The notes below the pieces were generated by a model, which was not told where the DNA came from, did no database searches, and was given only the letters and a program-made list of their open reading frames with translations. Of a stretch of 64,000 bases of DNA, positions 1-64,000 are shown in pieces (positions within the stretch are counted from its first letter, which is position 1; each line of letters opens with the position of its first letter). Where the stretch lies: assembly GCF_000789255.1 (NCBI RefSeq), contig NZ_CP009552.1, positions 868,001 to 932,000 of the forward strand, read 5' to 3'. Source of the DNA: Geoglobus acetivorans (lineage in GTDB: Archaea > Halobacteriota > Archaeoglobi > Archaeoglobales > Archaeoglobaceae). Both the position numbers and the translations under genes were made by a program.

Positions 1-23
1 GAATAACGGAAATGAAATTAAAA

Positions 24-992
24 TCAACCCTGCTTTGCTCTCTTCTTACCAACCAGGGTTAAAAACGCCAGAAATGAGTTGAGCTGGATTCTCTCGTGTG
101 CTCCTTCCGTCAGTCTGAAATCGATCTCACCAAGCTTTTCCACGAGAACAACCTTCAGGGACTCGTCAAAGCCTGAAGAGATTATTTCCCTGTACATCTG
201 GGAGACTATGTCCTCACCACTCATCCCGTATTCGATCATTAGCCTGTCAAGGTAATCCCTTGCAGAAAGAAAGTCACCCTTTAAAGCGGTCTCAATAAGA
301 TTTTTCAGCTCTTCCGGTCGTGCTGTAGCGGTTATCTGGTAAATCAGATCAGCTGTAACCCTTTCACCCAGCGCCGAAGCTCCCTGCAGAGCGTTAATCG
401 CCTTTCTGAAATCCCCTCCAGATACGTAGATCAACGCCTCAATGGCCTCATCATCGATGTCTATTCTCTCCTCCTCACATATCTCGAGTAACCGTTTCCT
501 CATTGCCTCAGTGGGAACCGGCCTGAACTTGAAGACTGCACACCTGCTCTGGATGGGCTCGATAATCCTGCTGATGTAGTTGCAGCTGAGGATAAACCTG
601 CATGTTTTTGAGTACATCTCCATTGTTCTTCTGAGGGCAGCCTGAGCGTCAGCTGTTAAGGCATCCGCCTCATCCAGAAATATGATTTTGAATGGAGCCG
701 AAATCGGTGCGGTTCTTGCGAATTCCTTTATCTTGTGCCTGACAACATCAATTCCTCTTTCATCACTCGCATTCATCTCGATGAAGTTGTCCTGCCACAC
801 ATCACCGAAAAGGTCTCTCGCAAGGGCTATGGACGTTGCCGTTTTTCCTGTGCCCGGAGGGCCTGCGAAAAGCAGATGCGGAATGTTTTTCTTGTGAACA
901 TAACCCTTAAGACGCTGAATCACCTCATCCTGACCGACAACTTCATCGAGGGTCTTCGGCCTGTATTTCTCAACCCAGATTATCGTGTCCAT
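24..992 (-). CDS. rfcS: Replication factor C small subunit (clamp loader)
   Basis: AAA+ ATPase of the archaeal clamp loader, which with RFC-L loads the PCNA sliding clamp on primed DNA. The N-terminus from the ATG at 992 reads like family members (MDTIIWVEKYRPKTL). It is followed by a Walker A loop (GPPGTGKT), a Walker B box (FLDEADAL) and the SRC motif (QSRC) that contacts neighbouring subunits. At about 322 residues it has the usual length and no intein. The frame is open upstream to 1037, but the ATG at 992 matches the family start, and an AT-rich TATA-like stretch near 1012-1022 suits a leaderless transcript. It is divergent from the redox gene at 1109. Confidence 0.95.
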   Translation of the reverse strand: MDTIIWVEKYRPKTLDEVVGQDEVIQRLKGYVHKKNIPHLLFAGPPGTGKTATSIALARDLFGDVWQDNFIEMNASDERGIDVVRHKIKEFARTAPISAPFKIIFLDEADALTADAQAALRRTMEMYSKTCRFILSCNYISRIIEPIQSRCAVFKFRPVPTEAMRKRLLEICEEERIDIDDEAIEALIYVSGGDFRKAINALQGASALGERVTADLIYQITATARPEELKNLIETALKGDFLSARDYLDRLMIEYGMSGEDIVSQMYREIISSGFDESLKVVLVEKLGEIDFRLTEGAHERIQLNSFLAFLTLVGKKRAKQG

Positions 993-1079
993 CACAGATT
1001 CAAACAGCGAACGAATATTAAAAACCTTCTGAGTCAATTATGCACCGGCCCACAAAAGCGGCAGGGTATTATATTTCCA

Positions 1080-1095
1080 ATTCGAATTTCGAAAT
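1080..1095. promoter_or_regulatory. Overlapping palindromes between TATA box and PDO gene start
   Basis: Two perfect short palindromes, ATTCGAAT (1080-1087) and ATTTCGAAAT (1086-1095), overlap. They lie between a TATA-like stretch (near 1069-1076) and the ATG at 1109. This is a repressor-like position for the redox gene downstream. The operator role is inference. Confidence 0.35.
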
Positions 1096-1108
1096 AGGGT
1101 GATACACA

Positions 1109-1795
1109 ATGGGATTGCTGAAAAATGAAGATAAGGAATATCTGAAAAGGGAGTTTGAAAACGCCCTGAAAAACGATGTCAGGCTGATTCTGTTCTCCAG
1201 TGAGGATGAACACTGCATATACTGCAAAGAGACCAGACAGCTCCTTGAGGAAGTATCAGCGCTATCGGATAAGATACTGCTGGAGGTCCATGACATAAAA
1301 AGCGAGGATGCAAAGACGATGGGTGTCGAGCACACACCAACAATCGTCATAACAGACAGTGACAGCAGGCTGGGGTCGAGGATAAAGTTCATCGGGATTC
1401 CGTCGGGATATGAGTTCACAACGCTCATCAAGGACATCATGTTCATCTCGTCCGGTGAACTTGAGGTGTCTCCGGAAACAAGGGAGGCGCTGAAGGACGT
1501 AAACAGCAAACTTCTGATTGAGGTTTACGTAACCCCGAGCTGCCCGTACTGTCCAAAAGCCGTGCTCGTGGCTCACCAGTTTGCGATGATAAGTGAAAAC
1601 ATAGAGGGTGTTATGATTGAAAGCCTCGAATTTCCATCGCTGGCTGACAGATGGAGCGTTATGGGTGTACCGCACACGGTCATCAGAAACCTCGATAAGG
1701 GCAATGTTGTTCAGTTCGTTGGTGCATATCCAGAAACGCATGTTATCAACTTCGTGAAGGATGCGGATGAGGGCAAGGATGTCGACATGAGATAA
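1109..1795 (+). CDS. Protein disulfide oxidoreductase, two thioredoxin folds (glutaredoxin-like)
   Basis: 228-residue PDO-type protein of hyperthermophiles, expected to form and reshuffle disulfide bonds in the cytosol. Two thioredoxin-fold halves are visible, each with a CXXC site: C36-I-Y-C39 in the N-terminal half and C145-P-Y-C148 in the C-terminal half, the latter being the classic glutaredoxin CPYC. The cis-proline segments HTPTIV and VPHTVI follow each site. Length is standard for the family. The ATG at 1109 follows a TATA-like stretch and a palindromic element. The gene stands alone, divergent from rfcS. Confidence 0.9.
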   Translation: MGLLKNEDKEYLKREFENALKNDVRLILFSSEDEHCIYCKETRQLLEEVSALSDKILLEVHDIKSEDAKTMGVEHTPTIVITDSDSRLGSRIKFIGIPSGYEFTTLIKDIMFISSGELEVSPETREALKDVNSKLLIEVYVTPSCPYCPKAVLVAHQFAMISENIEGVMIESLEFPSLADRWSVMGVPHTVIRNLDKGNVVQFVGAYPETHVINFVKDADEGKDVDMR

Positions 1796-1863
1796 ACCCC
1801 ACTTTACTTTTCTTTTCATGGCCCCAACAAGTATTTAAATAACCTTCCGACAAAACACATTCA

Positions 1864-2133
1864 ATGGATGAGTTTGAAGAAATAATTGAGATAGAAATTG
1901 ACGAAGAGGAGTTTGAAACTGAAGATGATGCCAGGCTTGCAGAAATTTACAAGCTTGCGGTAAAGCTCGTGGAGCATCTCGAAAGGCTGAAAAGCCAGGA
2001 GCTGAAGGAAGCAACGTCCCTGATGATAATCAGGGAAATTCTCTCGGACGACAGAATTCTGCTCGGCCTTGTAACCAAGATGATTCAGGATCTGTCCCTT
2101 GGCTATGAGGACGACCCTACGTATTCTTCCTGA
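1864..2133 (+). CDS. Small acidic hypothetical protein
   Basis: 89-residue protein I do not recognise. The first 25 residues are dominated by Glu and Asp with alternating Ile and Phe. The rest looks alpha-helical, with Lys, Glu and Leu in heptad-like spacing (about 28-75), suggesting a small helical bundle or coiled coil. A TATA-like stretch (AGTATTTAAATA, near 1830-1841) lies about 25 nt before the ATG, so the transcript is probably leaderless and the gene real. It sits before the PhoU-like gene but has its own promoter. It has no cysteines and no membrane segment. Confidence 0.7.
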   Translation: MDEFEEIIEIEIDEEEFETEDDARLAEIYKLAVKLVEHLERLKSQELKEATSLMIIREILSDDRILLGLVTKMIQDLSLGYEDDPTYSS

Positions 2134-2185
2134 AAATTTTTGTGCCAACGGTAAAATATTTTAACCTCTTTATATGCATATTAAT

Positions 2186-3160
2186 GTGGAAGTGCGCAAA
2201 CTTCAGCTCATTGGCGGATCAAGTTTCATGGTTAGCCTGCCGAAGAACTGGATTAAGAAAAACAATCTCGACCAGGGCGACGACATAATTCTCGACATTG
2301 ATGAGGATGTAATCAAAATAATGCCAAAAAAGTATTCTGAGGAGAGCAAGGTTGTAAAGGCCATTATTGAGAAGCTGCCCGCTTATGATGAGAGATTTTT
2401 GAGGCGCTTCATCATCGCGCTGTACATACAGGGGCTGGACGAAATAGAGATCAGGGACAAGATGCTCTCCCCCAAGCTCGTGAGCAGGATCAGCGGGATC
2501 GTGCATGAGATAATAGGATTTGAGGTAATTGATGCTCAGGAAAATTCGATTGTGCTCAGGAGTCTGACCACAGCAGAATTTGACATAATAGGTGTGCTTA
2601 AAAGAATGTCCCAGATCGTTCTCGGCATAATAGACAGCATAATAGACAGCATCAATATCGATGACAGGGAGGGTCTGAAAGAGATCCAGAAGCTCGAGGA
2701 GGACAGCGACAGACTGTACATGCTGGCCGTCAGACTTGAAAACAGGGTTATAAGGGACCTGATGTCCCCGTCAAAGTGGAGCGAGACAAGAAATATACTC
2801 GGAATGAGAATTGTGGCCAAGACCCTTGAGGAGATATCCGATTCACTGTATGATTTCTCTGATGCCCTTTACTCGCTCGACAACTTTTCAGAAGATTCGA
2901 AACAGTATCTCGAGATCCTCTCAAGAATTGAGGACGTGTTCAGGAAGGTCATGGACTCGTACATGAAATCGAGCACCGAAGCGGCGAATGACGCCATTGA
3001 CATTGCCGATGGAATAGAGAACGACCTGCTTGCAAGCATCAAAGAGGGCAGGGAAAACCCGACAATAATGTATCCGCTCATAGACATATCCAGGCGGATC
3101 AAGAGCATTGGAGAAATAGCCATCAACAAATCAGTGAGGGAGCTAATAATAACGAAATAA
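2186..3160 (+). CDS. PhoU-like regulator with N-terminal AbrB/SpoVT domain
   Basis: Archaeal PhoU-family protein of about 324 residues. The N-terminus (about 1-45, EVRKLQLIGGSSFMVSLPKNW) is a swapped-hairpin AbrB/SpoVT-like DNA-binding domain. It is followed by helical PhoU repeats rich in Asp and Glu, which in the family bind metal clusters. I prefer the GTG at 2186 because homologues begin VEVRK and an AT-rich box lies about 30 nt upstream; the ATG at 2174 is possible. Family members affect phosphate uptake or signalling, but no pst genes lie nearby, so the target is unknown. It is convergent with the gene at 3176. Confidence 0.8.
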   Translation: MEVRKLQLIGGSSFMVSLPKNWIKKNNLDQGDDIILDIDEDVIKIMPKKYSEESKVVKAIIEKLPAYDERFLRRFIIALYIQGLDEIEIRDKMLSPKLVSRISGIVHEIIGFEVIDAQENSIVLRSLTTAEFDIIGVLKRMSQIVLGIIDSIIDSINIDDREGLKEIQKLEEDSDRLYMLAVRLENRVIRDLMSPSKWSETRNILGMRIVAKTLEEISDSLYDFSDALYSLDNFSEDSKQYLEILSRIEDVFRKVMDSYMKSSTEAANDAIDIADGIENDLLASIKEGRENPTIMYPLIDISRRIKSIGEIAINKSVRELIITK

Positions 3161-3175
3161 TAAAGTAATCAAATT

Positions 3176-4405
3176 TCAACCCTCTTTTTCCAGCTCCTTT
3201 ATGTTCTCATACAGCTCAGGTAAGAACAGCCCAACGTCGGTTACGATTCCGATGGCCTGATGACTTCCTCTGTCAACCAGCTTTGTAACAGTGGATGGAT
3301 TTGAATCCACACAGATGGTTTTCACAACCGAGGGAAGGAGATTTCCAACCGCTATGCTGTGAAGCATCGATGCCAGCATTATCACCATATTCACACCCTT
3401 GAGAGCGTTCTTCATGGCCTTCTTTGCCTCCATTGTATCGGTTATAACCTCAGGTAAAGGTCCGTCATCCCTTATCGAACCAGCAAGAATGAAGGGGACG
3501 TTGTTTCTGACACATTCATACATTATGCCATCCCTTACAATGCCCTTCTCAACAGCCTGCTTTATACCTCCTGCAGCAATGATTTTGCTGATGGTGTGAA
3601 TGTGATGCCTGTTTCCACCGGGCACGGGCCTTCCCGTCCTTATGTCCATTCCGAGAGACGTGCCGAATATGGAAATCTCCATATCATGAACAGCAAGAGC
3701 GTTTCCGGAGAGCAGGACGTCAACATACCCGTCCCTGATCATTCCGGCCAGAGCATCCCTCGCACCCGTGTGATCCACCGCAGGCCCTGCAACAACAGCT
3801 ATTTTACCTCCGTTCCTCTTCAAATTAACGATTTCATTCGCTATCGCCTTTATCACGTTTGGAGTTGGTCTTTCAGTCGAGACGTGCCCGCCCATGAACT
3901 CAAATGTTGTCGACTTTCTCGGTCTCTCTGGAGGGATTATCTTGACACCCTTCTCGCCAACCAGAACGAGGTCTCCTCGCTTTATCTCATTGAGGAACCT
4001 GCAGCAAGCACTTTTTCTTTCAGGATCCACAACAATGACTCTGTCCATTCCAATGTCCTCCACCTCAATCCATTCGCCGTTCAGCCTTACGAAGGTGGGA
4101 TTGTTTGTGGTTACGTAGAATCCATCGGGAAGCACCCTGTCATCGGGGGCCTCAGCAAATTCGGCATCCTCAGCATCGGCAACCCTCGCACCGAGTTTGT
4201 GAAGTTCCTTCAGAAGCTCATCCAGATGGTTCTCATCCCTCCCAAAAACGATGAGCCTGGCGTAGCTGGTATCCTCTTTCCTTTTTCCAATCCTGAATTC
4301 TGTTATCTCAAATTCACCGTCAAGGTCGAGAATCAGGTCAAGAACCTTTGGCAGTATGTTGGAATCTATAAGATGGCCCTCAAATTCAACCTCTCTTGCT
4401 ATCAT
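3176..4405 (-). CDS. Ornithine cyclodeaminase-like protein (TIGR00300, LOR/SDH domain)
   Basis: 409-residue protein of the archaeal TIGR00300 family. The N-terminal third (about 1-100) is the LOR/SDH substrate-binding domain. The C-terminal part carries a Rossmann-like NAD region with the stretches VVAGPAVDHTGAR and GSIRDDGPLPEV. A methanococcal family member is reported to convert ornithine to proline with ammonia release, so an NAD-dependent ornithine cyclodeaminase role in proline supply is likely. It starts with ATG at 4405 and ends 16 nt from the convergent PhoU-like gene. Whether it acts only on ornithine cannot be told from sequence. Confidence 0.75.
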   Translation of the reverse strand: MIAREVEFEGHLIDSNILPKVLDLILDLDGEFEITEFRIGKRKEDTSYARLIVFGRDENHLDELLKELHKLGARVADAEDAEFAEAPDDRVLPDGFYVTTNNPTFVRLNGEWIEVEDIGMDRVIVVDPERKSACCRFLNEIKRGDLVLVGEKGVKIIPPERPRKSTTFEFMGGHVSTERPTPNVIKAIANEIVNLKRNGGKIAVVAGPAVDHTGARDALAGMIRDGYVDVLLSGNALAVHDMEISIFGTSLGMDIRTGRPVPGGNRHHIHTISKIIAAGGIKQAVEKGIVRDGIMYECVRNNVPFILAGSIRDDGPLPEVITDTMEAKKAMKNALKGVNMVIMLASMLHSIAVGNLLPSVVKTICVDSNPSTVTKLVDRGSHQAIGIVTDVGLFLPELYENIKELEKEG

Positions 4406-4459
4406 CAGGCAGAGTTTGATGGAGAATACAAAAACATTTTTGTTAAAAATTTGGAAAGT

Positions 4460-4870
4460 TCAGACGTTTCTATCCACCCATCTCTTCAGCTCGGCTTTCG
4501 GAAGTGCTCCAACAACCTTGTCAACAGGTCTGCCATCCTTGAAGAAGATCAGAGTCGGAATTCCTGTGATCCCATACCTGCTGGCGATCATCGGATTCTC
4601 GTCGGTGTTCAGCTTTGCAAATACAACCCTGCCGGCATACTCCTTCGCCAGCTGTTCGACAATCGGAGATATCATTCTGCACGGCATGCACCACTCCGCC
4701 CAGAAATCAACCACAACATTGGCATATTTTTTCAGAATCTCATCAAAATTTGATGCATCCACCTTTATCGGGTGATCAACAGCATTCTGAACAGGCTGAT
4801 CGTCCTTATCACCGATCTTTTGCATGAGTTCCATCATTCTCTTCTGCCGGATTTTCTCAATCTCGTCCAT
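4460..4870 (-). CDS. trx: Thioredoxin with N-terminal extension
   Basis: About 136 residues. The first 35 are a charged helical extension (EKIRQKRMMELMQK). A complete thioredoxin domain follows, with active site W60-C-M-P-C64 and the cis-proline segment GIPTLIFF. CMPC rather than CGPC is common in archaeal thioredoxins. I take the ATG at 4870 as start because the longer frame to 4891 would overlap the end of the trm10 gene. It probably belongs to one leftward unit with trm10 (spacing 11 nt) and works as a general dithiol reductant. Confidence 0.88.
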   Translation of the reverse strand: MDEIEKIRQKRMMELMQKIGDKDDQPVQNAVDHPIKVDASNFDEILKKYANVVVDFWAEWCMPCRMISPIVEQLAKEYAGRVVFAKLNTDENPMIASRYGITGIPTLIFFKDGRPVDKVVGALPKAELKRWVDRNV

Positions 4871-4881
4871 AAGGCTAAATC

Positions 4882-5859
4882 TCAGCCACATACATTAAAA
4901 ATTTTTGCTGGATTGAAATCTTCATCAACCACGATTATTCCCATATCCGATGCACATCTGTAAAAATCCTCCAGCTCAACGTTCAGCCAGAGTTTCACAT
5001 CCTCAAAGAAGGACTTTCTGATAGCTCTGAAAGACCTGCCGGTTCTCTTTATCTTCTCAGAGTTTCGCACAATCTCCTTTCTAAGCCTCCATCTGGCAAT
5101 TTTTCTGCTCTGAACGGATAAGATTGCCTCCTCAACACTCGTCCCATCTATCACGGCTCTCAGCACAATTTCGGCGATGTGGTTTATTCTGTCCGGAACG
5201 CCTATCACATCACCCCTGAGAAGTATCTTCCTCCTCTCAACAGAATATCCTTTTTCCATGAGTCTTTCATATATCAGCGCTGTGGTGCCCCTCTTGTTAC
5301 CGGTTTTGTCAACAATTCCCCCTATGATGTAGCAGTCCGCTTTTTCCCCACCAAACTCTTCATCTGCACCTGGATCGAGCAGTATTACCCTCTCCGGTCT
5401 GATTTGGTCAAGAAAATCCTCAACAGAAGGGTAATGCTGTGCGGAAGTGCCTGTATCCATTCCCGCCACAACATACCTCTCATCCCACATGAATTCCCTC
5501 ACCACTCTCAAGGTCCAGTTAACCTGCTTTTTGAGGCTCCTCAGCTCCTTCTCGCTGTGCATTCCGGCAAGAGAGCAATCAACAACCAGATATGGAAAAT
5601 CTCCCAGTCTGTCCTCTATCTCCTCCCTGCTAATCCCCTCACGGCTCTTCCAAGCAACATACCTGCAGGCATCGACCCTGTTCCCATCAAGATCAAAAGA
5701 GAACCTTCCCTGACCCTCAAAAATTCTAAACTTTCCCGAAACAAAATTTCTGGCAATGTATGCAATCGGGTCTTCACCCAGCACCTTTCTGGAGTTTGTT
5801 GATATGCATTCTATCCCCCTGCTCCTCAGGAACTCCACGAACAGATGCTTTAACCTCAC
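4882..5859 (-). CDS. tRNA (purine-9 N1) methyltransferase, Trm10 family
   Basis: 325-residue SPOUT-class enzyme. The central domain shows the Trm10 signatures: a strand ending in LVVDCSLAGMHSEKE, then VILLDPGADEEF, and the knot region YIIGGIVDKTGNKRGTT, which resembles the YIIGG-D motif of eukaryotic and archaeal Trm10. Archaeal members methylate N1 of A9 and/or G9 in tRNA using SAM. The basic C-terminal helices (about 235-290) probably bind tRNA. The A9/G9 specificity cannot be read from sequence. It starts at the ATG at 5859 and is followed closely by the thioredoxin gene. Confidence 0.82.
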   Translation of the reverse strand: MRLKHLFVEFLRSRGIECISTNSRKVLGEDPIAYIARNFVSGKFRIFEGQGRFSFDLDGNRVDACRYVAWKSREGISREEIEDRLGDFPYLVVDCSLAGMHSEKELRSLKKQVNWTLRVVREFMWDERYVVAGMDTGTSAQHYPSVEDFLDQIRPERVILLDPGADEEFGGEKADCYIIGGIVDKTGNKRGTTALIYERLMEKGYSVERRKILLRGDVIGVPDRINHIAEIVLRAVIDGTSVEEAILSVQSRKIARWRLRKEIVRNSEKIKRTGRSFRAIRKSFFEDVKLWLNVELEDFYRCASDMGIIVVDEDFNPAKIFNVCG

Positions 5860-5988
5860 GGGAGTTGCTGAAATGCTCGGCTATAAAATAATTTCAGGAG
5901 CGGGAGAAGGTGTGGTTTATATATCTGTTTTGTAATAACACTATTAATAATTTCGAGTAAATAATAAATACTTCTGCTGCGTAAATTA

Positions 5989-6513
5989 ATGCAAATGATG
6001 TCTTCAGAAGTGAAAAGGCAGTTCCTGGAATTCAAGCCAGTTACTTTCAGGGACAGGAAAGGGGACGAGGTCACCATCAGACAGTACCACCATGAAGAGG
6101 ACAGGGAAAGGCTGATCAGCATGTACGAGAGCTTTTCCCCGGACAACAGATGTCTCGGACTCCCGCCGTCTACGAGAATAGCCATTGAGAACTGGATAGA
6201 CTACCTTGCAGAAAATGGATTCGCAATTGTTGCGGAGCTTGGAGGAAAGCTGATCGGACACTGTGTTATTGTCCCAACAGCAGACTGGAAAAAGGTGGAC
6301 CTGTCAATATTCGTCCACCAGGACTACCAGGACAGAGGGATAGGGCAGGCCCTCCTCGGGCAGATAATAGACTACGCAAAGAGAATGGGTTTCGACGGAA
6401 TAATGCTTGTAACGGAGAGGGACAACCACAGGGCCGTCCACGTCTACAAGAAATTCGGATTCAGAATAGTCAATCCGGAGCATGAGTTCGACATGTACCT
6501 CCAGCTCAGGTGA
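5989..6513 (+). CDS. GNAT-family N-acetyltransferase
   Basis: 174-residue acetyl-CoA-dependent acyltransferase with a GNAT core. It has an acceptor-side N-terminus, a beta-4 strand with VDLSIFVHQDYQDRGIGQALL (containing the Q/R-x-x-G-x-G/A acetyl-CoA loop), and the C-terminal segment HRAVHVYKKFGF typical of the fold. The substrate is unknown. A TATA-like stretch (near 5958-5970) about 25 nt before the ATG at 5989 suggests a leaderless transcript. A second in-frame ATG at 5998 is an alternative start. It is followed by the ClC gene 49 nt downstream on the same strand. Confidence 0.85.
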   Translation: MQMMSSEVKRQFLEFKPVTFRDRKGDEVTIRQYHHEEDRERLISMYESFSPDNRCLGLPPSTRIAIENWIDYLAENGFAIVAELGGKLIGHCVIVPTADWKKVDLSIFVHQDYQDRGIGQALLGQIIDYAKRMGFDGIMLVTERDNHRAVHVYKKFGFRIVNPEHEFDMYLQLR

Positions 6514-6562
6514 AAGGAAAAATGAAAAAATTTTTACACAACACCCCACATAAGGCCCAAAC

Positions 6563-8311
6563 GTGAGAATATCCTACTCAAAAGGTCATTTCCTGTTTCT
6601 CGTCGTTCTCACGGGGATCGTGTCAGGATTGGGAGCCATTGCGCTGTATCTGTTAATAGACATGACCAACGCATTCTTCGTAGGGTCTCTCGGCAACCTT
6701 ACACTCCCTACACCGGCAGGCGAACCCGAAATGTTTTCGTTCAGCTTTTCCGGCATCAGAATCCCGTATTACATCCTTCCGGCCATTGGAGGTCTGCTGA
6801 GCGGATACATCGTTTACACCTTTGCACCGGAAGCAGAGGGTCACGGGACTGATGCGGTGATAAAAGCGTTCCACAGAGAGAGGGGTGTGATCAGGGCAAG
6901 AGTTCCATTTGTCAAGGCACTGGCAACTGCATTCACCATAGGCACAGGAGGGAGCGCAGGAAGGGAAGGGCCCATCGCGCAGATAGGCGCCGGTTTTGGC
7001 TCAGTACTTTCCACATTTTTCGACCTAAGCGACAGGGAAAGGAGAATCCTGCTGATCTCCGGTGTTGCGGGAGGTATAGGTGCAATTTTCAGATCTCCCC
7101 TTGGAGGGGCGCTTTTTGCCGTTGAAGTGCTTTACAGGAGGGATACCGAAACAGAGGGTCTGATATATGCATTTCTCTCTTCGATAATTTCCTACACCGT
7201 GTTCGTTGGCTTTCTGTACTCAATGAGGCATTCGATGCCAACAAGCATCTTTGCCACGCCCTCCTTTGCACTTACAGGCTTTGAAGAAGTTCCGTTTTTC
7301 GCACTGACCGGCCTTCTTTCCGCCATTGTGGGTATAGTCTACATCAAGACCTTTTACTCCGTTCACAACATATTCAAAAATCTGAAAATGAAAAGCTGGA
7401 TGAAGCCTGTGGCTGGAGGCCTGCTCACCGGAGCGATAATCTACCTCATTCCTCCGGCCATGGGCATGAGCTACGGCTACGTTCAGCTCGCAATAGACGG
7501 AAAACTGACGGTGATCATGGCGCTCTCACTTCTTTTTGGAAAAATACTCGCCACCTCGTTTACCGTGGGCAGCGGAGGAAGTGGAGGTGTCTTCGCCCCA
7601 TCGATAGTAATCGGCAGCATGGTGGGTGCACTGACGGGTTTCCTCGCCCAGTCCATACTGCCGGACTGTTCCCTTCCCATAGGAGCCTTCGTACTTGTGG
7701 GAATGGGCGCATTCATCTCCGCCATCGCAAAGACGCCTATAGCAAGCATCATAATGGTTCTCGAAATGAGTGGGGGATATGAGCTTCTTCCGGCAATAAT
7801 GACTGCCTCGGCCATTTCATACCTGCTCTCAGGAAACTACAGCATTTACAGCGAGCAGGTTGATACGAGAGCCGACAGTCCGGCCCACAGAAGGGAAATG
7901 ATTAAGGACGTTCTGGAGAACCTCACCGTGAGGGAGGCCATGAGTTCAGAAAACCTGATAACCGTTTCGCCGAACAATTCCGTCGATGATGTGCTGCAGC
8001 TTATACAGCTCACAGGCCATCTGGGGTTCCCGGTTGTCGATGAGGGAAAGCTCATAGGCGTTATAACGCTCAGCGATATCAACAGGGTTTCCGATGAGAT
8101 GAAGAAGAACATAAAGGTGGAGGACATCATGACCCGCAACCCCCTCGCAGTTAAGCCTGATGAGAACCTTGAAAAAGCCCTCAAGCTTTTAATCGCAAAG
8201 GACATCGGAAGGCTGATGGTTGTGGACGATGCGGGCAGGCTGCTGGGAATAATAACCAGGAGTGACATAATGAAGGCACATGCAAAGGAGCTGACGAGGC
8301 TGGGGTTATGA
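6563..8311 (+). CDS. ClC-family chloride channel/transporter with C-terminal CBS pair
   Basis: 582-residue membrane protein. Hydrophobic segments cover about residues 1-435 and include the ClC selectivity motifs GTGGSAGREGP (with the gating glutamate) and GSGGSGGVFAPS. The C-terminal 130 residues hold two CBS domains (from about VREAMSSENLITV and VEDIMTRNPLAV), which in other ClCs sense nucleotides. The gating Glu favours a Cl-/H+ antiporter over a channel, although this is inference. The start is GTG at 6563. The end overlaps the ubiX start by 4 nt (ATGA), so the two are probably co-translated. Confidence 0.92.
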   Translation: MRISYSKGHFLFLVVLTGIVSGLGAIALYLLIDMTNAFFVGSLGNLTLPTPAGEPEMFSFSFSGIRIPYYILPAIGGLLSGYIVYTFAPEAEGHGTDAVIKAFHRERGVIRARVPFVKALATAFTIGTGGSAGREGPIAQIGAGFGSVLSTFFDLSDRERRILLISGVAGGIGAIFRSPLGGALFAVEVLYRRDTETEGLIYAFLSSIISYTVFVGFLYSMRHSMPTSIFATPSFALTGFEEVPFFALTGLLSAIVGIVYIKTFYSVHNIFKNLKMKSWMKPVAGGLLTGAIIYLIPPAMGMSYGYVQLAIDGKLTVIMALSLLFGKILATSFTVGSGGSGGVFAPSIVIGSMVGALTGFLAQSILPDCSLPIGAFVLVGMGAFISAIAKTPIASIIMVLEMSGGYELLPAIMTASAISYLLSGNYSIYSEQVDTRADSPAHRREMIKDVLENLTVREAMSSENLITVSPNNSVDDVLQLIQLTGHLGFPVVDEGKLIGVITLSDINRVSDEMKKNIKVEDIMTRNPLAVKPDENLEKALKLLIAKDIGRLMVVDDAGRLLGIITRSDIMKAHAKELTRLGL

Positions 8312-8853
8312 GATTCATAGTTGCAATGACAGGTGCATCAGGCCAGATTTTTGGAGTCAGGCTTCTCGAAATTTTAAGGGACCATGCCGAAATCCATCTT
8401 GTGATCTCCTCTGCTGCGAGAATCACGGCAGAACATGAGCTTGAAGTTTCCCTGAGCCAGATTGAGAAACTGGCCGATTTCGTGTATTCTGAAGACGACA
8501 TAGCCGCAGGGATTGCAAGTGGATCCTTCAGGCACGACGGCATGGCAATCGTACCCTGCAGCATCAAAACGCTTTCATCAATTGCCTACGGGATGGCGGA
8601 CAACCTCATAACGAGGGCCGCAGATGTAACCCTGAAGGAGAGGAGAAAACTCGTTCTGGCAGTTAGAGAAACCCCACTCCACATAAATCACCTGAGGGCA
8701 ATGGTGAGGGTTACGGAGGCGGGAGGAATAGTCATGCCCCCCGTACCGGCATTCTACATCAGGCCGGAAAAAATAGAGGACATTGTTGACCATTTTGCTT
8801 CGAGGGTTGCGGAGATTCTCGGTGTGCAGGTAGATTACAGACGGTGGGATTGA
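8308..8853 (+). CDS. ubiX: Flavin prenyltransferase UbiX/Pad1
   Basis: 181-residue flavoprotein that joins a dimethylallyl group to FMN to make the prenylated FMN used by UbiD-type decarboxylases. The N-terminal FMN loop AMTGASGQIFG and the segments IVPCSIKTLSSIAYG and RKLVLAVRETPLH are family hallmarks. Length is normal. It overlaps the ClC gene by 4 nt. The 3' end overlaps the convergent pgk gene by about 19 nt. No ubiD is present in the window. Confidence 0.93.
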   Translation: MRFIVAMTGASGQIFGVRLLEILRDHAEIHLVISSAARITAEHELEVSLSQIEKLADFVYSEDDIAAGIASGSFRHDGMAIVPCSIKTLSSIAYGMADNLITRAADVTLKERRKLVLAVRETPLHINHLRAMVRVTEAGGIVMPPVPAFYIRPEKIEDIVDHFASRVAEILGVQVDYRRWD

Positions 8854-10073
8854 CTCCACTTCTCATTCCAGTACTTTCTGATGGTTTCCAGAGCGACCAG
8901 CTTTTCCCCGCTCAGGAACCTTATGCTCGCCCCACCTCCCGTGGAGATGTGGCTCACCTTGTCCTCAAGTCCCGCAAGTCTTGCCGCAGATGAAATGTGT
9001 CCTCCACCCACCACTGAAAATCCAGCCCTTGATACTGCTCTGAGAATCTCAAACGTCCCGTAGGCAAATTCCTCTTCTTCAAAAACTCCGGCGGGGCCAT
9101 TTATCACGGCAATGTCATAGCTCTCAATTTCCTTTGAAAACATCTCCACCGTCTCTCTCCCAATATCCTTTATGGGCGGTTTGTCATCCATCCTGAAGAA
9201 TTCCTCCACGGAAATATCAACCCTCTCCCCACCGATTTCACAGCCAAAATCCACGGGAAGGACTATCCTGTCCTCATAGCTCTTCAGCAGCTTCTTCATT
9301 TCCGAGTCGTCAATGCCCTCTTTGTTATCCTCCACGATCCTGATGTTTTTCTCTCCGAGGTCGTATCCCATGAGCATGAGGAAGTAATTTGCAACAACAC
9401 CTGTGAGATAGACCCTTTCAGCAATCCCCTTCTCAAGAACGTTTTTCATGACGTTAACGGAATCGCTTATTTTCGCTCCGCCGAGGACGAAAGCCTTCTC
9501 ACCCTCACTGCCGAGCGCATTCGATAAGGCTCTGACCTCCTTCTCCACCAGCCTGCCTATTACAGAGGGCAGAACGACGGGAAATCCCACAAGACTCGCA
9601 TGACCTCTGTGGGATGCAGAAAAAGCATCATTGACATAGAAATCAAAATACCTGTAGAGTTTTGATACAATATACGAGCTGGCATGCTCTTCGGGTGTTT
9701 TTTTCAGCTCCTCCTCGGAGTAAAACCTGACATTCTCAAGCAGGAGTATATCGCCGGCATCCATTTCCAGAATCCTCTTTACAGCGCATTCCGAAAAGAC
9801 CTCATCAACGTACTCTACTTCCCGGTTAAGCAGCCTTGAAAAGATTTCAGCGTGTTTTTTAAGCGTTGTGAAATCCTTCTTTCCGGGTCTCGACTGATGG
9901 GCCAGCAGAACAACCCTGCAATCCTCAAGCTCTCTTATCGTGGGAACATGGGCTCTAAATCTTGTCGTGTCCAGAATTTCTCCCTCGACGATGGGTGCGT
10001 TGATATCAACCCTAACGAGGACGCTCCTGCCTGAATAATCAATGTCATCCAGAGTCGGATACTCCTCAATCAT
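8835..10073 (-). CDS. pgk: Phosphoglycerate kinase
   Basis: 412-residue glycolytic and gluconeogenic kinase interconverting 1,3-bisphosphoglycerate and 3-phosphoglycerate. The N-terminal domain shows VRVDINAPI and the substrate loops HQSRPG and RGHASLVGFP. The C-terminal domain shows the ATP-side glycine motif VVGGGHISS and GGGASIRFLSG. I prefer the ATG at 10073 over the TTG codon before it. It is convergent with and slightly overlaps ubiX. It lies upstream of no other glycolytic gene here. Confidence 0.95.
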   Translation of the reverse strand: MIEEYPTLDDIDYSGRSVLVRVDINAPIVEGEILDTTRFRAHVPTIRELEDCRVVLLAHQSRPGKKDFTTLKKHAEIFSRLLNREVEYVDEVFSECAVKRILEMDAGDILLLENVRFYSEEELKKTPEEHASSYIVSKLYRYFDFYVNDAFSASHRGHASLVGFPVVLPSVIGRLVEKEVRALSNALGSEGEKAFVLGGAKISDSVNVMKNVLEKGIAERVYLTGVVANYFLMLMGYDLGEKNIRIVEDNKEGIDDSEMKKLLKSYEDRIVLPVDFGCEIGGERVDISVEEFFRMDDKPPIKDIGRETVEMFSKEIESYDIAVINGPAGVFEEEEFAYGTFEILRAVSRAGFSVVGGGHISSAARLAGLEDKVSHISTGGGASIRFLSGEKLVALETIRKYWNEKWSQSHRL

Positions 10074-10150
10074 CAATCAGAAATCCCGGCCTGAAGTTAA
10101 AAACTTTTTGAAAAGCAGAATTGGGCAAAAAGAAGATAAAATAAATGGAA

Positions 10151-10423
10151 TTAGTCCTTCTTACCGAGAACAATCTCAATAGCAGAGACGTTTGCCTCGC
10201 CCTGCTCGCTCTCAACCTTCTCGGTTGAGATCTTGATATCCTTAACCTCAACATCGGGAAGGAATCTCTTCCTGACGATCTCTGCAACATCGACAGCCCT
10301 GCTGATTGCTCTTCCCCTTGCCTTAACAACGACTTCCTTTGCACCGCCGTTGAACTGGGTCAGAACTGCCAGAACATAGTTCATTACAGGCTTGTTTCCT
10401 ACAAACACAGCGTTTTCTGCCAT
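10151..10423 (-). CDS. albA: Alba chromatin protein
   Basis: About 90-residue nucleic-acid-binding protein of archaeal chromatin. It starts [17 protein letters not shown] and contains the conserved RNA/DNA-binding segment [28 protein letters not shown] ribosome site lies about 8 nt before the ATG at 10423 but only 2 nt before the ATG at 10429, so the shorter start is better supported. Monocistronic, between pgk and asd. Confidence 0.95.
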
Positions 10424-10463
10424 TCCCATCTACCTCCTTGTTTTTATCCCGAAAAACCTACCA

Positions 10464-11498
10464 CTATATTAACTTTTCTTTTACCATCAACTCAGCATTC
10501 AGTATGCTCGCTCCAGCAGCACCCCTGACAGTGTTGTGTCCGAGAACAAGATATTTGATCCCGCTGTCACCATCCTTCCTCACCCTGCCGACAACGACGC
10601 TCATGCCGTTTCCTGCATCCCTGTCAAGTCTCGGCTGAGGTCTGTCAGGTTCATCCCTCACCACGATAACCTCTTCCGGAGACGTGGGCAATCCTTCAAT
10701 AGGCTTAAAGCCTTTGAACGCCTCTATAACTTCTTCTACTTCAATAGTTCTGCCAAACTCGGCAAAAACTGCCTCAAGGTGCCCGTCTATGACCGGAACC
10801 CTGTGACATGAGGCTGAAACACTTATGCTGGCAAAATCGATACCGCTGCCCGTAAACTTTCCAAGCAGTTTGAGCGGTTCGGTCTCAACCTTGTCCTCCT
10901 CACCCCTGATGAAGGGCAGAACGTTATCGATAACTGACATAGACGGCACTCCGGGATAACCGGCCCCGCTAAGCGCCTGCATCGTGGCAACGTTTACCTT
11001 AGCAAGCCCGAGGTCCACAAGCGGTTTCAGTGTCAGAACAAGCATGATGGTCGTGCAGTTGGGATTCGTTACAATGAACCCGTCCCAGCCCCTGTTCCTT
11101 TTCTGCACTTCAATCAGGCCGAGATGCTCGGCATTTACCTCAGGAATAACCAGAGGAACGTCCTCCTCCATTCTGAAGGCAGAAGCGTTGCTCGCTACAG
11201 CAAAACCCTCCTGAACGAATTTGGGTTCCACCTCTCTCGCAATATTTGCGGGGAGTGCGGAAAAAACGATGTCAGCATCAACATTCCTGGGATCCATTGG
11301 CAGCATTTCCATATCCCTTACGTTTTCAGGCACATCTGAGGAGACGAGCCACTCCACCTCGTCTCCGTAAGCCTTCCCGACCCTCCTCTCACTCGCCATC
11401 AGTGCTGAAATCTCAAACCAGGGATGGTTTTCGAGGAGCTGAATGAACTTCTGCCCGACCATTCCGGTCGCTCCGAGCACGGCAACTTTGTATTTCAT
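10464..11498 (-). CDS. asd: Aspartate-semialdehyde dehydrogenase
   Basis: About 344 residues. Reduces aspartyl phosphate to aspartate semialdehyde, the branch point to Lys, Thr and Met. It has an N-terminal NADP loop (VLGATGMVGQKF), the catalytic cysteine in VTNPNCTTIM, and the SVSASCHRVPVIDGH segment with the conserved substrate residues. The ATG at 11498 gives the family start MKYKVAVLG; the frame is open 18 codons further up without a good start. It is relevant to the PLP enzyme at 40.9 kb because homoserine derivatives are made from its product. Confidence 0.93.
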   Translation of the reverse strand: MKYKVAVLGATGMVGQKFIQLLENHPWFEISALMASERRVGKAYGDEVEWLVSSDVPENVRDMEMLPMDPRNVDADIVFSALPANIAREVEPKFVQEGFAVASNASAFRMEEDVPLVIPEVNAEHLGLIEVQKRNRGWDGFIVTNPNCTTIMLVLTLKPLVDLGLAKVNVATMQALSGAGYPGVPSMSVIDNVLPFIRGEEDKVETEPLKLLGKFTGSGIDFASISVSASCHRVPVIDGHLEAVFAEFGRTIEVEEVIEAFKGFKPIEGLPTSPEEVIVVRDEPDRPQPRLDRDAGNGMSVVVGRVRKDGDSGIKYLVLGHNTVRGAAGASILNAELMVKEKLI

Positions 11499-11563
11499 AC
11501 GCCAAGGAAAGCCGGGCAATATTAAAACTTTAAGATTATGAAAGGGACGCAACCATCAGAAGA

Positions 11564-11572
11564 CTATATATA
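11564..11572 (+). promoter_or_regulatory. TATA box for the H/ACA RNA
   Basis: CTATATATA about 25 nt before the predicted 5' end of the guide RNA near 11592. There is no coding start nearby to explain it. Confidence 0.6.
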
Positions 11573-11591
11573 CTTCGCTGAACAGAGATAA

Positions 11592-11655
11592 TCTGCCCGC
11601 CGGCCATGCGTCCCCTGAGAGGATGATGGGGATTCCACAGAGCGGGCAACACTCC
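11592..11655 (+). ncRNA. H/ACA pseudouridylation guide RNA (single hairpin)
   Basis: A single archaeal-type H/ACA hairpin. Lower stem: TGCCCGC (11594-11600) with GCGGGCA (11642-11648). Upper stem: TCCCC (11611-11615) with GGGGA (11628-11632). The apical loop TGAGAGGATGAT (11616-11627) has the UGA...GAUGA K-loop signature bound by L7Ae. Box ACA is at 11649-11651, directly after the stem. The spacing from the upper stem to ACA is 16 nt, as archaeal guides require. The pocket arms are 11601-11610 and 11633-11641. A TATA box lies upstream and a T6 terminator downstream (from 11656). The 5' arm CGGCCATG is complementary to a conserved archaeal 16S segment (CAUGGCCG, near E. coli 1054-1061, from memory); the 3' arm match is weaker, so the target is tentative. 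Confidence 0.75.
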
Positions 11656-11661
11656 TTTTTT
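11656..11661 (+). terminator. Poly-T terminator after the H/ACA RNA
   Basis: A run of six T directly after the ACA box region, typical for archaeal transcription termination. Confidence 0.55.
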
Positions 11662-11787
11662 GAGCCATTAGTTTAATTGCCGGCGAAAATTGAGGAAGAA
11701 CCAGCCCATCAAGATTGTGATGGGAGAAAGTTGAAAAGCTGCCGTATTTTCCGAACAGATTATATATTCCCTGATTCAATTAAAAAT

Positions 11788-13128
11788 ATGGAGCGCTCTC
11801 TTTTCGGCACGAACGGTGTCAGGGGTATTGCAAATGAAGAGCTTACGGCAGAACTCGCTCTTGATCTCGGAAGAACGATAGCATCTCTGAGAGAGGGCAT
11901 TATCGCCGTGGGCATGGATGCAAGGATCTCATCCCCAATGCTGAAGTCAGCTGTTCTCGCAGGGATAATGTCTGCCGGAGGTGACGCTGTTGACGTCGGG
12001 GTGGCTCCAACACCCTCTCTTCAGTATTACGTGAAAAGCACGGATGCCAAAGCGGGAGTTATCGTTACCGCAAGTCACAACCCGCGAGAATACAACGGAA
12101 TCAAATTCGTAAGTGGGGATGGAACGGAGTTCAGCAGAGAGGAAGATGCTGAAGCAGAAAGAGTGCTTCTGAGCAAGAAGTTCAGAAGAGCCGCCTGGAA
12201 CGAGGTGGGTAGTGTTTTTTCAGACGACGCAAACAGGATTTACGTTGCCGGCATACTGAACAGGGTGAATACCGATATCATCGCCGAAAGGGAGTACAGG
12301 GTTGTCATAGACTGCGGAAACGGTGCCGCATCATTTACAAGCCCGGAAATTGCAAGAAGGCTGAACTGCAGAACATACACCATCAACTGCTACCCGGACG
12401 GCAGATTCCCCGCAAGGGCATCAGAGCCGGTAGAAGAAAACGTGTCCGAGCTTAAGGATGTTGTTAAAGCAGTGAAGGCCGACCTCGGGGTTGCACACGA
12501 TGGTGATGCTGACAGGGCCACGTTTGTCGATGAGAAGGGAAACTTCGTCAGCGAGGACGTCATGCTGGCCCTGATGGCGAAATACTATGTTGAAATGCAC
12601 AACGGTGGGGTCGTGGTTACGCCTGTAAGCACATCGAGATGCGTCGAGGATGCAGTTAGAGAGGCGGGAGGAGAGGTGATATACACTGCTGTCGGTTCAC
12701 CCGTTGTTGCAAAGGTGATGAAGGAGAAAAACGCCGTGTTTGGCGGAGAAGGGAACGGAGGGCTTATTTTCCCTGAGCATCTGCTTGCAAGAGATGGAGG
12801 GATGAGCCTTGCAAAGGTTCTCGAGCTGATGGCGGAGGAGAACAAACCGCTGTCGGAGCTCGTAAAGGACATACCGCACTACGTTACCCTGAAAACAAAG
12901 GTCGAGTGCAGGGATAAGAAAAGGCTGCTTGAAGGTCTGAGAGCGGAGTTTGAAGATGCCAATTTCACCGACGGTGCAAGGATAGATTTCGAGGACGGGT
13001 GGCTGCTGATCAGACCATCTGGCACGGAGCCGATAGCAAGGATTTTCGCCGAGGCGAAGGACGAAAAGAAGGCAAAGGAGCTGCTTGAGGCAGGAATTGA
13101 GAAGGTGAAGAAAATACTAACAGACTGA
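11788..13128 (+). CDS. glmM: Phosphoglucosamine / phosphomannomutase (GlmM-like)
   Basis: 446-residue alpha-D-phosphohexomutase. Active-site serine motif TASHNPREYNG, metal loop DGDADRA, sugar-specificity loop GEGNGG and phosphate-binding RPSGTEP are all intact. In archaea this family is annotated as phosphomannomutase or phosphoglucosamine mutase; the GEGNGG loop and the glmS/glmU genes in this window favour a role in UDP-GlcNAc synthesis, but the substrate is inferred. I choose the ATG at 11788 because the family start is there and TTATATATTCC (near 11759-11769) lies about 25 nt upstream, giving a leaderless transcript. The 3' end overlaps the convergent receiver gene by 12 nt. Confidence 0.85.
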   Translation: MERSLFGTNGVRGIANEELTAELALDLGRTIASLREGIIAVGMDARISSPMLKSAVLAGIMSAGGDAVDVGVAPTPSLQYYVKSTDAKAGVIVTASHNPREYNGIKFVSGDGTEFSREEDAEAERVLLSKKFRRAAWNEVGSVFSDDANRIYVAGILNRVNTDIIAEREYRVVIDCGNGAASFTSPEIARRLNCRTYTINCYPDGRFPARASEPVEENVSELKDVVKAVKADLGVAHDGDADRATFVDEKGNFVSEDVMLALMAKYYVEMHNGGVVVTPVSTSRCVEDAVREAGGEVIYTAVGSPVVAKVMKEKNAVFGGEGNGGLIFPEHLLARDGGMSLAKVLELMAEENKPLSELVKDIPHYVTLKTKVECRDKKRLLEGLRAEFEDANFTDGARIDFEDGWLLIRPSGTEPIARIFAEAKDEKKAKELLEAGIEKVKKILTD

Positions 13129-13482
13129 GGTGTACCTTTCAAGAATTTGAAATATCTTTTTTTTGGTGAATGGTTTGTCAATTATGTCGAGCGCCCCCGC
13201 CTCAATCAGATGTTTGCCCTTTGACCTCGAATAGGCAGTAACACCGATTATTTTGGCATTTGGATCGAGCTTTTTGATTTCCTTCGTTGCAGTTATACCG
13301 TCAATGACAGGAAGCTCAATATCCATCAAAACCAGGTCTGGCTTTGCAAACCTGTAGAGGTCAATGGCCTCCTGACCGTTCTTTGCCACGAGAATCTGGC
13401 AGTTACCCTTTGAAAGCATCACTTTGAGAACCTCAAGAACCGCATCGTCATCCTCAACGATCATGACCTTTTTCCTTGTCAT
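13117..13482 (-). CDS. Stand-alone CheY-like response regulator receiver
   Basis: 121-residue single receiver domain without output domain. Acidic pocket E10-D11-D12, phospho-acceptor D54 in VLMDIELP, T82 in GVTAYS and K103 in DKPF are all present, so it should be phosphorylated. There is no histidine kinase nearby, so it is an orphan whose partner lies outside the window. I take the ATG at 13482 (MTRKKVMIVED) over the longer frame to 13503. Confidence 0.9.
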   Translation of the reverse strand: MTRKKVMIVEDDDAVLEVLKVMLSKGNCQILVAKNGQEAIDLYRFAKPDLVLMDIELPVIDGITATKEIKKLDPNAKIIGVTAYSRSKGKHLIEAGALDIIDKPFTKKKIFQILERYTSVC

Positions 13483-13642
13483 TCGTCCACCTCTTATTAT
13501 CATTATGGTGAGAACTAAATAAATTTTTTTGGTAATTAACGAAGGTGTGCCACCAGCGAGCCCCGGTCAGTTGTGCAGGAGTAAAGCATAATAAGTCCCT
13601 GTTGAATATCATTCAAAGGCACAAATTCAGGAGGTGGTGCTG

Positions 13643-14329
13643 TTGAAAATAACCTGGTACGGGCATGCCTGTTTCATGCTTGAGGGTAGCAGGAAGGTGC
13701 TGATAGACCCATTCCTAACCGGAAACCCGCTTGCCCCTGTGAAGCCAAATGAGGTGAACGCAGACATAATCCTGGTAACCCACGGTCATGGGGACCACCT
13801 GGGAGATGCCGTTGAGATCGCCAGAAACAATGACTGTCCGGTGGTTGGAATCCATGAGCTTTCAAGGATACTCTCCGCCAAGGGCGTGGAGGCTGTGGGT
13901 ATGAACATCGGCGGAACCGCAAAACTTTCCGGAGTAGCTGCCACGATGGTCAAGGCATTCCACTCCGCAGATGTTGAGGAGGATGGGGAGCTTATACCTG
14001 CCGGCGATCCCGCAGGGTTTGTGGTCGAGATGGACGGTCAGAAGGTTTACCACTGTGGAGACACGGATGTTTTCATGGACATGCAGCTCATCGGCGAGCT
14101 TTATGAGCCAGAGGTTATGCTTGTGCCGATCGGCGGATGGTACACGATGGGGATAAGAGAGGCCGTCAAAGCTGTTGAGCTTGTCAAGCCCAGATACGCC
14201 ATACCCATGCACTACAACACGTTTCCGGTCATAGAGACCGATCCCGAAGTGTTCAAAAAGACCGTTGAAGACAGGATTGAGGGTGTTAGCGTAGTGGTGC
14301 TGAAACCGGGAGAGAGCTTTGAGTTTTAA
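13643..14329 (+). CDS. UPF0173 metal-dependent hydrolase (metallo-beta-lactamase fold)
   Basis: About 229-residue MBL-fold protein of the UPF0173 family. The metal site HGHGDHLGD and the later segments AFHSADVEEDG, YHCGDTDVF and MHYNTFP supply the expected His/Asp ligands. The substrate is unknown. An AGGAGGT ribosome site (13629-13635) lies about 8 nt before a TTG at 13643, which gives the family start MKITWYGHACFML. GTG codons at 13634 and 13637 overlap that site and are less likely. It is followed 48 nt later by a membrane-anchored regulator on the same strand, which has its own promoter. Confidence 0.82.
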   Translation: MKITWYGHACFMLEGSRKVLIDPFLTGNPLAPVKPNEVNADIILVTHGHGDHLGDAVEIARNNDCPVVGIHELSRILSAKGVEAVGMNIGGTAKLSGVAATMVKAFHSADVEEDGELIPAGDPAGFVVEMDGQKVYHCGDTDVFMDMQLIGELYEPEVMLVPIGGWYTMGIREAVKAVELVKPRYAIPMHYNTFPVIETDPEVFKKTVEDRIEGVSVVVLKPGESFEF

Positions 14330-14377
14330 CTCATTCTTTTGAAAATTTTTTATAATACGATCCAGCAAAAGACTCTT

Positions 14378-15064
14378 GTGAAGAAAATCCTGGTGATCCT
14401 TGCACTGCTGCTGATCACATCAACAGCAAGCGGAGCTAAAATACAGGGGACTGTCTTCTCATGGGAGACCTTTGAACCCCTGAAAAACGTAATAATCACG
14501 ATAAACACCACACCCCAGCAGAGAATCGTCAGTGAGGACGGCAATTACATGTTCGAGGTCTCACCGGGAATCTATTCAATCGAAGTTTACCACTATGACG
14601 ACATAACACTGTATGCCAACGAAACTGTCGTTGTGGAGCAAAACGGGACATACAGGATAGATATCCTTGCATACCCGCTGGTTGAAGAGCTGGACAGAAA
14701 CATGAGCGAGGAGTTAAATCTTGAATTCAATGTGGAAGATGGCAGGATTCAATCAAATTCTGGCTATTACTGGATTGGCGGGGTGCTGCTGATTGCTGTG
14801 CTGTTTGCCGGAGCATACGTGCTCAAAAGGAGAGCCTCTGAGGAAGTGCATGAGCTGGTCCCGCAGGAAAGTCTGCCAGAAGACCTCGGCGAAATCGTGG
14901 AAATAATCAGGCAGGCCGGAGGGAGAATTACCCAGAAAGAGCTGAAGAAAAAAACGGGTTACAGTGATGCGAAAATCAGCCTGATGCTTGCAGACCTTGA
15001 ACGCAGGGGTATCGTGGAGAAAGTCAAAAAAGGCAGAGGGAACATTATTTTCCTGAAGGATTAG
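14378..15064 (+). CDS. Membrane-anchored regulator: signal, beta-sandwich, TM, winged helix
   Basis: About 228 residues with a clear layout. A signal peptide or anchor is at the N-terminus (VKKILVILALLLITSTASG). An extracellular beta domain resembling carboxypeptidase-regulatory-like/CNA-B repeats follows (GTVFSWETFEPLKNV...). One TM helix (GYYWIGGVLLIAVLFAGAYV) precedes a cytoplasmic C-terminal winged HTH (ITQKELKKKTGYSDAKIS, LADLERRGIVEKVKKGRGN). The type is common in Euryarchaeota; a one-component sensor-regulator is likely but no signal is known. The GTG at 14378 sits about 25 nt after a TATA stretch (TTTTTTATAATA, 14346-14357). The end overlaps the convergent M20 gene by 20 nt. Confidence 0.72.
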   Translation: MKKILVILALLLITSTASGAKIQGTVFSWETFEPLKNVIITINTTPQQRIVSEDGNYMFEVSPGIYSIEVYHYDDITLYANETVVVEQNGTYRIDILAYPLVEELDRNMSEELNLEFNVEDGRIQSNSGYYWIGGVLLIAVLFAGAYVLKRRASEEVHELVPQESLPEDLGEIVEIIRQAGGRITQKELKKKTGYSDAKISLMLADLERRGIVEKVKKGRGNIIFLKD

Positions 15065-16163
15065 CGATGTTTCTGTATATTCTCGATGCGGTGTACAGCT
15101 CGTCGATATACACAAACTCGCCATCAGAGTGGAGATTTTCACCCCTCGGACCGAGATAAAACGCTGGAATGCCCCTATTTCTCACGTGCCTGATGTCTCC
15201 AACACCAAGAGTTACAACTGCCCTGGGAACCATCCCCTCCTGTCTGATCGCACTGCTTATCATGTTTACAAGCTGTCTGTCAAGGTCGGGGTTTACTCCA
15301 TCGAGCATGTATCCGAAGGGCCTGAGGAAGCCCGTTACAAAAAAGTCCGTGCCTTCATACTGAAATTCATCTCTAAGCCTGCTCACGTCAATCCATGGAG
15401 CCACCCTGATATCTGCATCAATTTCACATCGATCTGGAACGACGTTTCGCTTTATACCTGCCCTCACAACAGAGGGGTTGAAAACCGCATCTCCACTACC
15501 TCTGAACTCCACTTCAAGGCCGATTCTGGAAATTTCGTCAAAAAACTTTTCCCTGTTTCCTCTGATCTTTTCGAACCGGTCTACTGTTTCGGTTATGATT
15601 TCCGATGCTCTGTAAACGGCACCCTTCTTAACATCAGCCATTGCAGTGTGTCCACTCTCTCCGTGAACCACGATTTTTAGAGCAACCACTGCAGCCTGAG
15701 CTATGCCGATTCTGTCAGAGCCGAAAGGTTCGCCAACGATTACGAAGTCAGGCTCTTCGTGTTTCATCACCTCTCCCAGGCCAAGCTTCCCTCCGATCTC
15801 CTCGTCGGCTGTAAAGGCCAGTTTAACTCCAGATTCGGGCTCATGACCCAGAAATGCAGAGATTATTGAAGCAACACATCCCTTCGCATCGCAGCTTCCC
15901 CGTCCGTAGACCCTTCCATCCTCAACGACTGGCTTTAAGAGCGAGTCATCCGAAGGAACGGTGTCCAGATGAGACGTGAACAGGAATTCGGGGTCTCCTT
16001 TCGATACCTCAACCACAATGTTGAGCTTCCCATCCTTACCGTAAATCCTCGTGCTGTAACTCGAAAAAAGGTTTTGAAGGTATTCCACAGCCCCCTCTGT
16101 ATTGCCGGGTGGGTTTCGAGTGTCAATCTCTATCAGGTCCTTCAGAATCTCAACTGTGTCCAT
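15045..16163 (-). CDS. M20-family deacylase (ArgE/DapE type)
   Basis: 372-residue zinc amidohydrolase. Metal and catalytic residues appear in TSHLDTVPSD, GRGSCDAKGCVASI and FTADEEIGGKLG (catalytic Glu-Glu). The insertion domain follows (about 165-285, GESGHTAMADVKKGAVYRA). Candidate reactions are acetylornithine or succinyl-diaminopimelate deacylation. The argD-like gene at 23.3 kb and asd at 10.5 kb are compatible with either, so I give no symbol. It overlaps the NifX-like gene upstream by 14 nt, implying co-expression. Confidence 0.8.
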   Translation of the reverse strand: MDTVEILKDLIEIDTRNPPGNTEGAVEYLQNLFSSYSTRIYGKDGKLNIVVEVSKGDPEFLFTSHLDTVPSDDSLLKPVVEDGRVYGRGSCDAKGCVASIISAFLGHEPESGVKLAFTADEEIGGKLGLGEVMKHEEPDFVIVGEPFGSDRIGIAQAAVVALKIVVHGESGHTAMADVKKGAVYRASEIITETVDRFEKIRGNREKFFDEISRIGLEVEFRGSGDAVFNPSVVRAGIKRNVVPDRCEIDADIRVAPWIDVSRLRDEFQYEGTDFFVTGFLRPFGYMLDGVNPDLDRQLVNMISSAIRQEGMVPRAVVTLGVGDIRHVRNRGIPAFYLGPRGENLHSDGEFVYIDELYTASRIYRNIANPSGK

Positions 16164-16458
16164 GCAGTAGTTTCTCGATATCCATCTCTTTAACAGTTTC
16201 TATTTTTATGCCCGCCTCTCCCAGATTTCTGCGCATCCCCTCCCCAACGTGGAGCGCATAAACCACCTCAACACCCTCTCTCGTGAGAAGATTTGCAAGC
16301 TCGTGTTTTCCCCTGTGTTTCTCATGCCTGCCTGCATGCCCCCTGTGAGGGTTTTCAGCCAGCTTTGCATTCTTTCCATCGGTGATGTAGATATACCTCG
16401 CCCTTCCAAAGTGGGCAGAAATCCTCTTCCCGTCATCAGTTGGTATTGCCACAATCAT
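16150..16458 (-). CDS. NifX/NafY-type (dinitrogenase Fe-Mo cofactor) domain protein, His-rich
   Basis: 102 residues. Starts MIVAIPTDDGKRISAHFGRA, the signature of the small archaeal NifX/NafY/IssA-like domain that binds iron-sulfur or metal clusters. A basic, His-rich insert (PHRGHAGRHEKHRGKHE) lies at about 37-53 and a further His pair at the C-terminus, suggesting metal binding. No nitrogenase genes are near; non-nif members of the family are widespread. It overlaps the M20 gene by 14 nt. A TATA-like ATATATATT lies upstream (near 16462-16471). Confidence 0.8.
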   Translation of the reverse strand: MIVAIPTDDGKRISAHFGRARYIYITDGKNAKLAENPHRGHAGRHEKHRGKHELANLLTREGVEVVYALHVGEGMRRNLGEAGIKIETVKEMDIEKLLHGHS

Positions 16459-16579
16459 GTGAATATATATTCAAAATGATGTTAAGTAGCTTTCGGAGTC
16501 AGGTGATACAATTCAAAACTGGAAGGTCGTGCCACTCTGTATCCCGCAAAATTGAAAAACGCAGGCAACACCTTTCCCG

Positions 16580-17449
16580 GTGAATTCAGAGAGAAAGTAC
16601 GTGCTGGCCCTGCTCGGAACTGCTGTGGTCTGGGCTGCCTCATTCATCTTCGTCAAGATAAGTCTCGGAGAGGTTGGTCCATTCAACCTCGCACTTTACA
16701 GGTTCCTGATCGCAGCTCCGGTGCTTTACATGATACTGAAGATGTCAGGCAGGATCGTCCCTGTCTCAAAGCAGGATCTTCCGGGACTGGTTTTCCTCGC
16801 CCTGACTGGCGTTACACTGCTTTACGCCGTGCAGTTTCTCGCTCTCGTTTACACAACCGCAACCAACTCGTCCATCCTGATCAACACGTCCGCAATATTT
16901 GTTTCAGTTCTCTCGTTTACCGTTGGAGAGAAACTCACGGGCAGGAAGTTCGTTGCGCTGATCCTTGCATTTGCAGGCGTTGTGCTTACGGCATCAAAGG
17001 GCAATCTGGAATTCCTGCATGCAGAAACCCTGAAGGGAGACCTGCTGATGATTTTCGACGGATTTCTGTGGGCATTGTACACCCTCGGAGGGAAGAGGCT
17101 GCTTGAGAGATACAACCCGGAAACCCTCACGGTCTATGCATTCGCCATAGGGGCAGTTCTGCTCCTGCCCTTTGCGTATGTTGAGGGCATTGCCAGTCCG
17201 GCCACATTTTCCACGATGACCTGGATATCCATCGCATTCCTGGCTCTGCTCTGCTCGGTTTTTGGCTATGTTGTGTGGTATTCAGCCCTCTCGGTCATGG
17301 AGGCAACGAAGGTTGCGGTCTTCGTGTATCTGATACCCCTCTTCACAGCGGTAATGGCGTATTTCGCCCTCGGAGAGGACATCGGGCTGTTCACCGTTCT
17401 TGGTGGAATTCTCATAGTTCTGGGAGTTTATCTTGTTGAGAGGTCTTAG
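16580..17449 (+). CDS. EamA/DMT-superfamily transporter
   Basis: 289 residues with ten predicted TM helices in two homologous EamA halves (about 5-140 and 150-289). The family hallmark AASFIFVKISLGEVGPFNLALYR region follows TM1, and EALTVYAF-like and GEKLTG segments occur in the repeats. DMT exporters carry amino acids or other small metabolites; the substrate is not predictable. The start is GTG at 16580 (MNSERKYVLALLG). Single gene between a divergent unit and the convergent Fic gene. Confidence 0.85.
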   Translation: MNSERKYVLALLGTAVVWAASFIFVKISLGEVGPFNLALYRFLIAAPVLYMILKMSGRIVPVSKQDLPGLVFLALTGVTLLYAVQFLALVYTTATNSSILINTSAIFVSVLSFTVGEKLTGRKFVALILAFAGVVLTASKGNLEFLHAETLKGDLLMIFDGFLWALYTLGGKRLLERYNPETLTVYAFAIGAVLLLPFAYVEGIASPATFSTMTWISIAFLALLCSVFGYVVWYSALSVMEATKVAVFVYLIPLFTAVMAYFALGEDIGLFTVLGGILIVLGVYLVERS

Positions 17450-17475
17450 TTTGATTGAGAAATTAAAAAGAAAAG

Positions 17476-18501
17476 TTAGCCCTTAAGCTTCAACTTCATG
17501 AATTGCTTGAGCAATTCATCCATCTCTGGAAAAGCCTCAATCTCTCCCTTCCTGATTTTGCCATAAATTTCGTTCAAAATTGTTCTGTGCTGGTTGATGT
17601 AAACACCATACATGAAATCGATTATCGGCTGGTAATTCTCCTTATTTCCCTCTGCCACGGCATCCAGATAACCCTCCCTGTTTTCCAAGCCGAGGTAGAG
17701 GGTTGGATAACCATTTCTCTCCAGCACGAAGTTCATCAACGCCCTGGCAACCCTGCCGTTACCATCCACGAAGGGATGTATGGTTACGAACTTCGTGTGA
17801 AGCAGTACGGCAAGCTCAAATGGGTGCATTGACCGTCTGTTTTTTCTATACCACTCCACAAGCTCCCTCATGAGCTCTGGAACTTCAAAAGCTGGTGGAG
17901 GTTCATGCTCTGCTTTCTCTATCAGAACCTGAATTTTCCTGTATTCTCCAGGAGATTCGAGCAAATTTTCCATGATTATAGAGTGCATCTTTTTAATGAG
18001 TCTCTCGGATACGTCCCCCTCATATTCTTCCAAGAACCCCCTCAGCTTCCTGAAGTTCAAAATCTCATAAACCTCTCTGACTGACTTGCCAGCAGGCGTT
18101 ATGTCGTGCTCGAGCAACTCTTCAGCCTGCCTGAGGGTTATTGTGTTGCCTTCAATTGCTGTCGTTCCCTGCACATATCTTGCGAAAACAGATTGCTCGT
18201 ATCTCTTCAGCTCGTCTGGATAGTGTTCTCCAAAGAGCCCGTAGCTGTAGTGAAGAGCCTCTAAACTGAGTGCTTTTCTATCATCGAGATACGAACGTTT
18301 CTTTTTCAGCCAGAAGTCCGTGAAGGTCTTTAACCTTAATAACTGGAATTCGCCCAGTTTTCTGATGAACTGCTCTGAGGTTATTTTTTCCAGTCTGCCA
18401 ACGTATATGGTGACAGGCAGGTTTTTATCGTTAACCTTCACCCTATCTTTGATATAGACATATTTATATCCTTTAATGGTCTTAATGTCTAGTTTTACCA
18501 T
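17476..18501 (-). CDS. Fic-domain protein (AMPylation family)
   Basis: 341 residues. The N-terminal part is a helical/HTH-like region seen in Fic proteins of this size. The Fic core (about 150-300) has the catalytic motif HPFVDGNGRVARALM with the catalytic His and the nucleotide-binding GNGR. An upstream TTAIEGNTITLRQAEELL segment resembles the inhibitory S/T-x-x-x-E-G-N motif, so the protein is probably self-inhibited. Targets are unknown. It lies next to a tRNA gene and a short stretch without genes, a setting often used by mobile DNA, but its base composition is not obviously foreign. Confidence 0.85.
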   Translation of the reverse strand: MVKLDIKTIKGYKYVYIKDRVKVNDKNLPVTIYVGRLEKITSEQFIRKLGEFQLLRLKTFTDFWLKKKRSYLDDRKALSLEALHYSYGLFGEHYPDELKRYEQSVFARYVQGTTAIEGNTITLRQAEELLEHDITPAGKSVREVYEILNFRKLRGFLEEYEGDVSERLIKKMHSIIMENLLESPGEYRKIQVLIEKAEHEPPPAFEVPELMRELVEWYRKNRRSMHPFELAVLLHTKFVTIHPFVDGNGRVARALMNFVLERNGYPTLYLGLENREGYLDAVAEGNKENYQPIIDFMYGVYINQHRTILNEIYGKIRKGEIEAFPEMDELLKQFMKLKLKG

Positions 18502-18792
18502 GCTGTGTGATATGGCAAAAATAGATTAAAAATGTTTGGAGTTGGGTTAACCTCCTGCAAGCTCCCAACCCGTAAGTGCTTTCGCAATATCACCTCAGAG
18601 AGTTTCATCCAGATTCAGTGCCGTTTTTCTCCCCTCAGCATTCTGATTGCAGGAGTTTGTACACCATTCAGAAAACCGCACCAATCTCCTCTGCATGGAT
18701 TTCAAACACTTCCTGACCTTGCTGGACATCCCGATCAGGAGAATGACGTTGTCTATGACCTGTTTTGCCGACGAAACAGAAAAAGAACCAGA
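18502..18792. other. Gap between Fic gene and tRNA-Thr, no convincing gene
   Basis: 291 bases. The left edge is the Fic promoter (AT-rich, leftward). GTTGGG (18542-18547) can pair with CCCAAC (18566-18571) around a 17-nt loop, a weak hairpin. A leftward frame (18595-18837) runs into the tRNA and has no recognisable product. The tRNA's 3' side lies at the right. Confidence 0.4.
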
Positions 18793-18865
18793 GCCGCCGG
18801 CGGGATTCGAACCCGCGGCCTGGTGATTACGAGTCACCCGCTCTGACCAGCTGAGCTACGGCGGC
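18793..18865 (-). tRNA. tRNA-Thr(CGT)
   Basis: Reverse strand gives a complete cloverleaf: acceptor GCCGCCG/CGGCGGC, D arm with GCTCAGCTGGTCAGAGC, anticodon stem GGTGA/TCACC around loop CTCGTAA (anticodon CGT, reading ACG Thr), and T arm GCGGGTTCGAATCCCGC. It has 73 nt, no intron and no encoded CCA. Confidence 0.95.
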
Positions 18866-18869
18866 ACGC

Positions 18870-18980
18870 TCACATCCTGGGGCGTATTCTGCTGTTGCAG
18901 ATCGCACAGTATATACCATCAGGGGTATTTAAAAAATACGCCTGATTGTTGCAGATAGGACATCTCATCTCACCCATCAT
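18870..18980 (-). CDS. 36-residue zinc-ribbon-like microprotein coupled to leuD
   Basis: A 36-codon frame whose ATG at 18980 overlaps the leuD stop codon (ATGA); a second ATG follows at once. The protein has two CXXC knuckles, C-P-I-C (residues 7-10) and C-A-I-C (25-28), separated by 14 residues, each followed by Asn, and a basic tail RIRPRM. This is a minimal zinc ribbon. The paired knuckles and the start/stop overlap make a chance frame unlikely. The stop lies 4 nt before the tRNA-Thr sequence, so the gene and the tRNA may be cotranscribed. The function is unknown; it could be a zinc or RNA-binding adaptor. Confidence 0.65.
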
Positions 18981-19474
18981 ACTATGATATCACCGTATTT
19001 CCTGACATAATCCACGAGCCCCCCTTCGTCCAGAATCCGTATCATGATTTCCGGAAGTGGTTTGGCCTGAATTTCAGTACCCTTTGTCAGGTTTCTGATA
19101 ACACCTGTCGAGAGATCAATCTCAAGCTCGTCCTCCGAGTCAATCTGGTCAGTATCGGCAATCAGCACAGGGAGACCAACATTTATGGCATTCCTGTAAA
19201 ATATTCTCGCAAAGGATTTGGCAATTACTGCAGAAATTCCCGCAATTTTGATTGCGAGAGGAGCATGTTCCCTGCTGCTGCCCATTCCAAAATTCTTTCC
19301 GGCAACTATAAAGTCTCCAGGCTTCATCTTTGCCGGAAATTCAGGATCAGCATCCTCCATAACATGCTTGGCAAGCTCCGGCATGTTGCTCCTCAAATGA
19401 TAGTACCGGCCGGGAGTGATGTGATCAGTCGAAATATCATCTCCGAACTTCCAGGCTCGCCCTCTTAATTTCAT
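18977..19474 (-). CDS. leuD: 3-isopropylmalate dehydratase small subunit (LeuD/HacB type)
   Basis: 165 residues, the small swivel subunit of aconitase-type hydratases. Hallmarks: [20 protein letters not shown] at the N-terminus (YLRT-type specificity loop nearby: YYHLRSN), [14 protein letters not shown] and [18 protein letters not shown]. It pairs with a large subunit (leuC/hacA, not in this window) to isomerise isopropylmalate; citramalate- or homoaconitate-type substrates are alternatives. ATG at 19474. It is followed without a gap by the 36-residue zinc protein. Confidence 0.9.
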
Positions 19475-19578
19475 TGACCCAACGTCATGGACGCTTTTTT
19501 TAAAGATTTTGATAAGTTCATTATGACTATGTCAAATTTTAAATAATATGCCTGCGAAAAAAGGGAGGGTGGAATTCA

Positions 19579-20592
19579 ATGTCTGCTACAATTGTCGTTG
19601 GTGGATTCTGGGGTGACGAAGGAAAGGGAAAGATAATAGCGCACATTGCACACTCAGATAAGCCGAAAATAATTGCAAGAGGCGGCGTAGGGCCAAATGC
19701 AGGGCATACAGTGGAATTCGATGGAAAGTCGTTCGGTATCCGAATGATTCCTTCTGGCTTCGTTTACGGTGATGCGAAGCTCCTGATCGGAGCGGGAGTT
19801 CTCGTCAATCCAGAAGTTTTTCTGAACGAGGTTAAAATGCTTAATGTAGAGGAGCGGGCAAGGATCGATTACAGGTGTGCAATCATCGAGCCAAAGCACA
19901 TTGAATCCGACAAAAGCTCGGAACACCTTGCAGGCAAAATAGGAAGTACAGGAAGCGGATGTGGTCCGGCAAACGCAGACAGGGTTATGAGGGTCGCCAG
20001 GCTTGCGAAGGACGTTGTGGAACTCCAGCCATTCCTTACCGATGTCCCCCTCGAGGTAAATGAGACGATTGACAGCGGAGAGTTCGTCCTGATAGAGGGT
20101 TCACAGGGTTTTGCGCTCAGCCTTTACTACGGAACCTACCCCTACGTAACATCCAAGGACGTTTCGGCATCATCAATCGCTGCAGACGTTGGAGTTGGAC
20201 CAACGAAAATAGACGATGTGATTGTCGTTTTCAAAACATTCCCGACGAGGGTCGGTTCAGGTCCATTCCCCACAGAGATGAGCCAGGAAGAGGCAGAAAG
20301 CCTTGGGATAGTTGAGTACGGAACAGTCACGGGAAGGAGAAGAAGGGTCGGCTGGTGGGACCCGGAGCTTGCGAGATACTCGGCCATGATCAACGGAGCG
20401 ACGCAGATAGCCATAACCGGAATTGACAGGCTCGACAAGGAGTGCTATGGAGTGACAGAGTGGGGAAAACTTACGCCAAAGGCAAAGGAGTTTGTTGAAA
20501 GGGTTGAGGATGACACGGGCGTTCCGGTTACACTCATTTCAACCGGCCCATCTCTCGAACAGATAATCGATCTGAGAGATGAAAGACTCTAA
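19579..20592 (+). CDS. purA: Adenylosuccinate synthetase (short archaeal form)
   Basis: 337 residues. Joins IMP and aspartate with GTP to form adenylosuccinate, the first step to AMP. The N-terminal GTP/IMP loop [10 protein letters not shown] (with catalytic Asp) and [11 protein letters not shown] are present, as is [10 protein letters not shown]. It is about 90 residues shorter than the bacterial enzyme, as usual for thermophilic archaea. Good ribosome site (GGGAGGGTGG) before the ATG. It begins a rightward run of nucleotide genes (trm112-like, pyrG, guaAB). Confidence 0.95.
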
Positions 20593-20662
20593 TTGCCTTT
20601 TTTAATCCCCATTATTTCAGCATCAAAAACTTAATATTTTGCGGTGTGAGAGGTGGAGCGTT

Positions 20663-20851
20663 ATGAGGAGGAAACTTCTTGAAATTCTCGCATGCCCTGT
20701 TTGCAAAGGAGATCTTGACGTGGAAGTTGAGGAGGAGAACGAGGGAGAAATACTCTGGGGACGATTGATCTGCAAGTCCTGTGGGGCTGAATATCCGATT
20801 GAGGATGGAATACCAAATATGCTTCCACCGGAACTGAGGGAGACGGTATGA
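20663..20851 (+). CDS. Trm112-like small zinc protein
   Basis: 62 residues ([18 protein letters not shown]...). Two CXXC pairs (CPVC and CKSC) frame a beta region, and the C-terminus [12 protein letters not shown] is typical for Trm112/YcaR-like proteins. In eukaryotes and haloarchaea Trm112 activates several SAM methyltransferases that modify tRNA, rRNA and release factors; that role is inferred here. The ribosome site GAGGTGG lies before the ATG at 20663. The end overlaps the pyrG start by 4 nt. Confidence 0.85.
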
Positions 20852-22446
20852 AGTTCATAGTTGTTACTGGAGGAGTGATGAGCGGTCTCGGAAAGGGTAT
20901 CACAGCAGCGAGCATAGGCAGAATTCTCGTGGACATGGGTTACAGGGTCGTGCCAATAAAAATTGACCCGTACATAAACATCGACGCCGGAACCATGAAC
21001 CCGTTCCAGCACGGCGAGGTTTACGTGCTCAAGGATGGGACAGAAGTCGATCTCGACCTCGGACACTATGAGAGATTCATAGGTATGGAGCTCACCGGAA
21101 AGCACAACATCACGACAGGAAAGATATACCGGAACGTTATTGAGAAAGAGAGAAAGGGCGAATATCTCGGTCAGACCGTTCAGATCATACCCCACGTTAC
21201 CGACGAGATCAAGCGATGGATAAGGAGTGTTGCAGAAGAGAAAAACGCAGATATCTGTCTCATCGAGGTTGGTGGAACGGTTGGAGATATCGAGAGCATG
21301 CCGTTTCTTGAAGCAATAAGACAGATGCACAACGAAGAGAAAGAGGAGGATTTTCTGCTCGTCCATGTAACCCTCGTTCCACTCGACAGCGGTGGTGAGC
21401 AGAAAACCAAACCAACACAGCACAGCGTGAAGGAGCTGAGGAGCCTTGGACTGCATCCCGATGTCATCGTAGGGAGGTGTGAGGAGGAGCTTACTGAAAG
21501 CACAAAGAGAAAAATTTCGCTCTTCTGTGATGTTCCCGTTGAAGCTGTAATAAGCGCGAAAAACGCAGACGACATTTATGAGGTTCCACTGCTTTTCAAA
21601 CAGGAAAAGCTCGACAGATACATTGCCGAAAAACTTAGGCTGGATCGGGCCAAAAGCGAGGAAAGGTGGGAAGAGTTCGTTTCAAAGCTTAAAAACGCAG
21701 GTGAAAACGTCACAATCGCCATTGTCGGCAAATACATGGATGTTAGAGATGCATACATAAGCATAAGAGAGGCCCTCAAGATAGCCGGTGTTTACAGCGG
21801 AACGAAGGTAAGCTATCTGTGGATCGACAGCGAGGACTTTGAGGATTTTGGGGAGATCGAGATAGAGGCGGACGGAATACTTGTACCGGGTGGATTCGGT
21901 TCAAGGGGTGTTGAGGGCAAGATAATGGCAATCAAATACGCCAGAGAGAACAACATACCCTTCCTCGGCATCTGTCTCGGATTTCAGCTATCCGTCATAG
22001 AATTCACCAGAAACGTTCTCGGGTATGATGGGGCGAACAGCACGGAGTTTGATGAAAACACACCCCACCCGGTTATAGACCTGCTACCGGAGCAGAAGGA
22101 GATCGACGAACTTGGAGGGACGATGAGGCTGGGGGACATAGAAATAACTCTCAAAGAGAATACGATTGCCTACAGCCTCTATCAGACCGAAAAAATCCTG
22201 GAGAGGCACAGGCACAGGTATGAGGTCAATCCGGAATACATAGGCGAGCTTGAGAAAAACGGGCTTGTTTTTTCCGGGTATTCAGATGGTGGAAGGAGGA
22301 TGGAAATTCTGGAGATTCCGGAAAAAAGATTCTTCCTCGCTACCCAGTTCCATCCGGAGTTCAAGGCCAAGCCATTTGCCCCATCACCACCATTTGTCGG
22401 GTTTGTTAAGGCTGCGCTGGAATACAGGAGGGAAATGAATGGTTAA
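20848..22446 (+). CDS. pyrG: CTP synthase
   Basis: 532 residues. Synthetase domain first (about 1-270: [60 protein letters not shown]), then a class I glutaminase domain (nucleophile in [14 protein letters not shown], His-Glu in [10 protein letters not shown]). Converts UTP to CTP. It overlaps the upstream trm112-like gene by 4 nt and guaAB by 8 nt, so it is in one operon. Confidence 0.96.
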
Positions 22447-23353
22447 AGCTGAAAGATTTGTGGAAAAAGCAATTCAGGAGATTAAGGAACAGGTTGGTGA
22501 CGGAAAGGCAATCATAGCGTTATCGGGAGGTGTTGACAGTTCCGTTTGCGCTGTTCTGGCATACAGAGCCATTGGAGATAAGCTGATACCCGTTTTTGTT
22601 GATACGGGGCTTATGAGAGCTGGCGAACCAGAGAGGGTGAAGGAAATTTTTGGGTACATGAATCTCAAATTCGTGGATGCGAGAGAAGAGTTCTTCAGTG
22701 CCCTGAAAGGCGTTGTTGATCCTGAGGAAAAGAGGAAGGTTATAGGAGAGCTTTTTGTCAGGGTATTTGAGAAGGTTGCGGAGGAGGAAAAGGCCGACTA
22801 CCTCATTCAGGGGACTATATATCCGGACATAATAGAAAGTCAGGGCGGTATAAAGAGCCATCACAATGTCGGCGGTTTCCCCACACACTACACGTTCAAG
22901 GGTGTCATCGAGCCTCTGAGAGAGCTGTACAAGGATGAGGTCAGAGAGGTGGCGAGGTACATCGGACTGCCGGAAGAGATCTCGGAGAGGATGCCATTCC
23001 CCGGACCGGGGCTGGCCGTGAGAGTGCTCGGAGAGGTTACTCCGGAAAAGGTTGAAGTAGTCAGAAAGGCGAACAGAATTGTCGAGGAGGAGCTTAAGGA
23101 CATTCCAAAGTGGCAGGCGTTCGCAGCAGTCATAGGAAGAGCCACAGGTGTCAAGGGCGATGAGAGAGTTTACGGCTATATAGTCTCCATAAGAGCGGTT
23201 GAGAGCAGGGATGCCATGACGGCAGAACCCCTCAGGCTCGATTACGAGATTCTCAGAAAGATCATGAGAAGGATAACCGAAGAGATCCCCGAGGTTGTTA
23301 GAGTTGTGTATGACATAACTCCAAAACCACCCGCCACGATCGAGTATGAGTGA
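22439..23353 (+). CDS. guaAB: GMP synthase PP-loop (ATP pyrophosphatase) subunit
   Basis: 304 residues. Activates XMP with ATP and receives ammonia to form GMP. PP-loop [16 protein letters not shown] and HHNVGGFP near the middle, with the GMPS dimerisation domain ending KPPATIEYE. As in most archaea, the glutaminase is a separate protein and is not in this window. It overlaps pyrG by 8 nt and the aminotransferase by 8 nt. Confidence 0.95.
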
Positions 23354-24491
23354 GATTATCGAAAGGGAAAGGAAGGTATTCATCCAGTTTTTCAACAGAT
23401 ATCCCATCGTAATCGAGAGAGCGAAGGGATGCTGGATTTTCGATGAACACGGACGAAAGTACCTTGACCTCATAGCCGGAATTGCCTGCGTTTCGGTCGG
23501 CCATTCCAACGAATACGTGATTGAAAGGATAAGAGAGCAGGCTGAAAAGCTCATCCACGTTTCAAACCTGTTTTACACAAAGCCCCAGATCGAGCTTGCG
23601 GAAAAACTTGTGGAGATAAGCGGAATGGACAGATTCTTTTTCACGAATTCAGGAACCGAGAGTGTTGAGGCTGCCTTAAAAATAGCCAGAAGGGTCACGG
23701 GCAGAAGGAAGTTTGTCTCGTTCACGGGCGACTTCCACGGCAGAAGCATGGGTGCGCTGTCAGTAACATGGAAGGAAAAGTTCAGGGAGCCGTTCATGCC
23801 TCTGATAGAGCCGGTAAGCTTTGCAGAATTCAACTCGACCGAAAGTCTGGAAAATGTGGTGGATGGAGAAACCGCGGCGGTCATCCTGGAGCCGGTTCAG
23901 GGCGAGGCGGGAGTTTATCCCGCAAGAAAAGAATTCATAAAAAGGCTGTTTGAGCTTAAAGAGGAACATGGCTTCCTCGTAATCTTCGACGAGGTGCAGA
24001 CCGGTTTTGGCAGAACCGGGGAGTGGTTTGCCAAGGACATCTACGGCTTCAGGCCAGACATCATGACCCTCGCAAAGGCCATGGGCAACGGGTTCCCCAT
24101 CGGGGCGGTTGCCGTAAGCGAGGAGGTGCATTCCGGAATCCAGAAGGGGGATCACGGGTCAACATTCGGCGGGAATCCGCTCGCATGCTCGGCTTCACTC
24201 GCAACCATAGAGTACATTGAACAGAACAACCTCCTGGAGAATTCCAGAAAAATGGGGGAGCTGTTCATGAAGGGGCTTGAGGGTCTTGACTTCGTTCAGG
24301 ATGTGAGGGGATTCGGACTGATGGTGGGTCTGACCGTAAGCGATGCGAAGGAATTTTCCCAGTTCGCCATGAGCAGGGGTGTGCTTGTAAACGCAACATC
24401 CGATAAGGATGTCAGAGTAATCCCGCCACTGACAATAAGCAGAGAGGAAGTTGATCTCGCCCTGTCGGCTTTCGAAGAGTTTGCCCGTTAA
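23346..24491 (+). CDS. argD: Class III aminotransferase (acetylornithine aminotransferase-like)
   Basis: 381-residue fold-type I PLP enzyme. Segments [48 protein letters not shown] and the PLP-lysine region [14 protein letters not shown] are conserved. The closest family by sequence feel is N-acetylornithine/LysW aminotransferase; 4-aminobutyrate-type enzymes are alternatives, so the symbol is tentative. It overlaps guaAB by 8 nt although the pathways differ, so cotranscription may be historical. The 3' end overlaps the convergent MBL gene by 4 nt. Confidence 0.8.
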
Positions 24492-25303
24492 TCTCTGCCC
24501 TCCAATTTTTTCACATGCTTGATGACCATGTTCCTCTCGAAGTAGTTGAGGATGTTTTTCCAGGCCGGTTTCTTACCACCGTAAATGGGAGAGTGTTCGA
24601 CAATCATGTCAATGCTGTAACCCCTGCCCAGAAGTTCTGAGATTACCTCTTCCCTTCTGTCGAAATGCTCAAGAAATTCCATCAGGAGGGTTTCTATGCT
24701 CTCCCTGCCCCTGACAGGTTTACGGTGGGACGGGACGATTACCGTGAAATCGTAGTCAAAAAGAGACTCGATGCTCCTCCTGAACAGCTCCGGATCGCTC
24801 TCAGGGTTTCCATACCAGGGGCCAAATGGTGTCAGGTCTATGTCTGCCGAGAACAGAATTCTGCCATCAATCAGGAACAGGTGCATGTCCACCGTGTGTC
24901 CTTCAGTCTTTATCAGCTCAACTTCGTGGTCTTTCGTGCTGAAATCGTGGCCTTCATCATACAGAGCACCGCTGAAGTCCCTCAGGCCGGCCATGTTTTT
25001 TGCAAAATCAATCCACTCATCCGCAACTTCAGGAGCGAACCTTCTGGCAAGTTCCTCCACCGTTGTGGCCGGATGCGGAGTGTAAACCCTTTTCCCGTAC
25101 TTTTCAGCAAGCCATGCCCCGGATGCGTGGTCGGGATGGGTGTGGGTGAGAACAAGCCTGTCGAATTTGCCAAGAATGGCCTCAAGCCTGTCCTCTCCGC
25201 AGCTTGAATCGATCAGAAGGCTATCGACAAGCAGACAGTTGCAGTAGGGAAACCGGCCCCCATTCCGACCCTCAATGAGGTGAACACCATCTGCAAGCTT
25301 CAC
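24488..25303 (-). CDS. MBL-fold metallo-hydrolase
   Basis: 271 residues, metallo-beta-lactamase fold. The metal motif THTHPDHASG, the second ligand HTVDMHLFLIDG and the Asp ligand in FSADIDLTPFG are intact, and a third His is in VPSHRKPV. The C-terminal helical extension (about 205-271) is typical of glyoxalase II-like and thioesterase-like members. The substrate is unknown. Divergent from the MFS gene. Confidence 0.8.
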   Translation of the reverse strand: MKLADGVHLIEGRNGGRFPYCNCLLVDSLLIDSSCGEDRLEAILGKFDRLVLTHTHPDHASGAWLAEKYGKRVYTPHPATTVEELARRFAPEVADEWIDFAKNMAGLRDFSGALYDEGHDFSTKDHEVELIKTEGHTVDMHLFLIDGRILFSADIDLTPFGPWYGNPESDPELFRRSIESLFDYDFTVIVPSHRKPVRGRESIETLLMEFLEHFDRREEVISELLGRGYSIDMIVEHSPIYGGKKPAWKNILNYFERNMVIKHVKKLEGRD

Positions 25304-25428
25304 ATGGTCTGTCTAAAAAATCGGAATAAATACATTATTTCGCCTGAGGTTCAACGTGAGACAAAATGCGGATATGTGTTAAAATTTTTCACACTTTTTT
25401 TATATTCCGACCCGTATTTTCTGCCGGA

Positions 25429-26583
25429 GTGGAGCGCAGAATACTGACAGTGTCGATCGCAAGATTTGCGGATTCAGTGGGGAGTGGTATGGCCTATTTT
25501 GCACTGCCAATCCTGATTTCGTCACTCGCAACCAGCCAGCTCCCAATAGACCTTGTCTCAGGCATAGTCATATCCATCTGGGGCCTTGTGGCAACTCTCG
25601 TACAGCCTCTGGCAGGAAAGGTGATTGAAAGATCAGCAAGACCGAAGAAATTTCTTTCACTCTCTCTGCTGCTCACGGCAATCCTCATTCTCTTCTACAC
25701 ATCCATAAGGACTGTTGAGGAACTTCTTTTCCTCAGGGTTGTGCTTGGAATTATTGAAAGCTTTCTCATGGTATCCAGCCTCACGCTCGTCATTTCTCTT
25801 GCTGGAAAAAAGAAGGGGCAGAGCTTCGGTATCTACAACACCTTCACCGACTTGGGGTTTTCGGTTTCACCCATCATGGCGGGAATTCTCATAAGCTTCA
25901 ACCTGAACATTGTCTTTTACATCTCAGCCTTATTCGTTCTGGTATCCTCCATAGGTGTATTCATGCTGGTGGATGAGCCTGAAATATCGGAGATGAAAAA
26001 GAAAAAGAGCGGTTTTAGAGATGTTAGCAGGGAGATCTACCCCATCCTCGTGTCCCTCATGTTCGTCGTTGCGCTCATGTCTTCCATAGTCCCTCTTGAA
26101 AACTCGTTCCTCGAAAGACTGAACATCACTCCACTGGAATTCGGACTGTCTTTCAGCATCTATCTCATCACCAGAACCCTCTCAAACACCTATGCCGGAT
26201 ATCTGGCTGACAGACACGGTGGTTTGAAGGCATACACAATTTCATCTCTCCTGATCTCGGTAACTTCCCTTCTGATCCTGATTCCGAACATCTACGTTTT
26301 TCTCGGTGTCAGGTTCATTCAGGGATTTATCGTGGCGCTTGTTTACACCTCAGCCACCGTTACCATAGCCGAAAGGAGCGGCCTGAGCTATGCAATGTCA
26401 ATGAGCATCCTCTCGTCAGTCATAACCGCAGGACTGACCGCTGGTCCGCTGATCGCCGGCATGATGAGCGGCTACATTGGTTTCGAATCACCATACATAC
26501 TCTTTTCCCTGCTCATATCGGTGCCGGTCGTTCTTCAGACCCTGAAAAATAAGAGGGGTCAGTTCCAGCCCCTGAAATCGTAA
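25429..26583 (+). CDS. MFS transporter
   Basis: About 384 residues with twelve predicted TM helices in two halves separated by a charged loop (about EISEMKKKKSGFRD). The motif GYLADRHGGLKAY (MFS motif A, second half) and RVVLGIIESFLM are visible. The substrate is unknown. I choose the GTG at 25429 because the TATA stretch TTTTTATATT (25396-25405) is about 25 nt upstream; the ATG at 25366 would put that promoter inside the gene. The 3' end overlaps the convergent AOR gene by 25 nt. Confidence 0.8.
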   Translation: MERRILTVSIARFADSVGSGMAYFALPILISSLATSQLPIDLVSGIVISIWGLVATLVQPLAGKVIERSARPKKFLSLSLLLTAILILFYTSIRTVEELLFLRVVLGIIESFLMVSSLTLVISLAGKKKGQSFGIYNTFTDLGFSVSPIMAGILISFNLNIVFYISALFVLVSSIGVFMLVDEPEISEMKKKKSGFRDVSREIYPILVSLMFVVALMSSIVPLENSFLERLNITPLEFGLSFSIYLITRTLSNTYAGYLADRHGGLKAYTISSLLISVTSLLILIPNIYVFLGVRFIQGFIVALVYTSATVTIAERSGLSYAMSMSILSSVITAGLTAGPLIAGMMSGYIGFESPYILFSLLISVPVVLQTLKNKRGQFQPLKS

Positions 26584-28283
26584 TATTCCTTCAGCTGATA
26601 TTCAATGTCAGGGACGTTGCCCTCGCTCCCACCATCCACAGGCTGCAGGATTATTTCGGGAAGTCTGTCATGATCCCTGCCCCGACCGGCAAGCTCGTTG
26701 AATCTCCTCTTCGCCAGGAAGGTCTTCTCCCCGATTTCGTAAATCCTGTCCACCGGGTAATCCACCCCAAGTCCGTGAGTGAGAAGGGAAGCTATGTGGG
26801 ACGGTTTCGCAGGGACGAATGCACACATCACAAGGGAGTTGAAGATCTCCGTGAAGTTCTGCATTCTGGCAGTTATGATCCCCTTGCCCCTGTTTTCGAA
26901 TCTGTCCTCGCTCTCAATACCGTATTCTTTTATCTTCAGGCCCATCTCGACGTTGTACATCTGGTGAGGCAGGTGACATGCCCCTCTGTTGTTTGTTGCG
27001 TAGGCCACCGCAAGACTGAAAAACGCCCTCGGATCATGCATTGGAATCTCAAGACCCCTGACGTGGGCCGCAATTCCGTTAAGGCCAAGCTTCTGCTCAA
27101 CCCTCATCGTACCCTCTGCAAGGAGGTTGCCGTTTCCCCTTTTGAACGCTATGTCATGGAGAAGGCTGAAGGCCCCTTCAGCATCACCGAACCTCACTCC
27201 AAAGTCGGCAAGGTTGTTTTCAGTGAGATACATCGCCATGCCGATGGTAACTCCAGCAGAAATCGTATCAATGCCAAGAGCGTTGGCAGCGTGATTCATC
27301 TCAATCAGCTTCTCTCCAGAATCAATCATCAGCAGGGAACCGAAAGATGCGAGGGTTTCGTATTCCGGCAGATGATATTCCCCTCCATTGTACTCGAGAA
27401 CCTTGCCGCACCTTATTGCACAACCCATGCACCCGTCGTGTTTCTTGAGGTACTTCTCCACCAGATAGTTTGCGGAGATGCTCTCGGCTTTACCGAAAAC
27501 TCCGGAGGTGAAGTACCTGACGGGCAGATCACCGAACATTTCTGCAGACTCAACGTAACCTCCCGTGCCCACTTCCTTGAGCATGTTTGCCGTGAAGTTC
27601 TCCTTTATCCTGTCGGCAAGCTGTTTTACGGAATCTCTGTAAGCTTCCGGGTTCTCGGGTTCCGGAGTGAACTCATCTTCCTTCAGCACCGCAATACCCT
27701 TAAGATTTTTGCTGCCCATAACCGCCCCCATTCCGGTTCTCCCGGCCGCTCTCGAGTTGTCGACCAGGACACATGCATATCTCACCAGATTCTCTCCAGC
27801 CGGGCCGATCACTGCCGTTGACACTTCTCCCACGTCTTTTCTTATCTCATCCTGAGTTTCGAAAGTCGTTTTCCCCCAGAGGTGGTCTGCATCCCTGATT
27901 TCAGCCCCCTCAGAGCTGACAGTTATGTAAACAGGCCTGTTGCTCTTTCCCTCAATGATCAGACCATCCCATCCTGCCCTCTTGATGTATGTTGCAATTC
28001 TTCCGCCAGTACTGCTCTCGCCCCACCCGAGGGTCAGCGGAGACCTTGCCGTGAACTGCAGTCTTGAACACGATGGAGCAGAGGCGGTGAGCGGACCGGT
28101 CATGAGAATCAACGGGTTCTCAGGGCCAAGTGGGTCAGCGCTGTATGACTCCATGTCGAGATGCAGGTTCACAGCCAGACCGCCGCCACCGAGAAACTCC
28201 CTGTAGAGGTCCTTTCCGGGCCTGAAGGTTTTAACATCGCCGCTATTGAGATTGATTCTCAAAAGCTTTCCCGCATACATCAT
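26559..28283 (-). CDS. Aldehyde:ferredoxin oxidoreductase (tungsten enzyme family)
   Basis: 574 residues with the three AOR domains. The tungstopterin-binding N-terminus carries FLGGGGLAVNL, and the [4Fe-4S] ligands are C285-X2-C288-X3-C292 (CMGCAIRC) with a distal Cys in NSLVMCAFVP. Also conserved: RAAGRTGMGAVMGSKNLK. These enzymes oxidise aldehydes to acids with ferredoxin, using a tungsten bis-pterin. Shorter than the roughly 605-residue Pyrococcus AOR but within family range. It overlaps the downstream-coded alcohol dehydrogenase gene by 4 nt, giving one operon with it and the SCP2 gene. Confidence 0.92.
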   Translation of the reverse strand: MMYAGKLLRINLNSGDVKTFRPGKDLYREFLGGGGLAVNLHLDMESYSADPLGPENPLILMTGPLTASAPSCSRLQFTARSPLTLGWGESSTGGRIATYIKRAGWDGLIIEGKSNRPVYITVSSEGAEIRDADHLWGKTTFETQDEIRKDVGEVSTAVIGPAGENLVRYACVLVDNSRAAGRTGMGAVMGSKNLKGIAVLKEDEFTPEPENPEAYRDSVKQLADRIKENFTANMLKEVGTGGYVESAEMFGDLPVRYFTSGVFGKAESISANYLVEKYLKKHDGCMGCAIRCGKVLEYNGGEYHLPEYETLASFGSLLMIDSGEKLIEMNHAANALGIDTISAGVTIGMAMYLTENNLADFGVRFGDAEGAFSLLHDIAFKRGNGNLLAEGTMRVEQKLGLNGIAAHVRGLEIPMHDPRAFFSLAVAYATNNRGACHLPHQMYNVEMGLKIKEYGIESEDRFENRGKGIITARMQNFTEIFNSLVMCAFVPAKPSHIASLLTHGLGVDYPVDRIYEIGEKTFLAKRRFNELAGRGRDHDRLPEIILQPVDGGSEGNVPDIEYQLKEYYDFRGWN

Positions 28284-29365
28284 CCAACCACCTTTCCGAT
28301 AATCTCGAAAAGCTCATCCTCATCAGGCACAAATGGTCCGGTAACTATGCAGCTATCCTCCATCGCCCTTTTCACTATTCCCTCACTGTTTTTCCTGATT
28401 TCTGAAGAATCATAATAACTCTTCACGCCGAATCTCGAATACAGCTTATGCATCATGGCCATGACGTCCATCCCCGCCTCATGCGAAAGCCCATTAACTC
28501 TCTCAATCCCCCTCTCAGCATAATATTCGAGAACCGGTTTCAGATATACCGCAACCGCAATCCCGTGGGGCATGTTCAGAACCGCTCCGGTGGCATGGGC
28601 GAGGGCGTGCACCACTCCGACCTGTGAGTTGCTGAAAGCCAGGCCTGCAATCGTGGCGGCCAGGTGCATGTTCTCCCTCGCCTTCCTGTCGCCTTCAGCA
28701 GATTGTTCAAAGCTTTCGGCGATAAGCCTTACAGCCCTCACAGCGAGAGAGTCGCTGAAGGGATTGCTGAAGGCTGACAGGTAGGCCTCAACCGCATGAC
28801 TCAGAGCATCAAAACCCGACAAAATTGCGATGCTTTCCGGCATTTCGTAAACGAAGATGGGGTCAACCAGGGCAACGTCGGGCATCGCCTTCTCATTGGC
28901 CATGACGATCTTTCTTCTCTCGCCCCTGTCCTTCAGAACTATTGCCCAGGTAACCTCACTGCCCGTTCCGCTTGTGGTGGGTATCGCAACCAGCTTCACC
29001 TTGCCGGAATACCCCATCTCCCCGAGATCGGTGAAGGGAGTTATCTCCTCGGGAGGTATGTCAAGCTCCGCAAGAATCCTCGCTGCCTTTGCAACGTCAA
29101 GAACACTTCCACCACCGAGGGCAACGATGAAATCCGGCTCGGTTTCTCTGAGCTTCTCAGCCACATCCTCTGCGTCCTCTCTGTATGGCTCTCTCGCAGG
29201 AAGATAAATCCTTCCGGCAAAATCAACATACCTTTCCAGAATTTTTGAAAATTTTTCGCCAACGATTTCGTCCGAGATCAGAACCACTTTCCTACCCTGC
29301 AACCTTTCGAGAAATTCGACAGAGTCCTCTCCGAAGACGATTTTTGGAGATAGGAAATTCCACAT
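28280..29365 (-). CDS. Iron-containing alcohol dehydrogenase
   Basis: 361 residues, group III (Fe-ADH) fold. NAD loop ALGGGSVLDVAKAARI and PTTSGTGSEVTW, then metal ligands in SGFDALSHAVEAYLS and VVHALAHATGAVLNMPHGIA. It interconverts alcohols and aldehydes with NAD(P). Cotranscribed with the AOR gene (4-nt overlap) and preceded 5 nt upstream by the SCP2 gene. The pair would take an alcohol to an acid through a captured aldehyde, or the reverse. Confidence 0.9.
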   Translation of the reverse strand: MWNFLSPKIVFGEDSVEFLERLQGRKVVLISDEIVGEKFSKILERYVDFAGRIYLPAREPYREDAEDVAEKLRETEPDFIVALGGGSVLDVAKAARILAELDIPPEEITPFTDLGEMGYSGKVKLVAIPTTSGTGSEVTWAIVLKDRGERRKIVMANEKAMPDVALVDPIFVYEMPESIAILSGFDALSHAVEAYLSAFSNPFSDSLAVRAVRLIAESFEQSAEGDRKARENMHLAATIAGLAFSNSQVGVVHALAHATGAVLNMPHGIAVAVYLKPVLEYYAERGIERVNGLSHEAGMDVMAMMHKLYSRFGVKSYYDSSEIRKNSEGIVKRAMEDSCIVTGPFVPDEDELFEIIGKVVG

Positions 29366-29370
29366 GATAT

Positions 29371-29778
29371 CTACTCCGGCAGCTCTGTTTCGACCTTCTG
29401 AGCCACCTCTACCAGTGCCTTCGCGGCCTTGGCATACCTCATGACCTTTGCCATATTCCCCCTGAGCTTGAACTTGCCGGTTACAAGCCCTTTTATGGGG
29501 TCAATCTCACCGTTTAAAAGCTTCTTCCAGTTTGAATACTTCCCCCTGAACTCGAACGCCGCATTCACCTGGGAGGGGTCCTTTACCATGTACCCATCTC
29601 TGGCCTTGCCATGGTAGAGGTCGAGGTAAATGTACATCGGCTCGGTCAGCCCCTCGTCCGGCTCCACCACAAAAAGAAAATCCCCTTCCCAGTCCTTCGC
29701 AGCCTGCTCATATTCCTCACTTTCGTTCAGCAATCTCATGTACTCCTTTACCCACTCTTCAGAAAACAGCTTTGGCAT
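29371..29778 (-). CDS. SCP2 sterol-carrier-like domain protein
   Basis: About 135 residues. The pattern KYSNWKKLLNGEIDPIKGLVTGKFKLRGNMAKVMRYAKAAKAL is the SCP2 C-terminal half, with a beta-sheet before it. SCP2 folds bind lipids or hydrophobic acyl compounds. The ATG at 29778 (MPKLFSEEW) fits better than the longer frame to 29796. It is first in the leftward SCP2 / Fe-ADH / AOR operon, which suggests the aldehyde handled may be hydrophobic. Confidence 0.85.
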   Translation of the reverse strand: MPKLFSEEWVKEYMRLLNESEEYEQAAKDWEGDFLFVVEPDEGLTEPMYIYLDLYHGKARDGYMVKDPSQVNAAFEFRGKYSNWKKLLNGEIDPIKGLVTGKFKLRGNMAKVMRYAKAAKALVEVAQKVETELPE

Positions 29779-29832
29779 AGAGTAAATTGAAATCAAAAAT
29801 AATTAAATTTAACGCCCGATGGAACTTGAAGT

Positions 29833-30285
29833 TTACATCGGACAGAGTTCCCCGTGGTCGTCGTGTTCATCCTCATCGGGAAGGTTGTCAAGACCGAGTC
29901 TTTTCAGGTCTTCTTCTCTTCCATTCTTTTTCAGATAGTCCGCAATGGCCCTTTTCAGCGCATCTGCAGCGAGATTTGAGCAGTGCATTTTCTGAGGAGG
30001 TAAACCTCCGAGCGCTTCAGCAACGGTCTGCTTGGTAATCTGCAATGCCTCCTCAAGCGTTTTTCCCTTCGCAAGTTCTGTTGCCATGCTGCTGGTTGCT
30101 ATTGCCGCACCACAACCGAACGTCTGGAATTTTATGTCAACTATCCTGTCATCCTCGACCTTGATGTACATGGTCATCAAATCCCCGCAGACAGGGTTGC
30201 CGACGGTTCCAACACCATCAGCATCCTCGATAACGCCAACGTTCCTCGGGTTCCTGAAATGCTCAAGGACCTTTTCACTATACAA
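29833..30285 (-). CDS. iscU: Iron-sulfur scaffold IscU
   Basis: 150 residues. All three cluster cysteines are present, in GNPVCGDLM, TFGCGAAIA and MHCSNLAA. The C-terminal tail beyond the fold is charged and ends with HDDHGELCPM, including an extra Cys. It assembles Fe-S clusters on the complex with IscS, which is encoded 3 nt upstream. It is last in the TusA-IscS-IscU unit. Confidence 0.95.
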   Translation of the reverse strand: MYSEKVLEHFRNPRNVGVIEDADGVGTVGNPVCGDLMTMYIKVEDDRIVDIKFQTFGCGAAIATSSMATELAKGKTLEEALQITKQTVAEALGGLPPQKMHCSNLAADALKRAIADYLKKNGREEDLKRLGLDNLPDEDEHDDHGELCPM

Positions 30286-30287
30286 GT

Positions 30288-31445
30288 CTAATCACCCCCT
30301 TTCTTCCTCTTCATGTAAAGAGGAGACATCATCCTCAACCTCTCGATGACAGGTGGGAGTTTTTCAAGAACAAAATCCACGTCCTCTTCCCTGCTCCACC
30401 TTCCGAGACTGAAAACGACACTTCCGTGTGCCTCCTCATGCTTGAGACCTATCGCCATAAGGACATGAGAGGGCTGCAGGGTCTTTGAGGTGCATGCTGA
30501 GCCTGTGGATGCCTGAATATCCTCCATATCAATGCTGAGAAGTATCGATTCACCCTCTATGTAGCTGAATCTGAAACTGGCGTTGTTCGGGAGCCTATCA
30601 ACGGGATGTCCGTTGAGATACGTGTCCTCAATCTTCAGCATTCCCTCGATGAGCCTGTCTCTCATTTTCTGAAGTCTCTCAGATTCTGCCTTCCATTCCT
30701 CACTCGCAATCTCAGCAGCTTTTCCAAAACCAGCTATGCCCGCCACGTTCTCCGTTCCACCTCTGAGACCTCTCTCCTGCCCGCCACCCAGTATGACGGG
30801 GTTCACCCTGACACCCTTGCGAATGTACAGCGCCCCAACGCCTCTCGGGCCGTAGATATCGTTTGAGGAGAGCGTTAGCATATCCACGCCAAGTTTTTCA
30901 ACATCCACCTCTATCTTTCCGAGGCTCGCCGTGGCATCCACATGAAACGCACAGTCGAAAATCTCTCTGATTCTCTCAATGTCCTGGATCGTTCCTATTT
31001 CGGGATTGGCATGCTGAATTGAAACCAGAATCGTGTCATCTCTGATAAGATTCTCAAGCTCATCAAGCTTGACCTTCCCATAGCTGTCAACCGGTGCGAA
31101 GTCCACTTCGAATCCGTTTTTCATCAGAAACTTGGCAGAATTGATTATTGAGATGTGTTCAACTGCGCTCACCACAATGTGCCTGCCCTTGTTTCTGTTC
31201 CTCATCGCATACCCTATCACTGCGAGGTTGTTGGACTCGGTTGCCCCGCTCGTAAAGATTATTTCAGAACTGTCCGCATTTACAAGCCCGGCCACCTTGG
31301 CTCTCGCATCCTCAACAATCTGTCTCGCCTCAAGACCCTTCGAATGAATTGATGACGGGTTTCCGGGATGCCCGAAATACTTCAGCATCTCCTCGATTAC
31401 ACGTTCATCAACCGGAGAACCGGCCACATAATCCATATACGGCAT
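30288..31445 (-). CDS. iscS: IscS-like protein lacking the PLP lysine
   Basis: 385 residues, IscS/NifS fold. The catalytic loop Cys (C318, GSACTS) and H97 (SAVEHISI) are present. The usual SGHKIYGPKG lysine loop reads [10 protein letters not shown], so the Schiff-base lysine is Asp196, and the adjacent His is Asn. The PLP-contacting Gln of DATQS is also lost (DATAS). This matches what is reported for A. fulgidus IscS, which lacks desulfurase activity and may donate a Cys ligand during cluster assembly on IscU. The protein is otherwise intact and conserved in its operon, so it should not be called a working cysteine desulfurase. Confidence 0.93.
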
Positions 31446-31448
31446 TTT

Positions 31449-31676
31449 TCAGACACCTCTCTGAATTCTGATTATGAATATACCATCATCTTCCTCAACA
31501 CTTAAAACTTTATGTCCGGCCCTCTCAGCCCACTCGGGAATGTCCTTCCTGGCGGAGGGGTCGTCGGCATGAACCTCGATAACATCCCCCACATCGACCT
31601 CTTCTATCGCCTTTCTTGTAAGGAAAAGAGGCATGGGACAGAACATACCAATGCAGTCCACAGATTTCTCTTTCAT
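31449..31676 (-). CDS. tusA: TusA-family sulfur carrier
   Basis: 75 residues with the C-P-M-P active-site motif (GMFCPMPLFLTRKAI). TusA proteins carry persulfide sulfur. It precedes iscS by 3 nt and is first in the unit. The ATG at 31676 follows a strong palindrome and TATA box; a GTG at 31679 is also possible. A sulfur donor to this protein must be something other than a normal IscS, given the neighbour's missing lysine. Confidence 0.9.
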   Translation of the reverse strand: MKEKSVDCIGMFCPMPLFLTRKAIEEVDVGDVIEVHADDPSARKDIPEWAERAGHKVLSVEEDDGIFIIRIQRGV

Positions 31677-31680
31677 CACG

Positions 31681-31704
31681 AAATTAACAATGTTAATTTA
31701 TATA
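31681..31704 (-). promoter_or_regulatory. TATA box and palindromic operator of the tusA-iscS-iscU unit
   Basis: AAATTAACAATGTTAATTT (31681-31699) is a perfect palindrome with 9-bp arms. Its core is TTAAC-AAT-GTTAA (31684-31696). TATATA (31699-31704) directly precedes it in the leftward direction, and the tusA ATG is at 31676. A bound protein would block the transcription start. It shares the core pattern with sites at 34974, 35779 and 40871. Confidence 0.6.
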
Positions 31705-31729
31705 TTGGTTTCGCTGGAGTTACAGAGGA

Positions 31730-32860
31730 TTAAAAACCGTATTCGTAAACCTCAGCGTTTTCAACGGCATCCTCTTCCTGAAGGTTGCAGAAACTTTCGA
31801 ACCGCATGACGTCCTCAGGGGTTGTTTTGGTAGCGGGATGCCTCGACACGAGCAGAGAACAGCAGTCCTCGTAAGGGAGAATGGAGATTTCGTATGTGCC
31901 TATTTTCCTCGCAACCTCGATTATCTCATCCTTATCAAGTCCGATGAGGGGTGTGAGAACAGGATACTGTGCCGCCTCGTAAATCGTTCTCATGTTGTCG
32001 AGTGTCTGGGATGCGACCTGTCCGAGATTGTCTCCAGTGAAAATTGCCTTGGCGTTTTCCCTTTCAGCAATCATCGATGCCATCCTCATCATGCTTCTTC
32101 TATAAACCACCATTCTGTAATCTGCGGGTATCTTCGCTATGATTTCCCTCTGAATCTGCACAAATGGAACCATGTAGAGCTTTATCCTGTGATACTCTGA
32201 AAGCTTTCCGACAAGATCGTGAATCTTCTTCCTGACGGAAGGAGAATGAATCGTGGAATTAAAGAAGTGCACAGCCACAACTTCGGCTCCCCTCTTCATC
32301 GCCATGAATGCTGATACGGGGCTGTCGATGCCTCCAGAAATCAGAGCAACAACCTTGCCCGAAACACCTGCTGGCAGACCGCCAACACCCTCAATCCTCC
32401 CGGAATAAATGTAAGCGTGGTCTTTCGAGATTTCAATGTAAACCGTGTTTTCCGGATTTTTGAGATCAACCTTCAGATTTTTCTTCACCCTGAGTATCCT
32501 TTCGCCAATCAGCCTGTTCACTTCCATTGAGTTCATGGGGAACTCCTTGTAGCTTCGCTTCGTCTCAACCCTGAACGTACCTGAGTCGGGGGCAAACTCT
32601 ATCGCCTTTTCGGCAATCAGGCCAATATCAGGCTCAACCATCTCTGCAAGTGCAGAGTACTTAACTCCAGGTGTTTTCCTAAGCACGTTTTCGATCCTTT
32701 CATCTCCAGAATCGATCACTATTCTCCCGTATTCTCTCCTGATTTTTATGCCGCCATCACCGAGCTTCCTTCTGAGGTTGCCGACTAACTTCCTCTCAAA
32801 ATAACTCCTGTTCTTTCCCTTCAATGCAATTTCCGAGTAATGTACAACATACACCCTCAT
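31730..32860 (-). CDS. thiI: tRNA 4-thiouridine synthase ThiI (archaeal, no rhodanese domain)
   Basis: 376 residues. THUMP domain in the N-terminal half, then a PP-loop ALISGGIDSPVSAFMA and the C-terminal YEDCCSLLVSRHPAT with paired Cys. It adenylates U8 of tRNA and inserts sulfur. There is no rhodanese domain, so the sulfur donor is separate; methanogen ThiI can use sulfide. It overlaps the DUF169 gene by 4 nt and belongs to the SepCysS-DUF169-ThiI operon. Confidence 0.92.
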   Translation of the reverse strand: MRVYVVHYSEIALKGKNRSYFERKLVGNLRRKLGDGGIKIRREYGRIVIDSGDERIENVLRKTPGVKYSALAEMVEPDIGLIAEKAIEFAPDSGTFRVETKRSYKEFPMNSMEVNRLIGERILRVKKNLKVDLKNPENTVYIEISKDHAYIYSGRIEGVGGLPAGVSGKVVALISGGIDSPVSAFMAMKRGAEVVAVHFFNSTIHSPSVRKKIHDLVGKLSEYHRIKLYMVPFVQIQREIIAKIPADYRMVVYRRSMMRMASMIAERENAKAIFTGDNLGQVASQTLDNMRTIYEAAQYPVLTPLIGLDKDEIIEVARKIGTYEISILPYEDCCSLLVSRHPATKTTPEDVMRFESFCNLQEEDAVENAEVYEYGF

Positions 32861-33783
32861 GCTCTTGCCTTCAACCCCTTTATCCTCCTCGCTTCCTCGA
32901 CTATTTTTTCAATCTCTGAGTTTAACCTTTTCTCAAAGTCCGGTTTCCTGTATTCCTGAAAGACGTCAATGTCAGACACCTTCATGATCTCGATCCAGTT
33001 TTCCCTCGGCATGAGGACATACTCTCCGGTGTAGCTCTCTGCAACCCTCTCAGCCTCTTCCTCGCTTTTGAACTTGACTGATGTGTATATTCCAAGCGTG
33101 TTCTTTTCTCCCTTGAAGATATACAGCTTCACGCTCTTGCCGTTGACAAAGCCGAAGAAGTGGTCGGTTGACTTGTCGAATCCCATCTGCTCAAACCTTT
33201 CAATGAGATCCTTGGGCAGATCGTCCATCAGACATCCGCACAGCGCCCTGACTTCCTGTTTTCTTATCGCAGTTTCGATTCTGACGAACACGTCCTTCGG
33301 GAACCCCAGGACTACCTCTTCCCTCCTGTAATTTCCAATCTCTCTCGCTCCAGGGCAGAGGAAGGATATGTTCGGCTCGCCTGTATCCCTCACTCTTGCA
33401 GTCGCTTCTCCACAAACCGCAGTTTCTCCAGCGAACTGCGCCCTAAGCTCCTCATCGAACAGGTTCTTGTAGTAAGAGGAGATTCTCATTATTCTGTCAG
33501 GGGTAGCCACAACAAGCACCACATCACATTCCTGACCCCTGTACGGCTCAAGCACTATACTCCTCGTTTCGCCCTCCTCAGCCAATTCGGTGACAAAGCC
33601 GAGAGAGACCAGCGCTCCTGCACACATCAGATTGAATTCATTGATAACAATCCTCTCTCCACGCTCCGCTACGATTCTTACTGCCTCACAGAACCGGTAT
33701 TCGCCCTCAGCATCCATTTCCTCCTTTTTAAATATGACTGCCACGGGATTGAGCGGAATTTCGAAGTAATCTCTGAAGTTCAA
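32857..33783 (-). CDS. DUF169 family protein
   Basis: 308 residues of the uncharacterised DUF169 family. Cysteines are frequent (for example FCEAVRI, LMCAGALVSLGF, FLCPGAREIGNYRR, ALCGCLMDD), which fits an Fe-S, heme or persulfide role. It overlaps SepCysS by 4 nt and ThiI by 4 nt, so it is locked between two sulfur-inserting tRNA enzymes. A role in sulfur delivery or redox for these enzymes is suggested by context only. Confidence 0.85.
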   Translation of the reverse strand: MNFRDYFEIPLNPVAVIFKKEEMDAEGEYRFCEAVRIVAERGERIVINEFNLMCAGALVSLGFVTELAEEGETRSIVLEPYRGQECDVVLVVATPDRIMRISSYYKNLFDEELRAQFAGETAVCGEATARVRDTGEPNISFLCPGAREIGNYRREEVVLGFPKDVFVRIETAIRKQEVRALCGCLMDDLPKDLIERFEQMGFDKSTDHFFGFVNGKSVKLYIFKGEKNTLGIYTSVKFKSEEEAERVAESYTGEYVLMPRENWIEIMKVSDIDVFQEYRKPDFEKRLNSEIEKIVEEARRIKGLKARA

Positions 33784-34964
33784 TCCTCCACCTCCACCCC
33801 GTATTTTTCGGCTATGTCCTTAAAAGCATTTGCAACCCTCTCAAGTTCCTCCCATGAAAGCCCGTAGGTGTTTACCTTGAAGTTTTTGGTCATGCCCGCC
33901 TGCACACCAAAGACGCCCCTCTTCTTCAGTTCATGATACAGGAAGTAGCCCTTCTTCTTGTGGCTTTTTGCTATGCTGTGGAACGCAGGAGACTCGAAAT
34001 GCATAAGCGTGTGATTCTTGGGCCTCTCGCCTATGAGCTGAAGCCCCTCGATTTTTTCCATCTCCTTCACGAACCACCTCGCCTTCTCGACCTCCTCATC
34101 CCAGCGCTTAACCCTCTCGACCACCTTCGGGAATGAGGCCATCAGCGTTATGACGGGCAGTCCGTAAACCGGTGAGCATCCAAACATGGACAGCTCCTTC
34201 TTTGTGAATGCTCTGCCGCTCCACTCTCCCCTGACCTTTGACGTCTGAAAAGCTCGGTCGGCAAGCTCGTAGTTGGTGGCAAGAATGCCAATTGGGGCGG
34301 TGGCCGCCCAGCTTTTGTGACCGCTACCAACTATAAAGCTCGCTTTCAGCTTCTTTCCGTTTATCTCCATGAGACCAGAGGTGTATGCTGTGTTCAGAAC
34401 GAGCGGTATTTCGTATTCCTCGCAGATCTTGCCCACCTTCTCTGCATCGACCAGATTGCCGTATCTGTAATCAACATGAGTCAGGAGAGCTATATCGGGA
34501 TAGCTGCCCGTTTCCTCCTTCACCCTTTCAAAGGTCTGAGCATAACCTTCAGGATTTATTTTAAAATCAGGATAGCCCGAATTGGGGACCTCATATATTT
34601 TCATATCATTCAGTTCAGCCGCAATGTAAGACGTGTAGTGGGCGAGTGAGTCGAGGACAAGGGTGCCTCCCTTGAAGGCAGACATTATAACGAATTTTGC
34701 GTGTCTCGCCCCCGCAGTAAACCTGGCAGTATCCATTCCGAGGAATTCGGCAACATCCTGTTTGAGCTGATTTATCGGAGGATTCTTTATGAGATCGACC
34801 CTGCCTTCGAGACAGACGTCACAGACAGAGTAACCATCTGACCAGCTTAAAAGTATTTTCTTTGCTTCCTCCGTCAAGATTCCGCCTCTCTGGATGGGAT
34901 GTATGTTTATCATCCCCTCAGAGATCCTCTTCAGGTTGTTCGGGTGATATCTCGACAGCTCCAT
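33780..34964 (-). CDS. pscS: O-phosphoseryl-tRNA(Cys):Cys-tRNA synthase (SepCysS)
   Basis: 394-residue PLP enzyme that converts Sep-tRNA(Cys) to Cys-tRNA(Cys) with a sulfur donor. The PLP lysine is K217 in VGSGHKSWAA. The three conserved cysteines that hold persulfide or Fe-S are C48, C51 (SVCDVC) and C263 (FGCSP). Also typical: FTAGARHAKF and ITLMASFPKVVERVKRWDEEVEKAR. It is first in the operon with DUF169 and ThiI. The partner SepRS is not in the window. A sulfur-type operator lies between its TATA box and start. Confidence 0.95.
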   Translation of the reverse strand: MELSRYHPNNLKRISEGMINIHPIQRGGILTEEAKKILLSWSDGYSVCDVCLEGRVDLIKNPPINQLKQDVAEFLGMDTARFTAGARHAKFVIMSAFKGGTLVLDSLAHYTSYIAAELNDMKIYEVPNSGYPDFKINPEGYAQTFERVKEETGSYPDIALLTHVDYRYGNLVDAEKVGKICEEYEIPLVLNTAYTSGLMEINGKKLKASFIVGSGHKSWAATAPIGILATNYELADRAFQTSKVRGEWSGRAFTKKELSMFGCSPVYGLPVITLMASFPKVVERVKRWDEEVEKARWFVKEMEKIEGLQLIGERPKNHTLMHFESPAFHSIAKSHKKKGYFLYHELKKRGVFGVQAGMTKNFKVNTYGLSWEELERVANAFKDIAEKYGVEVED

Positions 34965-34973
34965 CCCTCTCCT

Positions 34974-34986
34974 TAACGGTGTTTAG
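34974..34986. promoter_or_regulatory. Operator-like site in the SepCysS promoter
   Basis: TTAAC-GGT-GTTTA, one mismatch from a perfect TTAAC-N3-GTTAA inverted repeat (read leftward, TAAAC-ACC-GTTAA). It lies between an AT-rich TATA box (GTTATTTAAATTTT, about 34987-35000) and the SepCysS start at 34964, overlapping the expected transcription start. Confidence 0.5.
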
Positions 34987-34990
34987 TTAT

Positions 34991-35764
34991 TTAAATTTTG
35001 CTCGCTATTATCACAAGAGACGCAAACCCGATGCTTGCAGTTATTGCCATTCTCAGAAATCCGGGGGAGCACCTCTTCGACAGATAATACCCGAGGAGTG
35101 ACCCCACCAGCCCCGCCGGAATCAGCTGTGTCGCAAGACCAAGATCCACGTTTCCAAGGGAACCGTGCGAAATCAGAGCAACTGCGGAAAACAGCGTCGA
35201 TGTGGCCAAATCCGTCCCAACAACCCGGTTGGGCTTGAGGTTCGTCAGGTTGAGTACTGCGAATGTGAGCAGAGTGCCACCCCCAACGGACGTTATCTGA
35301 ACCAGCAACCCGACCAGGAATCCCACAGGAATCAGAAAGTAAACCTTCATGCTGTTATCGTGAAAGCTCTCACAGTATTTGTCACATATAAAGCACTCTG
35401 TTTTAATTCTGCTGGTTTTACTGGTGTAAAGCATCAGAATAGAGGAGACGAGAAGAACAGCAGCGAGGGTGATTGTTATCATCCCCTCATCTATCAGACC
35501 TCTGGTGAAGAATATATGCCCAGCGATAATCCCGAAAACGCCCGGAACGGCGGTGAATCTGAAAAGTCTGAAGTCGAAATTATCGCCCCTCTTGTGAACA
35601 GCGGCCGAAAAGGACTTGACAGAGAAAGCGTATGCGAGGTCCGTCCCAACAGCAATCTTTGGAGATATTCCGAAAAGTATTAGGAGTGGGGTCATGAGCG
35701 CTCCTCCTCCTATCCCTGTCAGCCCCACGAGCAGCCCCACCGCAAATCCCACTATCTCCAGCAT
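34991..35764 (-). CDS. TauE/SafE-type (TSUP) transporter, likely sulfite or sulfur-anion
   Basis: 257 residues with eight predicted TM helices and the TSUP repeats GLLVGLTGIGGGALMTPLLI and FLVGLLVQITSVGGGTLLTF. Family members move sulfite, sulfonates or other sulfur anions. A cytoplasmic loop has CFICDKYCESF, a Cys-rich sequence. Its place beside sulfite reductase and SepCysS supports a sulfur role. The end is only 27 nt from the SepCysS start, within that gene's promoter. An operator-like site lies just before its own ATG. Confidence 0.85.
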   Translation of the reverse strand: MLEIVGFAVGLLVGLTGIGGGALMTPLLILFGISPKIAVGTDLAYAFSVKSFSAAVHKRGDNFDFRLFRFTAVPGVFGIIAGHIFFTRGLIDEGMITITLAAVLLVSSILMLYTSKTSRIKTECFICDKYCESFHDNSMKVYFLIPVGFLVGLLVQITSVGGGTLLTFAVLNLTNLKPNRVVGTDLATSTLFSAVALISHGSLGNVDLGLATQLIPAGLVGSLLGYYLSKRCSPGFLRMAITASIGFASLVIIASKI

Positions 35765-35777
35765 TTTTGGATCACCT

Positions 35778-35792
35778 TTAACACCGTTAAAT
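35778..35792. promoter_or_regulatory. Operator-like palindrome between TSUP and sulfite reductase genes
   Basis: TTTAAC-ACC-GTTAAA, perfect 6-bp arms with a 3-nt spacer. It sits 14 nt before the leftward TSUP start, between it and a TATA-like stretch (ACTTAAATTT read leftward). It may also affect the divergent sulfite reductase unit, whose start is at 35885. Confidence 0.6.
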
Positions 35793-35884
35793 TTAAGTTC
35801 AGATATTAATATTTAACGAAAAAGTCAAGATTTAAAAAACATATCACCTGCTTTAAACATGCACATATGAGGAGATGATGCAGT

Positions 35885-37291
35885 ATGGAGATTTCGATAG
35901 ATATTGGAGACATTTCAAAATTTGTGGGAAAATACTCGCTCGGCAGGGACAATGGCAGTGGTTCCGCTCATTTTCTGAGGATCAAGATTCCCGCCGGTCA
36001 GGTGGAGTCTGAAAAGCTGAGAAAGATAGCAGCGCTTTCGGAAAAATATGGGAGAGGGTATGCAGAGGTTACGGACAGGCAGAGCATTCAGCTTCACTGG
36101 ATAGAGCCGGAGAAGGCACTGGAAATCTTCGAAAACCTGTACGAAATGGGATACTATACAGACATGTGCGGTCAGGGTTTCAGCGGTGCATGCTTCGGAG
36201 ACGTCAGAAACATAGTGTCCTGTCCGCTGAGCGGGAAGATAACCGATTTTGACGTTTCAAAACATGCCATAAGGCTGACAGAGTATTTCACAGGAAATCC
36301 AGAATTCCTCGACCTGCCGAGAAAATTCAAAATAGCCTTTACCGGATGCGGTGGAGACTGCGTCAGACTGGGAATCAACGACCTGGGAATGTTCGGGATG
36401 GAGTATGACGGAGAGTACGGATTCGTTCCCTTCGTCGGAGGGAGCATTGGTGCAAGCCAGCCCGGACCGAACCTTGCAAAGAGCCTCGGAATATTCGTGC
36501 CAGAGAAGAAAGCATTCGACTTCGTGAAGACCGTGGTCGAGATACACAGGGATAACTCAAGCAGGGAGAGCAAGGTCAAGGCGAGATTCAAAAACCTCGT
36601 GAATCAGTGGGGCATCGAGAGGCTGAGGGATGAAATCGAGAGCATAACGGGTGAATTCGAGAGGGTGGAGGTGTCCACGCCCGCGCCCTCCGACCACAAC
36701 GGATCAGGAGAGCAGGTCAACGGTCTTTACTACTACACGCTGCCCCTCGTTGGGGGCGTTCTCGATGCCGAAAAGCTTGTTTTCATTGCAGACATGGCAG
36801 ACAAGCATGGTAATGGTGAGGTTAGACTCACACCGGAACAGAACGTAACCTTCGTCGATGTTAATGACGTCGAAAAGCTGAAAGAAGACCTTTCAAGGGT
36901 TTTTGATATTAAAGAGGGAACCATGTACTATTCCTCAATCGGCTGTGCATCCAACTTCTGCGGAAGAACGAATGAGCCGCATGCAAAGGATGTTCTCAAA
37001 AAGCTGATCGAAATATGTGAGAGGAAAGGAGTTAAGGACGTAAGAATACACGTTTCCGGATGCAGAAATGCGTGCGGATGCCACCACGTCGGCGAAATTG
37101 GCCTTGTTGGGAGGCTGGTCAAAACGGATGAGGGCATCGTCCAAGGTTACGACCTGCTCTATGGTGGAGATTTCGCCGGGCTGAAAATGGCAAAGGTTCA
37201 TGCTGAAGGACTGTATGGAGATAAGCTGTTCGAGGAATTTGAAAAACTGCTGGAGGGGATAAAAAATGGAACTGAAACTGAAACAGATTGA
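35885..37291 (+). CDS. Siroheme nitrite/sulfite reductase-like protein
   Basis: 468 residues with the two-fold layout of assimilatory siroheme reductases: ferredoxin-like half-domains near 1-80 and 270-340, each followed by a siroheme-binding half. The C-terminal cluster ligands are C354-X4-C359 and C393-X3-C397 (GCRNACG). The usual first pair is CX5C, so it is one residue shorter. A second Cys set is in the first half (TGCGGDCVRLG, about 154-159). Expected to reduce sulfite to sulfide with electrons from ferredoxin or a similar donor. Nitrite is the alternative substrate, but the neighbours (TusA, Apr, Sat) point to sulfite. GGAG ribosome site before the ATG at 35885. Confidence 0.88.
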   Translation: MEISIDIGDISKFVGKYSLGRDNGSGSAHFLRIKIPAGQVESEKLRKIAALSEKYGRGYAEVTDRQSIQLHWIEPEKALEIFENLYEMGYYTDMCGQGFSGACFGDVRNIVSCPLSGKITDFDVSKHAIRLTEYFTGNPEFLDLPRKFKIAFTGCGGDCVRLGINDLGMFGMEYDGEYGFVPFVGGSIGASQPGPNLAKSLGIFVPEKKAFDFVKTVVEIHRDNSSRESKVKARFKNLVNQWGIERLRDEIESITGEFERVEVSTPAPSDHNGSGEQVNGLYYYTLPLVGGVLDAEKLVFIADMADKHGNGEVRLTPEQNVTFVDVNDVEKLKEDLSRVFDIKEGTMYYSSIGCASNFCGRTNEPHAKDVLKKLIEICERKGVKDVRIHVSGCRNACGCHHVGEIGLVGRLVKTDEGIVQGYDLLYGGDFAGLKMAKVHAEGLYGDKLFEEFEKLLEGIKNGTETETD

Positions 37292-37508
37292 AGACGGAGT
37301 TTTTGAGCTTGACGTCAGGGGCAATGCATGCCCGTTCCCGCAGATCTACACGGAGCTTGCCCTGAAAAAAATCGGAGATGCGAGACTTGAGATCATCACG
37401 GACAATCCTCCATCGGCCAGAGATCTGCCCATCGTTCTCAAAAAAAGAGGATATCAGGTGGAATCCGAAAAAGAGGGTGATCACTGGAGGATAAAGATAT
37501 GGAAATAA
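37266..37508 (+). CDS. TusA-family sulfur carrier (second copy)
   Basis: 80 residues with the C-P-F-P motif (GNACPFPQIYTELALKKI) and the C-terminal HWRIKIWK strand. It overlaps the sulfite reductase gene by 26 nt and the AprA-like gene by 10 nt, so it is translated as part of this operon. It probably holds sulfide or persulfide made by the reductase or passes it to carriers downstream. Confidence 0.88.
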   Translation: MELKLKQIEDGVFELDVRGNACPFPQIYTELALKKIGDARLEIITDNPPSARDLPIVLKKRGYQVESEKEGDHWRIKIWK

Positions 37509-39052
37509 TCAACACAGAGCTTGCGATAATAGGGGGTGGAACGGCAGGCTGCATGGCGAGTTATGAGGCAAAGAAAAACGGAATAGAGAGCCTCATAATA
37601 GAAAAGGCCAGCACAAGGAGGAGCGGGTGCCTCGCCCCGGGTGTCAATGCGATATATTCCTATCTCCACGAGGGTGAAAGGCCGGAAGATTATTACGAGT
37701 TCGTGAAACACCAGGGAATGGGTCTTGCAAGGAGAGACCTCGCCCTGAGCCTAATCAAAGAGACCCCCTACGCCGTGGAGATTCTTGAAAAATACGGTCT
37801 GCCCGTTCTCCATGAAAGGCAGGGAAGATTCGGGATGAGAATTTACGGAGAGCACATAAAGCCAATCCTTGCAGATATAGCCAGGGACAGCACGGAGAAC
37901 ATAATCGAAAGGGCATATCCATTTGAGCTTGCCGTTGAGAATGGAGAGGTTGCAGGAGTTTACGTCTATGATTTCAAGAACGATGAGACGTTCTTCGTGA
38001 GAGCAAAATCCGTGCTGATAGCAACCGGAGGTGCAAGCGGACTGTACATGAATTACACTGTTCCATGGTATCCCCCTTCAAACGCCGGAACCGGATATTC
38101 CCTGGCAATAAGGGCCGGGGCGGAAATAGAGGGTTTCGAGTTCAGATTCATTCCGCCAAGAATAAAGGACGTGAACAGCCCCATAGGTGTTACGGCTGTT
38201 GGCTTCAGAGCTTCCCTCAAAAATTCAGAAGGGCAGGAATTCATGAAGGAGAAGTTTGCTGAATATGGCGGTGAGGGATCGCCAATAGCCCTCAGGGCTT
38301 TCGGACCAGTAAGAGAATACGCCGAAGGCAGGTTTCCGGTATACATCGACACCTCAGAGATAACGGACGAACAGAAGGAAAAGCTTCTCAAGCTGTACCT
38401 CAACGCCTGGCCCCTGTTCTACCTGTTCATAAACGCCAGAGGTATAGACCTGAAGGAAAGGCTCCTCGAGGTCATGCCCTGTGAACCCTACATCTCGGGC
38501 TCACACTCGGTTGCAGGAATATGGATTAACCAGGACAGGATGACCTCAATCAAATACCTGCTCGCCGCCGGAGATGCTGCCGGTGGGGTTCCTCTGAAAC
38601 ACGTGGGAGGGGCTCTGGCTGAGGGAATAATAGCCGCAAGAACTGCATCCAGAATAAAAAGGGCGAATGACTTCAAACCAGAGGAGAAGATTCCCGAATT
38701 TGGAGATTACAGCTGGAAGGATGCAGAGGAGAGAATGAAGTTCGTTCTGGAGCATTATGCGGGCGGTCTTTCCAGGTATTACATGTACAACGAACAATCA
38801 GCAAGAATCGCTCTCGCAGAGGTGAACAGACTTCTGACGTTGAAGTTTGGAGGGGATGTGGTCAGATGCTTAGAAACCTTCGACAGGCTTGTGACGGCAA
38901 AGACGATGCTCCACCACATGATCGAAAGAAGAGAGACGAGAATGCCGCCGTTCCAGATGAGGAGCGATTTTCCCGAATGGAGTGACTCAAACTACCTCCT
39001 CGTATCCAGATTCGAGAATGGAGAAATTGCTTTCAGGAGGGATTACACATGA
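37499..39052 (+). CDS. aprA: Short adenylylsulfate reductase alpha subunit-like flavoprotein
   Basis: 517-residue FAD protein of the AprA/fumarate reductase family. FAD loop AIIGGGTAGCMAS, active-site segments RRSGCLAPGVNAIY, FIPPRIKDVNSP (substrate Arg) and GSHSVAGIW (His), and GDAAGGVPLKHVGGALAEG are present. The dissimilatory A. fulgidus AprA has about 640 residues, so this is about 120 shorter. With the short AprB and Sat beside it, an assimilatory role reducing APS to sulfite and AMP is likely. It overlaps the TusA gene by 10 nt and aprB by 4 nt. Confidence 0.88.
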   Translation: MEIINTELAIIGGGTAGCMASYEAKKNGIESLIIEKASTRRSGCLAPGVNAIYSYLHEGERPEDYYEFVKHQGMGLARRDLALSLIKETPYAVEILEKYGLPVLHERQGRFGMRIYGEHIKPILADIARDSTENIIERAYPFELAVENGEVAGVYVYDFKNDETFFVRAKSVLIATGGASGLYMNYTVPWYPPSNAGTGYSLAIRAGAEIEGFEFRFIPPRIKDVNSPIGVTAVGFRASLKNSEGQEFMKEKFAEYGGEGSPIALRAFGPVREYAEGRFPVYIDTSEITDEQKEKLLKLYLNAWPLFYLFINARGIDLKERLLEVMPCEPYISGSHSVAGIWINQDRMTSIKYLLAAGDAAGGVPLKHVGGALAEGIIAARTASRIKRANDFKPEEKIPEFGDYSWKDAEERMKFVLEHYAGGLSRYYMYNEQSARIALAEVNRLLTLKFGGDVVRCLETFDRLVTAKTMLHHMIERRETRMPPFQMRSDFPEWSDSNYLLVSRFENGEIAFRRDYT

Positions 39053-39342
39053 TTGTCTTCGATCTCGAGAAATGCATAAAATGCAGGAAATGCGAGAAGA
39101 TCTGTCCCACACTTGCTATTGGCTTCGACGAATTCCCCTGCCTCGCATATCCGGAAAAATGCTGGCACTGCTGTGCCTGCATAAAGGAGTGTCCGGCCGA
39201 GGCGATCAGGCTCAGACTTCCCCCTCACATAGGCGATCAGCGCTACGAGATGCTTGTTAAAGATGAGGGCAAAAGCATGATATTCCAGATCCTGTTTGAA
39301 GGAAGGAAAATCGATGAGATGGAAATCCAGGTGAGAAAATGA
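39049..39342 (+). CDS. aprB: Short AprB-like two-[4Fe-4S] subunit
   Basis: 97 residues with two [4Fe-4S] sites: C-I-K-C-R-K-C-E-K-I-C-P and C-W-H-C-C-A-C-I-K-E-C-P, plus further Cys around them. The dissimilatory AprB has about 150 residues; the C-terminal wrap is reduced here. It passes electrons to the FAD of the AprA-like subunit. 4-nt overlaps with the genes on both sides show tight coupling. Confidence 0.9.
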   Translation: MIVFDLEKCIKCRKCEKICPTLAIGFDEFPCLAYPEKCWHCCACIKECPAEAIRLRLPPHIGDQRYEMLVKDEGKSMIFQILFEGRKIDEMEIQVRK

Positions 39343-40463
39343 TTGAGCCGCATGGGGGCAGGCTTGTAAAGAGGATTGCCGACGAAAGGCTGAAGGAAGA
39401 GGCGAAAGAGCTGGAAAGCGTGAGCATAGACCGAGTGCGGGCACTGGATGTCGAAAACATAGGTTATGGTATTTACAGCCCCCTTGAAGGGTTTTTATGC
39501 TCAAACGATTTCGAATCGGTTTTGTGGGAAGGTAGGCTTGAAAACGGGCTTTCCTGGACGATACCGATAGTGCTTGACGCCAATGTCAGGGAAGGAGAGA
39601 GTTATGCCCTGAAGTTTGGAGATACGATTGTCGGCGTCATAGAGGTTGAAGACGTTTACAGCTACGATAAGGAGGAGTACGCAAGGCAGGTCTTCAAAAC
39701 TACCGACGTCGAACATCCCGGAGTGAGGAGGATCAAGTCATTCGGGGACAAACTTGCAGGAGGTAAGGTCTGGTTCATTGAAACCGCAGATAACAGATTC
39801 AGCGAGTATTTCTTCCCTCCCGAAGTTACAAGAGAGATTTTCAAGAAATGGGATTATGTGGTTGCGTTCCAGACGAGAAACGCACCCCACATAGGCCACG
39901 AATACGTGCAGAAGACCGCAGTAATGGCGGTTGAGGCATACACCGGCAAGGAGGCAGGGCTGTTCATAAATCCGGTTATCGGGAAGAAGAAGCCCGGAGA
40001 CTTCAGAGATGAGGTCATCATCGAAGCGTACAGGACTCTCATCGACAGCTACTACAGAAAGGACAAAACCTTCCTGGGAATCTGGAAAACGGAGATGAGA
40101 TACGCCGGTCCAAAGGAGGCGGTGCTGCATGCCATTGTCAGACAGAACTTCGGATGCACCCACTTTATTGTGGGAAGGGACCACGCAGGTGTTGGCAGCT
40201 ATTACAGACCATACGAGGCCCACGAGAAGCTGATGGAACACGATGACCTTAAGATAAAACCGCTCTTCTTCAAGGAGTTTCACTGCTGCGACAGGTGCGG
40301 AATCATCAGCAAGAGTGTCTGTCCGCACGAAGCGAGCAATTTTTCGGGGACATACGTCAGAAACTGCCTGCTGAACAACCACAGGTGTGAGTACATCAGG
40401 GACGAGGTGCTGGAGACTGTGAGAAAATTTGATAATCCCTTCGTAACTGACGAATTACCCTGA
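39339..40463 (+). CDS. sat: Sulfate adenylyltransferase (ATP sulfurylase), short form
   Basis: 374 residues. Activates sulfate with ATP to APS. Motifs: QTRNAPHIGHEYVQKTA (HxGH), RYAGPKEAVLHAIVRQNFGCTHFIVGRDHAG, and zinc ligands in HCCDRCGIISKSVCPHE. The C-terminal tail after SGTYVRN differs from typical family members (RDEVLET instead of RPEV) and the protein is shorter than the roughly 450-residue dissimilatory enzyme. It overlaps aprB by 4 nt. PLEGFL in the N-terminus is also family-typical. Confidence 0.92.
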   Translation: MIEPHGGRLVKRIADERLKEEAKELESVSIDRVRALDVENIGYGIYSPLEGFLCSNDFESVLWEGRLENGLSWTIPIVLDANVREGESYALKFGDTIVGVIEVEDVYSYDKEEYARQVFKTTDVEHPGVRRIKSFGDKLAGGKVWFIETADNRFSEYFFPPEVTREIFKKWDYVVAFQTRNAPHIGHEYVQKTAVMAVEAYTGKEAGLFINPVIGKKKPGDFRDEVIIEAYRTLIDSYYRKDKTFLGIWKTEMRYAGPKEAVLHAIVRQNFGCTHFIVGRDHAGVGSYYRPYEAHEKLMEHDDLKIKPLFFKEFHCCDRCGIISKSVCPHEASNFSGTYVRNCLLNNHRCEYIRDEVLETVRKFDNPFVTDELP

Positions 40464-40469
40464 GGTGAG

Positions 40470-40853
40470 TTGATGATCAGCATAATCGTTCACAGCGGTG
40501 AGTGGGACAGGATATACCATGCGTTCAGCATAGCATCGACCTACTCAGCTCTGGGGGAGAAGGTTTCCATTTTTCTCACGTACTGGGCAATCGACACGGT
40601 TGTCAGAGATACTGCAGAGACCGGCGATGAGAGAAAGGATGGCATCATAAAAAAGGCGATGGATTCCGGGAAGATGAAGTCGCTGAAAGAGATGATTGAA
40701 CTTGGAAAGCAGTTCGGGAATGTGGAAATCATTGTCTGCAGCGGAAGCCTGGACATTCTTGGATATAACGAGAATGACCTGCCGGAGTGGGTCGATAGAG
40801 TTGGAGGGCTTGCGGAGCAGCTTATGACCGGTGAGAAAGTCATCTTCATCTGA
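40470..40853 (+). CDS. DsrE/DsrF-like protein
   Basis: 127 residues. An N-terminal Rossmann-like start (MISIIVHSGEWDRIYHAFSIASTYSALGEKVSIFLTYWAID split by loops) and a conserved Cys in VEIIVCSGSLDILG match the DsrE/F fold, some members of which bind persulfide. It follows sat by 6 nt and closes the reductase operon. It may move sulfur from the reductase to TusA-like proteins. Start at 40470 or the ATG at 40473. Confidence 0.82.
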   Translation: MMISIIVHSGEWDRIYHAFSIASTYSALGEKVSIFLTYWAIDTVVRDTAETGDERKDGIIKKAMDSGKMKSLKEMIELGKQFGNVEIIVCSGSLDILGYNENDLPEWVDRVGGLAEQLMTGEKVIFI

Positions 40854-40870
40854 AATTACAGTTGTTAATT

Positions 40871-40898
40871 TTAACACCGTCGAAAATTATTTATATTC
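40871..40898 (+). promoter_or_regulatory. Promoter of the threonine-synthase-like unit with operator half-site
   Basis: TATA stretch TTATTTATATTC (40887-40898) lies about 25 nt before the leaderless ATG at 40918. Directly before it is TTAAC-ACC-GTCGA (40871-40883), which shares the left arm and spacer of the palindrome at 35779 but has two mismatches in the right arm. The location next to the TATA box suits an activator or repressor site. Confidence 0.5.
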
Positions 40899-40917
40899 AT
40901 GGGACTATGCTGACTCC

Positions 40918-42132
40918 ATGAAGGTTACAGGACTGAGGTGCAGGATTTGCGGTAAAGAGTTTCCTCCGGAAGCGCTTTACACTTGTGATAACTGTTTCGG
41001 CCCGCTCGAAGTAAAATACGACTGGGAGTGGATAAAGAACAGGGTCAGCAGGGAAAAAATCGAGAAGGGTCCAAAGTCCCTCTGGAGATACAAGGACTTC
41101 CTTCCGGTTGACGGCGAACCTGTTGACCTCGGTGCGGGATTCACCAGGTTCATCAGGGCGAGCAACTTAGGCGAGGAGCTCGGCCTCAAAAACCTGTTTC
41201 TGATAGATGATTCCACCAACCCGACGTACTCGTTCAAGGACAGGGTCGTGAGCGTTGCGGTTACGAAGGCAAGGGAATTTGGAATGAAGGCTGTCGGGTG
41301 TGCCTCGACGGGAAACCTTGCAGGCAGCATTGCTGCGCACGCTGCAAAGGCCAGACTTCCAGCTTACATCTTCGTTCCGAGAGGCATAGAGAAGAACAAG
41401 ATAATCCAGGCGCTCGTGCACGGGGCGAACGTGATAGAGGTGGACGGCACTTACGATGACGCAAACAGAATTGCAACAGAAGTGGCTGAGGAGCATCCGG
41501 ACTGGGGGTTCGTGAACATAAACCTGAGGCCGTTCTACGCAGAGGGGAGCAAGACCCTTGCATACGAAGCTGCCGAAAGGCTCGGATGGACCCTTCCGGA
41601 TCAGGTTGTTGTCCCGATGGCCTCAGGGGCATTGCTGTGCGCAATATACAGGGGATTCAGAGACCTGGAGAGGGTTGGGCTGGTCGACGAGAAGGATGTG
41701 GTGTTCAACGGCTCCCAGCCCCACGGACTGCCGATATCAAGGGCCGTAAAGCTTGGAACCAGGGTCGAGCCGGTGAGGAAGATGGACACAATCGTCCACA
41801 GCCTTGCGATAGGCAACCCGGCTGACGGTATATTCGCCAAGGAAATCATCGAAAAAACTGGCGGGTATGCCGAAGACCCGGCAGACAGAGAGGCCATCGA
41901 GGGCATCAAACTGCTCGCCAAGACCGAGGGCATTTTCACCGAGCTTGCAGGCGGCGTTACGGTTGCGGGGTTGAAGAGACTTGTTGAGGAGGGCAGGATA
42001 GACAGAAGTGATGTTGTTGTTGCCTATCTAACAGGAAACGGTCTCAAGACCGGTGAAGCGATAGTGGATTATCTCGATGACACGCTCAAGATAAGACCGA
42101 GACTTGAAGATTTCGAGGAGGTGATAGCTTGA
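40918..42132 (+). CDS. Threonine-synthase-like PLP enzyme, candidate homocysteine/cysteine synthase
   Basis: 404 residues. Zinc ribbon at the N-terminus (C8, C11, C23, C26), then a fold-type II PLP core with K107 in TYSFKDR, PLP-phosphate loop and substrate loop GCASTGNLAGS, and a C-terminal GNGLKTG. By fold it is a threonine synthase, which uses O-phosphohomoserine. Its genes next door encode a MoaD-like carrier, an E1 and TusA, as in thiocarboxylate-dependent Cys or Met synthesis (CysO/CysM, HcyS/MetY). I therefore infer sulfur addition to O-phosphohomoserine or O-phosphoserine; plain ThrC remains possible. Leaderless ATG at 40918; upstream frame to 40831 rejected. Confidence 0.75.
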   Translation: MKVTGLRCRICGKEFPPEALYTCDNCFGPLEVKYDWEWIKNRVSREKIEKGPKSLWRYKDFLPVDGEPVDLGAGFTRFIRASNLGEELGLKNLFLIDDSTNPTYSFKDRVVSVAVTKAREFGMKAVGCASTGNLAGSIAAHAAKARLPAYIFVPRGIEKNKIIQALVHGANVIEVDGTYDDANRIATEVAEEHPDWGFVNINLRPFYAEGSKTLAYEAAERLGWTLPDQVVVPMASGALLCAIYRGFRDLERVGLVDEKDVVFNGSQPHGLPISRAVKLGTRVEPVRKMDTIVHSLAIGNPADGIFAKEIIEKTGGYAEDPADREAIEGIKLLAKTEGIFTELAGGVTVAGLKRLVEEGRIDRSDVVVAYLTGNGLKTGEAIVDYLDDTLKIRPRLEDFEEVIA

Positions 42133-42398
42133 TTAAGGTAAAGTTCCCCACAGTTTTCGTGCAGATAACCGGAAAGAGGAGGATCGAGGTGGATGGTGTT
42201 ACCACGGTATCCCAGCTCCTCGAAAAACTCTTCGACGAATATCCCCAGCTGAAAGAAAGACTCATAAAGGATGGAGACCTAAGCCCATTCATAAACATAT
42301 TCGTGAACGGAGAGGATATCAGGTTCCTGAACGGTCTCGATACGGAAATTAAAGATGGTGATGAGGTCGCATTCATACCTGCAATATCAGGAGGTTGA
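42129..42398 (+). CDS. MoaD/ThiS-like sulfur carrier protein ending in GG
   Basis: 89-residue ubiquitin-like protein ending PAISGG with no extension after Gly-Gly, so it can be adenylated without proteolysis. The N-terminus KVKFPTVFVQITGKRRI and the segment FVNGEDIRFLNGL are MoaD-like. It should be activated by the ThiF-like enzyme downstream and carry a thiocarboxylate. The TTG start overlaps the PLP-enzyme stop by 4 nt. It has a good ribosome site for the next gene in its tail. MoaD for molybdopterin is an alternative, but no MoaE/MoaA is near. Confidence 0.88.
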   Translation: MIKVKFPTVFVQITGKRRIEVDGVTTVSQLLEKLFDEYPQLKERLIKDGDLSPFINIFVNGEDIRFLNGLDTEIKDGDEVAFIPAISGG

Positions 42399-42400
42399 AA

Positions 42401-43189
42401 ATGAACGAGGAGCAGATTAAGAGATACGCAAGACAGATAATAATGCCCGAAATAGGAGTCAAGGGCCAGAGGAAGCTGCTGGAATCAAAGGTACTTGTCG
42501 TTGGAGCCGGCGGACTCGGAAGCCCTGCGATCCAGTATCTTGCCGGGGCAGGTGTTGGCCATATAGGGATTGTGGATGGCGATGCTGTGGACATATCCAA
42601 CCTGCAGAGACAGACGATCCACGCAGGAAACCTCGGCAAGAACAAGGCAGAGAGTGCAAAGGAGTTTGTCGAAAGGCTCAACCCCGACGTGGAGGTTACG
42701 GTGTACCCATTCCACCTCGACCCCGAGAATGCAAGGGAAATAGTCAGGGAATACGATGTCGTGCTGGACTGCACGGACAACTTCGTGGCGAGGTTTCTGA
42801 TAAACGACGCATGCGTCATAGAAGGCATACCTTTCGTTCACGCGGCGGTGCTGAGATTCGAGGGCGAGATAATGACGATCGTTCCGGGAGAGACCGCATG
42901 CTACAGGTGCGTTTTCAGGCACGCACCCCCTCCGGGAAGCGTTCCAACCTGTCAGGAGGCTGGAGTTATTGGAGCCACGGTCGGCGTTCTCGGAACTCTC
43001 CAATCGATCGAGGCAATCAAACTCCTGACCGGCATCGGAGAACCACTCAAGAACAGGATGCTTGTCGTTGACCTGCTCACGATGGATTTCACGGAACTCA
43101 AGCTTAAGAAGGATCCGGAGTGTCCGGTCTGCAGCGGGAAAGTCAGGGACATAATTCCGGAAAAATATGCGGAGAGCTGTCAGCTATGA
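42401..43189 (+). CDS. ThiF/MoeB-like E1 adenylyltransferase
   Basis: 262 residues. ATP loop VVGAGGLGSPAIQYLAGAG, R-x-x-x-Q segment NLQRQTIH, catalytic Cys in SVPTCQEAG, and zinc ligands C-Y-R-C and C-P-V-C. It activates the C-terminal Gly of MoaD/ThiS-like proteins as an acyl-adenylate. GGAGG lies 7 nt before the ATG at 42401, which fixes the start. There is no rhodanese domain, so sulfur probably comes from a TusA-like protein. It overlaps the downstream TusA gene by 4 nt. Confidence 0.9.
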   Translation: MNEEQIKRYARQIIMPEIGVKGQRKLLESKVLVVGAGGLGSPAIQYLAGAGVGHIGIVDGDAVDISNLQRQTIHAGNLGKNKAESAKEFVERLNPDVEVTVYPFHLDPENAREIVREYDVVLDCTDNFVARFLINDACVIEGIPFVHAAVLRFEGEIMTIVPGETACYRCVFRHAPPPGSVPTCQEAGVIGATVGVLGTLQSIEAIKLLTGIGEPLKNRMLVVDLLTMDFTELKLKKDPECPVCSGKVRDIIPEKYAESCQL

Positions 43190-43407
43190 AGAAGCTCGAT
43201 CTGAGGGGAGAGGTCTGTCCATTCACGTTCGTCAAAACCAAGGTGGCACTCGAGGACATGGACAGCGGAGAGATCCTGGAAGTGCTATTCGACCACGAAC
43301 CCGCAATCAGAGACGTGCCCAGAAGTGTCCAGGCTGAGGGACACGAGGTGCTATCTATCGAGAAGATTGGAGAGGACGAGTGGAAGATCGTGATAAGGAA
43401 AAAGTAA
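43186..43407 (+). CDS. TusA-like sulfur carrier (third copy, CPFT)
   Basis: 73 residues, TusA/SirA fold. The active-site motif is C-P-F-T rather than C-P-x-P, so the Cys is kept but the second Pro is lost. ATG at 43186 overlaps the E1 stop by 4 nt. It is last in the unit. It is a likely sulfur donor to the MoaD-like thiocarboxylate, in a role like SirA-like HcyF of Wolinella. Confidence 0.85.
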   Translation: MKKLDLRGEVCPFTFVKTKVALEDMDSGEILEVLFDHEPAIRDVPRSVQAEGHEVLSIEKIGEDEWKIVIRKK

Positions 43408-43514
43408 ATGCAAGACTGAAAATTCCTGCCTGTGCTTTTATTTATTTTACGGTAGCAAATCAGAAATGGCATCAAGCAGACAATGAGAATTTTCGCCCCA
43501 CTTCCAATTGAAAA
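43408..43514. other. Intergenic end of the sulfur island
   Basis: 107 bases between convergent units. T-rich (TTTTATTTATTTTACGG near 43437-43453), likely termination of the TusA unit. No gene seen. Confidence 0.4.
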
Positions 43515-44018
43515 TTATTGGCCAAGATTTTTCCTTAACCACTCGTTATATTTCTCAAAAACATCCTCGGGAATCGGGTTGATAACATGAAGGTCCTTCA
43601 CCCTTTTTCTCATCTGTTTGTCAAGTGTATATACTATGGAGGCCGAATGTGTTCTGGCGATGGCAACAACGTATCCGTCCCAAGATTCTATCCTGTAACC
43701 CATTGCATTTGTCAGAGATTCGATGACAGCCTCCACATCCAGATCTGCATAGAACGCTGGAGATTTCGTTTCAAGTGTCTTTTTTAAAGCTTTATAAGCA
43801 GAAGCCCTTTCAACCTTGAGATAATTGGTAAGTATGTGGTACGCACCAAGGAAGGCCGTTAAAGGTATAAGACATTTCCTTTTCCAGAGCAAGACCTCCT
43901 TTAAAAATTCGAGAGCATGATCCTGTGCAGGATTCTCAAAATGTGATACCACTATCAGGCCAACGTCGACTACTCCCTCAATCCTATCTTCCTCATGCTG
44001 AATTCCGCCGAGTACCAC
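43515..44018 (-). CDS. PIN-domain toxin (VapC)
   Basis: About 167 residues with PIN residues VVDVGLIVV (Asp), WDGYVVAIA (Asp) and VYTLDKQ (Asp). An RNase toxin that cuts RNA, held in check by the AbrB-like antitoxin whose gene it overlaps by 49 nt. The only clear start is GTG at 44018, in the antitoxin tail; a non-standard codon just before VVDV cannot be excluded. Confidence 0.8.
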   Translation of the reverse strand: MVLGGIQHEEDRIEGVVDVGLIVVSHFENPAQDHALEFLKEVLLWKRKCLIPLTAFLGAYHILTNYLKVERASAYKALKKTLETKSPAFYADLDVEAVIESLTNAMGYRIESWDGYVVAIARTHSASIVYTLDKQMRKRVKDLHVINPIPEDVFEKYNEWLRKNLGQ

Positions 44019-44257
44019 TTTTCCTCAGCCCCCCCTTCACTGACGAAAGGTTTCGGGGCGTTGCTTTTGAGATAGCTTATAACCTCATCAACTCTTTTTT
44101 CGAGAGTTTCATTTTTTGGAATTATCAGGATCCTATCATCCTTTATCTCTATCTCAAGTTCCATTTCCCCTTTAATCCCTGCTCTCTTTCTTATTTCTTT
44201 TGGAATGAGAATTCTACCAAACCTGTCTATTTTTACTTTTGCCAACCAAACCACCAA
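43970..44257 (-). CDS. AbrB/SpoVT-type antitoxin (VapB)
   Basis: 95 residues. A swapped-hairpin AbrB domain at the N-terminus (VKIDRFGRILIPKEIRKRAGIK) with a toxin-binding tail. It pairs with the PIN toxin, whose gene overlaps its end. Most likely a self-repressing operon. Start at 44257 (GTG) or at the next Met codon. Confidence 0.85.
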   Translation of the reverse strand: MVVWLAKVKIDRFGRILIPKEIRKRAGIKGEMELEIEIKDDRILIIPKNETLEKRVDEVISYLKSNAPKPFVSEGGAEEKWYSAEFSMRKIGLRE

Positions 44258-44381
44258 ATGGAATCTTGTTTGGCAATATAAATAGGTTTTGATTTAGGCG
44301 GAACGATTCATCAGTTTTGAAGGGAAATAAACCGTGGAGATCGTGATGAACGAATGATTCAGCTCGGAATTTTCTCAGTTC

Positions 44382-44567
44382 CTATATCCTACTTACAATC
44401 AGATTCTCTCGTTCAACCGGATCTTTCCTGATGTTGTAAAGCTCGTCTTCCTTGTCTGAATTTTGTTATCAGCTTCCACTCCTTGTCTCTGACTGTGATT
44501 CCGAAACCTTCTTCCAATCTATTTTCAGCTATCGGAATGAAATATCCAACATCGTCAAGCAAAGTCC
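44382..44567 (-). pseudogene. Remnant of a sulfatase-family C-terminus
   Basis: Read leftward, a sulfatase-like tail appears: GFGITVRDKEWKLI, then after a one-base frame change near 44447-44462, DELYNIRKDPVERENL. This last pattern (DELY-x-x-x-x-DP-x-E-x-x-NL) is the standard end of sulfatases of the alkaline phosphatase superfamily. There is no upstream domain left, so only the last 60 residues survive. Insertion of the TA genes to its right may have removed the rest. Confidence 0.6.
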
Positions 44568-44592
44568 GATTTTTTGGAGGGGAAAGTTTTTA

Positions 44593-44808
44593 GTTTGGTT
44601 TCCCAGAGATATAACAAAAATCCTTAGAGTGAAAAATTTAGAAGAGGAGGCAAAACTTCTTGTCGCTATAGAACTCTATCGTGAGGGTGTTGTTTCCCTT
44701 GGAAAAGCTGCTGAGATAGCTGGCTTGAGTATCAGGGAATTCCTGTACGAGTTGAGAAAAAGGGATGTATCATTCAATTATGATTTGGATGAGCTAAAAA
44801 AGATGTAG
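44593..44808 (+). pseudogene. UPF0175-family antitoxin, start lost
   Basis: The last 70 codons match UPF0175 small antitoxins (ILRVKNLEEEAKLLVAIELYREGVVSLGKAAEIAGLS split by helices), with an HTH-like helix pair. There is no ATG, GTG or TTG where the family start should be. The frame runs upstream to a TTG at 44452 through sequence that is the antisense of the sulfatase remnant, so the 5' end was probably replaced. It partners the broken DUF3368 toxin downstream. Confidence 0.55.
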
Positions 44809-44827
44809 AAACTATCAAGGGATTGTG

Positions 44828-45283
44828 ATGGTTATTGTTCCAAACACAAGTCCTTTGATTGTTCTGTCTAACATCGGAGAGTTTGAAGTTCTTCACTTTC
44901 TTTTTTGGGAAGATAACAATTCCAAAGAGTGTTGCGGAAGAGTTTGGCGATCCCATTCCAGAGTGGATTGAAGTTAGAGAAGTTGAGAATATGATTCTGC
45001 TGAACTTGCTTAGAGCAAAGCTTCATAAAGGTAAGCTGAGGTAATAGCCTTGGCTATTGAATTAGAAGCTGAACTTGTGATTATTGATGACAAAGCTGCG
45101 AGAAGTACCGCCCTGTCCCCTGGATTGAAAGTCGTGGGAACTGTTGGACTGATTCTTCTTGCGAAGAAAAAAGGTTACTATACCAAAATTAAGCCGGTAG
45201 TTGAGAAACTTGTAAAAAAAGGTTTCAGGCTGAGTGATGAACTTGTAGAACAAATTCTGAAGGAAGCCGGAGAGCTTGGATAA
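44828..45283 (+). pseudogene. DUF3368 (PIN-like) toxin, broken by two frameshifts
   Basis: Three consecutive frames together give a full DUF3368 protein. Frame 1 from the ATG at 44828 (MVIVPNTSPLIVLSNIGEF). A +1 shift in a T6 run at 44901-44906 leads to ITIPKSVAEEFGDPIPEWI. A loss of one base near 45030-45034 leads to AIELEAELVIIDDKAARS through AGELG. Both breaks are single-base. They may be real decay or sequencing error, but the T6 run suggests polymerase slippage either way. The partner antitoxin is also damaged. Confidence 0.75.
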
Positions 45284-45323
45284 CTCCTCATATTTTTCGT
45301 ACTTCTCCAGATTTTGGCCATTT

Positions 45324-45372
45324 CACTGCAGAACTTCTCTCACGGCTTGCTTTATTAGCTGAACTTCCATCT
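45324..45372 (-). repeat. Copy of the RelB-like antitoxin 5' end
   Basis: About 45 bp nearly identical to the first 15 codons of the antitoxin gene at 45870-45914, ending here in a stop (MEVQLIKQAVREVLQ then stop). It is a truncated duplicate of that gene's start, evidence for a second, decayed copy of the module. Confidence 0.6.
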
Positions 45373-45475
45373 TCTTCGATGGTATCTTCTCCGCCAAGAT
45401 GGGGCATCAGCTTACGTTCCATACCTCTGACTTTAACTCCAGACCTTCTTCGTGTCTGGTGCGAAAACAAGATTA

Positions 45476-45730
45476 TCATTTTTTGTAGACTTTCCCTCTG
45501 TAGTCCACCTGTTTAACGAAAACGGTATTTTTGTGTTTATCAAAGTCGAAAATTATTCTAATATCTCCCGACCTCAATCTGAAGGTTCTATCACCAATTT
45601 TCCTGATATCGGCTCTGATCAGCGGAAAGTTCTCCAGAGATTTGAGAATTTCCAGTATCTTTGCTCTTCTTTTCTCTGTGAGATCATCCAGAAATTTCAC
45701 TACCCTTTTATGGAGCAAAACATTATTCAT
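45476..45730 (-). CDS. RelE/ParE-type toxin
   Basis: 84 residues. RelE fold: N-terminal helices (VLLHKRVVKFLDDLTEKRRAKILEIL), the strand RADIRKIGDRTFRLRSGDIRIIFDFD and a C-terminal basic tail with VDYRGKVYKK. Probably an mRNA-cleaving or gyrase toxin; the former is favoured by its likeness to archaeal RelE. It overlaps the antitoxin gene by 8 nt and lies downstream of it. Confidence 0.85.
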   Translation of the reverse strand: MNNVLLHKRVVKFLDDLTEKRRAKILEILKSLENFPLIRADIRKIGDRTFRLRSGDIRIIFDFDKHKNTVFVKQVDYRGKVYKK

Positions 45731-45914
45731 ACTTTTTCAGAACTTCCTCAAGAGCCACATAATCTTCTGCTCTGGTTTCCTCTTCTAAAAGCTTTTTTTC
45801 ATCTTCTTCGGGTTCATCTTCAGGTATGAGGTTTAACATTATTTCTTTCAGGATTTTGGGTAGCTCCTCCTGCAGAACTTCTCTCACGGCTTGCTTTATT
45901 AGCTGAACTTCCAT
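45723..45914 (-). CDS. RelB-like acidic antitoxin
   Basis: 63 residues. A helical start (VQLIKQAVREVLQEELPKILKEI) and a very acidic middle (EDEPEEDEKKLLEEE) that likely wraps the toxin. It overlaps the RelE gene by 8 nt. The first 15 codons are duplicated at 45324-45372. Confidence 0.8.
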   Translation of the reverse strand: MEVQLIKQAVREVLQEELPKILKEIMLNLIPEDEPEEDEKKLLEEETRAEDYVALEEVLKKYE

Positions 45915-46296
45915 GTTCCCTCTTTGTTCACAAAACTATTAACTTTTTCGACGAAGATGGAATTCCAGCTCATGCTTCCCTTCATCCCATAATCCTTCTT
46001 AGCCTCTTTATCCCGGCTCTCACTCTTTCCTCCTCCGTCCTCTTCTTTAAGTGTTTCTCAGCCATTTTTTCTCAGCGTTTCAATCGGATCCATTTTCATG
46101 CTGTAAGATTTGTTTTCTCTATATCAGTTTCGACAGAATAGATTGAATTCGAAGACCTCGGTTACACTGGCAAAACAACAGTGGACGGAAAAAGATCTGT
46201 AAAAGAAACGAAAGAAGCCGGGATATACAAAGGTGTATGATGATAGTCAGGAAAGATTTTATATTCTGGAAAATAGAATAATTCTGGTGATTAAGT
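45915..46296. other. Gap with decayed gene pieces
   Basis: About 380 bases without an intact gene. A 27-codon leftward frame (45982-46065) starts MAEKHLKKRTEEERVRAGIK, charged and helical, resembling the start of a small DNA-binding protein but cut short. Near 46147-46243 a rightward frame encodes FEDLGYTGKTTVDGK and EAGIYKGV, unrecognised. A TATA-like TTTTATATTC (46257-46266) ends the stretch and serves the antitoxin frame at 46297. Confidence 0.4.
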
Positions 46297-46407
46297 GTGA
46301 CTCTGGAAGTGTCCGCAAGGATCGGGAAAAAGTTTGCCAGAATCTCTGCTGAGGAGGTTGAAAGAATAAGTTTGAAGGAGCAGAATGAGCATGAAGGTTC
46401 TGCTTGA
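46297..46407 (+). CDS. Small VapB-like antitoxin frame
   Basis: 36 codons from a GTG with a TATA stretch about 30 nt before it. The protein begins TLEVSARIGKKFARI, like antitoxins that pair with PIN toxins in Archaeoglobus, and overlaps the start of a PIN frame at 46385. It is shorter than usual and may be truncated. Confidence 0.5.
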   Translation: MTLEVSARIGKKFARISAEEVERISLKEQNEHEGSA

Positions 46408-46792
46408 CACTTCCTTGCTTTTGCCAACCATCGGAGTTGAGGTTGAAAGAGCTGATGAAATCCTATAAATGCTGAGAGATCACGAACTGTATTACTCGGA
46501 CTTCAGCATTTTGGAGTGTCTCTGGGTTGTCAATTCGCTCAAGAGAAAAGACAAGTTCGATCTTGATTCTTTCGAAACTGGAATCAAGAGCATATATGAA
46601 TGCTACGCTAAAGCAGAGATTGACGCTGAGATCGTTTTTAAAGCCTTTGAAATCTACGAGATGGGGCACAGGGATATTATAGACTGTCTGCTGTATTCGA
46701 CAGCTTTGAACAACAACATGAAGTTCGCAAGCCTGGATAATGAGTTGAGGAATTTCGTAAAGGAGAATAATTTAAAGTACGTGTTTTTTTGA
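46385..46792 (+). pseudogene. PIN toxin with an in-frame stop
   Basis: From ATG 46385 (MSMKVLLDTSLLLPTIGVEVE) a PIN protein runs to YVFF at 46792, but codon 28 (46466-46468) is TAA. Restoring it gives an unbroken frame of about 135 residues with the expected PIN Asp residues (LLDTS, GHRDIIDCLLYST, FASLDNELR). An ATG directly after the stop (46469) may allow a truncated product lacking the first Asp. One base change (AAA to TAA) would explain it. Confidence 0.7.
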
Positions 46793-47174
46793 ATGAGCCG
46801 ACTGGCGATAGATTATTTCAGATTTTAAGGTGATATGGGTGTGTCCGGAATGGGCTGCTGAAACAGCAGATATCCAAAAGAGGCAATGTATGAGTTATTG
46901 TCGAAAGCTTTGTTGAGGGTGCATGAAGTGACATGGTCGATACGGGGAAAAAGAGAGGGTGATGGTGACGCATACGTAATGATAAAGCGCGGATTTGGGC
47001 TGAGTGTTGAAGTATACTAAGAGCCTTTAAGACTCCCTGAGGTGGATTACAAAGGTTAGAATAGCTTTTATTCCAGTTACGGGTTACGGAACGAGAATTC
47101 TGCTCCCAGTGTGTTTTCCAATCAGCCATTCTCCCCCCCCGAATCCCAGTAGATTCAGAGATGTGCTGTGCCGC
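46793..47174. other. Gap with GalU-type remnant and C8 run
   Basis: About 380 bases. Rightward at 47055-47114 the frame VRIAFIPVTGYGTRILLPV is the nucleotide-binding start of a GalU-type sugar-1-phosphate uridylyltransferase, cut off after 20 codons. A run of eight C (47133-47140) follows. A 44-codon frame (46888-47022, MYELLSKALLRVHEV...) is unrecognised. The right end is the 3' side of glmS. Confidence 0.45.
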
Positions 47175-48950
47175 TCACTCCACCGTAACGCTCTTGGCAA
47201 GGTTTCTCGGCTTGTCGATCTCGCAGCCTCTCTTCCTTGCGGTGTGGTAGGCTAAGAGCTGGAGCGCAACGGAATGGGTTATTGCTGCGAATACATGCTC
47301 GGTTTTTGGAACTCGGATAACGAAGTCAACGTATTTCTCCACTTCCCGGTCGTCCTCATCTGCAACTGCAACAACAACCGATTCTCTTGCCTTAACCTCC
47401 TTGATGTTGTTGAGCATTATTTCATAGGTTTCATCAGGGATCAGCGAAGCTATGACCGGTGTTCTCTCTCCGAGCAGTGCAAAAGGTCCATGTTTTAGCT
47501 CACCGGCAGGATACGCCTCTGCGTGAATGTAGGATATCTCCTTCATCTTGAGTGCTCCTTCCATGGCGATTGGTACGCCGATGCCTCTCCCCACATACAT
47601 CACATTCTCATAACCAGAAATTAGACTCGCAATCTGTTCGATTTCATCTTCCAGCTCCAGAACCTTTCTGACAAGCTCAGGCATTGCCCTCAGTTCGTCA
47701 ATAAGTCTGTTAACCTCGCTTCCCGGCAATCTTGAGAGCTTCAAGGCAATCAGGTACAGAACAACAAGCTGGGCAATGAAAGACTTTGTTGCAGCAACGC
47801 TTATCTCCGGCCCAGCTCTCGTGTAGAGAACGTGGTCGGCAATTCTCGTGGCCGTGCTTCCGAGAACGTTCACAACCGCGAGGGTTCTCGCACCAAGCCT
47901 TTTCGCAATCCTCATCGCCTCAAGCGTGTCAGCAGTCTCTCCGGACTGCGTTATGGCTATGGCAAGAGCCCTGTGCATGGGTGGCTGGTGATATATGAAC
48001 TCCGACGCGAACTCAACTCTGACCGGAATGCCTGTGAGCTTCTCGATCAGGTACCTGCCCACCAGGCTTGCATGGTATGATGTGCCGCAGGCAATGAACA
48101 CAATCTCGGAGATCCCTGCTGAAAAGCTGGCATCTATTTCTATATCTTCTGAAAGGTACTCAAACAGCGTATCCTCGATAACTTTCGGGATTTCATGTAT
48201 CTCTTTGAGCATGAAGTGCTCGTAACCACCTTTCTCCGCATCTTCTATGCTCCATGGAATTGTTTCAATCATTCTCTCAATTCTTGCTCCATTGTTCCAC
48301 ACTTCAAAGCCGTCTCTGCTCAGAACAACCATATCTCCGTCTTCAAGGTAAACTACCCGATTCGTGTAATCCAGAATGGCGGGCACGTCAGAGGCTATTA
48401 TCCATTCCTCATCTCCAGCACCAAGCACAAGTGGGCTCTTGTATCTCACTGCCACAAGCTCATCTTTTTCAGCATGGAGAGCAACAATGGCATAGGACCC
48501 CCTCAGCCTTTCAACGGCCTTACCCACGGCCTCCTTCAAATCACCCTGATAGGATTCCTCAATAAGGTGTGCAATAACCTCCGTATCTGTTTCCGATTTG
48601 AATATGTGTCCTCTGCTTTCAAGCTCCTCTTTCAGCGATTGAAAGTTCGAGATTATCCCGTTGTGGACGACGGCAATTTTACCGCTGCAATCGGTATGAG
48701 GGTGGGCGTTTATTTCGGACGGTTTTCCGTGAGTTGCCCATCTGGTATGTCCTACGCCCAGATTTCCCCCTGCTATGCTGTACGAGCCAGCATCACCTAT
48801 GGCCCCCACTTTCTTTATGACCCTTATTTCGTTATCATCCCTGACCGCTACACCCCATGAATCGTATCCCCTGTACTCAAGCCTCTTGAGAGCGGAAATT
48901 ATAACCCCATCTGCCCTCCTGAATCCGAGATAGCCAACGATTCCGCACAT
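47175..48950 (-). CDS. glmS: Glutamine:fructose-6-phosphate aminotransferase
   Basis: 591 residues. N-terminal Ntn glutaminase with Cys1 (MCGIVGYLGFR) and VGHTRWATHGKPSEINAHPH, then two SIS isomerase domains (CGTSYHASLVG, ITQSGETADT, PAGELKHGPFAL). The C-terminus ends DKPRNLAKSVTVE as usual. It makes glucosamine-6-phosphate. It is followed in transcription order by nothing else and preceded 0 nt by the glmU-like gene, so it is third in a leftward operon with the two nucleotidyltransferases. Confidence 0.96.
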   Translation of the reverse strand: MCGIVGYLGFRRADGVIISALKRLEYRGYDSWGVAVRDDNEIRVIKKVGAIGDAGSYSIAGGNLGVGHTRWATHGKPSEINAHPHTDCSGKIAVVHNGIISNFQSLKEELESRGHIFKSETDTEVIAHLIEESYQGDLKEAVGKAVERLRGSYAIVALHAEKDELVAVRYKSPLVLGAGDEEWIIASDVPAILDYTNRVVYLEDGDMVVLSRDGFEVWNNGARIERMIETIPWSIEDAEKGGYEHFMLKEIHEIPKVIEDTLFEYLSEDIEIDASFSAGISEIVFIACGTSYHASLVGRYLIEKLTGIPVRVEFASEFIYHQPPMHRALAIAITQSGETADTLEAMRIAKRLGARTLAVVNVLGSTATRIADHVLYTRAGPEISVAATKSFIAQLVVLYLIALKLSRLPGSEVNRLIDELRAMPELVRKVLELEDEIEQIASLISGYENVMYVGRGIGVPIAMEGALKMKEISYIHAEAYPAGELKHGPFALLGERTPVIASLIPDETYEIMLNNIKEVKARESVVVAVADEDDREVEKYVDFVIRVPKTEHVFAAITHSVALQLLAYHTARKRGCEIDKPRNLAKSVTVE

Positions 48951-50123
48951 TCACAACACCCTCGACTTATCGGGGAGTTTTCCGGAGAGAATCTTTAAAG
49001 GGGCGACTTCAACATCATTCCCCACAACCGTACCGGGCATTGCAGTTACCTTGGCACCCACCCTGCACCTCTCACCCATGAAGACCCCAGTTTCAATCCG
49101 CGTAACTGCACCATCCACCTCGACTGATGCTGCGTCTTTTACTGCGGTAAAGCCAGGCATAATTCTCGTCCCAGAATCCACCACAGAACCCCCAATTCTG
49201 CTACCGCTCCCGACTATAACGTTATCCCCGATAACACTGTTCTCTATAACGGAGAAGGGCTCAATTTTCGTGTTGTTCCCTATCGAGACCCCCGGACCAA
49301 TTACAGCGTTAGGCCCAATTTCACAGTTTTCCCCTATTATGACAGGTCCTTTTATGTAAGAACCGCCCCGTAACACGCACCCCTTTTCCACAATCACATC
49401 TCCGACAATCGTTACGCCACTTTCAACCTTTCCCGAGATTTTTCTGCCCTTGAAAGTCAACGCATACTCATTGACAACGGGAATATCCCATGGATAAACA
49501 ATATCCAGCCATACCCCTCTGCTCTCAACCGCCCTGAACACAACACCCTCCTCAATCATGGAGTTTATTACAGCTGTTAAATCCCTCTCATTCAAGATGT
49601 GATTGAAAATTGACGGGTCAAGATGATAAACGCCGGTGTTGGCGAGGTAGCTCACAGTTTCTGATGGTTTTTCAACTATTTCTGATACAGTCCCGTCGCC
49701 CCTCAATCTCAGGACTCCATACTTCGATACGCCCTCAATCACCTTGTAAACAATCGAATTTTTCTCATCAAGGGCACAGTTTATCGTTCTGGCGTCAATT
49801 ATGTTATCTCCCGGAACAAGTAAAAACTCCCCATCAACAAATCCTTCCGCCTGCCTGAGGGCATGGGCTGTTCCGAGCTGCTGTTCCTGAAAGGCGTACT
49901 CGATTTTAACTCCAAATTTTTTCCCATCTCCAAAGTAGCTCATCACCCTGTCCTTCCTGTAGCCAACCACCATCACTATATCGTGAATGCCAGCATTTCT
50001 GAGGGCATCGACCACATACTGGAGGACAGGTCTGTTTCCAACTCTTATCATGACCTTGGGCTTTCCAGCCGTGAACGGCCTCAGCCTCTGCCCTTCCCCG
50101 GCCGCAAGAACAACCGCCTTCAT
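48951..50123 (-). CDS. glmU: GlmU-like nucleotidyltransferase/acetyltransferase (copy 1)
   Basis: 390 residues. N-terminal nucleotidyltransferase domain (VVLAAGEGQRLRPFTAGKPKVM), then left-handed beta-helix hexapeptide repeats from about 240 on (VTIVGDVIVEKGCVL..., IGENCEIGPNAVIGPGVSIG) that may acetylate glucosamine-1-phosphate. It starts from ATG 50123 and ends 1 nt before glmS. It diverges from its neighbour copy mainly in the C-terminal domain. Confidence 0.88.
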   Translation of the reverse strand: MKAVVLAAGEGQRLRPFTAGKPKVMIRVGNRPVLQYVVDALRNAGIHDIVMVVGYRKDRVMSYFGDGKKFGVKIEYAFQEQQLGTAHALRQAEGFVDGEFLLVPGDNIIDARTINCALDEKNSIVYKVIEGVSKYGVLRLRGDGTVSEIVEKPSETVSYLANTGVYHLDPSIFNHILNERDLTAVINSMIEEGVVFRAVESRGVWLDIVYPWDIPVVNEYALTFKGRKISGKVESGVTIVGDVIVEKGCVLRGGSYIKGPVIIGENCEIGPNAVIGPGVSIGNNTKIEPFSVIENSVIGDNVIVGSGSRIGGSVVDSGTRIMPGFTAVKDAASVEVDGAVTRIETGVFMGERCRVGAKVTAMPGTVVGNDVEVAPLKILSGKLPDKSRVL

Positions 50124-50133
50124 AACACACCAC

Positions 50134-51342
50134 CTAAAACACCCGGGAGTGCGGCTGGATGAATCCAGCAGCTACAGCCCCCGGACCGATAAAAACGTCA
50201 TTACCAATCAGGCTGCCGACGTTTATCGAGGCATTTATGCCCGTTTTTACGTTATCACCTACGGCAGCTCCGAACTTCTTTCTGCCCGTATTCACGGGCT
50301 TTCCCTTCACGTTTACGGTGATCTCCCCCTCGTCAAGCCTGAGATTTGCGATCTTCGTTCCAGCCCCAAAGTTGCAGTTCTCCCCGATGACCGAGTCTCC
50401 GATGTAGTTGAGGTGGGGTATCTTGGTGTTGCTCATGATTATGGAGTTCTTTATTTCGACCGCGTTTCCAACGTGGCAGTTGTCACCTATGGACGTGTAC
50501 GGCCTTATGTAGCAGTTTGGTCCGATCCTGCAGTTCCTTCCGATAATTACCGGCCCGACTATGTAACTGCCGGCCATGACGACGCTGCCCTCTCCAATAA
50601 CCACGTTGCCCTTTATCACGGCCCCCTCCTCCACCTCACCCCTGATGTCCCTCTCGATTTCCGACAGCAGGATTTCGTTCGCCCTCAGCATGTCCCAGGG
50701 GTAGCCAACGTCAATCCACCTCTCGATGCGCACCGCCTTGAATTCAACTCCGTCCTGAACTGCCATCGTTATCGAGTCCGTGATCTCGTACTCTCCCCTG
50801 ACGGAAAGGGGTGTTCTCCTGAGATAATCCACGATCTCCTTCTTGAAGACGTATATGCCAGCATTAATGAGGTTGGATTTCGGAACCTCCGGCTTTTCGA
50901 TTATCTCTCTGACCACCCCATCCTCCACCGTAACCACTCCAAAGTCCTGCGGATTCTCGACCTCCCTCACGGCAATGGCCATCTCCTCTCTCAGGAGGTT
51001 TTTCAGGTCGTCCTCAAAAACGATCGCATCACCGTTCAGCATTACAAACCGATCCTCCAAGAGGTGTTCCGCAGATAAAAGCGCGTGAGCCGTGCCGAGC
51101 TGTTTTCTCTGCCTGACGTACCTTATTCTCACACCACTGAATTCCTCGCCTAAGTGCTCCCTCACCCTCTCCTCCCTGTATCCCACAACGAGTATAACCT
51201 CATCAACTCCTGCTCCAATCAGGTTCTCAACCACGTGCTGGAGAATCGGTTTGTTCGCAACGGGGAGCATGACCTTCGGTTTCGTGTACGTGAGGGGTCT
51301 CATTCTGGTTCCTTCACCTGCTGCAAGGATTACGGCCTGCAC
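50134..51342 (-). CDS. glmU: GlmU-like nucleotidyltransferase/acetyltransferase (copy 2)
   Basis: 402 residues with the same layout: AVILAAGEGTRMRPLTYTKPKVMLPVANK, then hexapeptide repeats (IKGNVVIGEGSVVMAG, IGRNCRIGPNCYIRPYTSIGDNCHVG). Its C-terminus keeps the segment FGAAVGDNVKTGINASINVG seen in archaeal bifunctional GlmU, so this copy is the better candidate for the acetyl-transfer step. It is 10 nt upstream of copy 1. First gene in the leftward operon. Confidence 0.9.
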   Translation of the reverse strand: MQAVILAAGEGTRMRPLTYTKPKVMLPVANKPILQHVVENLIGAGVDEVILVVGYREERVREHLGEEFSGVRIRYVRQRKQLGTAHALLSAEHLLEDRFVMLNGDAIVFEDDLKNLLREEMAIAVREVENPQDFGVVTVEDGVVREIIEKPEVPKSNLINAGIYVFKKEIVDYLRRTPLSVRGEYEITDSITMAVQDGVEFKAVRIERWIDVGYPWDMLRANEILLSEIERDIRGEVEEGAVIKGNVVIGEGSVVMAGSYIVGPVIIGRNCRIGPNCYIRPYTSIGDNCHVGNAVEIKNSIIMSNTKIPHLNYIGDSVIGENCNFGAGTKIANLRLDEGEITVNVKGKPVNTGRKKFGAAVGDNVKTGINASINVGSLIGNDVFIGPGAVAAGFIQPHSRVF

Positions 51343-51436
51343 AGCTAACCTATCCGAGTTTGAAGGATAAAAAATTAACTGCAGGCAAATGTGCAGCGGG
51401 ACAACATATAAATTACCGTTCTGCCGACCTGATGGT

Positions 51437-51709
51437 GTGAGGGTCAGAGTAAGGGCTGTAAGCGTTGAGGGCAGGTGTGCCGCCGGCTATAAATCAGGCG
51501 ACGAGTTCTATCTGGAGAAGTTCCTGCTCGAGTCTGAAAAACCCGTTTGCATACACGCGATTCTTGCTGTAAGCCACGTTGCGTACGCGCTGGCCCACGG
51601 AATGGATGCTGATGCTTTCGGAAAAAAGGAAATCCACCTGTCCTGTCCAGACCCAGGAGAGCCGCACGGAGATGGAAGGGTCACCTTCAGGATAGAGGTG
51701 GTCGAATGA
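51437..51709 (+). CDS. TIGR04076-like small protein
   Basis: 90 residues (VRVRVRAVSVEGRCAAGYKSGDEFYLEKF..., C-terminal CPDPGEPHGDGRVTFRIEVVE). The single conserved Cys near the C-terminus in HLSCPDPG and the beta-rich start resemble the small uncharacterised TIGR04076 family. The TATA box (CATATAAATT, about 51405-51414) is about 25 nt before GTG 51437, so the start is leaderless; the longer frame to 51389 would overlap the promoter. Its function is unknown. Confidence 0.7.
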   Translation: MRVRVRAVSVEGRCAAGYKSGDEFYLEKFLLESEKPVCIHAILAVSHVAYALAHGMDADAFGKKEIHLSCPDPGEPHGDGRVTFRIEVVE

Positions 51710-51814
51710 TTGTAATCAAAATTGAACAAAATAATTCAAAAAGAGGTTTTAACAGATATTTAAAGGGAAAATTATTACTGCCTGCACGGTAAAAAATTAA
51801 AAAGGTGATGAACT

Positions 51815-52870
51815 ATGAAGGCCCTAATCCTCTCAGGCGGACACGGCACACGCCTAAGACCCCTAACCTATTCTCAGCAGAAACAGCTTATTCCAGTTGC
51901 GAACAAGCCCGTGCTGTTCTATGCGATAGAGGACGTTATAGAGGCTGGAGTGGATGAGATAGGAATAATAACCGGCCCGAACAGGGAGCAGGTGATGGAG
52001 ACTGTCAGATCTGCAGAGTGGGATGCAGAAATAACCTTCATCCATCAAGGTGATCCCAAGGGACTGGCCCACGCGATACTCGTTGCAGAGGAATTTTTAG
52101 GAGACGATGAGTTCGTGATGTACCTGGGAGACAACATACTGAGGGACGGGATTGTAGAACACGCTCAGAAATTCAGGGAGAACGATCCCGACTCGCTCAT
52201 CCTCTTAACGGAGGTGGATGATCCAACGCGTTTTGGAGTTGCCGAGCTCGACGAGAATGGGAATGTTGTAAGACTGGTGGAGAAACCGAAGGTGCCTCCC
52301 TCAAACTTTGCCCTTGTGGGCATTTACTTCTTCAAGCCCGTCATACTCGAGGCGTGCAAGAGCATAAAGCCTTCGTGGCGAAACGAGCTCGAGATTACAG
52401 ATGCGATACAGTGGCTCATAGAGAATGGTTATTCAGTTGAAGCCTCGATTGTCAGGGGTTGGTGGAAGGATACGGGAAAGCCGGAGGACATACTCGAGGC
52501 AAACAGGCTGATTCTTGACGACATCAGGGAGAGCATTTCCGGGGAAGTCGTTGATTCCGCGATAATTGGCAGGGTTGTTGTGGAAGATGGAGCGAAGGTC
52601 ATGAATTCGACAATCAAGGGGCCGTGCATAATCGGCAGAAACGCGAGGATTGAGAACGCATACATCGGCCCCTACACGGCAGTGGGTAACGGCTGCATGG
52701 TCAGAGATACTGAGATTGAGGACAGCGTCGTTCTCGACGAGAGTGTCATTGAGAACGCTGGAAGAATAGTCGAAAGCCTGATAGGCAGGGGCGTGAGAAT
52801 CAGGAAGGGCAATTCGAGGCCCTCCGGACACAGGTTCGTCATCGGAGACAATTCAGAACTGACTCTCTGA
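51815..52870 (+). CDS. rmlA: Glucose-1-phosphate thymidylyltransferase (long RmlA)
   Basis: 351 residues. Nucleotidyltransferase start LILSGGHGTRLRPLTYSQQKQLIPVANKP with the active-site loop, VEKPKVPPSNFALVGIYFF, and C-terminal hexapeptide turns (IGRVVVEDGAKV..., IGRNARIENAYIGPYTAVG), which make it the long archaeal form. Makes dTDP-glucose. First gene of the dTDP-rhamnose operon. Confidence 0.92.
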   Translation: MKALILSGGHGTRLRPLTYSQQKQLIPVANKPVLFYAIEDVIEAGVDEIGIITGPNREQVMETVRSAEWDAEITFIHQGDPKGLAHAILVAEEFLGDDEFVMYLGDNILRDGIVEHAQKFRENDPDSLILLTEVDDPTRFGVAELDENGNVVRLVEKPKVPPSNFALVGIYFFKPVILEACKSIKPSWRNELEITDAIQWLIENGYSVEASIVRGWWKDTGKPEDILEANRLILDDIRESISGEVVDSAIIGRVVVEDGAKVMNSTIKGPCIIGRNARIENAYIGPYTAVGNGCMVRDTEIEDSVVLDESVIENAGRIVESLIGRGVRIRKGNSRPSGHRFVIGDNSELTL

Positions 52871-52879
52871 GGTGGAGGG

Positions 52880-53881
52880 ATGAAGATACTGGTGACAGGA
52901 GGTCTGGGCTTCATAGGGAGCAACTTCGTAAGATATGCTCTGGACACGCACCGAGACGTGGAAGTCGTGAACGTGGACGCGATGAAGCACGGGTCTAACC
53001 CTGACAATCTAAGGGACATTGAAGAGAGTGACAGATACTCGTTTGTAAAGGGGGACATAGCAGATTACGAGCTTGTGAAGGATCTGGTCAGGGAAGTGGA
53101 TGCAGTTGTCAACTTCGCAGCAGAGACTCACGTTGACAGGAGCATATCCTCGCCACACTCATTCCTGCAGAGCAACGTCGTGGGGGTTTTCACGATACTC
53201 GAGGCAGTCAGGAAGGAGAACCCTGACGCGAGGCTCGTCCACATTTCCACGGACGAGGTGTACGGGGACATACTGGAAGGTTCTTTCAGAGAAGAGGACA
53301 GGCTTAAGCCGTCCTCGCCATACTCTGCCAGCAAGGCCGCCGCAGACATGTTCGTTCTGTCTTACGTCAGAACCTACGGAATTGATGCGAGGATCACCAG
53401 ATGTACAAACAACTACGGGCCATACCAGTTTCCGGAGAAGCTGATTCCGAAGACGATAATCCGGGCCGTTAAGGGGCTCAGAGTGCCAGTTTACGGGACG
53501 GGCCAGAACGTCAGGGACTGGCTTTACGTTGAGGACCACTGCAGGGCAATAGACCTCGTGATGAGGGAGGGCGAAAGAGGAGAGGTGTACAACATCTCGA
53601 GCGGAGAGGAGAGGACGAACATCGAGGTTGTGAGGACGATACTTGACATCCTGGGGAAGGGTGAGGATCAGATAGAGTTCGTTGAGGACAGGCCCGGGCA
53701 CGACGTTAGATATAGCCTGGACTCCTCGAAGGTCAGGGAAGAGCTCGGCTGGAAACCGGAGCTGAGCTTCGAGGAGGGTATAAAGAGAACGGTGGAGTGG
53801 TACCTGCAGAACGGGTGGTGGTGGGAGCCCTTGGCTGACGATAGGGTTCTGCATCCAACGCCATGGAGGCTGGAGTGGTAA
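52880..53881 (+). CDS. rmlB: dTDP-glucose 4,6-dehydratase
   Basis: 333-residue short-chain dehydrogenase. NAD loop GGLGFIGSNFVRY, the TDEVYGD catalytic segment and active-site YSASKAAADM, NNYGPYQFPEKLIP and VRDWLYVEDHCRAI are intact. It starts 10 nt after rmlA. Following it, an AbrB/PIN pair separates it from rmlD. Confidence 0.95.
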   Translation: MKILVTGGLGFIGSNFVRYALDTHRDVEVVNVDAMKHGSNPDNLRDIEESDRYSFVKGDIADYELVKDLVREVDAVVNFAAETHVDRSISSPHSFLQSNVVGVFTILEAVRKENPDARLVHISTDEVYGDILEGSFREEDRLKPSSPYSASKAAADMFVLSYVRTYGIDARITRCTNNYGPYQFPEKLIPKTIIRAVKGLRVPVYGTGQNVRDWLYVEDHCRAIDLVMREGERGEVYNISSGEERTNIEVVRTILDILGKGEDQIEFVEDRPGHDVRYSLDSSKVREELGWKPELSFEEGIKRTVEWYLQNGWWWEPLADDRVLHPTPWRLEW

Positions 53882-53913
53882 CGGTTAAGTAATTCCACTG
53901 CAAAATTTTCACC

Positions 53914-54159
53914 ATGGCATCTGATGTGGAAATAATCAAAGACCTGGACAAGCAGGGCCGGCTGGTATTGCCCAAAGAATGGAGGGAAAAGTACGCCAGG
54001 AGGGGGAAAGTAATTCTGAAGGTGGAGGATGATGAGATAATCATAAAACCTTACAGGTTGGCGGATCTGACCGAATTCTTCGACAAAATCGAGGTGGACA
54101 TTCGGTCAGACTTATCCGACTGGAAGTCTGTCAGGAGGGAGCTGCGTGAGGTTCGTTGA
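53914..54159 (+). CDS. AbrB-type antitoxin inside the rml operon
   Basis: 81 residues. N-terminal AbrB hairpin (KDLDKQGRLVLPKEWREKY) and an acidic tail. It overlaps the PIN toxin gene by 14 nt. The pair lies between rmlB and rmlD on the same strand, 33 nt after rmlB and 5 nt before rmlD, so it is likely to be carried on the same transcript. Confidence 0.85.
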   Translation: MASDVEIIKDLDKQGRLVLPKEWREKYARRGKVILKVEDDEIIIKPYRLADLTEFFDKIEVDIRSDLSDWKSVRRELREVR

Positions 54160-54562
54160 CGCCAGCGTTTTCGTCCACGCCTACCTCAGGCCGAAAAGAG
54201 AACTGAAACCCCACGAAATGAAGATAAAGGAATCTGCCAAGGAGATTGTCACGAGGATAAACGACGGTGAGGAGGTGGGCATGACCGTCGTTCAGATTAC
54301 AGAGATAGCCAATCTCCTCGAGAGCTACCTGCCTCTCCGGGACGCTCTAAAGGTGGAGGAGTTTCTGCTTCTCGCAGGGAACGTTAAGGTGTTCGACGTC
54401 ACGAGGAGGGACTGCCTCAAAGCCCTGGAAACAGCGAGAGAAGAGGGTGTGGGACTGAGCGATGCGGTAGCCTACGTGATAATGCGGAAAAACGGTGTGA
54501 ACGAGATATACTCGTTCGACAGCGACTTTGACAGGCTTGACGTGAAGAGGGTTACGGAGTGA
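54146..54562 (+). CDS. PIN-domain toxin (VapC) inside the rml operon
   Basis: 138 residues. PIN acidic residues: RFVDASVFVHAY, the middle helix VGMTVVQITEIANL, GLSDAVAYVIM and YSFDSDFDRLD. Intact by eye. Start ATG 54146 within the antitoxin tail. It ends 5 nt before rmlD, giving tight packing in a sugar operon. Confidence 0.88.
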   Translation: MRFVDASVFVHAYLRPKRELKPHEMKIKESAKEIVTRINDGEEVGMTVVQITEIANLLESYLPLRDALKVEEFLLLAGNVKVFDVTRRDCLKALETAREEGVGLSDAVAYVIMRKNGVNEIYSFDSDFDRLDVKRVTE

Positions 54563-54566
54563 TGTT

Positions 54567-55436
54567 ATGAGGCTGTTCATCACGGGTGGGAGTGGTCTGC
54601 TGGGAAGCAGAATAGCCGAGATTGCCCTGGAGAGGGGGTATGAGGTTTACTCCGGATACAGCAGCCACAAACCCGAATCAGGTGAGCCGGTTAAACTGGA
54701 CCTTGCAAGTCCAGAAAGCGCCGTAAAGGTTATCGGCGAGATAATGCCGGACGTCATCATTCACTCCGCAGCGCTCACGGATGTTGACAGATGCGAGGTT
54801 GAGAGGGAACTGGCATACAGAATAAACGTCGAGGGGTCGGATGTGATAGCGAGAGCTGCGAGGAGGAGCGGCGCGTTCCTCGTTTACGTCTCAACGGACT
54901 ACGTGTTCGACGGGGAGCGGGGGATGTACAGGGAGAATGACGAGACCAATCCCGTGAATTACTACGGCCGCACAAAGCTGCTGGGGGAGGAGAGCTGCCG
55001 GGACTTCTGCATCGCGAGGACCTGCGTTATTTACGGGGCGAAACCGGCGAGCGGTAAGGTGAACTTCGCCCTGTGGCTGATGGATAAGCTTGAGAAGGGA
55101 GAGAGTGTTAGAGTGGTAACAGATCAGTTCATCACGCCCACACTCAACACAAACCTCGCCAGGATGATTCTGGAATGTGCAGAGAGAAGGCTCAGAGGGA
55201 TCCTTCATCTGGCCGGAGCAACAAGGGTTTCGAGGTTCGAGTTTGCCAGGGAGATTGCAGAGGTGTTCGGTCTTGACGATAACCTGATAGCTCCCTCGAA
55301 GATGGATGAGATAAACTGGATTGCGAGAAGGCCGAGGGACTCTTCGCTCGACGTTTCGAAAGCTGAGGAGCAATTGAAAGAGAAACCTTATGGACTGAAA
55401 AAAGCTTTAAGAGTGTTGAAAGAAGAGATTGTTTAG
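54567..55436 (+). CDS. rmlD: dTDP-4-dehydrorhamnose reductase
   Basis: 289 residues, extended SDR. NADPH loop ITGGSGLLGSRIAEIA, the VSTDYVFDGERGMYRE segment with its catalytic Tyr downstream in NYYGRTKLLGEE, and the family tail. It makes dTDP-L-rhamnose from the keto-sugar. It lies between the two inserted toxin-antitoxin pairs. Confidence 0.92.
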   Translation: MRLFITGGSGLLGSRIAEIALERGYEVYSGYSSHKPESGEPVKLDLASPESAVKVIGEIMPDVIIHSAALTDVDRCEVERELAYRINVEGSDVIARAARRSGAFLVYVSTDYVFDGERGMYRENDETNPVNYYGRTKLLGEESCRDFCIARTCVIYGAKPASGKVNFALWLMDKLEKGESVRVVTDQFITPTLNTNLARMILECAERRLRGILHLAGATRVSRFEFAREIAEVFGLDDNLIAPSKMDEINWIARRPRDSSLDVSKAEEQLKEKPYGLKKALRVLKEEIV

Positions 55437-55445
55437 GTGATTGAA

Positions 55446-55646
55446 ATGCCGAAGGTCATTGAAGTTGTGTATGAGAATGGTGTGTTTAAACCTCTTGAAA
55501 AGGTTGATCTGAGAGAGGGAGAAAAGCTAAAAGTAGTAATTAGGAAGGGTGTAGGACATTTAATTGGAAAGTATGGTAAGGGGAAAGTAGATCTTCTGGT
55601 GTTGAGAGATGAAATCTATGACAGAAGAAGCCATATTCATCGATAG
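55446..55646 (+). CDS. DUF104/AF2212-type antitoxin inside the rml operon
   Basis: 66 residues. Starts PKVIEVVYENGVFKPLEKVDL, the beta-strand-rich signature of DUF104 (UPF0165) antitoxins first noted in Archaeoglobus. It begins 10 nt after rmlD and overlaps the PIN toxin start. Its base composition is lower in GC than its rml neighbours. Confidence 0.88.
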   Translation: MPKVIEVVYENGVFKPLEKVDLREGEKLKVVIRKGVGHLIGKYGKGKVDLLVLRDEIYDRRSHIHR

Positions 55647-56076
55647 TTCCGTATTTTTGGCTTTCTTTATAGATGGGATAAACGTCTTTGAGAAGCTTGA
55701 GGAATATAAACTGCTGACATCCGCAAACGTAATTGAAGAAGTAACTTACGTTTTGATAAAAGAAAGTGCTAAAGATATAACTAAAATTGATAAACACTAC
55801 GATCTACTGAACCACTTGAGAGAAAATCCAGATTTGGTATCAGAAATCTCTAAGGAGGTAATTTTAGACATAACAGACGTTTTAAATTTCTTTGATATAG
55901 TCGTTATACATCCAGTAAACCATTTCGCAATGTTCGAAATTATAAAATCCTACGGTCTACTACCAAACGATGCTTTGATAGCTGCGACGTGCAAGCATTA
56001 CGGAGTAAAAAAGATTGCCACGTTTGACGGGGATTTTAAGAGGGTCGATTTTCTTGATGTGGTGGAGGTGGTATAA
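55618..56076 (+). CDS. PIN-domain toxin (VapC) of the DUF104 pair
   Basis: 152 residues from ATG 55618 (MTEEAIFIDSSVFLAFF). PIN residues: IFIDSS, ANVIEEVTYVL, LPNDALIAATC and IATFDGDFKRV. It is AT-rich compared with the rml genes and its stop codon overlaps the rmlC start (TAATG). This argues for recent arrival. Confidence 0.88.
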   Translation: MTEEAIFIDSSVFLAFFIDGINVFEKLEEYKLLTSANVIEEVTYVLIKESAKDITKIDKHYDLLNHLRENPDLVSEISKEVILDITDVLNFFDIVVIHPVNHFAMFEIIKSYGLLPNDALIAATCKHYGVKKIATFDGDFKRVDFLDVVEVV

Positions 56077-56573
56077 TGCTCCCCGGCATAGTTATCAAAC
56101 CCCTGAAGAGGTTTGCTGACGAGAGAGGTTTCTTCACCGAGATAATGCGCAGAGACTGGGACATTTTTGAGGACGAGATAGTACAGGCAAACATGTCCAT
56201 CACCTACCCCGGAATAGTGAGGGCCTGGCACAGGCACGAGAGGGGGCAGGTGGACTACTTCGTCTGCGTCAGGGGTGCGATAAAGATCTGCGTTTACGAT
56301 GAGGAAACGAAGGAGCTGAACGAGATAGTTTCAACTGGTGAAAATCCACAGATTGTGAGAGTTCCAGGACACTACTGGCACGGGTTCAAGGCTCTTGGCA
56401 CTGAGCCGGCGATGCTGGTTTACTTCGTCAGCAGGCTCTACGACTACGGCAATCCGGACGAGGTGAGGAGGCCGTGGAACGATCCGGATGTGGTGCCTGA
56501 GGTTATCAACGGCAGGAGAGACGACCCGAGATGCGGGAAGCCCTGGGACTGGTTCTATCCACCGCATAAATAA
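56076..56573 (+). CDS. rmlC: dTDP-4-dehydrorhamnose 3,5-epimerase
   Basis: 165-residue cupin. RFADERGFFTEIMR at the start, catalytic His in RAWHRHERGQVDYFVCVRG and the Tyr region VPGHYWHGFKALG are typical. It completes dTDP-rhamnose synthesis with rmlA, B and D. Order in the operon is A-B-(TA)-D-(TA)-C. Confidence 0.93.
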   Translation: MLPGIVIKPLKRFADERGFFTEIMRRDWDIFEDEIVQANMSITYPGIVRAWHRHERGQVDYFVCVRGAIKICVYDEETKELNEIVSTGENPQIVRVPGHYWHGFKALGTEPAMLVYFVSRLYDYGNPDEVRRPWNDPDVVPEVINGRRDDPRCGKPWDWFYPPHK

Positions 56574-56689
56574 TCCATGAATTTTTATAAGCAAGGTCAG
56601 AGAGAGTGTGGCCTGAGTCCCGGTGGAACAGTCGGCGTGATGGTTTCTGGCCGATTTTAAAAACAGGCAAAGGTAACCCGGTGGATGAC

Positions 56690-58219
56690 ATGAGTGAGGT
56701 CAATCATGCTCTCCAGAGGATAGCGAGGGGAACAGGAATAGTATTTGCTGGAACGGTAATCTCGATGTTCTTTGGATTTCTGAGCAGAACACTAATAGCA
56801 AGGTACTTTTCGGTCGGAGAATACGGAGTTTACAATCTCGCCATAACTATTCTGAGCGTAGCCCTTGTAATTGTTACACTGGGATTTCCAAGTTCACTTC
56901 CGAGAGAGATTGCAGTTTACAGAGAAAAAGAGCCTTCGAAGGTTAAAACGCTAATTTCGACTGCACTTACGACGGTGGCGCTGACCAGTGCCGTCTGGAC
57001 GATAGTACTGGTCCTCGGTGCAGAAGACCTTGCCAGGATTTTCAGTGACGAACGGCTGGTTTACGCTGTGGAAGTTACGGCACTTGCCCTTCCGTTTTCG
57101 GCCTTAACCGGGGTGATTATCTCAATCACCCAGGGATTCGGAAGAGTAAGAGAAAAAGTGTATTTCCAGAACATAGTCTATCCCGTATTCTGGCTGGTAT
57201 TCGTTTTACTGATTGTCGCCCTTGACCTGCATTTCTCCACAATATTCTGGGCCTACGTTTTGGCCCAATCCATAACATTTTTCCTCCTGTTTTTTGAAGT
57301 CATCAGAACCGAAATCTTCGGAATCGGCCCGTATTTGAATCGAAATATCGGGAAAGAGCTCATTAAATTCTCGGTTCCCCTCATGCTTACGGGCATTGCG
57401 GGTTTCGTCATGACGTGGATGGACACTTTAATGCTCGGTTATTACAAAAGCTCCGAAATAGTGGGGCTGTACAGCGCCGCAACGCCGCTCGCCAGATTGC
57501 TCCCGATATTTCTCAACTCAGCGGCGTTCCTCTACCCATCCATCATCTCCAGATTGTACGCTCACGAAAAGCTGACCGAGATGAAAAGAGCGTACCAAGT
57601 TCTCACAAAGTGGATTTTTCTGCTGACACTGCCATTATTCAGCATAATGATGCTGTTTCCAGCAGCCACAATAGCCTTCTTCTTCGGGCCCAATTACATT
57701 TCAGCCAGCCAGGCGCTTCAAATTCTGGCATTGGGATTCATGTTCCACACGTTCTTGGGACTGAACGGGCTGAGCTTGGTCGTCATCGGGGAGAGCAGGT
57801 TTATAATGGTCTCAAGCATCCTCTCTTCGATCCTCAACCTCATGCTGAACGCACTTCTGATACCAGTTTACGGCATGTCAGGAGCAGCAACAGCCACCGC
57901 CGTATCCTACATAGCCGGTAACGTTTTAGTTTCAATTAAACTCTACAGAGAAACTAAAATCCACCCATTCAGCCGGAATTACGTGAAACCCCTGACAATT
58001 AGCTTTTTGCTGCTGGGATTGATCCAGAGCCTTCACCTGGAAGTGCCAAACGTATGGCATGCGATCCCCATACTGGTCATGTTCATCACACTTTACGGAT
58101 TTTTAGTCCTCCTGAGCAAGAGTGTTGATAGAGAGGACGTCGAGCTGCTACTGGCAATAGAGAAGAGGCTGGGAATCGACTTGGGAGCAATAAAGAAAAT
58201 ATTGAGGAAGTTTGTTTAG
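56690..58219 (+). CDS. Polysaccharide flippase (Wzx/RfbX, MOP family)
   Basis: About 509 residues with 12-14 predicted TM helices (ARGTGIVFAGTVISMFFGFLSRT..., then repeated pairs up to 470). MOP flippases move lipid-linked oligosaccharides across the membrane. I take ATG 56690 (MSEVNHALQ) because the upstream 28 codons have no membrane or signal pattern; GTG 56681 is an alternative. It follows rmlC by about 115 nt, and the gap holds a likely promoter (TTTTAAAA near 56655-56662). Probably exports rhamnosylated surface glycans. Confidence 0.85.
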   Translation: MSEVNHALQRIARGTGIVFAGTVISMFFGFLSRTLIARYFSVGEYGVYNLAITILSVALVIVTLGFPSSLPREIAVYREKEPSKVKTLISTALTTVALTSAVWTIVLVLGAEDLARIFSDERLVYAVEVTALALPFSALTGVIISITQGFGRVREKVYFQNIVYPVFWLVFVLLIVALDLHFSTIFWAYVLAQSITFFLLFFEVIRTEIFGIGPYLNRNIGKELIKFSVPLMLTGIAGFVMTWMDTLMLGYYKSSEIVGLYSAATPLARLLPIFLNSAAFLYPSIISRLYAHEKLTEMKRAYQVLTKWIFLLTLPLFSIMMLFPAATIAFFFGPNYISASQALQILALGFMFHTFLGLNGLSLVVIGESRFIMVSSILSSILNLMLNALLIPVYGMSGAATATAVSYIAGNVLVSIKLYRETKIHPFSRNYVKPLTISFLLLGLIQSLHLEVPNVWHAIPILVMFITLYGFLVLLSKSVDREDVELLLAIEKRLGIDLGAIKKILRKFV

Positions 58220-58289
58220 ATCTTCGCATTTTTGATCATGAATTGCTTTGACGGTAAGTTTTTATTTTGCTAAGAGAATTTGTAAAGTG

Positions 58290-58511
58290 ATGAGCGACGT
58301 GATTGAAGTTTTGAAGAGAATAGAGGACAAACTTGATGAAATGGACAAAAGACTCAGGAGGATCGAAGAAGAGTTTTTTGATGAATTGAGTGAAGAGGAG
58401 CTGAGAGAGCTTGAAGAAGACTTAAAAGCATATAAAGAGGGGAAACTGGAGTTGACAGACTTTGAAGAGATCGAAAGAGAACTTCAGGGTCAGGCTGAGT
58501 CCAAAAGCTAA
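58290..58511 (+). CDS. RelB-like acidic antitoxin
   Basis: 73 residues. Starts MSDVIEVLKRIEDKLDEMDKR, then strongly acidic (EEEFFDELSEEELRELEEDL), as for the antitoxin at 45723. It overlaps the RelE-type gene downstream by about 50 nt. Start chosen at the second ATG since the first 14 codons (from 58248) are not family-like. Confidence 0.8.
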   Translation: MSDVIEVLKRIEDKLDEMDKRLRRIEEEFFDELSEEELRELEEDLKAYKEGKLELTDFEEIERELQGQAESKS

Positions 58512-58740
58512 GAAATTTCTGAATAAACTACCCAAGAACGACAGGGAGAGAATTCTGTCCGTTCTTGGAGCTTTAAGAGAAAATCCCTTTTCTCTCAATA
58601 TCAGAAAACTTGAGGGGACGGAATTTCACAGGGTTCGGGCTGGAAGAATCTACAGAATCATTATCCACATCGACTGGGAGAACAGAATCGTGGTGGTTTT
58701 CAAAATAGACAAAAGAGAAAAGGTTTACGATCGATTGTGA
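58462..58740 (+). CDS. RelE/ParE-type toxin
   Basis: 92 residues. RVRLSPKAKKFLNKLPKNDRERILSVL, NIRKLEGTEFHRVRAGRIYRIIIHID and a basic KREKVYDRL tail give a complete RelE fold. TTG 58462 is used; the fold begins at about residue 8, so a later start is possible. It pairs with the acidic protein before it. Confidence 0.82.
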   Translation: MKRSKENFRVRLSPKAKKFLNKLPKNDRERILSVLGALRENPFSLNIRKLEGTEFHRVRAGRIYRIIIHIDWENRIVVVFKIDKREKVYDRL

Positions 58741-58766
58741 CTTACAGCGACTATCGCATTATATCC

Positions 58767-58835
58767 TGCCTTTTAGTTTCAGGTTTCTTATAGCTTTTTT
58801 GAGGTTTTCGTCTTCTCTCTTTTCCCGGTAGTAGC
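58767..58835 (-). pseudogene. C-terminal remnant of a phosphodiesterase paralogue
   Basis: Leftward, about 22 codons plus a stop match the C-terminus of the gene at 59703-61337 (YREK-x-EDENLKKAIRNLKLKG). It is a truncated second copy of that end. The toxin-antitoxin genes at 58900-59528 lie between it and the intact gene. Confidence 0.65.
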
Positions 58836-58899
58836 TTTGAGATACCTATTTCGGCCGACACCTTGAAAACCCTGAACCCGGTTCAGAGATCATAATTTA

Positions 58900-59323
58900 T
58901 TAAAGCCTTCTCAGAAAACCAAAGTATCTGTTAACAAAATTCACAACATCCTCTGTATTCAGAACAGTAATCTCCTCTATGCCTTTCAGCCTTCTGTCGT
59001 TGCTCCAGAGTGGAAATCCCGCTTTCAATGCAAGTGCTATAAAATCCGCATCATCCGGATCGGGAGAGATTTTCAAGAGCGAGAGGAATGAATTCTGCAT
59101 AAAAGCTATCTTCAACAAACACAACATGCTTTCTGAGGATGGAGATCAGCTTCTCAAAGTCTTCATTCTCAATTTTTGCTTTCCTTACAACCACATCTCT
59201 GTGCTTTTTGAGTTCTTCTATCGAAAATTCAGGGCTTATCAGATTTCCAGATAAGAGAAAAATCAGTTCTCTTGTTCTGGTTGACTTTCCGAAAAATGAA
59301 AAGAGGACGTTTGTGTTAACCAC
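58900..59323 (-). pseudogene. PIN toxin, frameshifted and lacking its first Asp
   Basis: Reading leftward from GTG 59323, VNTNVLFSFFGKSTRTREL leads to YAEFIPLALE in one frame, then PDPDDADFIALALKAGFPLW in another. The single-base break lies near 59062-59076. The first PIN Asp (normally VVDTNVL) reads VVNTNVL, so the active site is also lost. Both changes argue for an inactive toxin. The antitoxin upstream is intact. Confidence 0.75.
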
Positions 59324-59528
59324 CAGAGATATACTTCCTCTCAAAATGTTCTCCCCTGCCCTTCTTTGTCCTTCTTCCAAGCTCCAAGGCATCCTCCTCT
59401 GTGAGCTCTGAGCTCTTCGGCACCTCGTTTACCCATCTGAGCTCACTCAACCTGCTGGCTATTGTCTCTGCAATGAGCTTAGCAAGCTCTTCACTCACGT
59501 TCTGCGGAACCTTAATCCTGATTTCCAT
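59316..59528 (-). CDS. Antitoxin of the broken PIN pair
   Basis: 70 residues from ATG 59528 (MEIRIKVPQNVSEELAKLIAETIASRLSELR). The C-terminus (EEDALELGRRTKKGRGEHFERKYIS) is basic with a helical pattern. It overlaps the toxin start by 8 nt. It is intact although the toxin is not, so it may persist as a regulator or as an anti-addiction element. Confidence 0.7.
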   Translation of the reverse strand: MEIRIKVPQNVSEELAKLIAETIASRLSELRWVNEVPKSSELTEEDALELGRRTKKGRGEHFERKYISGG

Positions 59529-59537
59529 GGGATTCAC

Positions 59538-59702
59538 CCTTTTTACATAATTTACACACTACCATATTTTAAATCTTCTGCCACATCAGCATGGACAGGC
59601 GCTCTGAGAATGTTCAGGAATTTTTTCTCCATTTACTTTCCCTTTACTCGCAGATGTTCAGGCAAGTCAATAATGTACTCCACCTGAACACGTTTCAGGA
59701 TG
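59538..59702. other. Gap between antitoxin promoter and phosphodiesterase gene
   Basis: 165 bases. The left side holds the TATA-like stretch for the leftward antitoxin (about 59548-59565). The rest holds the 3' flank of the phosphodiesterase gene. No gene seen. Confidence 0.4.
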
Positions 59703-61337
59703 TTAGAGCTTGCCTTTAAGCTTCAGGTTTCTGATGGCTTTTTTGAGGTTTTCGTCTTCCTGTTTTTTCTCGCGGTAGCCGGGATCAACGTATTTTGGTC
59801 TTCTCTTTGCAAATTCTGAGTCTTCTTCAAATATCTCCATTAATACCCTTCCGTCCATGTCGTTCGGAATTGGTAAGCCGAAGATGTGGAGGATTGTTGG
59901 GGCGATGTCATAGATTTTTGCATTTTCTATTTTGTGGCCTTTTTTGATTCCCGGGCCATAGGCGAGGAAGATGCCCCTTCTTGTGTGAGTAGAATAAGTT
60001 AAAGGGGTTGGATCAGATAAAAGTTTAAATGGTTTAGCAGAGTCTAAACCATAACTTCCATAAAAAGTTTCACCAACTGGTTCTATTAGAATATCCGGCA
60101 TAATATCAAAGTATTTCCCAGAATACACATCCTCCTTGACCCATATGGTGCTTACTATATTCACATTAGTTCTTGGATCTTTTAGCTCCTTAAGTAAATT
60201 AATTATTTCACTCCGTACAGTATGATATTCATCAATACTAACAACCCCATATTTTTCTCGTCCTTTCAGATTGATAAAAATAGTACCTGCTGCAGGATTA
60301 TACGCTAGTGTATTATCCCAATCAATAAAGTCGATAGCATGGATACTAGTGTCTATTTCTCTCCTTTTAGTTTCTTTTAGCTTGTTAAGTATCCCAATTT
60401 TATCGACTAACTTGCCCATAGGAGAACGATACAGCTTAGCAAGCGCTTTGTAGAAGTTCAGTTTAAATAACCTTCTATATTTATTCTTGAATTTTAAATA
60501 GCCTTTATTGTTGAAATATACATTATAATTAATTTCCCAATGCATCGGACCATGCCCATGATCAGACACTAAAAACAAAATATCATCTTCTCTTAGCCCA
60601 TACAAAAACTCTTCTATGCTAGTATCAATAAATTTAAAGAAATTTAGAATGGCATCTTTATATTTATCATCGGGAATGTGACGTGGATGATTTTTATCCA
60701 TATAATGCCAGAAAAAGTGCATAACTTGATCTGTATAAAAAATCGTAAAGAAAAATAACTCCCACCCTCCCTTTTTGAACAGTTTGGAAGCAAGTTTAAT
60801 CTTCTTGTTAACAAGAGTATACACTTCATTCAAATATTCATCCCATCCAAGCGTATGAGGATTACCATTAACTAGTCGTTCATAATCTAATTCTTTTAAA
60901 AGATGACGTACATATTCAGGATAAGCAAACTGATCCACATTTTCAGAACCCATTATTGGACACTGAACATATGCTCCCAAATACCCAGTTGGATCAGGAG
61001 TCACAGTTGGAACATTTACAATAGTAGTTGCATAACCTTCTGAATTAAGAATCTTCCATAGAGGATTATATTCATCCCATTTTATATTAACAAATCGCAT
61101 TGTTAGTGAATCCCAATCAGGTTGCCTGAAGTAATAGATTCCAAGTTTTCCAGGATTTTTCCCAGTTAACATAGAAACCCAAGCGGGACATGTTACAGGG
61201 GGGATTGTGGATTCTAAGTGTCCCCAGCTCCCGTTTTCCATGAGCTTCTTAAACGTTGGTAGCTCTCCCTTATCCGCCCAAGGTTTAATTAGATCCCATG
61301 TTGCACCATCGAGACCTATTACGATTACACGTACCAT
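59703..61337 (-). CDS. Alkaline phosphatase superfamily phosphodiesterase
   Basis: 544 residues of the type I phosphodiesterase/nucleotide pyrophosphatase family. The N-terminal DGATWD metal site, the nucleophile region PPVTCPAWVSMLTGKNPG, and distal metal ligands FLVSDHGHGPMHWE and THTRRGIFLAYGPGI are present. There is no signal peptide. It likely handles nucleotide-sugar or phosphoester substrates in surface-glycan building. Base composition is strikingly mosaic: both ends (59703 to about 59990 and about 61190-61337) are like the host and the middle is AT-rich. Next to a glycosyltransferase and an aminotransferase gene. Confidence 0.82.
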   Translation of the reverse strand: MVRVIVIGLDGATWDLIKPWADKGELPTFKKLMENGSWGHLESTIPPVTCPAWVSMLTGKNPGKLGIYYFRQPDWDSLTMRFVNIKWDEYNPLWKILNSEGYATTIVNVPTVTPDPTGYLGAYVQCPIMGSENVDQFAYPEYVRHLLKELDYERLVNGNPHTLGWDEYLNEVYTLVNKKIKLASKLFKKGGWELFFFTIFYTDQVMHFFWHYMDKNHPRHIPDDKYKDAILNFFKFIDTSIEEFLYGLREDDILFLVSDHGHGPMHWEINYNVYFNNKGYLKFKNKYRRLFKLNFYKALAKLYRSPMGKLVDKIGILNKLKETKRREIDTSIHAIDFIDWDNTLAYNPAAGTIFINLKGREKYGVVSIDEYHTVRSEIINLLKELKDPRTNVNIVSTIWVKEDVYSGKYFDIMPDILIEPVGETFYGSYGLDSAKPFKLLSDPTPLTYSTHTRRGIFLAYGPGIKKGHKIENAKIYDIAPTILHIFGLPIPNDMDGRVLMEIFEEDSEFAKRRPKYVDPGYREKKQEDENLKKAIRNLKLKGKL

Positions 61338-61338
61338 G

Positions 61339-62286
61339 TTACCACCCCCATTTACTAACCATTTTATATAGCCTTCTGAAGACCTGTCTTATAACACTAT
61401 CCTCTTTAGTACATAGTATTACTAACAACATACTCCAATAGGGAGATGCAGGACATGTCGAAAAGATTTTGTATAAATATTGAGTAGCAACTTTTTTATT
61501 TCCTAATTGGCCATAAGCAGCAGCAATTTTATAATACAGCAATGTTCTTAGTTCCCTGGATATTCTGCTCCCATAATGGTCTAGAAAATACCTATTGACA
61601 CGTATAGTATCCAAGAGCCATCCGGGTTTATCGGCAAGTATAGTATTTTTCCCATGTATTCTGTATTTGGCAAGAGGACGCTTAATAAAATAGTAGTCAT
61701 ACCTAAACGCAAGTTCAACTTCAAACTTGTAATCATTCAGATATCTCAAGCTTTCATCAAATCTAAGTTTACCTATATTTTTTCTTTTTAGTATTCTACT
61801 AGAACCATATACAAAATTTCCTTTTAATAATTCATAGAATATATATCCGCTCTTTTTTCGATTTGTTGCGTTATGCATCTCAGTAAAGGTTTGGCCAGTA
61901 GAATTGCCCTCAGCATCTACAATCTCACCTTCGCTCCATACCACCAAATCTTCATCACGAGCCAAGATTTCTAGTTGAGTTTCTAATTTATTTGATATCC
62001 AGACATCATCCGACTGTGTAAATGCTACAAATTCCCCCTTAGCAGCATCCAGTCCATCATTAACAGTCCTAGCTATACCCATATTTTTTTCATGAAATAG
62101 GGGGATCACTCTTGAATCAAGTTCTGCAAATCTTTGGATAATATCTCTAGAATTATCGGTTGAGCCATCATCTATTATTATTAATTCTAAATCATCAAAG
62201 GTTTGGTTCAAAACACTTTTGATAGCTTCATGGATGAACCTTCCGTGATTATAAGAAGGCATTATAATACTAACTGTCGGACGCAT
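61339..62286 (-). CDS. Family 2 glycosyltransferase
   Basis: 315 residues with the GT-A start [39 protein letters not shown] and [40 protein letters not shown] split by loops; the DXD-like segment is SDD. No membrane segment, so it acts on the inner face, transferring a sugar to a lipid-linked acceptor. It overlaps the DegT-type gene by 17 nt and is AT-rich. Confidence 0.88.
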
Positions 62287-63367
62287 CTCTCATCACCTTT
62301 GCTATGTTTTTGATCTCATAGTAGGTGAGATGCGTAAACATTGGGAGTGATAACACCTCCCGGCTAATCCTCTCCGTAACGGGTAACTTCACTCTAATTC
62401 CAAGATCAAGGTAAGCTTTTTGGAGATGAACTGGAACAGGGTAATGTATCTGGGTTTTTATTCCATTTTCCAAGAGGTATTGCTGAAGTTTATCCCTATC
62501 TTTGTGTCGGATTACATAAAGATGGTAAACATGCTTTGCCCATTCTTTTTCAACAGGTGTGATAACATCCGAATTTTCTAAGAGTTCATTATACATCTCA
62601 GCTATCTTCCTCCTTCTTTCGTTCCATTCATCGAGGTGTCTCAGTTTTACCCTGAGAATTGCGGCTTGAATTTCATCAAGTCTGCTGTTGACTCCAATGA
62701 ATTCATGGTAATATTTTTTGGATGAACCATAATTTCTCATCATTCTCAATTTCTCAGCAAGCTCGTCATCATTTGTAACTATTGCACCGGCATCGCCATA
62801 AGCTCCAAGGTTTTTTGTTGGATAGAAACTAAAACAAGCTACATGCCCTATACTACCGACTTTTCTTCCTTTATACTCGGCCCCATGTGCCTGACTGGCA
62901 TCCTCTATTACATATAGCCCATACTCCTCTGCTATTTCAATTATGGGATCAATATTCGCAGGATGACCGTAAATATGAACCGGGAGAATAGCCTTTGTTC
63001 TATCCGTGATAGCCTTTTCAATCTGAGGTACGTCTATTGTATAGGTCTCGGGGCCTATATCAACGAATACTGGCCTAGCACTGTTTCTAACTATCGCATC
63101 TACGGTAGAGATGAATGTATGGGATACAGTGATTACTTCGTCGCCAGGACCGATTCCAAGGGCTTTAATAGCCAAATAAAGGGCATCAGAACCAGAGTTT
63201 ACACCAATGGCATGCTTAACTCCAATATAACTAGAAAACTCTTTTTCAAAAGTTTCAAGTTCCTTCCCTAAAATGAACCATCCTCTTTCTAGTACTCTTT
63301 GTATTGCTTGATCTGTCTCTTCTTTAATCTCTTGGTATTCCTTTCTAAGATCCACAAATTGAATCAT
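62270..63367 (-). CDS. DegT/DnrJ/EryC1/StrS sugar aminotransferase
   Basis: 365 residues, fold-type I PLP enzyme. [63 protein letters not shown] and the PLP lysine in [16 protein letters not shown] are conserved. It aminates a 3- or 4-keto nucleotide sugar. The product is unknown; it sits with the glycosyltransferase and methyltransferase in a surface glycan cluster. It overlaps the methyltransferase gene by 23 nt. Confidence 0.9.
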
Positions 63368-64000
63368 TATCTTCCCCCCGATTCTCTTTTGGTTTTGCCT
63401 CTATGAAAATTTCAGCCCCAAAGTTAGGAAAATATTTACTCATTCTTGCTAAACCCTTAATTACAGACTTATCAACAATACCCCTGTAAACTAGCTCCTC
63501 CATTTGCCTATTAGAGAAAGGCTTAATAAAATATGTCCAGATAGAAAGCACCTCAAAACCATGAGTATCTAAAATCCTGACAAGCTTGTCTTTATCAAAT
63601 ACCCTTTGCCTATTAAATTTAACATCCGTAGCAGACAACTCAAACACGCTATTAATTATTCCCATTTCATATGCAAGAACTCTGTGGAATGAGTATGCAT
63701 TGGGCACATTTAGGTGTATAATAGTATCTTTATTACAAATTTCCAAGACTGAATATAAAAATTTATCAATATCTGGTATTTCATGAAGCACACTACTAAT
63801 TATAAGAAACTGAAAATTATACCGTTTCTTGAGTTTTTTAATGCTATCTTCAAAATATTCATTGTATAGTCTAATTTTGCCAAGCACCTTCTTAGATTCG
63901 GCGATATCTCTTATTATTTGTACAAAACCATCGTTTGGTTCAACAATACCATAAACATCATATTCATCTGGATCTAAATACTGAAAAACAGGATCCGGGC
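63345..64000 (-). CDS. SAM-dependent methyltransferase, 5' end beyond window
   Basis: At least 218 codons in frame, open to the right edge, so the start is outside. The residues just inside the edge ([12 protein letters not shown]) and then [14 protein letters not shown], the segment [18 protein letters not shown] and the C-terminal domain fit a class I methyltransferase of a glycan cluster. The upstream GTG at 63887 would cut off the N-terminal SAM-binding strand. It is AT-rich like its neighbours. Confidence 0.75.

Follow-up and report, generated by a model that had tools for sequence, protein, structure and literature searches.

A free-standing gene that very probably encodes a single-hairpin H/ACA guide RNA for U1008 of 16S rRNA in Geoglobus acetivorans

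The stretch of DNA analyzed here (the window, 64,000 nucleotides) spans positions 868001-932000 of the single-contig Geoglobus acetivorans genome of 1,860,815 bases, and coordinates of the element described below are window positions. The element is intergenic: on one side lies asd (minus strand, start codon near 11499), and on the other a glmM-like gene that runs on the plus strand from about 11790. The following features were distinguished:

11565-11572, plus strand: TATA box TATATATA, read from the sequence, its centre about 26 nt 5' of the first base of the hairpin
11594-11651, plus strand: H/ACA sRNA hairpin with box ACA, identified with a covariance model (own score 81 bits, E 2.5e-15)
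11594-11602, plus strand: lower stem, 5' strand, TGCCCGC paired and CG mismatched in Geoglobus; covariation at 5 of 8 pairs
11603-11608, plus strand: 5' guide arm GCCATG
11609-11618, plus strand: 5' strand of the upper (GA) stem, CGUCCCCUGA, with the G-A pairs of the K-loop at its end; read from the sequence, with covariation at two pairs
11619-11624, plus strand: apical loop of the K-loop, variable in length and sequence in the alignment
11625-11634, plus strand: 3' strand of the upper (GA) stem, GAUGGGGAUU, including the K-loop UGAU; the G and A that face GA on the 5' strand do not vary in the alignment
11635-11639, plus strand: 3' guide arm CCAC(A)
11640-11648, plus strand: lower stem, 3' strand, GA followed by GCGGGCA, 9 nt before the box; the CCAC-to-ACA distance is 10 nt in 51 of 53 loci
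11649-11651, plus strand: box ACA, directly 3' of the lower stem
11656-11661, plus strand: T6 run, read from the sequence as the probable transcription end

The sole RNA gene identified in the window by Rfam or ARAGORN was a tRNA-Thr gene (anticodon CGT, 18791-18865, minus strand). A scan for bacterial promoters and terminators, which is ill-suited to archaea, returned nothing on the strand of the element.

The anatomy of the hairpin is that of an archaeal H/ACA RNA, with a pocket between two stems and an ACA 3' of the lower stem. The lower stem consists of seven pairs (TGCCCGC/GCGGGCA, 11594-11600 with 11642-11648), above which the two layers nearest the pocket are mismatched in Geoglobus, CG standing against GA. 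The upper stem is formed by GTCCCC and GGGGAT and is capped by a K-loop of the form UGA...UGAU, in which the G-A bases are invariant and which is a predicted L7Ae site; the hairpin with K-loop proposed in the initial annotation was therefore recovered in the sequence, and both of its stems covary (below). At the top of the pocket, the proximal layer is a mismatch of C with U over a G-U pair, and the ACA lies 14 nt from the pocket when this mismatch is taken as the closing layer, or 15 nt when the G-U pair is taken instead. Both values fall within the 14-16 nt described for archaeal H/ACA RNAs between the upper closing pair of the pocket and the ACA (PMC4652768, PMC7991803). The box itself was correctly placed by the initial annotation, and it is only the 16-nt spacing claimed there that has to be corrected. 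If the C-U layer is counted, the stacking layers are 10/5/9 and the arms provide 6 and 5 guide bases, which is a fold class described as productive (PMC4652768), and if counting starts from the G-U pair they are 9/6/9.

The folding energy of the hairpin was not unusual (z = -0.38), as one would anticipate when a hairpin is short and its pocket open, and the case that the structure is above chance is therefore based on conservation and covariation and not on folding energy. BLASTN matches below E = 0.001 were found in 37 of the 55 Archaeoglobaceae genomes, and 37 homologues were used to build an alignment and a covariance model, with 36 distinct sequences entering the covariation test. The number of double-change cells was 27, compared to a mean of 9.7 after shuffling, and none of 500 shuffles reached 27. 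Paired cells made up 93.7% of the total, a value that fell to at most 56.7% when the partner was slid by one to three columns, and the same two stems were predicted independently by RNAalifold. The covariance model extended the matches to 49 of the 55 Archaeoglobaceae genomes, including one (G001) that had been missed by the DNA-level search. The six Archaeoglobaceae genomes that gave no clear model match, even with laxer filters, are all draft assemblies; no significant model match was obtained in G019, G022 and G045, which are rated at least 95% complete and are drafts of 150 or more contigs. Beyond the family, model matches were identified in four of the genomes sampled in the phylum (one belongs to the same order, another to the same class and the remaining two to other parts of the phylum), and since strict filters were applied in that search of 393 genomes, absence outside the Archaeoglobaceae is not firm. 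A sequence-pattern search returned 27 contigs, all titled as Archaeoglobi or its subgroups except for one Candidatus Mnemosynella.

The ten guide bases (GCCATG and CCAC) and the ACA are invariant in all 53 loci collected, a set that includes the 37 loci of the model and was extracted with a pattern that itself required GCCATG, CCAC and ACA. The 16 model matches from outside the training set all satisfied this pattern, ACA included, though the model search carried no ACA requirement, and it follows that no variants were discarded among the loci fetched. Across the same 53 loci all four letters occur immediately 5' of GCCATG and three of them immediately 3' of CCAC, and the loop varies freely. 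One homologue (L037, G033:C191) has a long apical extension in which the motif TGATGGGG is repeated (TGATGGGGGATGATGGGG); its lower stem also differs (TGCCGATT/AATCGGCA), yet it pairs, and its guide arms are unchanged.

Signals flanking the hairpin were also examined across the homologues. In 32 of the 52 distinct upstream regions, the best TATA-like 8-mer was located between 38 and 26 nt 5' of the stem, compared to a mean of 10.5 and a maximum of 18 in shuffles, which indicates that transcription would begin near the stem. The TATA promoter of the initial annotation is thus present as TATATATA and has counterparts at the same distance in other genomes. The T6 end proposed there is likewise present, although termination at a T-run is less general among the homologues: four or more T within 30 nt downstream were found at 28 of the 53 loci, so that T-runs are common and not universal. 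As such, the reading of the locus as an H/ACA guide RNA gene holds as an observation and gains support as an interpretation, in view of the named elements, the breadth of the homologues and a covariation signal above that of every shuffle.

Both guide arms match the organism's own 16S rRNA perfectly at GUGG-U1008-G1009-CAUGGC, the 3' arm pairing with GUGG (1004-1007) and the 5' arm with CAUGGC (1010-1015), and the unpaired U-N is flanked as H/ACA guides require. The complementarity of one pocket arm to 16S rRNA noted in the initial annotation is therefore borne out, and the search of 16S and 23S rRNA with both arms that it had called for gave this site as the only perfect two-arm match, the next best rRNA site having two mismatches. 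The refuting outcome named there, the lack of an rRNA target for both arms, did not occur. When the letters of the guides were shuffled, 49 of 20,000 had any perfect rRNA match. The 5' arm can be extended in the 5' direction to CGGCCATG, which with 11601-11602 included pairs with 16S CAUGGCCG (1010-1017). An alternative target register at U1005 was ruled out by reading the arms against the sequence. Elsewhere in the genome, outside the window, there is a second perfect two-arm site, GTGGTTCATGGC (locus L107, G000:C1:54726-54737, plus strand); with 11 fixed bases, chance would yield about one such site. In alignments U1008 corresponds to position 1004 of the 16S rRNA of G001 and to E. coli U1052, which is located in helix 34 and adjoins the decoding-site base C1054.

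Genome G001, which we take to be Archaeoglobus fulgidus, has a single model match (C1:220966-221023) whose guide arms, K-loop and ACA are those of the Geoglobus RNA, whereas the sequences of the lower stem and the loop differ between the two. In its 16S rRNA (1492 nt), position 1004 is a U between GGUGG and GCAUGGCC. The RNA Af190 (Afu-190) is listed in PMC4652768, which cites Tang et al. 2002, as the guide for pseudouridylation of S1004/U1004 in A. fulgidus 16S rRNA; by alignment this is the same uridine as the target of the Geoglobus guide (U1004 to U1008). Given the exact agreement in the numbering of position 1004 and the shared arms, the G001 homologue is very probably Af190, an identity drawn from the target, and on the same grounds the Geoglobus RNA would be the orthologue of the A. 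fulgidus U1004 guide. Similar particles are known from other guides. Single-hairpin H/ACA sRNAs of Pyrococcus abyssi, such as Pab19 (target 16S U1017), have a pocket, a K-turn or K-loop and a box ANA at 14-15 nt, as here. The Afu46 H/ACA sRNA (crystal structure 3HAX) is of the same particle type and fold class, and differs in its guide and in its target, which is reported as 23S U2639 (PMC4652768). No H/ACA family of Rfam matched the Geoglobus RNA at gathering or relaxed thresholds, and Rfam returned nothing at the G001 locus. The best relaxed Rfam match to the Geoglobus locus, which was on the opposite strand and to a region of the lncRNA RFPL3-AS1, was rejected as a chance match.

Genes for Cbf5, Nop10 and L7Ae were identified in the genome, all with scores above cut-off. 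A weak second match to the L7Ae family (38 bits) was noted outside the window (locus L103, G000:C1:1205762-1206043, minus strand); it contains one in-frame TGA and may represent two genes, a frameshift or a pseudogene.

In view of the anatomy, conservation, covariation, target match and protein genes observed here, we are highly confident that the element is a free-standing gene for a single-hairpin H/ACA guide that is directed at 16S U1008 and is the orthologue of Af190, and we infer transcription, assembly and modification in Geoglobus as follows. Driven by the TATA box at 11565-11572, the transcript would begin near 11594 and terminate at the T6 run. In the resulting RNA the K-loop would be bound by L7Ae, and the stem and box ACA by Cbf5 with Nop10 and Gar1. 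The pocket would then pair with the 16S rRNA bases that flank U1008-G1009, and U1008 (A. fulgidus U1004, E. coli U1052) would be turned into pseudouridine by Cbf5.

Three other explanations for the hairpin were considered. Given its position in the intergenic region shared by asd and glmM, both of which flank it in the closest Geoglobus genomes, it could be a cis-regulatory leader or terminator of these neighbours, the glmM-like gene downstream or the divergent asd upstream. However, the two flanks are recognizable in only a few Geoglobus loci and most homologous loci lack both genes in their vicinity; this turnover of neighbours outside Geoglobus argues that the RNA is not a leader of asd or glmM. 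Moreover, the bases that are conserved are those of the ACA box, the K-loop and the rRNA-matching arms, and the downstream gene has a TATA-like stretch of its own at about 11760, all of which makes a role as leader or terminator exceedingly improbable. The features of the pocket could instead be taken as signs of a decayed or non-productive H/ACA-like hairpin, as a C-U mismatch over a G-U pair closes it, the lower stem is imperfect and the 10/5/9 layering depends on counting the C-U layer. Against this, selection maintains the family and the same closing bases recur widely in it, also in the A. fulgidus homologue, the target of which has been reported as modified, and we regard decay as very unlikely.

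It is also conceivable that the RNA is an H/ACA guide with another main target, either an mRNA or a different rRNA site. The perfect two-arm site at G000:C1:54726-54737 (plus strand) is in favour of this, at about the level expected by chance, but the 16S site is the only perfect match in rRNA and is also the one that was reported for A. fulgidus, so that we give this possibility hardly any credence. As additions to the guide interpretation, it is very improbable that the second RNA is also pseudouridylated by this guide, or that the gene is an ancient guide of the phylum that persisted in the Archaeoglobi and in a few further lineages and was replaced in the others.

The Geoglobus RNA is thus an unannotated guide of a known kind that is missing from Rfam and whose target has already been reported as modified in a relative. 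Since the corresponding guide activity has been demonstrated before in A. fulgidus, the finding is sound but ordinary. It adds a well-supported family of guides whose target in helix 34, next to the decoding site, is defined. The set of 53 loci would let annotators find the guide in new genomes of Archaeoglobi, and it yields the prediction of a single, specific pseudouridine that is open to direct verification.
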